Shown one piece after another: positions 1 to 38,448 of a DNA stretch of 38,448 nt. A model generated the notes under the pieces. That model saw only the letters and a program-made list of their open reading frames with translations, was not told where the DNA came from and did not search any database. The number at the start of each line of letters is the position of its first letter. The first letter of the stretch is position 1. The stretch is from an uncultured bacterium. Lineage in GTDB: Bacteria > Cyanobacteriota > Vampirovibrionia > Gastranaerophilales > Gastranaerophilaceae. The DNA lies in assembly GCA_949291445.1 (NCBI GenBank), contig CASEVT010000006.1:1-38448 (forward strand), given 5' to 3'. A program made the translations under genes and the position numbers.

Positions 1-441
1 GGTGAGGTCGAGGATCTTACGGTAATATGTGTTTTAAAGGGGTCGAGTATTTTTTGTTGCGATTTGATTAAGCATCTGAAAATGCCGGTGCAACTTGAAT
101 TCATCAAGGTATCCAGCTACGGCAACGCTCAGGTTTCATCCGGTAATGTTAAAGCGCTCGATCTTACACTCCCGCATTTGGAGAATAAAAATGTTTTGGT
201 TGTCGAAGATATCATTGATACGGGATGTACGTTGAAATTTTTGGTGGATCTAATCACTAACACTCACGCTCCGAAGGTTTGTAAAATAGTTACTTTTTTG
301 AATAAAAAGATTGCCCGAAAAACACCGATTGAACCTGATTATTACGGCTTTGATATTGATGACAAATTCGTTGTCGGATACGGTTTGGATTATGAGGGTT
401 ATTTCAGGAATCTGCCTTATATCGGCTATTTTGAATCATAA
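1..441 (+). CDS. hpt: Hypoxanthine phosphoribosyltransferase, 5'-truncated by the window edge
   Basis: Purine-salvage enzyme that joins PRPP to hypoxanthine or guanine, giving IMP or GMP in the cytoplasm. The frame is open from base 1 and reads GEVEDLTVICVLKGSSIF, the family's beta-strand leading to the conserved LKGS loop. It continues through VSSYG, the PRPP-binding signature VVEDIIDTGCTL, and the C-terminal FVVGYGLDYEGYFRNLPYIG block typical of bacterial Hpt. About 147 codons are visible, so roughly 25-40 N-terminal residues lie upstream of the window. A TTG at position 64 would give a shorter product but would remove the LKGS motif, so it is not the real start. The gene converges on the flavoprotein gene that ends at 487, and I see no clear terminator in the 45-nt gap. 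Confidence 0.93.
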   Translation, partial: GEVEDLTVICVLKGSSIFCCDLIKHLKMPVQLEFIKVSSYGNAQVSSGNVKALDLTLPHLENKNVLVVEDIIDTGCTLKFLVDLITNTHAPKVCKIVTFLNKKIARKTPIEPDYYGFDIDDKFVVGYGLDYEGYFRNLPYIGYFES

Positions 442-486
442 AATTAGGTGCAAAAGAAACGATAATCTCAAGTTACATAGCAACTG

Positions 487-1674
487 CTATACCGAACAGC
501 CAGCAATATATCCTGTTGACCAGCAGTTTTGGAGGTTAAATCCGCCTGTTAGTCCGTCAATATCAAGTACTTCACCGCAAAAATAAAGATTATTAACAAG
601 CTTGGATTCCATGCGTTTGGAATTAACCTCTTTTAAGTCCACCCCGCCTGCCGTGACAATCTCTTCTCCGTTGCATCTGCCGGTTGCATGTAGTGTAAAT
701 GAGGTCAGATTTTGGATTATGAGCTTTCGTTCTTCTCTTTTTAATTGACCTGATTTTGTTTGCGGGTTTAGGTTATTGTATTCCAGTATTGCCCTTGCAA
801 GGTTTTTGGGTACATAAAGGCTAATGAGATTTAAGATATCTTTTTTGGATTCTTTCTCCAGCTTTTTGCTAAATTCATTTTCAAATTCCGTTGCATCATT
901 TCTATTTACAAGATTTATAATTATTTTCAAAGGATTTTTTTCACTAAACTCTTCATAAGCGCAATAGGAGGATATTTTGTAAACCAATGGTCCTGATATT
1001 CCTTGATGAGTAAAGAGCAGATCACCTTTGACGGTTTTTTTCTTTTTGTTTTCAAAATATACTTCGGCATTAAGGTTGTGTAAGCTAATGCCGCTAAGGC
1101 TATAAAAAGCTTTCTCCGTCGTTTTTAAGGCGGTTAATGCGGGTTTTGTTGCGATTATGTTGTGTCCCAATTTTCTCGCAATTGCGTATCCGCCTTTTGA
1201 ACCGGTTGCGATTATTATTGCGTCAAAATTGTATTTTGAGCTTTGGGTTTGTACTTTGAAAATATCGTTTGTATGTTTAATTGAGATTACTTTTTCTTTT
1301 TTGATTTCTATGTTTTGTAATTCGTTTAAGAGAGCTTTTTTCACGATTTTAGAAGAATTGCTGGTGGGAAAAATGCGGGAATCTTCTTGTACATAGGTTT
1401 CTATGCCAATTTTTTTGAAAAAATTTATAGTATCATTCGTTGAAAATTGTGAAAAAACAGAATACAAAAATTTTTCACCCCGCGGGTAAAATTTTGCAAG
1501 TTCTCTTGTGTCAAATTCGTTATAGGCAAGATTGCATCTGCCGCCGCCTGTGGGTAAAATGGTTTTTAATACTTCGTCTTTTTCAAAAACGGTTACGCTG
1601 TGGTTTTTAGAAGCGAAAATTGCCGCCATAACTCCCGCAGGACCGCCGCCGATTATGCACACACGCTTAGACAT
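487..1674 (-). CDS. HI0933/BaiN-family NAD(P)/FAD-dependent oxidoreductase
   Basis: Flavoprotein of the HI0933-like family (about 395 aa, the usual length), assigned by its motif set. These are the N-terminal FAD-binding CIIGGGPAGVMAA, PTGGGRCNL about 40 residues later, ATGSKGGYAIARKLGH in the middle, and the C-terminal AGGVDLKEVN and LYFCGEVLDIDGLTGG blocks. The substrate is unknown. Some relatives act on bile-acid intermediates (BaiN) and others have no known substrate, so no symbol is given. I chose the ATG at 1674 because GGAA lies about 9 nt upstream and the Rossmann strand begins right after it; an in-frame ATG at 1701 would add nine residues. The start overlaps the folK stop by 8 nt, so translation is probably coupled to folK. 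Confidence 0.88.
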   Translation of the reverse strand: MSKRVCIIGGGPAGVMAAIFASKNHSVTVFEKDEVLKTILPTGGGRCNLAYNEFDTRELAKFYPRGEKFLYSVFSQFSTNDTINFFKKIGIETYVQEDSRIFPTSNSSKIVKKALLNELQNIEIKKEKVISIKHTNDIFKVQTQSSKYNFDAIIIATGSKGGYAIARKLGHNIIATKPALTALKTTEKAFYSLSGISLHNLNAEVYFENKKKKTVKGDLLFTHQGISGPLVYKISSYCAYEEFSEKNPLKIIINLVNRNDATEFENEFSKKLEKESKKDILNLISLYVPKNLARAILEYNNLNPQTKSGQLKREERKLIIQNLTSFTLHATGRCNGEEIVTAGGVDLKEVNSKRMESKLVNNLYFCGEVLDIDGLTGGFNLQNCWSTGYIAGCSV

Positions 1675-2173
1675 TTGAGCGTGTTCCGTACAAAAATACA
1701 TCTTCTACATCGTCAAGCTCATCATATAATTCGGTCACGGTTTTGTTAGAAACCGGATGCACAAAATCAGGTATAAGCTCCAATAACGGTACCAGTACAA
1801 ATGCCCTTTTGTGCATGTGTTTGTGCGGGATCGTTAGTTTTTCGGTGTTTAAAATCAGTTTGTCATAAAAAATTATGTCGATATCGATGCTTCTTTGTGC
1901 CCAGCGAACTTCATGCGTTCTGTCCCTGCCAAGCAAATTCTCAATCTCTTGGCACTTTGACAACAGTTCTTCCGGTGTAAGTGATGTTTTTATTTCTATT
2001 ATTACGTTTAAAAACCATTCCTGATCCTTATATCCCCAGGGTTCCGTTTCATATAACGCTGATGTTCGTATGATACTTGTACTGTCTGAGAGCGAAAACA
2101 GATTGACCGCACTTTGTATCGTGTTGAATCGGTCACCAACGTTAGAACCCAAACATAAATAAACTATTGCCAT
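1667..2173 (-). CDS. folK: 2-amino-4-hydroxy-6-hydroxymethyldihydropteridine diphosphokinase
   Basis: HPPK transfers pyrophosphate from ATP to 6-hydroxymethyl-dihydropterin, the step before dihydropteroate synthase in folate synthesis. Its 168 aa matches the family's usual size. Diagnostic motifs are YLCLGSNVGDR at the N terminus, YETEPWGYKDQEWFLN in the pterin-binding region, the signature RWAQRSIDIDIIFYD, and IPHKHMHKRAFVLVPL. The gene is the first of a two-gene unit with the flavoprotein and overlaps it by 8 nt. There is no Shine-Dalgarno in front of the ATG. Instead a promoter-like TTGCAA-17-TAGAAT ends six bases before the start codon, so the mRNA may be leaderless. The pyk terminator lies just upstream and insulates the unit. 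Confidence 0.95.
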   Translation of the reverse strand: MAIVYLCLGSNVGDRFNTIQSAVNLFSLSDSTSIIRTSALYETEPWGYKDQEWFLNVIIEIKTSLTPEELLSKCQEIENLLGRDRTHEVRWAQRSIDIDIIFYDKLILNTEKLTIPHKHMHKRAFVLVPLLELIPDFVHPVSNKTVTELYDELDDVEDVFLYGTRSNV

Positions 2174-2179
2174 GGTTAT

Positions 2180-2208
2180 ATTCTATATTTTTTTTTACTA
2201 TTTTGCAA
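2180..2208 (-). promoter_or_regulatory. Putative folK promoter, leaderless configuration
   Basis: On the minus strand a -35-like TTGCAA (2208-2203) is followed by a 17-nt A-rich spacer and a -10-like TAGAAT (2185-2180). Only six bases separate the -10 from the folK ATG, so transcription would start at or next to the start codon. This was seen by inspection only. The same arrangement appears at bfn. Confidence 0.45.
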
Positions 2209-2217
2209 TAAAAACTA

Positions 2218-2241
2218 AAAGGAGCTTTCTAACGCTCCTTT
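2218..2241 (-). terminator. Rho-independent terminator of pyk
   Basis: The 8-bp perfect stem AAAGGAGC/GCTCCTTT has an 8-nt loop and is followed on the minus strand by TTAGTTTTT. It sits about 50 nt past the pyk stop codon. Confidence 0.85.
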
Positions 2242-2289
2242 CAGTTTTTTAGATAATTGAATCTTTAACGATTTATCGGTTAATGTTTA

Positions 2290-3726
2290 TTAAATTGCGC
2301 CGATTCTGTGAACTCTTATGAAATTGGTTCTTCCTGTTATCAAGTGAGGTATAGAACCTATTACAATTATTCTTTCATCTTTCTTGTAATTGGTTTTTTC
2401 TAACAAGAGTTTGTCAATTTTTTTCAAAAGTTCATCGTCCAATACCACATCCCAATCTTTCATATAAGGATAGATATCCCAGCAAAGATTGAGCTTGCGG
2501 CAAGTTTTTTCACAATCAGATATCGCAATGATAGGCACTTCCGGTCTTAATTTTGAAAGCAACCTTGGTGTATATCCCGAATGCGTAAATGCTAATATAG
2601 CCTTAGCACCCAGATCTTGAGCCATAGTAACAGCCGAGTGAGCAATAGCTTGCGGGGTGGGTTCGTATTCCGAGTTCATATCCAATTCAAGGTTATAACA
2701 GCAAAAATCACTCTGCTCAACTTCGTGTGCTATCATGGACATGGTCTTTACCGCTTCAATAGGGTATTTGCCTGCTGCGGTTTCACCGGAGAGCATTACT
2801 GCGTCTGCACCGTCTAAGATTGCATTAGCAACGTCTGATGCTTCTGCCCTTGTCGGGATCGGTTCTTCAATCATTGATTCCAACATCTGTGTTGCGACTA
2901 TACAAGGTTTGCGTGCATCAAAACAAGCGTCTATAATCTGCTTTTGTACAATTGGTACCTTCTCCGGCGAAAGCTCAATGCCTAAATCACCTCTGGCAAC
3001 CATTATTGCATTAGCTGTATCAATGATTTCGTTAATGTTTTGAACGGCTTCCGGTTTTTCTATCTTGGCAATGATTGGTATATCCGCACCGAAGTGACTC
3101 AAATATTTTCTCGCAAGCAATATATCATCCTTGTCTCTGACAAATGACAATGCCAGATAATCAGCTTCATTGTCAACGGCAAATTTAATATAATCAACAT
3201 CACGCTCCGTAATTGCCGACAAGCTTTTTGTTGCTCCGGGAATGTTCAAACCCTTTCTCGGTTTCAGCAAATCACCATGAACAACTTTTGCTTTAACCTT
3301 ATCTCCGTTAACTTCGACAACTTGAACTTCAATCTTGCCGTCGTCCATCAAAATAAGCTCACCCGGTTTTACGTCTTGTGCAACGCCCTTGTAATCTACG
3401 GGTACAATATCTTTATCTGTCTGTTCAAGCCCGTATTGAAAGGTTAAAACCATATCTTTTTCCAACGGAATAGGCTCAATAAGATTTCCGACTCTGATTT
3501 TTGGACCTTGTAAGTCAATCATTACTGCCGTAAATGCCTTAAGCCTTTTTGAAACTGATTTTATTTTGTCGATAGTTTCTTTGTGGTCTTGTGCAGTATT
3601 GTGTGAAGTGTTTATTCTAAACATATTCACGCCGGATAAAATTAATTCTTCAATAATCTTTTCATCACGGCTCACCGGTCCCAATGTTGCCACGATTTTT
3701 GTTTTGTTTTTGTTCATACTAATCAT
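2290..3726 (-). CDS. pyk: Pyruvate kinase
   Basis: Final glycolytic enzyme: phosphoenolpyruvate + ADP gives pyruvate + ATP, in the cytoplasm. Its 478 aa is normal for bacterial Pyk without the extra C-terminal PEP-utiliser-like domain. Visible motifs are the N-terminal KIVATLGP and MFRINTSH, the active-site lysine block IPIIAKIEKPEAVQN (K is the general acid/base residue), the metal and phosphate region MVARGDLGIEL, and ATQMLESM. The C-terminal regulatory domain is intact. The ATG at 3726 has AAGGA eight bases upstream, which favours it over the in-frame ATG three codons later. A strong terminator follows at 2218-2241, and the fabI terminator lies upstream, so this is a single-gene unit. Confidence 0.97.
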   Translation of the reverse strand: MISMNKNKTKIVATLGPVSRDEKIIEELILSGVNMFRINTSHNTAQDHKETIDKIKSVSKRLKAFTAVMIDLQGPKIRVGNLIEPIPLEKDMVLTFQYGLEQTDKDIVPVDYKGVAQDVKPGELILMDDGKIEVQVVEVNGDKVKAKVVHGDLLKPRKGLNIPGATKSLSAITERDVDYIKFAVDNEADYLALSFVRDKDDILLARKYLSHFGADIPIIAKIEKPEAVQNINEIIDTANAIMVARGDLGIELSPEKVPIVQKQIIDACFDARKPCIVATQMLESMIEEPIPTRAEASDVANAILDGADAVMLSGETAAGKYPIEAVKTMSMIAHEVEQSDFCCYNLELDMNSEYEPTPQAIAHSAVTMAQDLGAKAILAFTHSGYTPRLLSKLRPEVPIIAISDCEKTCRKLNLCWDIYPYMKDWDVVLDDELLKKIDKLLLEKTNYKKDERIIVIGSIPHLITGRTNFIRVHRIGAI

Positions 3727-3824
3727 AATAGATGTCCTTATTAATGTTTCGCTATTCTTTAATTCTTTGATTCTTTAATTATGTAAAAATAAGAATTTAT
3801 ATTACTTAAACCACTTCTGTTATA

Positions 3825-3856
3825 AATTAAGGGTTGAAATATTTCAACCCTTAATT
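3825..3856 (-). terminator. Perfect 16-bp inverted repeat, fabI terminator
   Basis: A perfect palindrome with 16-nt arms and no spacer (centre between 3840 and 3841) starts 16 nt after the fabI stop. It has a GGGTTGAAA core and A/T-rich ends, so the transcript would finish in UUAAUU on either strand. It most likely terminates fabI. An operator role for pyk, whose start is about 100 nt downstream, cannot be excluded. Confidence 0.7.
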
Positions 3857-3872
3857 TTAATAAATTTAAAAA

Positions 3873-4682
3873 TTACTGTTTACAAAAAGCGTAAGTTGCT
3901 TCCATTTCATCAATAGATGCATAAACGCTGTGGCATCCGCAATCAACGTGAACGATTTCACCTGTAACTCCTGATGAAAGGTCAGAAACAAGATAAAGTC
4001 CGGTTTTACCGACATCTTCAAGTGAAACATTGCGTTTCAGCGGTGCTTTGAGAACTGCAGCTTTGAGCATTCTGTCAAAACCGGAGATTCCTTTTGCAGC
4101 AAGAGTCTTCACTGCACCTGCCGATAGACAGTTGACTCTTATACCTTGTTTTCCGAGGTTATCGGCAAGATATCTTGCGGAAGATTCCAACGCTGCCTTC
4201 GCTACGCCCATTACATTGTAGTTTGCAACAACTTTTTCTGAACCCAGATATGTTAATGCAAGGATTGCTCCGCCTTCATTCATTAAAGGTTTTGCATTTC
4301 GGGCAAGTGTAACCAGTGAATATGCACTAACTCCCAATGCCAGATCCCATCCTGCTTTTGATGTGTCTATAAATTCTCCTGTCAGATCTTCTTTGTTTGC
4401 AAATGCTACGGCGTGTATTACGAAATCAAGTTTTCCGTATGTTTTTGCATATTGTTCAAATACGGATTTTACTTGCTCTTCATTGGTAACGTCACATTCG
4501 ACAATCATTTTCGAATTCATTTCTTCCGCCAATGGTCTTACACGTGATTCCATTGCTTCATTTGCGTACGTAAATGCTATTTCCGCACCTGCTTGATGAA
4601 TTTGTTGTGCTATGGCATAAGCGATTCCTCGGGCATTGGATACACCGAAAATGATCCCTTTTTTACCTTCCATTAATTTCAT
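3873..4682 (-). CDS. fabI: Enoyl-[acyl-carrier-protein] reductase (NADH)
   Basis: Last reductive step of each type II fatty-acid elongation cycle (trans-2-enoyl-ACP to acyl-ACP), in the cytoplasm. It is an SDR-fold protein of 269 aa. The FabI rather than FabG type is shown by the divergent nucleotide loop GVSNARGIAYAIA, in place of TGxxxGIG. It is also shown by the wide catalytic spacing in TYLGSEKVVANYNVMGVAK, where Tyr-x6-Lys is the FabI pattern. The C-terminal region HVDCGCHSVYAS is also family-like. The ATG at 4682 has AAAGGAG seven bases upstream. The gene stands alone between a terminator and a 159-nt gap before the M20 peptidase gene. It is the expected target of triclosan-type inhibitors. 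Confidence 0.96.
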   Translation of the reverse strand: MKLMEGKKGIIFGVSNARGIAYAIAQQIHQAGAEIAFTYANEAMESRVRPLAEEMNSKMIVECDVTNEEQVKSVFEQYAKTYGKLDFVIHAVAFANKEDLTGEFIDTSKAGWDLALGVSAYSLVTLARNAKPLMNEGGAILALTYLGSEKVVANYNVMGVAKAALESSARYLADNLGKQGIRVNCLSAGAVKTLAAKGISGFDRMLKAAVLKAPLKRNVSLEDVGKTGLYLVSDLSSGVTGEIVHVDCGCHSVYASIDEMEATYAFCKQ

Positions 4683-4841
4683 AAAACTTCTCCTTTTTAA
4701 CCTTTTTTATCATATTATCAAAACAGCTCCGTGTCCAGTTTTTAATATGGGTGAAAACACTGATTACTCGTGTATTTTACACTTTGTTCATTCTTTGCTG
4801 CCGTTTTGTCTTCAATCTTTACAAAAATGTTTAGTTGCCGG

Positions 4842-6245
4842 TTATATTTCACTGTTATAAACTTCAAAAAATTTCTTCAAAAATTCATACCCCTTCACAT
4901 ATGATTCAACATCCATTTTTTCATCGCTTGAGTGCATGTTGTAAACGTCTGCACAGCCTATTAAGTAGGGTTTGAATGTTTTGTTAAATTTATTTTGTTT
5001 GTGTGCGTAAATATGCGTTTCGGCTCCGGCATGAAACGATGTAATCGATGGTTCTACGTTGCACATTTCACAGGCTTTTGCACCAATTTTTTCTAATGTA
5101 GAATCATTTGAGCGTTCGAATGCCGGAAGATGCGGTGTTGCTAAGAATTCTGCTTTTGCCAATCCTTCATATTTTTCGTTAAAGTTTTCTGTGATTTTTT
5201 GTATTTTTTCAATTAATTCCTTTTCGTTTTCCGATTCGGAGCTTCTGATGGAATATTTTGCTTTTGCATAGGTATTTATGAGGTTGGTCATAGATTTTTC
5301 GGCAACATAATCAATGAAACTTTCGGATTTGATATTTTCATCCGAAATCTGTTTGATACAAGGTTCAACCCCGCCGCCTATTACGCTGCCTATGTTAATA
5401 GAGGTGACTACCCCCAATTCATTTGATTTGTAGACGCCTTGCGGTATTTGGTTTATCAACTCTCCTATTAATTTTACTGCGTTAACCCTGTCCGTATCGG
5501 CAATATCAATACCGGAATGACCGCCTTTAAACGCTTTTACTTCCAAAATTGCATTTGTATAACTTGCACCTGCAACAAGTATCTGTCCGAGTTTGTCAGC
5601 ATCTAATACAAGCACATATTCTGATTCTATGTCCGAAAAATCAACATGATTTATTCCGGACAATCCCTGTTCTTCGTCTTTTGTAAAGACAAGTTCCAAT
5701 CCGCCGTGTTTTAGATTTTGGTTGTTTTTAACTTCAATTGCAAGGTTGATTGCAGCGGCTACACCCGCTTTGTCGTCGGCTCCGAGTGTTCTTTTTTTGT
5801 CAGTCTCAATATATTTTCCGTCATATTTTATGTTAACAGGCGAATTATCTCCGATTACGTCCATATGCGCAGAAAGAAGCAGCGGCTGTTTTGTTGAATC
5901 TGTTGCCGGAATTTTTGCCCTGACATTTCCAAAATTGTCTTCATACGCTTCTATACCTGATTCTGAAAGGAGTTCTATTATTTTTTTTGCAACTTTTTGT
6001 TCTTGTCCTGACGGTGAAGGAATTTGCGCAAGTGTACAAAATATATCTATCAGCTTGTCTTTTCTTAACTCTTCTATACTCATAATTCTCTCCTGTTTAT
6101 TCTTTTCTTTGGATTTAATTATACCACTATGTGAGAGATTATGTTTGTCGCTACGGACAAAAGCTGCTCCAAACGCTAAATTCGTACATAAAAAAACTAA
6201 AATTGTGACAATAGCAAAACGTTTATACAAAATATGAAAGTTCAT
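4842..6245 (-). CDS. M20-family metallopeptidase (PepT-like), with a possible secreted long form
   Basis: Di-zinc aminopeptidase of the M20 group, close to tripeptidase T-like proteins. Motifs are LLSAHMDVIGD (His-x-Asp metal and catalytic site), LGADDKAGVAAA (bridging Asp), KDEEQGLSG (catalytic Glu pair), KGGHSGIDI (dimerisation lid), and TSFHAGAETHIYAH (last metal His). There are two credible starts. The ATG at 6245 overlaps the previous stop as ATGA and adds 54 residues beginning with a signal-like segment (LYKRF, then a hydrophobic run to NLAFGAA). The ATG at 6083 has AGGAG seven bases upstream and gives the normal 413-aa cytosolic enzyme. I list the long form because it is open and coupled to the upstream gene. 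The short form may be the main product. Confidence 0.88.
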   Translation of the reverse strand: MNFHILYKRFAIVTILVFLCTNLAFGAAFVRSDKHNLSHSGIIKSKEKNKQERIMSIEELRKDKLIDIFCTLAQIPSPSGQEQKVAKKIIELLSESGIEAYEDNFGNVRAKIPATDSTKQPLLLSAHMDVIGDNSPVNIKYDGKYIETDKKRTLGADDKAGVAAAINLAIEVKNNQNLKHGGLELVFTKDEEQGLSGINHVDFSDIESEYVLVLDADKLGQILVAGASYTNAILEVKAFKGGHSGIDIADTDRVNAVKLIGELINQIPQGVYKSNELGVVTSINIGSVIGGGVEPCIKQISDENIKSESFIDYVAEKSMTNLINTYAKAKYSIRSSESENEKELIEKIQKITENFNEKYEGLAKAEFLATPHLPAFERSNDSTLEKIGAKACEMCNVEPSITSFHAGAETHIYAHKQNKFNKTFKPYLIGCADVYNMHSSDEKMDVESYVKGYEFLKKFFEVYNSEI

Positions 6246-6445
6246 TGCGCACTAAAAAACCTTGCACTAACTCCGCCATCCCCGATTTTTATTCTGACAG
6301 GACGCAAACACTTCGGACACCTGCCGACATAGGCAGTACCTTCTTTGTTTTTGTATATTCTTGCATAAACGTTGCAGCAGTTGAACATTATGCCGATAAA
6401 ATTCTTTTTCGCCCCCTGTTGAGGTTCGTTGCAATCTTCACCCAT
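6242..6445 (-). CDS. Small zinc-ribbon-like protein, function unknown
   Basis: A 67-aa protein with Cys23-Cys24 (NCCNVYARIY) and Cys43-x2-Cys46 (GRCPKCLRPVRI), the layout of a single treble-clef or zinc-ribbon fold, followed by a basic segment and GDGGVSARFF. I recall similar short proteins in several phyla but cannot name a function. The ATG at 6445 is preceded by AAGG about six bases upstream. Its stop overlaps the ATG of the long form of the M20 peptidase in an ATGA junction, so the two are probably translationally coupled. It lies 70 nt after the 72-aa Cys-cluster gene in the same orientation. Confidence 0.75.
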   Translation of the reverse strand: MGEDCNEPQQGAKKNFIGIMFNCCNVYARIYKNKEGTAYVGRCPKCLRPVRIKIGDGGVSARFFSAQ

Positions 6446-6515
6446 ATCAAACCTTGCTTATCTTTTATTTCTATCTAATACAAGATTTTAGGAGTTTATC
6501 TGCCCTTATGTCAAA

Positions 6516-6734
6516 CTAATCATTTAAAACTTGAGGAATATCGACATCAGGTTTACCCAAAACTCTCACAAGCTCGAGTACCGATGCTTTCATCTGACAT
6601 TTTTGTGAAGTTCCGCTGAAAAAGTCCGTGTAAAAACAACCTTCACAAACACACCCTCTTTTATAACATTCCAATGCCGTATTGGTCCATCTTCTTACGG
6701 CTATTGATCTTCCCATATCTCTGCTTCTTAGCAC
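6516..6734 (-). CDS. Small Cys-cluster protein, function unknown
   Basis: A 72-aa protein with five cysteines spaced C23-x4-C28-x-C30-x2-C33-x12-C46, within ALECYKRGCVCEGCFY and SQKCQMK. The rest is basic and helical (SVLELVRVLGKPDVDIP). The spacing suggests a metal or Fe-S site, but this is inference. I have an impression of related short proteins in Clostridia and Melainabacteria without assigned roles. The start is GTG at 6734: GGGAGG lies six bases upstream, which decides it over the in-frame ATG at 6716. The GTG overlaps the end of a 36-codon upstream ORF (GTGCTAA), so the two are likely coupled. Confidence 0.72.
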   Translation of the reverse strand: MLRSRDMGRSIAVRRWTNTALECYKRGCVCEGCFYTDFFSGTSQKCQMKASVLELVRVLGKPDVDIPQVLND

Positions 6735-6838
6735 TTGTTTCCTCCCGAAGTATATGTTAGGATACCATCCCGATTTTCAGAAAAAAGCATTACCGATGTA
6801 TCACACTGTTTACAAGTAATTGCCGTATATACACTCAT
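6728..6838 (-). CDS. Possible 36-aa CxxC microprotein at the head of the Cys-rich operon
   Basis: A short ORF reading MSVYTAITCKQCDTSVMLF and on to GGNKC. It has one CxxC pair (TCKQC) near the N terminus and a C-terminal Cys. It is below usual gene-calling length. Support comes from position: it lies directly upstream of the Cys-cluster gene with a 7-nt stop/start overlap, its 3' end holds that gene's GGGAGG ribosome-binding site, and a good promoter lies 50-80 nt upstream. A weak GGGGA about 10 nt before the ATG could serve as Shine-Dalgarno. It could instead be a leader peptide for the downstream gene, or a chance ORF. Confidence 0.5.
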   Translation of the reverse strand: MSVYTAITCKQCDTSVMLFSENRDGILTYTSGGNKC

Positions 6839-6890
6839 CAAAAGACTGTCCCCACAATCTTTTACACTACACGCCTCTTTCCTTTTTTCT

Positions 6891-6918
6891 ATTATATAAT
6901 TAACCACGCTTATTACAA
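6891..6918 (-). promoter_or_regulatory. Putative sigma-70-type promoter for the Cys-rich small-protein/M20 operon
   Basis: Minus strand TTGTAA (6918-6913), a 16-nt spacer, and a consensus TATAAT (6896-6891), about 52 nt upstream of the 36-codon ORF. Found by eye. Confidence 0.5.
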
Positions 6919-7228
6919 GTCAATTCATGGCAAATATTACGATATGTTGCATGACTTAAAAGCCTTAATTTTATTGGGTCTTATCCATATTATCACCTCA
7001 AATCCCTTTTCTTACATGCATTTAGGCATATTTATTGCATAAAAACCATGTCAGCGTGCATGTTTTCATGCAGTTGAGATATATTTAAGAATTGTAAAGA
7101 TTTTGCAGCTTTTTCAATTCCGACAAACATTTATAAACCGTGTATTGTTATAAAAGCTTCTTTTTATGCGAGTTTTTGCAAGTTTTTTGGATTTTGAGCG
7201 CTCAGGATAATATTTGTTCAAATTTGTC

Positions 7229-7246
7229 ATTGACCATGTGGTCAAT
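7229..7246. promoter_or_regulatory. Palindrome ATTGACCATGTGGTCAAT, candidate operator for the flagellar operon
   Basis: A perfect inverted repeat with 8-nt arms and a 2-nt centre, 117 bases before the first gene of the flagellar operon. It has the size and symmetry of a dimeric regulator site. No T-tract follows, so it is not a terminator. The identity of any binding protein is unknown. Confidence 0.4.
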
Positions 7247-7362
7247 ATTTAGTTGTACGAAATTCAATCACAAGATGGATGAGATAAATCATCTATATAT
7301 AGTATTTTATCATTAAGTGAAGGGTCGAGAATTGTCGACTTGGGAAAGAGGTACCTGATAAA

Positions 7363-7980
7363 ATGTATATATCAAGCTTAGACATAACTCTAAGACGGAT
7401 ACAGGATATTGAATACAAGTTCAATATCCTGAATAATGCAGCAGGAATGGATGACGAAAACGAGTTCCAATCTCTTTTGGACTCTAAAATCTCACAGAAA
7501 AAAGAAATAAAAAATCCCCCAATCTTGAATACACAATTTGCGGACAGAATATACTCTTCTACACCGGCAGAACCGTTTAGTAGAGGTGATATCGACAATT
7601 TAATCGAAGCTTATGCAGCGAAAAATGATTTAGACTCGGCATTTGTAAAAGCTGTAATAAAACAAGAATCCGGATTCCAACCCGAAGTTATGTCGCACTG
7701 CGGGGCAATGGGTTTGATGCAATTAATGCCTGAAACCGCAAGTTCTATGGGGGTTATGAATGCGTTTAACCCTGAAGAAAATATAATGGGCGGAACGAAA
7801 TATCTGAAAGGATTGCTGGATCGCTTCGGAGGCAACAAAGCACTTGCGCTGGCAGCGTACAACGCAGGACCCGGTGCTGTTCAAAGATACGGCGGTATTC
7901 CTCCGTATGAAGAAACACAGAATTATGTTAAAAGCGTGCTTGCACACTACGAAAAGTTTAAGTCAGGAGGTCAAGATTGA
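7363..7980 (+). CDS. SLT-type lytic transglycosylase, first gene of the flagellar operon
   Basis: A 205-aa protein with a C-terminal soluble-lytic-transglycosylase domain (about residues 75-200). It shows the catalytic-Glu motif AVIKQESGFQPEVMSHCGAMG, LMQLMPETA, and the AALAAYNAGPGAV-type block (here LALAAYNAGPGAVQRYGG). Such enzymes cleave peptidoglycan glycan strands. The position ahead of rod and ring genes suggests it opens the wall for the flagellar rod, the job done by the muramidase half of FlgJ in enterobacteria. The N-terminal about 70 residues are helical and unrecognised. There is no signal peptide, so export would need the flagellar apparatus. The stop overlaps the flgF start in a TTGA junction. 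Confidence 0.9.
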   Translation: MYISSLDITLRRIQDIEYKFNILNNAAGMDDENEFQSLLDSKISQKKEIKNPPILNTQFADRIYSSTPAEPFSRGDIDNLIEAYAAKNDLDSAFVKAVIKQESGFQPEVMSHCGAMGLMQLMPETASSMGVMNAFNPEENIMGGTKYLKGLLDRFGGNKALALAAYNAGPGAVQRYGGIPPYEETQNYVKSVLAHYEKFKSGGQD

Positions 7981-8798
7981 TATCCCGTGGTATGGAAATA
8001 GCAGCAAAAGGTATGATGAGCCTGATAGATGCACAGGATGTTCTGGCTCACAATTTGGCTAACGTTAATACAACCGGTTATAAAAAGGAAGCATTGACTT
8101 TCAAAAGTGTTTACAACGCAATGTTGAGCGAATCTCAAACTCCAAGTGATTATAAATACCGTAACTCGGAGGACATTGGCAGAATCAGCATGGGCTCTCA
8201 AACTCACAAGCTTGTTCATGAGTTTTTGCAAGGCACAATTACAAAAACGGGAGTACCGCTTGATCTGGCAATTCAAGGAGACGGCTTCTTTAAAGTTCAA
8301 GACAGGGACGGAAATATCGCATACACACGTAACGGTACATTCATGATTAATTCACAAAACTTGCTGGTGGATTCTGAGGGTTGTTATGTTTTGGACGTAG
8401 AAAATCGTCCCATACAGCTAAACATAAGAGCTCTGGGCATAACTACGCCAAAAGATTTGACAATTAATGAGGACGGGTTGATTAGCATTGTAAGAGACGG
8501 CGGCAACGGTAATACAAACTTGCAAAGAATAGGTGTATGGGATTTTTCGAATAAGGAAGATATGATATCACTCGGAAAAGCCAAGTATATTCCTAAAGAT
8601 ACAGAACTCAATCCGGAACTTCCGTCTGAAAAATTCGTTATAGAACAAGGGGCACTAGAGTTGTCCAATACTAACGTAGTGAATGAAATGATTAATTCTA
8701 TCAATGTTTCAAGGAATTATGAAACACTGAGCAAGTTTATAAAAGAAAAAGCCAGTCATATTTCAGCGGCAATAAATGTCGGAAGATTGAGAGGCTAA
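7977..8798 (+). CDS. flgF: Flagellar proximal-rod protein FlgF
   Basis: Rod protein of the FlgE/F/G family, 273 aa. The N-terminal heptad region carries the family signature DVLAHNLANVNTTGYKKEALTF. The middle includes the FlgF/G block LDLAIQGDGFFKVQDRDGNIAYTRNG, and the C terminus ends in a second helix (VNEMINSINVSRNYETLSKFI). It is called FlgF rather than FlgG because the neighbour at 8840 is the closer FlgG match. The start is a TTG at 7977, with AGGAGG six bases upstream inside the previous gene. The first ATG (7992) has no such site. Translation is coupled to the transglycosylase through the TTGA overlap. Confidence 0.88.
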   Translation: MISRGMEIAAKGMMSLIDAQDVLAHNLANVNTTGYKKEALTFKSVYNAMLSESQTPSDYKYRNSEDIGRISMGSQTHKLVHEFLQGTITKTGVPLDLAIQGDGFFKVQDRDGNIAYTRNGTFMINSQNLLVDSEGCYVLDVENRPIQLNIRALGITTPKDLTINEDGLISIVRDGGNGNTNLQRIGVWDFSNKEDMISLGKAKYIPKDTELNPELPSEKFVIEQGALELSNTNVVNEMINSINVSRNYETLSKFIKEKASHISAAINVGRLRG

Positions 8799-8839
8799 AC
8801 AAAGGGTCAATCCCTAAATAAAGAGGAGGATAAAAAAAT

Positions 8840-9628
8840 ATGTTAAGAGCACTCACAACATCAGCAACAGGTATGATAGCACAACAGCTAAACCTTGATG
8901 TTGTTGCAAATAATATAGCGAACGTAAACACAACCGGTTATAAAAAAGTACGTGCAGAGTTTCAGGATCTTCTCTCACAGGCTCAAAGAACGCCGGGTGC
9001 AATGTTGAATCAGGGTGTTTATCAACCGGTAGGCGTTGAGGTCGGTCTCGGTGTAAAAACGGCTGCAACCACCAGAGTTTTTACCAACGGTCCGATGCAG
9101 GCAACCGATAGACCCTTGGATATTGCTATAGAAGGTGAAGGTTTTGTCCAAATAATCAGACCTGACGGAACTTTGGCTTATACCCGTGACGGTTCGTTTA
9201 AGGTTGATGCTGTCGGTCAGGTTTGTACATCCGACGGTTTTTTGGTACAACCTCAAATTACAATTCCTCAAAATGCTACGGAAATAAATATTACTCCTGA
9301 CGGCAACGTTTCGGTAAAAATCGGTAACGATAACAACCAGAACGTCGTAGGTCAATTGCAATTGGTTAAATTCCAAAACCCGTCAGGCTTGCTCTCTATA
9401 GGTCATAACCTCTATGTGGAAACTCCCGCATCCGGAACTCCCGTAATCGGTACACCTGCACAAGACGGTTATGGCACAATTCAACAAGGTTTCTTGGAAT
9501 CATCTAACGTTCAACTCGTCGATGAGATGATTAACTTAATCAAAGCAGAAAGAGCTTTTGAAGCAAATTCAAAAATTATTACTGCTTCTTCGGATATACT
9601 TCAACAAACTAATCAAATGGTTCAATAA
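8840..9628 (+). CDS. flgG: Flagellar distal-rod protein FlgG
   Basis: Distal rod subunit, 262 aa, the standard FlgG length. The near-consensus N terminus is MLRALTTSATGMIAQQLNLD followed by VVANNIANVNTTGYKK. Next come RPLDIAIEGEGFVQI and TLAYTRDGSFKVDAVGQVCTSDG. The C terminus is SSNVQLVDEMINLIKAERAF with TASSDILQQTNQM, the helix that packs against the N-terminal helix in the assembled rod. It is exported by the flagellar type III apparatus and has no signal peptide. GAGGAGGA lies upstream of the ATG. The stop overlaps the flgA start as TAATG. Confidence 0.95.
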   Translation: MLRALTTSATGMIAQQLNLDVVANNIANVNTTGYKKVRAEFQDLLSQAQRTPGAMLNQGVYQPVGVEVGLGVKTAATTRVFTNGPMQATDRPLDIAIEGEGFVQIIRPDGTLAYTRDGSFKVDAVGQVCTSDGFLVQPQITIPQNATEINITPDGNVSVKIGNDNNQNVVGQLQLVKFQNPSGLLSIGHNLYVETPASGTPVIGTPAQDGYGTIQQGFLESSNVQLVDEMINLIKAERAFEANSKIITASSDILQQTNQMVQ

Positions 9629-10338
9629 TGAAAAAAATACTTAGCACAATTTTAACAACTTTAATTCTGACATCAGGCATGTGCGTTGATGCCAGAACGT
9701 TGAGTGCTGATGTATTAAAGATATTGATTGCCGATGAGATAAAATCGGATCTGGCAAGCTATAAACCGGATGAAGTAATAGTGGGTGTTTCAAATCTTCC
9801 GCTTGAGAGTATAACCGTTCCTGAGGGTAAGGTTTCGCTTAGTGTTACTTCTAATTCAAAGGGATTTAACCCGAAGGAATTTAAGAAAATTACCATTATG
9901 GTAAATAAAAAACCAGTGAAAATTATCCATGCGGCAACAACTATTCAAGTATTCAAGAATGTTCCGGTTGCAAAAGAAGTTATAGCAAGGGATAAAGCGA
10001 TAGGCTTGCGCTCAGTTGAGTTGAAAAAAGTTGATATAACAAGGAATCTGGATGATGTCCTGACATTGGAGGATTTGTCCGCAGGTTTGATTGCAAGAAA
10101 AATGTTTTATCCTTCAGAATTGATTACGAAAAAATATACAATCTCCAGACCGGATGTTGTAAGAAATGCAATTGTTTCCGTGAATTTCAAATCAGGTGAC
10201 AATCTGTCCGTAATAGTTGAAGGGATTGCACTTTCTCAAGGGCGTGTGGGCGATACCATACAGGTTAAAAACAAAAATTACAACAAAATATACACAGGTG
10301 TTGTCGTAGGAGAGAACAGAGTGCAGGTGGAAATTTGA
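9628..10338 (+). CDS. flgA: Flagellar P-ring assembly chaperone FlgA
   Basis: Periplasmic chaperone for FlgI polymerisation, 236 aa. A Sec signal peptide is visible (MKKILSTILTTLILTSGMC, cleavage probably near VDA-RT). The C-terminal half is the SAF/FlgA domain: AKEVIARDKAIGLRSVELKKVD, LTLEDLSAGLIARKMFYPSELIT, then GDNLSVIVEGIALSQGRVGDTIQVKNKN and a V-V-x-G-E-N-R-V-Q-V end. Its place between flgG and flgH-flgI matches its function. It starts in a 1-nt TAATG overlap with flgG. The 62 bases to flgH hold no clear terminator. Confidence 0.88.
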   Translation: MKKILSTILTTLILTSGMCVDARTLSADVLKILIADEIKSDLASYKPDEVIVGVSNLPLESITVPEGKVSLSVTSNSKGFNPKEFKKITIMVNKKPVKIIHAATTIQVFKNVPVAKEVIARDKAIGLRSVELKKVDITRNLDDVLTLEDLSAGLIARKMFYPSELITKKYTISRPDVVRNAIVSVNFKSGDNLSVIVEGIALSQGRVGDTIQVKNKNYNKIYTGVVVGENRVQVEI

Positions 10339-10400
10339 GGATTTTGTAATCAATTAAAAAATAATCGTTCGTATAAAAGAATTAAAAGGAAAATAATAAT

Positions 10401-11027
10401 ATGAAAAATTGGACAAAAGGTTTATTGGTATTAATTGCGGCGGCATCAGTGCTACAGGCGGCACAGGCGGAATCGTTGTTTGTGCTGGGTGCGTCACAGT
10501 CTTTTTATGCTGCTGAACCAAAATCCTTATATGGCAGCGTGAGAGCACGTTCTGTAGGAGATTTGGTCACTATAATATTGAATGAAAGTATAAAATTTAC
10601 CGACCAATTGAACTACGGTGCGGAGAGAAGTTCGAATACGGTCGATAATTTTACCGGATTCATAAACAAAATACTCCCCGGAGTGCCGTTGAATAACCAG
10701 TTTAACAGTTTTGGCGGTTCTAACACGGTTGACAGTGCAACCCAAAATTCCAGACAGCTTGCTGTTAACGATTCAGTAACCGTTCAGGTTGTACAACTTT
10801 TACCGAACGGAAACTTGATGGTACAAGGTAAAAAAACACTTGTTAATGCCAATGAAAGAATGGATTTATTGGTATCAGGAGTTGTGGATCCACGTTGGAT
10901 AAACGATGCAGGTCAGGTCAATTCAAGAAACGTTGCTAACTTGCAATTTGCACTGGCAGGCAAAGGTTCAATCTCCAGAGCCGGAAACGAAGGTATCATA
11001 AACAGATTCATAAGATACTTGTTCTAA
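10401..11027 (+). CDS. flgH: Flagellar L-ring protein FlgH, without a lipoprotein cysteine
   Basis: Outer-membrane L-ring subunit, 208 aa. It matches FlgH in SLYGSVRARSVGDLVTIILNE, in the repeated NDSVTVQVVQLLPNGNLMVQGKK block, and in DPRWINDAGQVNSRNVANLQFALAGKG. It ends in IINRFIRYLF, close to the canonical C terminus. The signal peptide is ordinary (MKNWTKGLLVLIAAASVLQA, cleaved near AQA-ES). Canonical FlgH is a lipoprotein with LxxC at this point, but here there is no cysteine anywhere in the protein, so it cannot be lipid-anchored. An AAGGA lies upstream of the ATG. Its presence with FlgI implies an outer membrane. Confidence 0.93.
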   Translation: MKNWTKGLLVLIAAASVLQAAQAESLFVLGASQSFYAAEPKSLYGSVRARSVGDLVTIILNESIKFTDQLNYGAERSSNTVDNFTGFINKILPGVPLNNQFNSFGGSNTVDSATQNSRQLAVNDSVTVQVVQLLPNGNLMVQGKKTLVNANERMDLLVSGVVDPRWINDAGQVNSRNVANLQFALAGKGSISRAGNEGIINRFIRYLF

Positions 11028-11062
11028 TAATTGAAAGAATGAAAGAGTACAGGACAAAGGAA

Positions 11063-12172
11063 ATGAAAAAATTACTGAACATAATGACAATATTGGGACT
11101 GATAACGGCAATGTTTGTTACTCAAATGGGTGCAAGCGCGGTTCCTGTAAGGATTAAGGATATTGCACATGTTAAGGGTGTTCGAGAAAACCAACTTGTG
11201 GGATACGGTATAGTTGTAGGCTTGCCCGGTACAGGTGACAATTCACGTTCTACACAAATTACCAACCAAATGTTGTTACAAAATCTCGGTACGGTCATTC
11301 AACAATCAAACTACATACAAAAAGGTTCTTCAGCAGCGGTAATGGTTACGGCAAAAGTTCCGCCGTTTGCGAAAAACGGTGATACAATCGATTTGACCGT
11401 AAGTACATTGGCGGATGCAAAGAGTCTTGAGGGCGGTGTTTTGGTTCAAACACAATTGCGTGCACCAAATGGTGAGATTGTTGCGGTAGGTCAGGGTCCT
11501 TTGTCCGTCGGCGGGGTATCCAAGGAATCTAACGGTTCAAGTGTCCGCACTTCTATTACAACAACAGGTCGCATTCCTAACGGCGGTATTGTTGAAAGAG
11601 ATATTTGCACTCAGATTGGCGATGCTGACAGTTTGACTCTTTCTCTTGATAAAACAGATTATACTATGGCAAATAGGATTGCGGAAAAAATTAGCAAAAA
11701 TGTTACCTATGCAAAAGCTATTGACGGCACAAGCATTAAGGTTAGCATACCTTCAAAGTATCTTGATAACAGAATTGCTTTTTTATCAATACTTGAGAAT
11801 ATGACAGTTGATGCAACAAAAGACAGAGCAAGGGTTGTCGTCAATGAACGAACGGGAACTGTTGTTATCGGAAGTGAGGTAAAACTTCTTCCTGCAGCGG
11901 TTGCGCACGGTAGTATTACGGTTACGGTTCAGACCAACAATGCAATTTCACAACCTGAAATGCTTTCGGGCGGTCAAACTGCAGGTGTTGCAAACAGTAC
12001 GGTTAGTGTGAATAAGGCTTCGGGAAGTCTTGTCACTATGAAACCTAACAGTACGTTAAATGATTTGGTCAGAGCGCTCAATGCAATAGGGGTTACACCG
12101 GTCGATTTAATTTCGATTATGCAAGCGCTCAAAGAAGCCGGCAGTTTGCAGGCTGATATTGAGATTATCTAA
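11063..12172 (+). CDS. flgI: Flagellar P-ring protein FlgI
   Basis: Periplasmic P-ring subunit, about 369 aa. The mature protein begins VPVRIKDIAHVKGVRENQL, the classic FlgI opening, then GYGIVVGLPGTGDN. Later come NDTIDLTVS-like text (here GDTIDLTVSTLADAKSLEGG), ERTGTVVIGSEVKLLPAAVAHG, and the C-terminal TLNDLVRALNAIGVTPVDLI with IMQALKEAGSLQADIEII. The ATG at 11063 gives a clean signal peptide (MKKLLNIMTILGLITAMF, cleaved after ASA) and has AGGA eight bases upstream. An in-frame ATG at 11039 would add eight charged residues ahead of it and is less likely. The gene follows flgH closely. Confidence 0.94.
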   Translation: MKKLLNIMTILGLITAMFVTQMGASAVPVRIKDIAHVKGVRENQLVGYGIVVGLPGTGDNSRSTQITNQMLLQNLGTVIQQSNYIQKGSSAAVMVTAKVPPFAKNGDTIDLTVSTLADAKSLEGGVLVQTQLRAPNGEIVAVGQGPLSVGGVSKESNGSSVRTSITTTGRIPNGGIVERDICTQIGDADSLTLSLDKTDYTMANRIAEKISKNVTYAKAIDGTSIKVSIPSKYLDNRIAFLSILENMTVDATKDRARVVVNERTGTVVIGSEVKLLPAAVAHGSITVTVQTNNAISQPEMLSGGQTAGVANSTVSVNKASGSLVTMKPNSTLNDLVRALNAIGVTPVDLISIMQALKEAGSLQADIEII

Positions 12173-12207
12173 GGAAGTATAAGAGTAATAAGGCAGTAAA
12201 GTAAAAT

Positions 12208-12606
12208 ATGATTTCTAATAATACATTATCACCGGATATAGTTAATGACAGTGCTCAAAGCTTGAGCAGAATTAAGCTGGATCCGAATAAACATTCACAG
12301 TTGAAAAAGGTTACACAAGAGTTTGAAGCTATTTTTGTCACAAAAATGCTCACTCTTATGGACAAGACTGTGGATAAAGAAAGCGGTATTTTCGGGCAGG
12401 AAAACAAATATATGGATACATTTAAATCATACATATTTACCGAAATGGGCAGACAAATAGCCACTAACCCTCAAACCAGTTTCGGCTTCGCAAAACAAAT
12501 GTATGAGCAAATGGAAAAAACATTGCCAAAAGAGCCTCAAGAAGCGGTTGAAAACAAAAATGCCGTAGATTTGCAAAAACAAATTCGTTATTCGTCACAT
12601 TCATAA
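12208..12606 (+). CDS. flgJ: Rod-binding (FlgJ N-terminal domain) protein
   Basis: A 132-aa single-domain rod-cap protein. It matches the FlgJ N-terminal rod-binding domain: LKKVTQEFEAIFVTKMLTLM, then GIFGQENKYMDTFKSYIFTEMGRQIA and GFAKQMYEQMEK. It lacks the C-terminal muramidase domain found in enterobacterial FlgJ. The wall-cutting role is probably taken by the SLT protein at the start of the same operon. The symbol is used in the sense of the rod-binding domain only. It sits right after flgI, as in many flagellar operons. The ribosome-binding site is weak. Confidence 0.85.
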   Translation: MISNNTLSPDIVNDSAQSLSRIKLDPNKHSQLKKVTQEFEAIFVTKMLTLMDKTVDKESGIFGQENKYMDTFKSYIFTEMGRQIATNPQTSFGFAKQMYEQMEKTLPKEPQEAVENKNAVDLQKQIRYSSHS

Positions 12607-12625
12607 ACATTAAGGAGTAAATAAA

Positions 12626-12898
12626 ATGCTAAGTCCCATAGGTTCCAATAATATAAGCGCTATACAACTGTTTAATGCAAGTAATGCATTCAATGTAAAG
12701 CCTTCAAATACAACAAAAACAAATGAATTTCTTCATGACACTAGCGGAACCCATGTAAATAGTGCTATAATGATAAAGTCTGATGATGTTGATGAAATAA
12801 AAAAATATGCCCAAATGGCAGGTGAGAACATTTCAGAAGACGACATAATGTACGGTCTAAGCTCCGGCAGAAGCGTAATTGCGGACTATATGGCATAA
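12626..12898 (+). CDS. Small flagellar-operon protein in the FlgM position, unrecognised
   Basis: A 90-aa protein with a polar, Ser/Asn-rich and probably disordered N-terminal half, and a helical C-terminal half (SDDVDEIKKYAQMAGENISEDDIMYGL, ending RSVIADYMA). Its place between flgJ and the flgN-like gene is where FlgM, the anti-sigma-28 factor, is often found. Its size and disordered-then-helical layout also fit FlgM. The sequence does not show a clear FlgM signature, so I leave it unnamed. AAGGAG lies upstream of the ATG, a strong site. The next gene starts 26 nt after its stop if the ATG at 12924 is used. Confidence 0.75.
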   Translation: MLSPIGSNNISAIQLFNASNAFNVKPSNTTKTNEFLHDTSGTHVNSAIMIKSDDVDEIKKYAQMAGENISEDDIMYGLSSGRSVIADYMA

Positions 12899-12923
12899 CC
12901 CCCTACTAAGAGTGCAGATTACA

Positions 12924-13412
12924 ATGATACAAGAACTGGAACAACTGATTGATACTGAAATTGAGCAATATGAGAATATTGTAAAATTGGAAACCGAAAA
13001 AAAAGAAATATTGATAAAAGCGGATAGTGAAGCACTGCTCAATATTGACTCACAGATGCTTGATGTGATCCAGATTATAAATAATACCAGCGAAAAACGT
13101 AAGGCGTTGTGCGAAAAAATGAATATTATGACTTCTTCAATGTCAGAAATAATCGGATACTTGAAGAATGTCGATACGGAAGCAGCGGAACGCTTCGAAG
13201 AAAAAAAAGTACTAATAAATGACTACGCAAAAAAGATAGGAGATCTTGAACGTACGAACATAGAACTTACAAAACACGGCATAGAATTTGCCAATAAGAC
13301 ACTGGACGCAATCCTGAAAGGATTTAGCGTAACACCGCAAGAATATAACGAACATGGACGCTCGGTTAGCGGTGAAGAGCTGAAAATCTCCATGATAGAA
13401 GAAGAAGCTTAA
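12924..13412 (+). CDS. FlgN-like export chaperone for hook-associated proteins
   Basis: A 162-aa, almost entirely helical coiled-coil protein. It starts MIQELEQLIDTEIEQYENIV with a long LETEKKEILIKADSEALLNID stretch, the look of FlgN-family chaperones (PF05130). These bind FlgK and FlgL and escort them to the export gate. Being directly upstream of flgK and flgL is the strongest argument. Sequence conservation in this family is low, so the call is by architecture and context. The ATG at 12924 is preferred: an upstream TTG (12879) would overlap the previous gene by 20 nt and add an unlikely MRTIWHNPLLRVQIT. The Shine-Dalgarno is weak. Confidence 0.78.
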   Translation: MIQELEQLIDTEIEQYENIVKLETEKKEILIKADSEALLNIDSQMLDVIQIINNTSEKRKALCEKMNIMTSSMSEIIGYLKNVDTEAAERFEEKKVLINDYAKKIGDLERTNIELTKHGIEFANKTLDAILKGFSVTPQEYNEHGRSVSGEELKISMIEEEA

Positions 13413-13432
13413 ATAGTGCAGGAGTAAACATT

Positions 13433-15007
13433 ATGACATTAAATGCAAGCTTAAATATAGCAAAACAGGCAATCTTGAATAATCAATTCGGATTGAATAT
13501 TATTAGCAATAACGTGTCCAATATGAATACGCCAGGATACTGCCGACAAAGTGCTGCATTCTCGTCTACATCGGGTTACAACACTTATAATTACGCATCC
13601 AGTAACCAATTTTTGATTGGTGAAGGCGCTCAGTTGGATGCAATCTTGAGAAATCGTGATCAATTTATCGATAACAGATATCGTGATCAAGCTTCAACAA
13701 CAGGTTTTTACACACAAATAGGTTCTATGACATCTGTAATTGAGAATACACTCAACGAAGTTGGTGAAGACGGTTTACAAAAGGCGTTTAACGAATTTTT
13801 TGCAGCAGCGGACGCACTTGCCGGTGATCCTACTAATGCCGGATATAAAACAGCGTATGTTTCTGCGTTGCAAAATGTTACTGACAAGTTTAATCAAATG
13901 TCCTCTACCCTTAAAACCGCAATACGTGAAAACGTGGGTGAGGTAGGTGATCCTGCAAGTTTTGGCAGTTCAAGAGTTGTAAATATGGTTGATGACTTGA
14001 ACGGAAAGTTGGCACAGTTGGCTGATTATAACCAGCAAATCTTACAGAATTCTTCCGTAAAAGGTGCAGCCAATGAGCTTTTGGATAAGCGAGACACACT
14101 GCTTGATGAAATATCTGCGATTATACCGATTACAATCACCCAAAACCCTAACAATACAGTCAATGTATCTTTTGATAATATGACACTGGTTGACGGAAAT
14201 AAGCAGTATCTTGAATTTAAAGCAGTACAGGGTACGACAGAAGATGAGCCGGCTATAATACAAGTTATAGATCTGGAACAGGAAGATCCGGCAAAGAATC
14301 CTTTGAAAATAAATGAAAATAACAAAATAAATACCGGAACACTGGGTGCTGTGTTGTCCAGTGCCGGATCAAAAACTGTTGACGGGGTTAACTTGACAAC
14401 TGTATTGAATCAGTTGAACCAACTTGCTTCGGCTTTTGCTGAAGAGATGAACAATATACAAACCGTCATAATAGACGGAAAATCTCCGCTGGCATTGGGT
14501 CCTAATGGTGAGCTGATTGAATCTACGATTCCGATATTTACTACAAAAGACGGTGCAGCAGATTTTAGTGCGGAAAATATTCAGGTTAATTCCGAAATCA
14601 TCGATAATCCCAACAATATAGCTACAGCGCGGGCTGATATTACTTCTCCCGATTATGATCCTGCAGGTGTGGGGAATAGTCTGAATATGGATTTAGTGTT
14701 AAATCTGAAAACGCAAAAATTGAATAGCCTAGCCACAGCCGCCGGCGGTGCGCCTAACAGTTTGAACGGATTTTTGACCGATATGGTTTCAACTGTCGGT
14801 AATAAAATTTCTTCTATAGACAGCGATATTGAAACGCAACAAGCTATTATGAATCAAGTCGACAGTCAGAGAACATCTTTGTACGGTGTAAATTTAGAAG
14901 AAGAGCTCACTGATATGTTAAAATTCCAGCGGGCTTATGAGGCAGCGGCAAGGGTATTCAACGTTACTTCTGAAATGATGCAGATTATAACCCAGTTAGG
15001 AGCGTAA
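13433..15007 (+). CDS. flgK: Flagellar hook-associated protein 1 FlgK
   Basis: First hook-filament junction protein, 524 aa. The N-terminal D0 helix carries the rod/hook-family signature in NQFGLNIISNNVSNMNTPGY. The FlgK-specific region GEGAQLDAILRNRDQFIDNRYRDQAS follows. The C terminus is VNLEEELTDMLKFQRAYEAAARVFNVTSEM. The central part (about residues 200-430) is variable, as expected for the exposed domains. AGGAG lies eight bases before the ATG. It follows the FlgN-like gene after 20 nt and precedes flgL by three, the usual order. Confidence 0.95.
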   Translation: MTLNASLNIAKQAILNNQFGLNIISNNVSNMNTPGYCRQSAAFSSTSGYNTYNYASSNQFLIGEGAQLDAILRNRDQFIDNRYRDQASTTGFYTQIGSMTSVIENTLNEVGEDGLQKAFNEFFAAADALAGDPTNAGYKTAYVSALQNVTDKFNQMSSTLKTAIRENVGEVGDPASFGSSRVVNMVDDLNGKLAQLADYNQQILQNSSVKGAANELLDKRDTLLDEISAIIPITITQNPNNTVNVSFDNMTLVDGNKQYLEFKAVQGTTEDEPAIIQVIDLEQEDPAKNPLKINENNKINTGTLGAVLSSAGSKTVDGVNLTTVLNQLNQLASAFAEEMNNIQTVIIDGKSPLALGPNGELIESTIPIFTTKDGAADFSAENIQVNSEIIDNPNNIATARADITSPDYDPAGVGNSLNMDLVLNLKTQKLNSLATAAGGAPNSLNGFLTDMVSTVGNKISSIDSDIETQQAIMNQVDSQRTSLYGVNLEEELTDMLKFQRAYEAAARVFNVTSEMMQIITQLGA

Positions 15008-15010
15008 TAT

Positions 15011-15958
15011 ATGTTTGTTAGAACTTCGACATTCGGACAGCACCAGACACAATTAAGCCAGCTTATGGCACAACAGAATAAATTGGTTGAGTTGCAAGCA
15101 CAAGCGGATTCTATGAAAAAATTTAATACGCTTTCTGACAACCCTTCTGAAATTACTACAGTTATGAATTTGAATTATCAACTTTCACAGATTGATTCGT
15201 ATTATAACAATATCAATACCGCCTCGAATCAGTTGAGTATGATTGATGATACATTTAAGAATGCTATTGATAAGTTGCAGCGATTTAAGGATCTGGGTAT
15301 CGGTGTTATGAACGGAGTATACAGTGAAGAGTCCGTTCAAGCTTCAAAAGATGAGATCGACCAACTGCTGCAAAGTATAGTTGATTCTGCAAATTCTGAG
15401 TATAATAATCAGTACATATTTGCAGGTGCAAAGGTTATGACCCAGCCATATACGATAGAGCGTGATGCTGCGGGAAATATTACCTCGATAGAGTATAACG
15501 GTTCTGCAATAGATGCCGACGGCGCAGAACGGAAATTGACTATTTCTGATGGTGTTCAAATAACTGTTAACGGTATTGGCGAAGATATTTTTGGCAGTTA
15601 CCAATCCGATGGCTCCGGAAGCGGAATATTGCAGGCTATGGGCGATTTTAGCAATATATTGAATACTTATCCGCCTGATCAGGATGCTCTGGAAGAAGCT
15701 ATGAGCAGGATTGAGGCAGGTATCGATCAAGTTGCTTTGACAAGAAGTGAGTTCGGTACTAAGGCTGCAAGAGTTGAGTTGACCAAGAATTCACTTCAGG
15801 ATTTGGAATTGCAAACTACCGCGCATAAATCTTCTCTTGTTGATTTAGATTTAGCTGAGGCTTTATCCAATCTAATTCAACAAAATTATGCTTATCAGGC
15901 TTCAATGTCTGTTTATACTATGTTGCAGCAAAATACCCTGTTGAATTATTTGCAGTAA
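15011..15958 (+). CDS. flgL: Flagellar hook-associated protein 3 FlgL
   Basis: Second hook-filament junction protein, 315 aa, of the flagellin superfamily. The N-terminal helix MFVRTSTFGQHQTQLSQLM leads to the diagnostic FNTLSDNPSEITTVMNLN. The middle shows SANSEYNNQYIFAGAKV (the FlgL 'YIFAG' motif). The C terminus ends SSLVDLDLAEALSNLIQQNY and YTMLQQNTLLNYL, the flagellin-like D0 helix. It begins three bases after flgK and is the last gene of the operon. An inverted repeat lies about 32 nt downstream. No flagellin, hook or motor gene is in the window, so those must be elsewhere. Confidence 0.93.
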   Translation: MFVRTSTFGQHQTQLSQLMAQQNKLVELQAQADSMKKFNTLSDNPSEITTVMNLNYQLSQIDSYYNNINTASNQLSMIDDTFKNAIDKLQRFKDLGIGVMNGVYSEESVQASKDEIDQLLQSIVDSANSEYNNQYIFAGAKVMTQPYTIERDAAGNITSIEYNGSAIDADGAERKLTISDGVQITVNGIGEDIFGSYQSDGSGSGILQAMGDFSNILNTYPPDQDALEEAMSRIEAGIDQVALTRSEFGTKAARVELTKNSLQDLELQTTAHKSSLVDLDLAEALSNLIQQNYAYQASMSVYTMLQQNTLLNYLQ

Positions 15959-15990
15959 TCCTAATACTTTTTAGTTAGATAATTTTTATA

Positions 15991-16034
15991 AATACCGCTT
16001 GGGTCTAATGTAAATGAGATCTTCAAGCGGTATT
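15991..16034 (+). terminator. Inverted repeat after flgL, possible operon terminator
   Basis: Perfect 11-nt arms AATACCGCTTG and CAAGCGGTATT with a 22-nt loop, 32 bases past the flgL stop. There is no good T-tract, so termination is plausible but not certain. Confidence 0.5.
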
Positions 16035-16085
16035 ATGTATTGAAAAATTAACAAACTGACTTGTAGCGAAATAGGAATACTGAAT

Positions 16086-17057
16086 ATGAACTCCCCTTCT
16101 TCAAAGTTGCCTAATTTATTTCAAGATGCTGAAAAGTTCATTGAGGAAGTTGAATCTATGGATTCCAAACCTTTATATGAATTGCAGCCGGATGAAGCCA
16201 GAAAGTTTCTTTTGGATATACAGCAAAAATCACATAAACAGATTGATGCAGATATTATAGACACGCATATTGCCACGACTTGGGGCGGGAATGTGGATTT
16301 GAGGGTTGTACGACCAAAAAACAATGACGAGAAATTGCCTGCAATAATCTATTTGCACGGCGGCGGCTGGGTTATGGGCTCAAAAGATACACACGACATG
16401 CTTATTCGCAAACTCTCTCATTGTACACAGTCTGTCGTAATTTTTCCCGAATATACGCTTGCGCCTCAGGAGCATTATCCGGTTGCGTTTAATCAGATTT
16501 ATGAAGTTTTAAATTACGTTTATGAGAATCCTGATGAATTTAATATTGATAACCAAAAGATTGCAATAGCCGGAGATAGCGCCGGCGGCAATTTAGCAAC
16601 GGTTGCCGCTTTGAAAGCTAAGAAAGAGAACGGACCTAAAATTATATTCCAAGCATTATTTTATCCGGTGACTGATGCAGATATGGATACAAAATCTTAT
16701 GAATCTTTTCAAGACGGCCCATGGCTTAGCAAAAAAGCTATGGAATGGTTCTGGGATATGTATGAACCTGATAAAAACAAACGCGATGATTTTTATATTT
16801 CACCGCTGAAAACACCTGTTGAAGAGCTTGCCGGTATGCCGCCTGCGTTAATTATTACCGTAGAAAATGATGTTTTGAGAGATGAAGGTGAAGCTTATGC
16901 TCGCAAGCTTGATACTGCTGGGGTAAGTGTCATGAATGTCCGTGTAAACGGGACTATTCACGATTTTATGATGCTTAATCCTTTATTTGAAAGCCAGCCG
17001 ACAAAGGGTACTTTTGCTCTAGCCTGTAAAGTTTTGAGAAAAATTTTACACGGATAA
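16086..17057 (+). CDS. Alpha/beta hydrolase of the HSL (GDXG) esterase family
   Basis: A carboxylesterase-like enzyme of 323 aa. The oxyanion-hole motif YLHGGGWVMGS, the nucleophile elbow IAGDSAGGNLA (Ser of GDSAGG), the acid region ITVENDVLRDEGEAYARKL (Asp), and the catalytic His in NGTIHDFMM place it in the hormone-sensitive-lipase/GDXG group. Substrates are usually short acyl esters; the true one is unknown. There is no signal peptide, so it is cytoplasmic. An AGGA lies eight bases before the ATG. It is separated from flgL by an inverted repeat and is probably its own transcription unit. Confidence 0.9.
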   Translation: MNSPSSKLPNLFQDAEKFIEEVESMDSKPLYELQPDEARKFLLDIQQKSHKQIDADIIDTHIATTWGGNVDLRVVRPKNNDEKLPAIIYLHGGGWVMGSKDTHDMLIRKLSHCTQSVVIFPEYTLAPQEHYPVAFNQIYEVLNYVYENPDEFNIDNQKIAIAGDSAGGNLATVAALKAKKENGPKIIFQALFYPVTDADMDTKSYESFQDGPWLSKKAMEWFWDMYEPDKNKRDDFYISPLKTPVEELAGMPPALIITVENDVLRDEGEAYARKLDTAGVSVMNVRVNGTIHDFMMLNPLFESQPTKGTFALACKVLRKILHG

Positions 17058-17073
17058 TTATATCTAAGACGTT

Positions 17074-17104
17074 CTCCCGCTTCCATTTCGTCAGGGAGCG
17101 GGAG
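17074..17104 (+). terminator. GC-rich hairpin after the hydrolase, possible terminator
   Basis: Stem CTCCCGCT/AGCGGGAG with a 15-nt loop, starting 17 bases past the hydrolase stop. It is strong in an A/T-rich setting but lacks a following T-run. The remaining bases to 17277 hold no other structure I can support. Confidence 0.45.
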
Positions 17105-17277
17105 ATGGGGGTGGAATAAGCTTTACGTTTTGGGGTTTGGTTTGACGCTCGTTTAATTTTTGTACTTTTCAACGGTGTCTTCTTTTGTTGATCGGTTGAA
17201 TTATTTGTGATACAACATTCATGCTGCTTGCTTTTGTTTGAGCGGGCTTTTTATTTTACTAAGTAAAGGGATAATTT

Positions 17278-18315
17278 ATGCCGTCAGTCTCATCCGTTAG
17301 TGTATTGGGAAAATACCTTGACCAACCTGCATTGGTAAAAAAATTGTATGATAAAATGCCTGCAATCCTTACTGCTTCTGCTGCGGGATATGGTGCATAC
17401 GATACTTACAACTCGCCTGATGAAAATAAGAAGAAAAAAGCCGTGAAGAACGCATCAGTACTGGCATTTACCGTTGCGTCGGCACTTCTTGCCACAAGAG
17501 GGCTCAATATAAATGGCAAACAGGTTTTTGAAGGGCTTATTGAACTGCCTCATCTGCATGGGCATGATATTGAGAAAGTGCTTGCAAAGGTTACGGATGA
17601 AAAATCCCGCACTTTGATTGAAAAAGTTAAAAATAACCATATTTTAAAGTTTTCTGACGTCAGGTATTTAATGAATAATCTTAATAAGGAAATGAACGAT
17701 CCGCGGGCAATAAAAAATGTAATTCCGGATGCGCATAATCATGGACCGTTTGCGGAGTTGTTGAACCTTTCGGTGCTGGGTTTGGTGCCGGTAATCGGCG
17801 GTATTGCAGGCGGGGTTGTCGGCGATAAGCTCTGTAAAGAGGACTGGAAAAAACAAATTCCTAACAAGATAAAAGAAGGCTCTTATCAGTACCTTAACAA
17901 CATATTTTTGTGCAATGTCGGTGCAGGGTTGGGGGCGCTTGTGATGAATAAATTTAACGTCCAATCACGTGCCGCAAGGTTTGTAGCTATGTTAAGCGGA
18001 GTTGTCGGGGTAGGATTGGTCGCCGGTAGCACTATTGCCAATTTTGTCGGCAAAAATTATATTAACCCTCTCTTTGACAAATCGCAAAAACGTACGGCTA
18101 ACTTTAAAGACATGTTCAAAAACCTGAATAGCGAACGTCATCCTGAAGCTTTAGATTTGAGTTTGCATATTGATGATATCGCTTCGGTGGGTTTTGTTTC
18201 GGGATTGAAGTGGATAGGGCCCGTACTTCCGATGTTGTATTCCGTCTCCGGTTATCGTGCCGGAATTGGTTATCGTAACGGCAAATCGCTTAAAACCGAC
18301 GCAAAATCAAATTAA
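17278..18315 (+). CDS. Multi-pass membrane protein of unknown function
   Basis: A 345-aa protein I do not recognise. Hydrophobic, Gly-rich segments lie near residues 58-76 (NASVLAFTVASALLATRG), 160-185 (LLNLSVLGLVPVIGGIAGGV), 205-225 (FLCNVGAGLGALVMNKF) and 235-258 (AMLSGVVGVGLVAGSTIANF), with a last weaker one near 310-330. Between the first two is a polar stretch of about 80 residues. There is no catalytic motif. AAAGGGA precedes the ATG. The gene converges on the DUF4127 gene and their stop codons overlap by 4 nt (18312-18315). It reads like a lineage-restricted protein. No function is suggested by its neighbours. Confidence 0.8.
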   Translation: MPSVSSVSVLGKYLDQPALVKKLYDKMPAILTASAAGYGAYDTYNSPDENKKKKAVKNASVLAFTVASALLATRGLNINGKQVFEGLIELPHLHGHDIEKVLAKVTDEKSRTLIEKVKNNHILKFSDVRYLMNNLNKEMNDPRAIKNVIPDAHNHGPFAELLNLSVLGLVPVIGGIAGGVVGDKLCKEDWKKQIPNKIKEGSYQYLNNIFLCNVGAGLGALVMNKFNVQSRAARFVAMLSGVVGVGLVAGSTIANFVGKNYINPLFDKSQKRTANFKDMFKNLNSERHPEALDLSLHIDDIASVGFVSGLKWIGPVLPMLYSVSGYRAGIGYRNGKSLKTDAKSN

Positions 18316-19697
18316 TCGATATCTACCTCTATCTCAAAATACCGTCTCCACGGAAATTCGTAGGTGATATTCTGGTAATTTGTTTTAAAAACTTTATTCA
18401 CAAGCATTTCAAATGGTGAGATTGTATTTTTTAATTTGTCCAAATCAAGCGTTTTAGCGGTCATTTTTAAATATTTTCTTACATTTGCCTGATATGCCCA
18501 ATCATCAAGAAATCTGGTCAATTGGAGTTTTCTAAAAGCTTTGTCATTGTATTTTCTTGCAAAATATTTAACCATTGCTGCACAAATGGCACTTCCAAGC
18601 GTGTTACCCGTAGTATTCCATCCGGCATAGCCCAGAAATCTTCTTGATGTCAGGTCAAGTTCCATTAATTTTTCAACAAAATTGTTATCTGCACCGTTTG
18701 CATTTAATATATCGGCAGCAAAATACGGTTTATCCGGTGTAAACAGTTTACCCTTAAACCCTTCCGTTTCGACATCCATGACCAATTCGCCCTGATGTTT
18801 TTTAAAATTGTTAACAACCATTATAATATCGGCATTTTCTTCATTGCTCAAAACCCCACCTGCAAGCTCGATCTGTCCCTTAACCGATTCTGCAACCGTA
18901 ACATCCTCATATTTAGATATTTTATCCGTATAATCAGGATTCGTATATATTGGCGCAATTTTGTACTTCTTACCTGCGGTAATAGCTCGGCATAATAGCG
19001 ATAACGGTATTTCGTCCGCTCCGGTTTTTATCATTGCACTGAGGTTTCTTCTTTTTATCTGTTCTTGAAGATATTCTGCCTCTTGTACGTTAAGTCCGTA
19101 TTCGCCGGAATCATCTTTTGAGAATACTAATGTATCGATTACTCCTTCTTCCTGCCATTCCAGATATCTTATGTTCATATCAAAATTTCTTTTTCGTGTC
19201 AGGATGTAATCTTGAATTATTTCTGAAGGTACATCAGTGATCGCCACCCCGTCTTTATGCAAGTCGTATGAATATTTAAAAATGGCTTTTCCGTATGGAT
19301 TCCAGTAATCTTTTTCTTCTTCGTTAACATTGTTATTTGAGATTCGCATAATGCTTGAAAAAGCGTATATACGAGTTTTTTTCTCTTCAAGCATGTGACG
19401 AAATTTCAGCATTCGAAGGTAAACTTCCTTAAATATTTCATCACTTTTTCGAGAAGGAATAAGCCCTCCGTACGCCATTGTATCAAGTGAAATGATAATC
19501 GCTTCCGGATCCTTTATCCGTTCGAGCCAGTCATATATCCCGAACATATCAGCCGGATTCTTCAAATCACCAAGCAATTGCCTTTTCGGTAACAACAACT
19601 CAATGCTTTCATCCATCTGTGCAATCTGTTTTGGCAAATCGTAACACACAGGGCGGTTGTCTATCGGTATAAAAACTATTTTGCGTTTTACCGGCAA
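18312..19697 (-). CDS. DUF4127 family protein
   Basis: A 461-aa protein matching the DUF4127 family. The opening is KIVFIPIDNRPVCYDLPKQI, followed by LLPKRQLLGD, AIIISLDTMAYGGLIPSR, FSSIMRISNNNVNEEEKDYW and LGYAGWNTTGNTLGSAICAA. The function is unknown; the conserved Asp, Arg and Asn motifs suggest an enzyme. It has no signal peptide and is probably cytoplasmic. The start is a TTG at 19697, supported by AAGGAG six bases upstream. It lies 106 nt after ilvN in the same direction with no clear terminator between, so read-through from the ilv genes is possible. The 3' end overlaps the convergent membrane-protein gene. Confidence 0.88.
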   Translation of the reverse strand: MPVKRKIVFIPIDNRPVCYDLPKQIAQMDESIELLLPKRQLLGDLKNPADMFGIYDWLERIKDPEAIIISLDTMAYGGLIPSRKSDEIFKEVYLRMLKFRHMLEEKKTRIYAFSSIMRISNNNVNEEEKDYWNPYGKAIFKYSYDLHKDGVAITDVPSEIIQDYILTRKRNFDMNIRYLEWQEEGVIDTLVFSKDDSGEYGLNVQEAEYLQEQIKRRNLSAMIKTGADEIPLSLLCRAITAGKKYKIAPIYTNPDYTDKISKYEDVTVAESVKGQIELAGGVLSNEENADIIMVVNNFKKHQGELVMDVETEGFKGKLFTPDKPYFAADILNANGADNNFVEKLMELDLTSRRFLGYAGWNTTGNTLGSAICAAMVKYFARKYNDKAFRKLQLTRFLDDWAYQANVRKYLKMTAKTLDLDKLKNTISPFEMLVNKVFKTNYQNITYEFPWRRYFEIEVDID

Positions 19698-19803
19698 TAT
19701 TCTCTCCTTCTCAATACATATATTTTAGTCCAACCTGCTTGCTCGTGCAAATTTTCGTAAAATATGAGCAAAAAGTGTAAATTATTGCCTTCTTACCCGA
19801 TAT

Positions 19804-20301
19804 CTAATTTTTTAAATTAACAAACTGATTTTCTCTTGAAATAGCGACCTTGCCCGAGCGTACAAGCTCTTTTATACCAATGGGTCGTAAAAGTTCTATC
19901 AATGAACGAATTTGACGTGAATCACCCAATGCCTGTATTGTATACGAACGAGGCGTTACATCTATTATTTTTGCATTAAAAATTTCTGCTATCCGCAAAA
20001 TCTCCGATCTGTCCTCATCCTTTGCATTGACTTTGCATAAAATAAATTCACGCTCTATAGCATCCTCGTTCTTAAAATCAACAACTTTCAGTACAGGTAT
20101 AATTCTGTTGAGCTGTTTTGTAATTTGTTCAAGCACTTTATCATCACCATTGGTTACAATAGTCAATCTTGAATATTCTCGATCTAGTGTAGGGGCTGCG
20201 GTTATGCTTTCTATGCTGTATCCTCTTCCGCTAAAAAGGCTGCTTATACGCGAAAGGATTCCCGCCTCATCTTTTACCATTACTGAAATTATATGACTCA
20301 T
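19804..20301 (-). CDS. ilvN: Acetolactate synthase small (regulatory) subunit
   Basis: Regulatory subunit of acetohydroxyacid synthase, which binds valine-type effectors and stimulates the large subunit. It is 165 aa. The N-terminal ACT domain reads HIISVMVKDEAGILSRISSLFSGRGYSIESI, the family hallmark. The second conserved half includes REFILCKVNA, EIFNAKIIDVTPRSYTIQALGD and the GIKELVRSGKVAISRE end. The gene is also called ilvH in some genomes. It starts 14 nt after the ilvB stop with AAGAGG upstream, so the two form an operon. Confidence 0.95.
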   Translation of the reverse strand: MSHIISVMVKDEAGILSRISSLFSGRGYSIESITAAPTLDREYSRLTIVTNGDDKVLEQITKQLNRIIPVLKVVDFKNEDAIEREFILCKVNAKDEDRSEILRIAEIFNAKIIDVTPRSYTIQALGDSRQIRSLIELLRPIGIKELVRSGKVAISRENQFVNLKN

Positions 20302-20315
20302 TTGAAAGTTACCTC

Positions 20316-22046
20316 TTAATTTATAGGGCTGTCGTTTGATAGTAATACCTTGTTAATCGGATTACCCGCAAGTACCCAGGGATATACCATCTCAAATTCT
20401 TCTACAACAAAATCGATAAATACAGGTCTTTTGCATTCAATCGCATGCTGTAATGCAGGGACGATCTCGTCTTCTTTTGTTACACGAATCCCCACTGCTC
20501 CATAGGCTTGCGCAACTTTTACAAAATCCGGACCGGAGATTTTTGTTTCTGAATAATGTTTATTGAACAATTTTTCTTGCCATTGTCTGACCATTCCGAG
20601 GTAGCCGTTGTTTATAATTCCGACAATTACAGGAATATTATATGCAACGCAAGTTGCCAACTCTTGTATATTCATCTGTATACTGCCGTCACCTGCAATG
20701 TTTATTACAATCTTTTCGGGTTTGCCGATCGATGCGCCCATTGCTGCGGGGAATCCGAATCCCATTGTGCCCAGTCCACCTGAGGTTATGAATCTTCTCG
20801 GTTCTTCAAATTTATACAACTGGGCTGTCCACATTTGATGTTGTCCGACTTCCGTGCAGATTATTGTATCTTTATCTTTTGTGTATTCATATATCTTTTC
20901 AATTACTGTAAGCGGGTTAAGCTTTTCCGAATTGCAAGCGGGAAGTGCCCGTTTTTTCTTCCATTCATCTATTTGCTCAAACCATGCCTGTTTTACTTCA
21001 CGATTTGTATCGTACTTATTGTTATCAAATTCGTGCAGCATTGCCGTTAGGACATTTTTTGCATCGCCTACTATCGGTACATCTACGTGAACATTTTTGC
21101 TTATTGAGCAAGGATCGATATCAACGTGGATTACCTGTGCATCTTTAGCAAAACGCTTCAAGCAGCCTGTTATACGATCATTAAATCTGGTACCTATGGC
21201 AAAAAGTACATCGCAATTTGAGACTGCGTGATTTGCCCAGTAATTTCCGTGCATACCCAACATACCGAGCGATTTCTCTCTGCTTGCAGGGTATGTACCC
21301 ATACCCATGAGTGTATTTGCTACCGGAATGTTGAGTTTTTCTGCCAGTTCTGTTAATTCTTTACTTGCTTCTGCTGCAACTACACCGCCACCTGAGATTA
21401 TCATTGGTCGTTCCGCATCACAAAGCAGTTCTAATGCTTTTATTATTTGTCTGTGGTGTCCTTGATAGGTCGGATTATAACCAGGAAGATTTACTTTTTG
21501 TGGATATTCAAATTTTGTTTTTTGGCTTAGGATGTCTTTGGGTAAATCTATTACCACAGGTCCGGGTTTGCCGGTTGTTGCTATATGGAATGCTTCTTTT
21601 ATTATTCTCGGCAGTTGTGATACATCGTTTACCAGATAATTATGTTTGCAGCAAGAACGTGTTATACCCACGATATCTGCCTCTTGAAACGCATCGTTGC
21701 CTATTTGATCAAGACCTACCTGACCGGTAAATACTATTATCGGATAACCGTCGTAGTAGGCGTTTGCTATTCCGGTAATTGCATTGGTCGCACCGGGACC
21801 TGATGTAACCAGTGCTACTCCGGGTTTGCCTGTTGCTCTTGCGTATCCTTCTGCTGCATGGATTGCAGCTTGTTCGTGTCTTACCAGATAATGCTTTATA
21901 TCCTTGCAGTTGTACAATGCCTCATAAATTGTCAAAATGACCCCTCCGGGGTATCCGAATATCTCTTTCACTCCTTCTTTTTTCAGGCATTCAAGAAAAA
22001 TCTCCGCTCCCGTTAGCAATTCCGTTTGTTCTTTTATTTTGGTCAT
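20316..22046 (-). CDS. ilvB: Acetolactate synthase large (catalytic) subunit
   Basis: TPP- and FAD-dependent enzyme that condenses pyruvate with pyruvate or 2-ketobutyrate, the first common step to valine, leucine and isoleucine. It is 576 aa. Motifs are GYPGGVILTIYEAL, the catalytic-Glu region VRHEQAAIHAAEGYAR, GRTG-like GKPGVALVTSGPGATN, and the TPP-binding GDGSIQMNIQELATCV with NNGYLGMVRQWQE. The start is set at the ATG at 22046: GGAG lies six bases upstream and the domain begins there. An in-frame ATG at 22115 would add a 23-residue Lys/Tyr-rich tail without a ribosome-binding site. It is the first gene of ilvBN. No ilvC follows. Confidence 0.96.
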   Translation of the reverse strand: MTKIKEQTELLTGAEIFLECLKKEGVKEIFGYPGGVILTIYEALYNCKDIKHYLVRHEQAAIHAAEGYARATGKPGVALVTSGPGATNAITGIANAYYDGYPIIVFTGQVGLDQIGNDAFQEADIVGITRSCCKHNYLVNDVSQLPRIIKEAFHIATTGKPGPVVIDLPKDILSQKTKFEYPQKVNLPGYNPTYQGHHRQIIKALELLCDAERPMIISGGGVVAAEASKELTELAEKLNIPVANTLMGMGTYPASREKSLGMLGMHGNYWANHAVSNCDVLFAIGTRFNDRITGCLKRFAKDAQVIHVDIDPCSISKNVHVDVPIVGDAKNVLTAMLHEFDNNKYDTNREVKQAWFEQIDEWKKKRALPACNSEKLNPLTVIEKIYEYTKDKDTIICTEVGQHQMWTAQLYKFEEPRRFITSGGLGTMGFGFPAAMGASIGKPEKIVINIAGDGSIQMNIQELATCVAYNIPVIVGIINNGYLGMVRQWQEKLFNKHYSETKISGPDFVKVAQAYGAVGIRVTKEDEIVPALQHAIECKRPVFIDFVVEEFEMVYPWVLAGNPINKVLLSNDSPIN

Positions 22047-22154
22047 TTTTCTCTCCAATTTATGGTATTTATCCACTAGTTTATCATTTATATATCTTTT
22101 TTCAAAGATTTTCATTTAAAATGGATTAAAAAGATTTAACATTTTATAATTAGC

Positions 22155-22182
22155 AAAAAGCCCGCAATTATGCGGGCTTTTT
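22155..22182 (-). terminator. Rho-independent terminator of metK
   Basis: A perfect 12-bp stem AAAAAGCCCGCA/TGCGGGCTTTTT with an ATTA loop, 18 nt past the metK stop. T-runs on both strands would also let it act in the other direction. Confidence 0.93.
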
Positions 22183-22199
22183 CTTTCATTCAAATTTTA

Positions 22200-23471
22200 C
22201 TATTTACAACAACAAAGACTCGAAGCTTGTTCCTTCAACATTGCTGCTTTATCTGTTTTTTCCCACGGAACATCTATGTCGGTGCGGCCCATATGTCCGT
22301 ATGCTGCTAATTTTTGGTAGAATTTTCCTCCGTTTTTAGCAGGCAAGCCTCTTAAATCGAATTGATTAATTATGGCTGCTGGTCTCAGGTCGAAATTCTT
22401 TTCAACAAGTTTTGCTATTTCATCATCAGAAATTTTACCTGTTCCGAAAGTTTCAACCATGACTGAAACCGGTTCTGCAACACCGATTGCATAGCCGAGT
22501 TCTACTTCGCATTTCTCTGCCAATCCTGCTGCTACAATATTCTTTGCTACATATCTTGTTGCATAGGCTGCTGAGCGGTCTACTTTTGTTGGATCTTTTC
22601 CTGAAAATGCACCGCCTCCGTGTCTGGAGTATCCGCCGTAGGTGTCTACTATGATTTTTCTGCCTGTAAGCCCTGCATCACCTTGCGGTCCGCCTATTAC
22701 AAATCTTCCTGACGGATTTATCAGATATTTCGTTGTAGAATCGGGTTTTATTGATTCGTTTTTGAATACGTAGTTTATAACTTCTTCTATCAGATCTTTT
22801 CTGATTTTTTCTTGTATTTTTTCGTTATCGGTTATTTCTCCGATTTCAGGATCGTGTTGGGTAGAAAGTACTATCGTATCTATTCTGGATGGTTTTCCAT
22901 CTATGTATTCTACTGTAACTTGAGATTTTCCGTCCGGTCTTAGATAGTTGAGTGTGCCATTTTTTCTTACTTGTGCAAGTCTGAATGACAGTCTGTGTGC
23001 CAAACTGATTGGCAGTGGCATCAACTCGGGGGTTTCGTTACATGCAAATCCGAACATTATTCCTTGATCGCCGGCTCCGACATTTTCTGTTTCTTCTTTT
23101 GCGGTATCTGCATTGTTGCTTCTTGCTTCCAATGCTTTATTTACACCGCCTGCGATGTCTGTGGATTGTTCATCTATGCTCGTCAGGACTGCGCAAGTTT
23201 TATAGTCAAATCCGCCGCCTTCTTCTCCTACATATCCGATATTTTTGATTGTATTTCTTACTACTGCGGGAATATCAACATAGCAGTCTGATGTAATCTC
23301 TCCGCATACCAGTGCCATTCCTGTTGTTACTGTTGTTTCTGCCGCTACTCTTGAGCGTTTATCTTTTGTTAAAAATTCATCCAAAATTGCGTCGGATATC
23401 TGATCGCATACTTTATCAGGATGCCCTTCCGTTACTGATTCGGATGTGAATAAGAATTTTTTTGAAGCCAT
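22200..23471 (-). CDS. metK: S-adenosylmethionine synthetase
   Basis: Makes SAM from methionine and ATP, in the cytoplasm. It is 423 aa, somewhat longer than the usual 380-400. Motifs are [21 protein letters not shown] at the N terminus, the ATP-binding [33 protein letters not shown] and the P-loop-like [20 protein letters not shown]. The C terminus ends in SSLCCCK, an unusual triple-Cys tail not part of the conserved domain. The ATG at 23471 has GGGAAG about eight bases upstream. It follows the P-loop protein gene by 85 nt, and I see no SAM riboswitch in that gap. Confidence 0.96.
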
Positions 23472-23556
23472 CTTTTGTACTTCCCTTTCTTTACATAATC
23501 ATCAAAATACTAGTTCAAAATTAACTGTTAATCAAATATTCGTTAAGTTTCTTTAA

Positions 23557-24234
23557 TTACCACAATGCTGATGGCATCATTCGTTTGTATCTCCACACAG
23601 GTACCCCGTCATATTTTTCCTCAAATTCTTTATCAAGATTCTCGGGGATACCTATTGCGAATATTTTCAATCCGATTTTTTCTGCGGCTTCTTTTGTCAT
23701 TTCATAACCGTTTATTATATCTTCTTTTCTTGTTTCGTCTCCGAAGTGGGTATTGCTTATAATCCCGTCAAACTTTTTCCAATGCCTTTTTTCCAGTCCT
23801 TCACTGAATTGGATATATTCCAGTATATTTTCTACACTTGATGTTTCAAATTTGGAGGTATTTACAACAAGGTATATGTGCAAATTTTCTTCCTTTTCAA
23901 TACCGTTTATGATGTCTAAAATGTCCAATCCGCCGGCACCGTATCCTACGTCTATTATTATGTCACCTTCTTCCGAGAGGGCGTTTATCTGTGCTCCGTT
24001 AACGTATGTTGCGGCTTCTCCAAGTCCAAGGTAACTTGTTTGGGCTATTACATTTATTCCCATTTCCTTTAATGGCTCTACCAATGGTCTGAGGGTGTAT
24101 GCAGGTTCTACTGAGTCTAAATCTACAAGTGTTATTTTTTCTTTTCTTTGTGCATATTGTCTTGCTCTGTTTATTGCGGTTTCTGATTTACCGCTTGCGT
24201 AAGCGCCGCAGTATACTTCAACTCTTCTGTTCAT
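23557..24234 (-). CDS. P-loop NTPase-like protein of unknown function
   Basis: A 225-aa protein with a Walker A motif at the N terminus (YCGAYASGKSETAINRA, matching GxxxxGKS) and a following TLVDLDSVEPAYTLRP strand resembling the SIMIBI/ParA-type deviant fold. A Walker B-like strand is IIIDVGYGAGGLD, and the C-terminal part carries a nucleotide-base-type strand FDGIISNTHFGDET. I recall relatives annotated only as ATP-binding proteins in Firmicutes. Its role is unknown. The ATG at 24234 lies inside the end of the TPR gene (17-nt overlap) with GAGG six bases upstream, so the two are co-translated. metK follows in the same direction. Confidence 0.85.
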   Translation of the reverse strand: MNRRVEVYCGAYASGKSETAINRARQYAQRKEKITLVDLDSVEPAYTLRPLVEPLKEMGINVIAQTSYLGLGEAATYVNGAQINALSEEGDIIIDVGYGAGGLDILDIINGIEKEENLHIYLVVNTSKFETSSVENILEYIQFSEGLEKRHWKKFDGIISNTHFGDETRKEDIINGYEMTKEAAEKIGLKIFAIGIPENLDKEFEEKYDGVPVWRYKRMMPSALW

Positions 24235-25018
24235 TGTTTTCCTCTTTGTTATTTTGTTCGGTCAGGTTATTTATTATGCTTTCAATTTGTTCTTTTTCGT
24301 CTTTTGGCAATTCAAATTGTAGATAATCTTTCAGGTATTCTTTTGCTCCTTCTATATCGCCTCTGATTTTGAATATCAATCCGAGTTTTTTGTATGCCGG
24401 TGCAAATCTTTCGTTTATGGCTATGGATTTTAGGTAGTTTGATACGGCTTTGTCTATTTCGTTGTTTGCTTCATAGGCAAGTCCTGTTTGATAATATATA
24501 AGAGGGTTATTGTTTACGCTTTGCAATACCTGTTCAAAATTGGCTATTGCGCTGTACCAGTCACCTAACTCAAAATATACCATCCCTAAATCCCAGTGTG
24601 CATCCGGATTCTCCGGTGCCAGTTCCAATACTGTATCAAGCGTGCTTATCGCTTCTTCATATCTTTTGTCTTCCATATAAATTCTTGCCAGATAGTGATG
24701 TGTCGTTACATCCTGCGGCATTTCATATACCGCATTTTGCAATAATTCTATTGCGTCAAGTAGTCTTCTTTGTTTGAACATCATATCTGCAAGGTTTACG
24801 TATGTTTGTGCCTGTTTTGAGTCTTGGGATAGTGCTTTGTAGTAATATTCTTCCGCCTTTTCTAACTCGCCCATGTTTGCATAACACAACCCTATATTAT
24901 TCAATAATCTTGCGTTGGTTTCATCTTCTTTTGAAAGTTCTATAAATTCATTCAATGCGTCTTCATATTTTTTTTCATGAAAAAGGTCGAGTGCCTTTTT
25001 AATCATCTCTTGTTGCAT
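24218..25018 (-). CDS. Tetratricopeptide-repeat protein
   Basis: A 266-aa protein made of about seven TPR units, each with the W/L-G-x-Y-A-x8-A-x3-P spacing. Examples are LLNNIGLCYANMGELEKAEEY, TYVNLADMMFKQRRLLDAI, DAHWDLGMVYFELGDWYSAI and AYKKLGLIFKIRGDIEGAKE. The C terminus is a charged EQNNKEENNEQKS tail. TPRs mediate protein-protein contacts. There is no signal peptide or membrane segment, so it is cytoplasmic. AAGGAGG four bases before the ATG is a strong site. It is the first gene of a unit with the P-loop protein and metK. The partner is unknown, though the coupled P-loop protein is the obvious candidate. Confidence 0.92.
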   Translation of the reverse strand: MQQEMIKKALDLFHEKKYEDALNEFIELSKEDETNARLLNNIGLCYANMGELEKAEEYYYKALSQDSKQAQTYVNLADMMFKQRRLLDAIELLQNAVYEMPQDVTTHHYLARIYMEDKRYEEAISTLDTVLELAPENPDAHWDLGMVYFELGDWYSAIANFEQVLQSVNNNPLIYYQTGLAYEANNEIDKAVSNYLKSIAINERFAPAYKKLGLIFKIRGDIEGAKEYLKDYLQFELPKDEKEQIESIINNLTEQNNKEENNEQKS

Positions 25019-25129
25019 TATGCCTCCTTAGCTTGACCTTTAAATTATATCTCAAACATCTTTTTGCTGTATTTTGTTTAATTGTCAGGTTATTTTTTAT
25101 TTATTTGATGTAATTTGATTTTATAATTT

Positions 25130-27742
25130 TTAGAATCCTTTTTTTAACGTCGTTTCCGGTGCTACTATTGCAAACACGTAGGGTGTGCTGAAGTATTTAT
25201 TTGCTATTCTTATTACATCGCTTGCGCTGACCGATTCTACCAGTTTTGGGAATTCATCTATGTATTCAAATCCTCTTCCTGATGCTTCAAATACCCCCAA
25301 TGTAGCGGCTTTTTCTGCGTTAGTTTCTTGTGCCAGTATAAAATTGCCAAGAATTTTGTCCTTTGCTTCTTTAAGTTCCTTATCTGATACAAATTCTTTT
25401 TTCAGGATATCTATTTCTTTTAGCAATTCTTTTTTTGAATGAGCTGCTGTTTGGGGATTCGTTCCTATATATACCGCAAAGAATCCTTTATTTACATTTC
25501 CTGCATAGCTTGAGCCTACCTGATATGCAAGTCCTTGTTCATCGCGTAAGTTATTGAACAATCTCGAGCTCATGCCGGAGCCCAGAAGGGCATCTATTAT
25601 TTGTAATACTACCGCATCTTTTTTGTTCGTAATTCCATCTGTCATCCAGCCCAATATTAGCCATGATGCTGAAACATCTTTTGCTGTTTTTATTGTTTTG
25701 GTTGTTTCCAGCGGTTTGAATATGTTTTTGTAGTTTTCATAATTGAACTGTTCTCCCGTTTTGCAGTTTAATAAATTTGAGAAATATTTTATCATTTCTT
25801 CGTCATCAACATTGCCGTTTATTGATATTACTACGTTTTGGGGATAAAAAATCTTGTTATAGTAATCTGTTATATCTGTTTTATTTATTGTGGGTAAGCT
25901 TTTTTCAAGTATTTTTCCGGTTATTCCGTAGGGGGTGTTTTTCCATATTTCCGTTCTGAATTCTTCCAATGCTATGTTAAACGGGTTGTCTCGCATTTGT
26001 CGGATTGCATAGATTTTTTCGGATTTTATTTTTTCTATCTCTTGCGGATCGAATGAGGCGTTGTTTATCATTTCATTCAGGATATCCATTGTTAGCGGCA
26101 GATCGTTTTTGGTCGTTTTTACCGAGACTGAAAAATAATCGCCTCCGGCTGTCGGCACAATTTTTATTCCGTTTTGTTCCATTATTTGTGACAGGTCTAT
26201 TGCTGAATATTTTTTTGTTCCTTTTAGCATTCCCGATGCTGTCATGGATGCGGTTCCTGCTTTGTTTTCCAAATATGTTCCGCCTTTTGCGTATATTTGA
26301 ATTGCTATTATATCATTCAATTTATTATGATTTATCAGGAGCGTCGATTTGTTCGGCAATTCGTATTCGGTTATGTTTTTGTATTGTTTTATAAGCTTTG
26401 TGTCTTTCAATTTTACGTTGCTTATTTTTTTTGTGTTTTCGTCTTTATCTGTTTGCGGCAAAAGTATCGATACAACTGATGTTTGCGGGTTTAAGTATTT
26501 TTTTGCAACATTTATTATATCGTTTTTGCTAACCTTTTTTATATTTTTAATATAGTTATCGTAAAACTGGGGGTTATTATAGATCAGGGTTGTATATCCT
26601 AATTCATTGGCTATATTTGCCGTTGATTCCCGAGCGTAGAATGTATCCCGTTCTATTATGTTTTTCGCTGTAGTTATATCTTGCTCATCGAAGCTTCCGT
26701 TTCTGATTTTTTCTATTTCGTAAAAAATTGAGTTTTCCAATTTTTCTAAATTTTGCGGAACAAAATTTGCTTGAATAAGAAAAAGGCTATCGTCCTTCAT
26801 TGACGAATGTCCTGCTGATATGCTAAATGCAAGCTGTTTCTGTTCTTTTATTGATTGATACAACTTCGATGAGCGTCCGTCACCGAGCATTACTCCCAAT
26901 ACGTCTAACGCATACATGTCTTTTTGGTTTTCGGCATTTACTCCTCTGAAGCCTATTAGCAAATATCCTGTTTTGATTTTGTCGTGGGCTATTACTTTTT
27001 CTTGGTGGGTTATTTGTTTATCTGTTTTGTAGTTTGGTAATTTCGATTTTGATGCGGTTTTTTCACCAAATTCTTTCTTTATCAGTTCAATTGCTTCGTT
27101 TGTGTTTATGTCTCCTACTATTACCGTTATCATGTTTGATGGATTGTACCATTTGTTATAAAAATCCAGTATTTCCTCTCTGGTTATGTTTTCTATTATC
27201 GATTTTTTGCCTATTACTTGACGTTTATAGGGATGGATTGTGTAAAACTTTTCATTCATGTTTTGAAAAAGTTTTGTTTGCGGTTGATCATCGTTTTTGG
27301 CTATTTCTTCTATTACTACTTTTCGCTCTTTCTCCAGTTCTTTTCTCGGTATTTGCGGATGTAACAGCATATCAGAATGTAATTCCAGCGCTGTTTTAAA
27401 ATCCCTTGAGGGGATTGTTATGTAGTAGTGGGTAAAGTCTTTGCTGGTTGCGGCATTTGTTATTGCGCCTTTGGATTCCAGAATCTTGTCAAACTCGCCT
27501 GTCGGATATTTTTGGGTCCCTTTGAAAAACAAGTGCTCCAAAAAATGTGCTACCCCGTTGTTTTTATCGTTTTCATTTATTGAGCCGGTTTTTATCCAGG
27601 TATCTATTGTTACTATCGGGTTGTCGTGGACTTCTTTTATTATTACCGTTTGTCCGTTATCCAGTTTGAATGTTTCATAATCTTGTGCGTATACTGCCGC
27701 TCCCATAATTATTATGGTTAGCATTATTATTATTTTCTTCAT
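25130..27742 (-). CDS. Secreted tandem M16-family zinc peptidase
   Basis: An 870-aa protein with a signal peptide (MKKIIIMLTIIIMGAAVYAQ) and two M16 halves. The N-terminal half is catalytic: inverted zinc motif HFLEH at residues 66-70, with the downstream Glu in RKVVIEEIAKNDDQP. The C-terminal half (from about 440) has GTASMTASGMLKGT at the matching place, without HxxEH, so it is the usual inactive partner that closes over the peptide. It also keeps LFNNLRDEQGLAYQVGSSY, a substrate-contact motif. It probably acts in the periplasm on peptides or damaged proteins. GAGGG lies eight bases before the ATG. The gene appears monocistronic. Confidence 0.93.
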   Translation of the reverse strand: MKKIIIMLTIIIMGAAVYAQDYETFKLDNGQTVIIKEVHDNPIVTIDTWIKTGSINENDKNNGVAHFLEHLFFKGTQKYPTGEFDKILESKGAITNAATSKDFTHYYITIPSRDFKTALELHSDMLLHPQIPRKELEKERKVVIEEIAKNDDQPQTKLFQNMNEKFYTIHPYKRQVIGKKSIIENITREEILDFYNKWYNPSNMITVIVGDINTNEAIELIKKEFGEKTASKSKLPNYKTDKQITHQEKVIAHDKIKTGYLLIGFRGVNAENQKDMYALDVLGVMLGDGRSSKLYQSIKEQKQLAFSISAGHSSMKDDSLFLIQANFVPQNLEKLENSIFYEIEKIRNGSFDEQDITTAKNIIERDTFYARESTANIANELGYTTLIYNNPQFYDNYIKNIKKVSKNDIINVAKKYLNPQTSVVSILLPQTDKDENTKKISNVKLKDTKLIKQYKNITEYELPNKSTLLINHNKLNDIIAIQIYAKGGTYLENKAGTASMTASGMLKGTKKYSAIDLSQIMEQNGIKIVPTAGGDYFSVSVKTTKNDLPLTMDILNEMINNASFDPQEIEKIKSEKIYAIRQMRDNPFNIALEEFRTEIWKNTPYGITGKILEKSLPTINKTDITDYYNKIFYPQNVVISINGNVDDEEMIKYFSNLLNCKTGEQFNYENYKNIFKPLETTKTIKTAKDVSASWLILGWMTDGITNKKDAVVLQIIDALLGSGMSSRLFNNLRDEQGLAYQVGSSYAGNVNKGFFAVYIGTNPQTAAHSKKELLKEIDILKKEFVSDKELKEAKDKILGNFILAQETNAEKAATLGVFEASGRGFEYIDEFPKLVESVSASDVIRIANKYFSTPYVFAIVAPETTLKKGF

Positions 27743-27842
27743 CTGATTGCCCTCTTTTTTGTTTTATTAAATTATACTATATTTTTGCTCATTTTTAGTT
27801 CTTCAGTTTTGTTTTCTTTTCGCTCTTGCGTCTTATAATTAT

Positions 27843-29450
27843 TTAATTTTCTTTAATTATTGCTTGCAAATCTTTTTTAGGGTTTTTCCCTATTTGTTTA
27901 AATCCGAATTTCTCTGATAAAAATTGGATCATATTCGGGGTTATTATATTTGATGAACATTCCGGCAGATATATGTTTTTCAAACCTATTTGCCGTAAAT
28001 TAAATAAATGTGAGATTGTATGCAAGTTGCACTGGGTCATGAATAATGAGATTGAAAATTTCTTTACGTCTATCTCGTTTTTTATTTTTTCAAGTATTTT
28101 GTATATTAGCGATGTATTAAAATATGAATCAAGGTGAAAAACATTTTTTCGATCACTGCTTACAGCTGTTGAGATTACAAAACAGTCGTCCGGTATGTTT
28201 TTTACAAGTTCGTCAAAATAATTTTGTGAAAATAAGGAGTGATTTATCAGACCTATTATAAAAAGTTGTTTTATTTTTCCTGCTTTTATTCCCTCAATCG
28301 TCTCTTCTACTTTATCCATCACGGATTTTTCATCGTATCCTACCAGAACTGGTTTAGTTGATTTTGAATTTTTTTCAAATCCTTTTGCCTCTTTTGCTGC
28401 ATCAAGAAGCGGCGTGAAATCGTTGTTCTCTATTTTTCTCATGCCTTTACCGGATATGTAATTCGTTGTAAATATCCTTCCGCGAAATAGTCGTTCAAAT
28501 TTGTGTTGTGCATTTTGGGTAATCAAGATTGCACCTTTAAAAAGTGAAAAATCCATCTCGAAATTGTCCGGTGATTTTTGAAAATGTCCAACAAGATTTT
28601 TGTAATCTGAAAACTTTGGATATGCATGTGCAACTATCATTCCGTTGTGCGTGTAGATGTTTATTTCTTCCTCTTTTGACGCTTCAAGTAACTTTTCAAA
28701 ATCACTCAAATTTTGACCCGTAACCAGTATTGCCGGTCCTTTTTTGATCTCGGTTGATACCTCTTTGGGTCTGATTTTTCCAAAGTATTCTTCTTTCGCA
28801 GTATGCATTTTTCTGTGTATTTCTAAATTTACCTTTGCAAATTCGTTTATTTTTCTCGTTAATTTTGCTTCGTTAAACGTTGTAAAATTTAGACTGTTAA
28901 AAAATTTCAAAATTGCATTTGACTCACTTCCGCATTCAACTCCGTATTCTTCTAATTCCAATAACCTTACACTTGCACTTTTTAAAAGTTGCAGGATTAT
29001 TTCTGTCAGGTTTTTTGTTTCTTGGGACATTGATTTGTTTTTTAATATTGCCTGACGCTCTCCTTGGTTTACCATATTCGAAAAATCAAAATTGTCGAAT
29101 TTTATTGATGAATGCAAAATTTGGCAATCAAGATTCTTCTCTTCGCATATTTTTATAAAATATTTTTCAACCTCTTTTTTTGTGTTGTCTATCTCTCTTA
29201 ACAACTTCTCAAATTCATTTCGATTGAATTCGTAACCTATAATAATCAATGACAAATATTGTATTATCTTCTTTCTCAACGGCTTGTTTTCATAACCCAA
29301 TTCCATCAGTTTTACCATGTAATATGTGACTTGCTTCAATTCGTAAAGCAACACTTCTATAAGTGAATACAAAATTGGATCTATGCTGCAATTCCCTTGG
29401 ATTGCGCAATTGTTGAATCCGACATTTTCATCAGCGTAATAGTTAAACAT
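27843..29450 (-). CDS. Hybrid-cluster-protein (Hcp) homologue lacking the metal-ligand residues
   Basis: The overall sequence aligns with Hcp (hydroxylamine reductase/NO reductase) from the N terminus to the end. Clear matches include GPAILVTGQNLSDFEKLLEAS, IYTHNGMIVAHAYPKFSDYKNLVGHF, the PDDCFVISTA strand and the IGLKNIYLPE/NMIQFLSEKFG C terminus. The ligands are gone, however. GHD is GQN, HGEM is HNGM, the TxNC cysteine is an Ala (ITQNAQ), GGCDG is GLINH, the ACGKYRF cysteine is Val (STAVSSDR), the GQCND segment is deleted, and the SWxEQK pair is lost. The first two N-terminal Fe-S cysteines are replaced (MFNYYAD for MFCxQCE). So it is probably not a reductase. The ATG at 29450 matches the family N terminus and has GGGA six bases upstream. 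An upstream in-frame GTG at 29495 is possible. Confidence 0.85.
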   Translation of the reverse strand: MFNYYADENVGFNNCAIQGNCSIDPILYSLIEVLLYELKQVTYYMVKLMELGYENKPLRKKIIQYLSLIIIGYEFNRNEFEKLLREIDNTKKEVEKYFIKICEEKNLDCQILHSSIKFDNFDFSNMVNQGERQAILKNKSMSQETKNLTEIILQLLKSASVRLLELEEYGVECGSESNAILKFFNSLNFTTFNEAKLTRKINEFAKVNLEIHRKMHTAKEEYFGKIRPKEVSTEIKKGPAILVTGQNLSDFEKLLEASKEEEINIYTHNGMIVAHAYPKFSDYKNLVGHFQKSPDNFEMDFSLFKGAILITQNAQHKFERLFRGRIFTTNYISGKGMRKIENNDFTPLLDAAKEAKGFEKNSKSTKPVLVGYDEKSVMDKVEETIEGIKAGKIKQLFIIGLINHSLFSQNYFDELVKNIPDDCFVISTAVSSDRKNVFHLDSYFNTSLIYKILEKIKNEIDVKKFSISLFMTQCNLHTISHLFNLRQIGLKNIYLPECSSNIITPNMIQFLSEKFGFKQIGKNPKKDLQAIIKEN

Positions 29451-29623
29451 AATTTTCCCAAATCTAGCCGTCAGCTCTTTTTTATTAATTGGCACTTATT
29501 ATTTTATACTTTCGTGCTGCTGCTTTCATTGGTTATAATGGCTAGTTCGGTTTCTATATTAAATTCTTGAATTTTTTTAATTTCAATTTTAAATAATACA
29601 AAAAGAATTTACGTCTGCACTCT

Positions 29624-30463
29624 CTATCTTTTCATCCGCCATTCAAGCCCTTTTTTAATAAGAAGGTTTAATAATCCTTGTGGCAGATGTGAAATTATAT
29701 TTGCAAATACTGAATCTGCTCCAATACAATACGATAGCTTCGGATTTTTTACTTTCAATACTTCTAAAACCAAATTCGCTATATCAGAAGGGTTTAGGCC
29801 TTTTGTGTTATTTTTTCTTGCATTGCTTGTGAGTAATTCATATTCTTTCTCGTATTTTTTATGATAATTCTCCGGTATTTGCTCAAATATTTTTTCACAA
29901 GCTTCAAGCGATTTGTTCCAAATATTTGTTTTTACAACTCCGGGTTTTATTGAAATAACTTTTAGCTCTGGATCTTTGCTCTCAAGTAATAAGGAATTGT
30001 AAAATATATCCAATGCCCGTTTTGATGCACTATATGGTGAGATGAACGGAAAAATTGCATAACTTGCCATTGAGCTGATATTTATTATCCGTCCGCCTTT
30101 CAACAGCGGTAAAAACTTCTGCCCTACACGTAATGCACCGTAAACGTTTACTTCAAACTGTCTTTTTATAACTTCAACATCCAAACACTCAATTGGACCT
30201 GCCAGTGCAATTCCGGCATTATTAATCAGTGCATACAGATTTTTTGTTGAGCCGGCAATCTCTGTGTATGCGTTCTCAACGGATTTTGGATCTGTCACGT
30301 CAAGATATACACCGGTTATATTTGAGTCGATTTTTTCTAATTCTTCCTTGTCCTCGGCTCTTCTTACTCCGGCATAGACGGCAAATCCGTTTTCTGCCAG
30401 CACTTTTGCTGTCTCTTTGCCCAGTCCCGATGATGCTCCGGTTATCAAAACATGTTTTTTCAT
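29624..30463 (-). CDS. Classical short-chain dehydrogenase/reductase
   Basis: A 279-aa NAD(P)-dependent oxidoreductase. It shows the cofactor motif HVLITGASSGLGKETAK, the DVTD/NNAG elements (VYLDVTD, LINNAGIA), the catalytic Ser in IINISSMAS, and the YSASK active site. An Arg pair at AGVRRAED after the second strand suggests NADPH preference. The C-terminal extension (residues about 195-279) with LLNLLIKKGLEWRMKR resembles the retinol-dehydrogenase-like group. The substrate is unknown. The ATG at 30463 has a modest AGGT upstream. Neighbours give no pathway, and it is probably a single-gene unit. Confidence 0.9.
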   Translation of the reverse strand: MKKHVLITGASSGLGKETAKVLAENGFAVYAGVRRAEDKEELEKIDSNITGVYLDVTDPKSVENAYTEIAGSTKNLYALINNAGIALAGPIECLDVEVIKRQFEVNVYGALRVGQKFLPLLKGGRIINISSMASYAIFPFISPYSASKRALDIFYNSLLLESKDPELKVISIKPGVVKTNIWNKSLEACEKIFEQIPENYHKKYEKEYELLTSNARKNNTKGLNPSDIANLVLEVLKVKNPKLSYCIGADSVFANIISHLPQGLLNLLIKKGLEWRMKR

Positions 30464-30688
30464 TTTATTTACCTGCTAATCTAAAATGTAAATTGCCGAT
30501 AACTGACCGTTTTTCATACCTTACTTACTCTTAATTTATTTTACTCAAATCTTTAGTTTTGGGTGCAAACGCCTTCATCAGCAAACAATCTCGAACAATC
30601 TCGATTCTTCCATTGTTGGGATAAATGCCTTACTTTGCAATTAATCGCTAACAGTGTATATGGTGAACTGCTTAAATATACTAAAAAA

Positions 30689-30708
30689 ACAGCCCATTTG
30701 CGGGCTGT
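30689..30708 (-). terminator. Rho-independent terminator of the winged-helix gene
   Basis: Stem ACAGCCC/GGGCTGT with a 6-nt loop, followed on the minus strand by seven T's, seven nucleotides past the stop codon. The rest of 30464-30688 holds no supported feature. Confidence 0.9.
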
Positions 30709-30714
30709 CTTTGG

Positions 30715-31353
30715 TTATACGTTCAAAATAAATCCGCCGTTGCTTGCGTTATGCAAGGCATCTTCGTTCAGTTTTGCACGAAGATTTTTTATGTATTTAT
30801 ACACATAATCTCTTGGCAAATCCAATACCTGTGCAAGCTCTTTGGCATATACTATATTATTTTTATTATTCAAAAAGTGTTCAAAAACAGCCTGTTCTCT
30901 CGGAGTTAAGTTCTTTTTAAATGTCAATTGAACCTCGCTCGGTGCAACTACAGGTGCACTTTTAGCCGGTGCTTTGGCTGGTGTCGCTTTCTGTTTTGGT
31001 TGAGCTTTAACTGCTTTTTGTGCCGGTTTTGGTTGAGCTTTTTCTGTGTGCTTCACTGCAACCGGTTTTGGTGGTTTTATTGTTTCGTGTGTAAGCCTTA
31101 TATCTTCAATCTCTCTTTCTCTTTCAAAAGATTGTTGTGCAAGTGAGCTTATTTTTTCCACTTTCACCTGATATGTTCTTACTGGTGCTTCTTCTTCAAA
31201 GTGAGCGTTTTTCATAACCATATCTACTATATCGTTGGTTTCTTTTTCTTCGCTAATCACTTTTCCCAGTCTTTGAGCATATTCTTCAAGAGTTATTCTT
31301 TCTAATGAACTTCTCCAGCGTCTGATTTCTTCCTTGCTCAAATATTCCGGCAT
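30715..31353 (-). CDS. Winged-helix DNA-binding protein without a receiver domain
   Basis: A 212-aa protein. The last about 65 residues (LTPREQAVFEHFLNNKNNIV, then YAKELAQVLDLPRDYVYKYI, RAKLNEDA and a GGFIL wing) match the OmpR/PhoB-type effector domain: recognition helix, then a beta-hairpin wing. No receiver domain precedes it. The N-terminal about 90 residues are charged and helical (IRRWRSSLERITLEEYAQRLG), joined by a long Ala/Pro/Lys-rich linker (about residues 95-140, KPAQKAVKAQPKQKATPAK). It may regulate genes in response to an unknown partner. AAGGAG lies seven bases before the ATG. It is divergent from bfn across a 332-nt region. Confidence 0.8.
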   Translation of the reverse strand: MPEYLSKEEIRRWRSSLERITLEEYAQRLGKVISEEKETNDIVDMVMKNAHFEEEAPVRTYQVKVEKISSLAQQSFEREREIEDIRLTHETIKPPKPVAVKHTEKAQPKPAQKAVKAQPKQKATPAKAPAKSAPVVAPSEVQLTFKKNLTPREQAVFEHFLNNKNNIVYAKELAQVLDLPRDYVYKYIKNLRAKLNEDALHNASNGGFILNV

Positions 31354-31685
31354 TCCGTTTCTCCTTGACTAAATCTGTTTACCTAACCTGCGTGGATGCG
31401 CATTCGCCAGACTCCTCTTTCTCTACTCGTTATCATCTTCGTATCAATATAGAGCCTTTTGGCATTTTCAAATCTATCACAAAATTCTTTTAAAAATCTC
31501 AAATTATGTAGTAATTTTAAATATATTAATAAAATATTTACAAACAATTGACAAATTGTTCTTATTCTATGCTTATTCCTGTTTTTTTAATTCGTTTTGT
31601 TTCTTATTTCAAAATATTTCTGACTCTATTTATTTCTCCGTCAAACAAGTTTTGCAAATGTCGGAATTTCGTTTATAATGTTCTT
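31354..31685. other. Divergent intergenic region between the winged-helix gene and bfn
   Basis: About 330 bases without a supported gene. On the minus strand TTGTCA (31554-31549) and TATTAA (31531-31526) with a 17-nt spacer could drive the winged-helix gene. A palindrome AACAATT-GACA-AATTGTT (31543-31560) overlaps that -35 box and could be an autoregulatory site. The plus-strand bfn promoter lies at the far end. Confidence 0.4.
31652..31679 (+). promoter_or_regulatory. Putative bfn promoter, leaderless configuration
   Basis: TTGCAA (31652-31657), a 16-nt spacer and a consensus TATAAT (31674-31679) end six bases before the bfn ATG. No Shine-Dalgarno fits between, so the mRNA may begin at the start codon. 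Confidence 0.5.
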
Positions 31686-32195
31686 ATGATTGAGATGAAA
31701 GTAATGGGAATAGCTCTTGATACTCGGACTGGTTCGCCGATTGTTGTTTTGCACGATTTGCAAAATAGAAAGGCGTTGCCGATTTGGATTGGTTCGGCTG
31801 AAGCCAGTGCTATTATCAGAAAAATTGAAAATATTGCCGTCACAAGACCCATGACTCACGATTTGGTCATCGATGTTATTAAGCAAACCGGTTACTCGAT
31901 TGATAAAGTTGAAATCAATGATGTTGACAAGGAGACCTATTTTGCTATCATTTTCCTCAAAAATGATGAGGGTAAGGAGATTCAAATCGATGCCAGACCG
32001 TCTGATGCGATTGCTGTTGCTATTAGGGTTGAGGCTCCTATTTTTGTTACTGCGAATGTTTTGGCTAACGGTTCGGTTTCTTGTGACTCTGCTAAGGACG
32101 AGGAAGAAGCTCAAGAGTTTCGTAATTTTATACAAAGTATAAAACCTTCTGATTTTGAAAAACTCATGAAAGATGACAAACAATCTGATCAGTAA
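31686..32195 (+). CDS. Bifunctional nuclease family protein (DUF151)
   Basis: A 169-aa member of the bifunctional nuclease family, reported to cut DNA and RNA in some bacteria. Typical features are the N-terminal MKVMGIALDTRTGSPIVVL, the conserved LPIWIGSAEASAI, RPMTHDLVIDVI, and the key signature IDARPSDAIAVAIRVEAPIFV. A short acidic segment (SAKDEEEAQEF) and helical C terminus follow. An upstream in-frame ATG at 31548 would add 46 hydrophobic, phenylalanine-rich residues that are not part of the family, and the -10 box at 31674 lies within that stretch, so the start is placed at 31686. The ATG at 31695 is an alternative. No ribosome-binding site is present. Confidence 0.88.
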   Translation: MIEMKVMGIALDTRTGSPIVVLHDLQNRKALPIWIGSAEASAIIRKIENIAVTRPMTHDLVIDVIKQTGYSIDKVEINDVDKETYFAIIFLKNDEGKEIQIDARPSDAIAVAIRVEAPIFVTANVLANGSVSCDSAKDEEEAQEFRNFIQSIKPSDFEKLMKDDKQSDQ

Positions 32196-32205
32196 TTTTT
32201 AATAT

Positions 32206-33282
32206 TTAAAAATAAAACATTTCCCGCTCGTTAAGCAGATTGAATCCTTTTTCTGCCTCTTTTTTACATATTTTTAAATTTTCACACAAAATCTTTTGTA
32301 TAATTTTTATTGTATCTTTTTTAGGCGTATTTTTGTCTGCTATTTCAATAAATTCTTCTTTTGAATTATCAAAAATATTCTTATAGCATTTATCGGCATA
32401 GTTTGACAATCCGATTTCACCGCCGGTAATAAAAATTTTTCCGTTTTCTTTTTTTAGTTTAACCTCAGAACCAAGATGAATGTTTCTGTCTAAAAGATAT
32501 ATATATGAAGGTGTATAGGCAAATCCTACCGGATTAATTTTCACTTCTTTTTTCATATCACAGAGCAACAGTGCCATTTCGCTCACTCCGGACTGAAAAC
32601 GTGTCTCAAACGGTACATTTTTGTAACCTGCCAGCCGTCCTTCAGGAAATATAAATATATTGCTTTTGTTTTTTGAAAAGTCCCTTATTATCGGTACAAG
32701 TTTTAATGCATTTTTTATTCTGTTGGGCTCAAACCTGTCTATATCCATCTCTACCGCCCCAAATTTTTTGAATACTTCCTTTGATAACGGCGTAAGTGCT
32801 TTTGTTATTTCTTGCGTCAATAATACTTTCGGACGCGGAAAATCATTTAATCTCCCTGCTTTTTCATATTCCGACAACAGTTCATAGTTTAATATTGAAA
32901 GCGTAGATGAATCATATAACGGATGATCGTGGTTCATTATAAAAATTGATGATTCACTTGATTTTGCAATTTCTTTTAAATGGTTTTTGTTCGGAGTTAT
33001 TGAACCGAAACAGTTTGCGGCAAAGGATTTTGCTACATTTTTTAATCCGGTTATGTATTCTGATGACTGTTCGTCGCTTCTTAAAAACTCGTCACGTTCT
33101 AATATTTTTGATTTCGGTAAAAACTTCTCCTCCAACCGGTTGCTAAGCGTTGCTAACATCCTTTGGAGTCTTGTATCTGCTCTTTCAACATACCTCACCA
33201 GTCGGTTCTCCAACTGCTGATTCCTTGATTTGAATGATGGCTTGTTATTAATGTCGTTAACTTTACTTATCGGACTAATCAT
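32206..33282 (-). CDS. PlsC-like glycerolipid acyltransferase, motif I atypical
   Basis: A 358-aa protein with the glycerophosphate-acyltransferase arrangement. The motif I region is IFIMNHDHPLYDSSTL, motif II-like KFGAVEMDIDRFEPNRIKN, motif III NIFIFPEGRLAGYK, and motif IV-like VGFAYTPSY. FPEG is exact. Motif I is odd: canonical NHxxxxD reads NHDHPLYD here, with one extra residue between His and Asp. The N terminus MISPISKVNDINNKPSFKS is polar, with no signal peptide. NKPSFKS-type starts seem to recur in this lineage, from memory. It may use acyl-ACP or acyl-CoA to acylate a phospholipid precursor. There is no clear Shine-Dalgarno. The bfn gene ends convergent with it, 10 nt away. Confidence 0.72.
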   Translation of the reverse strand: MISPISKVNDINNKPSFKSRNQQLENRLVRYVERADTRLQRMLATLSNRLEEKFLPKSKILERDEFLRSDEQSSEYITGLKNVAKSFAANCFGSITPNKNHLKEIAKSSESSIFIMNHDHPLYDSSTLSILNYELLSEYEKAGRLNDFPRPKVLLTQEITKALTPLSKEVFKKFGAVEMDIDRFEPNRIKNALKLVPIIRDFSKNKSNIFIFPEGRLAGYKNVPFETRFQSGVSEMALLLCDMKKEVKINPVGFAYTPSYIYLLDRNIHLGSEVKLKKENGKIFITGGEIGLSNYADKCYKNIFDNSKEEFIEIADKNTPKKDTIKIIQKILCENLKICKKEAEKGFNLLNEREMFYF

Positions 33283-33406
33283 TTGTATATAAATTGTATT
33301 ATAAACAAATTTTTTAATTCACTTTTTAATTCAAATGTTTAACTTTTATAACAAAAGCAAATTATTGCCGGTATTGTTATTTTTGAGTAGTAGGCGGATA
33401 TTGATT

Positions 33407-34138
33407 TTATTTTGTTTGGGCGGTTTTATTATTTTGTGTTTTTTGTTCTTGTTTTTTTATTGCATCAAGGATGCTGTTATCCTTAAACATTATTTTCAAC
33501 TCAACACGCCTGCTTTTTGCGTAATCTTCTTTTCCGTTTACCAATACCGGTTCTGATGAACTTTTGCCCTGTACTGAGAGCAATTTGAACAACTCAGCTT
33601 CGTAGCTTTTTTTGTCTTTATAATCTGAAAATACTATGTATTGTGCGACTGATGAGGCACGTTTCAGACTCAGATCCATGTTTTTGTAATATCTCATCTC
33701 GGGTGAATTTGCTCCGGCAAATGCTTGTGAGTCCGTGTGACCCTCTATTATAATCTGTGAAATATTTTCACGAACTTTCGGGTTTTTCATTATTGTATCA
33801 AAGTATATCGGAACAAACTTTGAAAGATATTGCTTTCCTTTTTCTGACAATTCCCAGCTATTTAGTTCAAACAATTCCAAATCCGAAATTTTTATTCTTC
33901 CGGAATATTTGTCCACGTCGACTTCTATATCATTTTTTTTCAACTCTTGTGCAAGCTTCTCTGTAATTTCATACTGGTTTTGGTGTTCATCTATTTTATT
34001 TTGTGTAAACCCTGTTATTGCAAATACAAACAGAATGAGAAAAACTACAACTAGTCCCAACAACAGGTCACTCATCGTTACCCAAAATACGTTGTCATCT
34101 CCGGCTTCTTGTTTTGTACCGTATTTTACATATTTCAT
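33407..34138 (-). CDS. MotB/ZorB-like stator protein with OmpA-type peptidoglycan-binding domain
   Basis: A 243-aa membrane protein. A short cytoplasmic N terminus is followed by one membrane helix (about residues 22-44, SDLLLGLVVVFLILFVFAI). Asp24 lies at its start, the position of the proton/ion-binding Asp in MotB, ExbD, TolR and ZorB. After a helical plug/linker comes a C-terminal OmpA-like domain, seen in IIIEGHTDSQAFAG, the NMDLSLKRASSVAQYI helix (Asp, Arg contacts to diaminopimelate) and SRRVELKI. The FWVTMSDLLLGLVVVFLILF region recalls ZorB more than flagellar MotB. It starts 15 nt after the ZorA-like gene and would be co-transcribed with it. Confidence 0.85.
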   Translation of the reverse strand: MKYVKYGTKQEAGDDNVFWVTMSDLLLGLVVVFLILFVFAITGFTQNKIDEHQNQYEITEKLAQELKKNDIEVDVDKYSGRIKISDLELFELNSWELSEKGKQYLSKFVPIYFDTIMKNPKVRENISQIIIEGHTDSQAFAGANSPEMRYYKNMDLSLKRASSVAQYIVFSDYKDKKSYEAELFKLLSVQGKSSSEPVLVNGKEDYAKSRRVELKIMFKDNSILDAIKKQEQKTQNNKTAQTK

Positions 34139-34153
34139 TTCCGCTTTATCCCG

Positions 34154-35068
34154 CTATTCGTTGTTCCCAAATAAGTCATTCAATATTCCCGATGAGCTTT
34201 TTGAACTTTGTGCTATATTTTCCTGCAACTTGTTTACGCTAAATATTAAATTGTCCAAATACGGAATCAAACTCGCATTGAAGCTTTTTTCAAACGCTAT
34301 TTTCATCTGTTCCGGCAATTCATTGAACACTTGATTCATCGCATTATTTTGCATTTTTGATTCTTTTAGCAATTCTACCAAAAATTTCTCTGACGAGATA
34401 TTATCAAACAATTTGTTCAATTCAAGTTGAAATTCATTAAGCGGAACCATGCACAAATTTTTATATATTAATCTTTCTATGATTATAAATATAATTGAGC
34501 TGCCTACGGCTACAACCGATATCATTGCGGCAACTTTCATTGCTCCCATAAGTGATGATACTGATGCAATTGTGGCTTCTTGGGTTGAAAAGTTTACTTT
34601 AGCGAACGCCAGTGAAATATGCAAAAACGTAAACAACGGACCAAGACCTGTTAGTATTGTCGGTACCGTTGATATGAATTTGTAATTCATTTTTCCGTGT
34701 ACCAGTGTTTCTTCGTTGAAAAAATATCCTGAATCTATTGTGCACTGAATATTTGAGCTTTCCGGGCTTTGGAATTTTAAAGTGTCTTCGTTGGTTTTTA
34801 TTGCCACACCTTCGTTGAACACCAGACTATTCTTAAATTCTACCCAGTAATTTGCTATAAATTTGTCTTTTGAGAATATTTCATCCAGCTCCTTGAATCG
34901 ATACATTATGCTCCCTTTTTTAAACGATTTAAGGATTTTCGTCAATCTTCTCAATGATGTGTTTATGTATCGTACTTTATAAAACAGGTAACCCAGAATT
35001 ACACAAAATAATGTCAGTATTATAAGGATTACCGGATCTAATAGTAATTTAAAATCAAATGCTGTCAT
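34154..35068 (-). CDS. MotA/TolQ/ExbB-superfamily channel protein, ZorA-like
   Basis: A 304-aa protein with three membrane segments. One lies near residues 8-30 (LLDPVILIILTLFCVILGYL), one in the conserved block KFISTVPTILTGLGPLFTFLHISLAF (about 128-155), and one in GAMKVAAMISVVAVGSSIIFIIIERL (about 178-205). The 'P-x3-TGLGxLxTF' block and the G-M-K-x-A helix are typical of ZorA and ExbB-like stators. A C-terminal tail of about 95 helical residues follows, far shorter than the several-hundred-residue tail of Zorya ZorA. The pair with the OmpA-domain protein implies an ion-driven envelope complex. No flagellar MotA signature is seen. Confidence 0.8.
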   Translation of the reverse strand: MTAFDFKLLLDPVILIILTLFCVILGYLFYKVRYINTSLRRLTKILKSFKKGSIMYRFKELDEIFSKDKFIANYWVEFKNSLVFNEGVAIKTNEDTLKFQSPESSNIQCTIDSGYFFNEETLVHGKMNYKFISTVPTILTGLGPLFTFLHISLAFAKVNFSTQEATIASVSSLMGAMKVAAMISVVAVGSSIIFIIIERLIYKNLCMVPLNEFQLELNKLFDNISSEKFLVELLKESKMQNNAMNQVFNELPEQMKIAFEKSFNASLIPYLDNLIFSVNKLQENIAQSSKSSSGILNDLFGNNE

Positions 35069-35227
35069 ATTCTCACCCTATTTTTTCTTATAATTATATT
35101 TATACCCTTATTCGTGCTAAATTACAACAAACTTTAAAATTGTTACATCATAAACTGTTTTGTTTTCTCCGACGTTAATTTTATAAAGTTAGCTTAAATA
35201 GTGGCGTATTTTATTTTAGTATTTGTC

Positions 35228-35253
35228 AAAAACGAGGTTTATGCCCCGTTTTT
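35228..35253 (-). terminator. Rho-independent terminator of secA
   Basis: On the minus strand AAAAACGGGG/CCTCGTTTTT forms a 10-bp stem, with one G-U wobble and a 6-nt loop, ending in T's. It lies 11 nt past the secA stop. Confidence 0.85.
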
Positions 35254-35263
35254 TATATGTTAT

Positions 35264-38074
35264 TTATACCTTGTTTGCTCCGCAGCAATTTTTATATTTC
35301 TTTCCGCTTCCGCAAGGACAAGGATCATTTCTGCCTATTTTTTCTTTTGCCCGTACAGGCTCCATTTTTTCTATCATTAGCTCCTCTTCCTCCTCTTCTT
35401 GCGGGCGGAATGTCTCTGCTGCTTGGGAGAGTTGCGTTCTTATTATGTCATCTTCTCGGCGATCTACTATTTGCACTCCGAATCTTGTACGGAACAAATA
35501 TTTTAGCGTTTCTCCTTGTATTTCATACATCATATTATTAAACAAGTCATACGCTTCTTTTTTGTATTCAATCAGTGGATCTTTTTGTCCGTATGCTCTT
35601 AAGCCTATTCCGTCTCTTAGCATATCTATATTATGAAGGTGATCTATCCACTTGTTGTCTACTACTCGCAACAATATATCTTTTTCTATATTTCTCATAA
35701 CGTTGTTTGATGAAAATGCTTCTTCTTTTGCAAAATTTGCATCATACTGTGACGCTATATCGTTATAGAATGTTATTGTTTTCTCTTCGTGGTCTCTGTA
35801 TGCCATTACTGCCAGATGTTTTAATTTTTCATATATGCCCTCATAATCCAGTCCTTGAATATTTTTTACTTCCAAGTAACTTAATTGAGGGATTAATGAA
35901 TGGACTTCTCTCATCATTGCCGACAAATCTTCGTATATATATTCCTGCGGATTCATTCCGGGGGCTATATAACTCTTGATTATCCTATCCATCTCTTTTT
36001 CGATCATGTATGTTATATCGGCAGACAGGTTCTCACCCTTCAATACTCTGCGTCTTTGGTTATAGAATTTTTCCCTTTGTATATTCATAACATCGTCGTA
36101 TTCCAGTACGCTTTTTCTTATGTCAAAATGGTATGTCTCTACCTTCTTTTGCGCACTTTGGATCTGGCGGGTTATCAATTTCGACTCAATTGCCATATCT
36201 TCTTCGGCGTTGAGTGAGTTCATTAAATTAATTATGTGCTGACCACCAAATATTCTCATCAAGTCATCTTCCAATGACAAGAAAAATCTTGTGGAGCCAG
36301 GGTCTCCTTGTCTTGCGGCACGACCTCTGAGCTGGTTATCTATTCTTCTTGATTCGTGGCGTTCTGTTCCGATTACGTGTAAACCGCCGGCTTCCACCAC
36401 TTGTCTGTGTTCTTTTTCTGTTAACTCTCTCGCTTCTTTTAGCGCTTGATTCTTTTGCTCTTCATAGTCACTGTTTTCTTGGGTTATTCCTCTTTTTTCC
36501 AATTCTTCTTTTGCCAGATATTCTGGATTACCGCCCAGAAGAATGTCTGTTCCGCGACCTGCCATGTTTGTTGCTATTGTCACTGCCCCGAAACGTCCAG
36601 CTTGTGCTATTATATACGCTTCCTTTTCGTGATGCTTTGCGTTTAAGATGTTGTGCTTTATCCCCTTTTCACTTAACAGCTTCGACAAATATTCCGATTT
36701 GTCTATACTGATTGTCCCAACCAGTACCGGTCTGCCGATTTTGTGCATTTGCATTATTTCATCTACTACTGACAGGTATTTTTGCTTTTGTGTCTTGTAG
36801 ATTACATCCGGCATATCAATCCTTATATCTTTTTTGTTTGTCGGTATTGATGTAACTTCCAGATTGTATATCTTTCCAAACTCTGCTTCCTCTGTCATTG
36901 CCGTACCTGTCATACCCGATAGTTTCGGGTATAACCTGAATAAGTTTTGAAAAGTTATGCTTGCCAGCGTTTGCGTTTCGTCTTGTATCTTCGCACCCTC
37001 TTTTGCCTCCACTGCCTGATGCAATCCGTCTGACCAACGACGGCCTTCCATTAATCGACCTGTGAATTCGTCTACTATTACTACTTCTCCGTTTTTTATT
37101 ACATAGTCTGTATCTTTATGGTACAGTTCCTTTGCTTTTAGCGCTTGCAATAAGTGGTGCGCATATTGGTTTTCTACGTCAAACAAATCTGCTATTTGCA
37201 ATAATTCTTGTGCGTGATCTATTCCTTCTTCTGACAGGATTACGTTTTTATTCTTTTCATCTACCTCGTAATCAACATCTTTTTTCAATACTGGCGCTAC
37301 TTTTGCCATTGTTCGGTACAATTCTGCCGATTTCTCTAACCTGCCGCTTATTATTAACGGCGTTCTTGCTTCGTCTATCAATATGCTGTCTACTTCGTCG
37401 ATTATTGCATAGTTATACGGGCGTTGGACACATTGCTCCATGCTTCCTGCCATGTTGTCCCGTAAATAATCGAACCCAAATTCGTTGTTTGTTCCGTATG
37501 TTATATCACAAGCGTATGCTTCTTTTTTGCGCATAAACTCTTCAGGATCTCTGTTGTTTGATAAGATTACACCTACCGTTAAACCTAAAAATTTGAATAT
37601 CTTACCCATCCACTCGGAGTCACGTTTCGCCAGATAATCATTTACTGTTATTATGTGAACACCCTTGCCGGTTAACGCATTTAAATATGCGGGTAATGTC
37701 GCAACTAATGTCTTTCCTTCTCCTGTTCTCATCTCTGCTATATGCGCATTGTGCAAAAAATATCCTCCGATTAATTGCACATCAAAATGTCGCATGTTTA
37801 ATACACGTTTGCCTGCTTCCCTTACTACTGCAAACGCTTCCGGTAATATCTTGTCCAGTGCCGCTTTTTCTAATGCTCTGTCCTTTTTCGGCTCCTGCGA
37901 GTATTCACGGTTGTTCAATATCTCTTTGAATTCCTCCGTTTTGGCTCTCAGCTCGTCATCACTTAACCTCTCAAATTCAGGCTCCAATGCATTTATATGT
38001 TCGATTATGGGCATTATTTTCTTTACCTTTTTTTCGTTTGGATCGCCCATTAGCTTTAACAACAAGTTTATCAT
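35264..38074 (-). CDS. secA: Preprotein translocase ATPase SecA
   Basis: The motor that pushes unfolded preproteins through SecYEG. It is 936 aa, normal for bacterial SecA. The N terminus reads LMGDPNEKKVKKIMPIIEHI. Walker A is MRTGEGKTLVATLPAYLNAL, the DEAD-like site is DEVDSILIDEARTPLIISG, and preprotein-crosslinking and NBD2 motifs include GTISIDKSEYLS, IATNMAGRGTDILLGGNPE and HESRRIDNQLRGRAARQGDPG. The C terminus carries an intact SEC-C zinc motif RNDPCPCGSGKKYKNCCG, which binds SecB or ribosomes in other bacteria. A GAGG lies 12 bases before the ATG. It is followed by its own terminator and then, 195 bases past its stop, the ZorA-like gene. Confidence 0.98.
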   Translation of the reverse strand: MINLLLKLMGDPNEKKVKKIMPIIEHINALEPEFERLSDDELRAKTEEFKEILNNREYSQEPKKDRALEKAALDKILPEAFAVVREAGKRVLNMRHFDVQLIGGYFLHNAHIAEMRTGEGKTLVATLPAYLNALTGKGVHIITVNDYLAKRDSEWMGKIFKFLGLTVGVILSNNRDPEEFMRKKEAYACDITYGTNNEFGFDYLRDNMAGSMEQCVQRPYNYAIIDEVDSILIDEARTPLIISGRLEKSAELYRTMAKVAPVLKKDVDYEVDEKNKNVILSEEGIDHAQELLQIADLFDVENQYAHHLLQALKAKELYHKDTDYVIKNGEVVIVDEFTGRLMEGRRWSDGLHQAVEAKEGAKIQDETQTLASITFQNLFRLYPKLSGMTGTAMTEEAEFGKIYNLEVTSIPTNKKDIRIDMPDVIYKTQKQKYLSVVDEIMQMHKIGRPVLVGTISIDKSEYLSKLLSEKGIKHNILNAKHHEKEAYIIAQAGRFGAVTIATNMAGRGTDILLGGNPEYLAKEELEKRGITQENSDYEEQKNQALKEARELTEKEHRQVVEAGGLHVIGTERHESRRIDNQLRGRAARQGDPGSTRFFLSLEDDLMRIFGGQHIINLMNSLNAEEDMAIESKLITRQIQSAQKKVETYHFDIRKSVLEYDDVMNIQREKFYNQRRRVLKGENLSADITYMIEKEMDRIIKSYIAPGMNPQEYIYEDLSAMMREVHSLIPQLSYLEVKNIQGLDYEGIYEKLKHLAVMAYRDHEEKTITFYNDIASQYDANFAKEEAFSSNNVMRNIEKDILLRVVDNKWIDHLHNIDMLRDGIGLRAYGQKDPLIEYKKEAYDLFNNMMYEIQGETLKYLFRTRFGVQIVDRREDDIIRTQLSQAAETFRPQEEEEEELMIEKMEPVRAKEKIGRNDPCPCGSGKKYKNCCGANKV

Positions 38075-38139
38075 TATTAAATTTTCCTCAAGTCTTATCC
38101 TCTTTCTGATTCTAACATGCTAAATTTTTTTTTTCATTT

Positions 38140-38216
38140 TTTTAATAAGTTGGCTAGATCATTCCATCTTCGTCACGACCATCGTGTCTGTTTAGTGACA
38201 CAGTCACGTTCGCCAA
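38140..38216. repeat. 77-nt repeat, copy 1
   Basis: Identical to copy 2 at 73 of 77 positions (differences at 38148, 38157, 38206, 38210) and spaced exactly 100 nt from it. The segment from TTGGC (38150-38154) to GCCAA (38212-38216) has complementary ends. Inside are two small perfect hairpins, CACGA-CCA-TCGTG and GTGAC-ACA-GTCAC. The 48 nt at 38158-38205 are identical in both copies. The minus strand reads TVSLNRHDGRDEDGMI and then a stop. Confidence 0.85.
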
Positions 38217-38239
38217 TTGATGTGGGGTGTGTATTATTA

Positions 38240-38316
38240 TTTTAATAGGTTGGCTAAATCATTCCATCTTCGTCACGACCATCGTGTCTGTTTAGTGACA
38301 CAGTCTCGTCCGCCAA
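38240..38316. repeat. 77-nt repeat, copy 2
   Basis: Second copy of the element, same TTGGC...GCCAA ends. The second hairpin has one mismatch here (GTGAC-ACA-GTCTC). A third partial match to the left end only (TTTTATAAGATTGGCT, 38335-38350) follows. On the minus strand the sequence lies in an open frame that extends to the window edge. Confidence 0.85.
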
Positions 38317-38448
38317 CGGTTTTAGGTGCTCTATTTTTATAAGATTGGCTTTCCACTTAAATACCACCCATTCTTTGATCGCAAAGAACGGGTGGAGCCC
38401 AAGAAACTCTTCGACCGAATGTTTCGTTCGTACAGAAACTATCTCAAA
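38254..38448 (-). CDS. Possible 3' end of a gene running in from the right edge, unrecognised
   Basis: An open minus-strand frame with no stop from base 38448 to TAG at 38256-38254, 64 codons visible. It ends in HLKPLADETVSLNRHDGRDEDGMI, of which the last 20 residues lie in repeat copy 2. Copy 1 also ends GMI plus a stop, with two amino-acid differences, but has no credible start of its own. The frame also crosses the strong hairpin at 38364-38395, which would be odd for a gene. I do not recognise the protein. A chance open frame through repeat DNA is as likely as a real gene. Confidence 0.3.
   Translation of the reverse strand, partial: FEIVSVRTKHSVEEFLGLHPFFAIKEWVVFKWKANLIKIEHLKPLADETVSLNRHDGRDEDGMI
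38364..38395 (-). terminator. Long hairpin, possible terminator of a gene beyond the right edge
   Basis: 14-nt arms (CCACCCATTCTTTG and CAAAGAACGGGTGG on +) with a 4-nt loop. The single A-C mismatch on + becomes a G-U wobble on -, which suggests it functions as minus-strand RNA. It is followed there by TATTT, a weak T-tract. Confidence 0.45.

Follow-up and report, generated by a model that had tools for sequence, protein, structure and literature searches.

Loss of cluster ligands from a conserved hybrid cluster protein homologue of Gastranaerophilaceae, and its possible turn to thiol chemistry

We show here, by comparison of aligned proteins, that three Gastranaerophilales families have hybrid cluster proteins (Hcps) from which metal ligands have been lost, and that the loss is nearly complete in Gastranaerophilaceae. 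We further propose, tentatively and at somewhat short of an even chance, that an Fe–S–O enzyme became, in this lineage, a thiol/disulphide enzyme or sensor that depends on glutaredoxin and acts in the emptied pocket, that the conversion passed through intermediates surviving in sister families, and that it is family-wide.

The gene described here lies on the reverse strand of the window, by which we mean the whole 38,448 nucleotide stretch that was analysed (Table 1). The open reading frame reaches back to an in-frame GTG at 29495, giving 550 residues, and the start of the relatives coincides with the ATG at 29450. Contig C6, which is the window, belongs to a genome (G000) of 1.78 Mb and 95% completeness, in which a scan found no Prismane protein other than the one under study. 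A protein-level scan of genome contigs gave a single relative, and the closest one with a name is a Candidatus Gastranaerophilales MAG. An Rfam scan and a tRNA scan gave no match. Two other proteins are encoded near the gene, one of 461 aa with a DUF4127 match (18312–19697) and one of 870 aa that resembles a two-lobed M16 peptidase (25130–27742); a homologue of the latter also adjoins the ligand-less gene in genomes G034 and G007.

Assignment of the protein to the Hcp family, made in the initial annotation, is borne out by Pfam, NCBIfam and PDB matches. The Pfam Prismane profile matched with 133 bits (cut-off 27), and the NCBIfam hydroxylamine reductase profile covered residues 16–548 of the 550-aa open reading frame (2.9e-72). 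The latter score of 244 bits falls short of the equivalog cut-off of 367, and on these profile scores the protein is homologous to the hydroxylamine reductase family yet below the equivalog level. Sequence matches in the PDB were Hcps without exception. Carbon monoxide dehydrogenase (CODH) gave no better match than Hcp: the best matches were all Hcps, and CODHs reached a TM-score of only about 0.48.

The protein was aligned with its relatives in 59 genomes, among them 26 canonical Hcps whose CCCC/H/E/C/C/C/C/E/K set is complete. The seven hybrid-cluster ligands, His244, Glu268, Cys312, Cys406, Cys434, Cys459 and Glu494 in D. vulgaris numbering, were placed on the alignment by means of conserved motifs. 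None of them is retained in the window protein: six positions are substituted (Table 1), and Cys459 falls inside a deletion downstream of V430. The N-terminal four-cysteine [4Fe-4S]/[2Fe-2S] set is incomplete and reads NACC, with Cys3 and Cys6 of D. vulgaris Hcp replaced by N3 and A6, and Cys15 and Cys21 kept. Across the 119 proteins of the ligand-less clade, C15 and C21 are each present in 112 and N3 in 101, and position 475 is D or N in 105. When five of the hybrid ligands were scored in these relatives, none was kept in 86, one in 29 and two in four. On these alignments the hybrid cluster has almost certainly been lost from the ligand-less Hcps. The ligand-less protein is, as judged from its sequence, a variant within the Hcp fold family and not a functional Hcp; we do not file it as the latter because the defining ligands were looked for and are missing. 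Each substitution, and the deletion, had been called correctly in the initial annotation. Its broader statement that the cluster ligands were lost holds for the hybrid cluster and needs qualifying elsewhere, since C15 and C21 stay, a point left implicit there, and three new conserved cysteines have appeared. One of them, C474, is immediately beside the old Glu494 position, so that alternative cysteines at the ligand sites, which the annotation had named as a refutation, are found in part.

Table 1. Positions in the window of the ligand-less Hcp homologue gene and of the codons discussed in the text
Feature	Position	Strand	Remark
Ligand-less Hcp homologue gene	27843..29450	(-)	535 aa from ATG 29450
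C15 (29408-29406) and C21 (29390-29388)	29388..29408	(-)	cysteines left from the old N-terminal [4Fe-4S] motif
C102, new near-invariant cysteine	29145..29147	(-)	111/119; unconserved in the aligned canonical Hcps
Q246 at ligand His244 position	28713..28715	(-)	alignment
G270 at ligand Glu268 position	28641..28643	(-)	alignment
A314 at ligand Cys312 position	28509..28511	(-)	alignment
I402 at persulphide ligand Cys406 position	28245..28247	(-)	Cys in region in 1/119
V430 at ligand Cys434 position	28161..28163	(-)	alignment
C474, near-invariant, newly gained, immediately ahead of the old Glu494 position	28029..28031	(-)	116/119
N475 (28028-28026) and H477 (28022-28020) at Glu494/Lys496 positions	28020..28028	(-)	alignment
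C498, new near-invariant cysteine	27957..27959	(-)	116/119

The Hcp fold is confidently predicted to be kept, as had been supposed. An AlphaFold2 (AF2) model built with 43 sequences had a pLDDT of 88.1 and a pTM of 0.88, and Foldseek placed D. vulgaris Hcp (1e1d) first, with a TM-score of 0.80 over the full length, followed by other Hcps and then by CODHs. The model is poor only at residues 1–12 and 16–20, where pLDDT is below 50. This resembles the C67Y variant of a class III Hcp, in which the N-terminal region becomes disordered without one [4Fe-4S] ligand and the rest is kept (PMC10502027).

In an alignment-based search, matches were found in 227 of the 239 genomes of Gastranaerophilaceae (our name for the window's GTDB-style family, f1), the figure being an upper bound, as a few genomes such as G002 carry a canonical Hcp alone; among good-quality genomes the search matched 193 of 197. 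Clade counts given here rest instead on the 119 ligand-less proteins that were aligned directly. All 119 are intact and all come from Gastranaerophilaceae, and the 36 that were sampled first form one clade with support of 100/100. In a phylum-wide sample we found no member of this clade outside the family, other proteins scoring below 300 bits as against about 449 and above for undoubted clade members. Among unsaturated pairs of ligand-less proteins dN/dS was 0.01–0.27, and purifying selection on them has continued. A decaying or misassembled Hcp might be suspected in a small AT-rich genome known from a MAG, and we regard this as very improbable: it is refuted by the 119 intact homologues, the low dN/dS, the new invariant residues and the single clade. 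The earlier view of an intact frame that is under selection and not in decay is thus upheld.

By a rough count, about a third of Gastranaerophilaceae carry a separate, shorter canonical Hcp, so that Hcp catalysis, where present, would be carried out by another gene. A heteromer with canonical Hcp is disfavoured as a general role, because G000 and many relatives have no canonical Hcp. Three ligand-less copies lie in tandem in G013 (L033 4611–9482) and two in G017 (L035 417–3685); each is about 30–35% identical to the window protein, and they sit on different branches of the tree, which implies old duplications.

In a tree with cyanobacterial Hcps as the outgroup, and with branches long enough that attraction is possible, two f6 proteins and three f7 proteins joined the f1 ligand-less Hcps in a single clade (100/100) that lies within the canonical full-length Hcps of families f2–f4 and f8. 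These eroded sister-family Hcps (f7: L031 in G049, L067 in G046 and L069 in G041; f6: L048 in G045 and L065 in G048) have intermediate sets of ligands. In L031 the four N-terminal cysteines are all present, together with Glu268, Cys312 and Cys406, and L067 and L069 have fewer ligands. From these sequences it looks as though the ligands were eroded stepwise across the sister families.

Gene neighbourhoods bear on the ancestry of the locus. In many genera the ligand-less gene faces rpsL-rpsG in convergent orientation and is flanked on its other side by a UDP-GlcNAc 2-epimerase gene (L109, L110, L111, L112, L115, L117, L119, L120 and others), and at most of these loci a glutaredoxin open reading frame sits in between. 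The ligand-less gene of G018 is near rpoB-rpoC1-rpoC2, and in f7 the partly eroded copies come after rpoC2. We set aside a functional operon with the ribosomal or RNA-polymerase genes, and take these neighbourhoods as a sign of locus ancestry. In this lineage RNA polymerase β' is split into rpoC1 and rpoC2 (L067:8162–13421), as in cyanobacteria, and rpoC2 of L067 has weak peptidase M23 and biotin-lipoyl matches mid-protein. The Hcp-like gene of f6 is directly preceded, on its upstream side, by one for a protein of 450–516 aa with glycine-rich stretches (L048:8686–10233, L065:4648–6003); a profile search for Hcp homology in it gave no match, nor did a Pfam scan of the L048 copy.

Residues that are near-invariant and specific to the ligand-less clade include N3, C102, N188, D300, R323-G324, C474 and C498. 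The new cysteines are conserved at 93–97% in a set of proteins whose identity is often no more than about 30%. Of the 119 proteins, 116 have both C474 and C498, three have neither and none has just one of the two; on the tree the joint losses amount to about two independent events. In the AF2 secondary structure C474 comes shortly after strand 467–470 and C498 shortly after strand 492–495 of the same domain. We infer that both sit at the edge of the pocket that once held the cluster, because the old Cys406 and Cys434 ligands likewise follow strands of this domain (395–399 and 423–427). C15 and C21 are usually lost together; five of the 119 proteins lack the pair and keep C102, C474 and C498.

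A string that recurs upstream of the ligand-less genes was traced to the 3' end of a small glutaredoxin-like open reading frame. The enriched 8-mers belong to this 3' end, and upstream palindromes or regulator sites were rejected for this reason. The glutaredoxin-like protein has about 70–120 residues and a CPYC, CPFC or CPYS motif, and its gene runs in the same direction as the ligand-less open frame, usually 1–11 nt from it (48 nt in one case). For the non-canonical genes, adjacency was counted at the 72 loci with at least 300 nt of upstream sequence. A glutaredoxin adjoins 31 of the 67 ligand-less genes among them, none of the five partly eroded ones and none of 38 canonical Hcp genes. Two subfamilies are represented: 28 of the adjacent proteins are of GST_N_3/glutaredoxin type and three of GrxC type. 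The latter (classical Pfam Glutaredoxin, 58–67 bits) occur in G020, G033 and G010, which fall on the same side of the tree as the window protein. Such a gene is absent beside the window's own copy and those of its closest relatives (g1, g33 and g6), and the two glutaredoxins of G000 are encoded on other contigs than the ligand-less gene. The adjacency stems from few evolutionary events, perhaps two.

Gastranaerophilaceae genomes have only one or two PF00462 glutaredoxins each. In 13 f1 genomes one of these adjoins the ligand-less gene, and in most of them (G003, G008, G010, G011, G016, G020, G021, G028 and G033) it is the sole one found. Homologues of GshA and GshB are present in most of the sampled genomes and are encoded by neighbouring genes on C116 in G000, so that glutathione is probably made there.

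The initial annotation favoured a non-redox role. The fixed cysteines C102, C474 and C498 and the frequent glutaredoxin neighbour point instead to thiol redox chemistry, and we give about an even chance to the ligand-less protein being a neofunctionalised, metal-free (or remodelled) Hcp that works through thiols with glutaredoxin and glutathione. This is the reading that we consider best supported, because the paired pocket cysteines and the adjacency to two glutaredoxin subfamilies agree. Without the hybrid Fe–S–O cluster, reduction of NO or hydroxylamine would be impossible. The loop cysteines C474 and C498 at the pocket rim would form a redox-active pair, as disulphide and dithiol or in S-glutathionylated form, that is reduced by glutaredoxin and glutathione, and C15/C21 together with C102 might form another site, for thiol chemistry or for metal. 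Such a protein could then be a glutaredoxin-dependent reductase of a small molecule admitted through the old gas channel, or a thiol sensor of redox or nitrosative state that docks on other proteins; we prefer neither option. Against thiol chemistry with glutaredoxin stand the CPYS motif, in place of CPYC, of some adjacent glutaredoxins, the missing neighbour of the window copy and the perhaps only two origins of the adjacency, the small number of independent joint losses of C474 and C498, and the capacity of conserved cysteines to bind Zn or an Fe-S cluster instead.

The last of these objections leads to a remodelled metal site, in which C15, C21 and C102, or C474, C498 and D/N475, or all of these, bind Fe, Zn or an Fe-S cluster of a simpler kind, with glutaredoxin delivering or exchanging a [2Fe-2S] cluster. 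Members of the glutaredoxin family can carry [2Fe-2S], and the five conserved cysteines and the frequent D or N at the old Glu494 position would suit such a site. However, the adjacent glutaredoxins are of CPYC, CPFC or CPYS type and not CGFS, the usual type for cluster transfer; the five proteins that lack C15/C21 and keep the other three cysteines imply that not all belong to one site; and the N-terminus is weakly predicted, as in the class III variant described above. We consider a remodelled metal site rather unlikely. A redox-silent pseudoenzyme, serving as a scaffold or regulator through the Hcp surface, for example with protein partners like those of S-nitrosylating Hcp, would have cysteines that are structural and a glutaredoxin neighbour that is incidental. 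It would account for the loss of all catalytic ligands with fold and selection kept, and for the many residues that are invariant and particular to the clade but have no evident chemistry (N3, N188, D300, R323 and G324, for example). We judge it unlikely nevertheless, in view of the difference in adjacency between ligand-less and canonical genes, the recurrence of that adjacency with two glutaredoxin subfamilies and the pairing of cysteines at the old pocket; as a partner of canonical Hcp, moreover, it would have none to act on in G000 and in many relatives.

Class I Hcps (Desulfovibrio 1e1d/1gn9, Methanothermococcus 8cnr) and class II Hcps (E. coli 7de4) are homologous to the window protein over the full length and alike in predicted fold; in the tree, the ligand-less Hcps and their eroded relatives fall in the Gastranaerophilales branch of the canonical full-length Hcps. 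The window protein differs from these classes in that the hybrid-cluster ligands are all gone, two of the four [4Fe-4S] ligands remain and three cysteines are new, and many of its ligand-less relatives differ also in their glutaredoxin neighbour. Class III Hcp of Methanothermobacter (7e0l) is alike in the C-terminal domains (TM-score 0.61–0.62), but this class is shorter by about 100 residues in the middle region (PMC10502027), and the window protein is full length. The Ni,Fe-CODHs, including the non-CO-oxidising clade D CODH-V, are only distantly related in fold. CODH-V sets a precedent for repurposing within the fold, yet it keeps a morphing metal cluster (PMC13056359), whereas the ligands of the window protein are gone. 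A likeness to glutaredoxin-dependent thiol proteins would lie in the adjacency seen in many relatives, though not in the window's own genome, and in the paired-cysteine site.

A 2026 survey sorted all of its 1,476 HCP genes into classes I–III. The literature that we searched, which covered few subscription papers, yielded no described Hcp without its ligands; nor did it yield a glutaredoxin-dependent enzyme with an Hcp fold, or any work joining Hcp with Melainabacteria, pseudoenzymes or the Gastranaerophilales lineage. Judged by title and abstract, publications that mention both Hcp and glutaredoxin deal with general stress responses or Fe-S assembly.

A ligand-less Hcp that is under selection throughout a family, together with its intermediates, would offer a rare readable case of the stepwise dismantling of a complex metallocofactor in living lineages. 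Such proteins allow the role of the Hcp fold to be told apart from that of the cluster, and they suggest that annotation of the ligand-less proteins of Gastranaerophilales as 'hydroxylamine reductase' would be wrong. Given the link to glutaredoxin, two small genes in E. coli would suffice for a direct test of function. If the proposal is true, a change from metal to thiol chemistry on one fold would have become fixed across a bacterial family.
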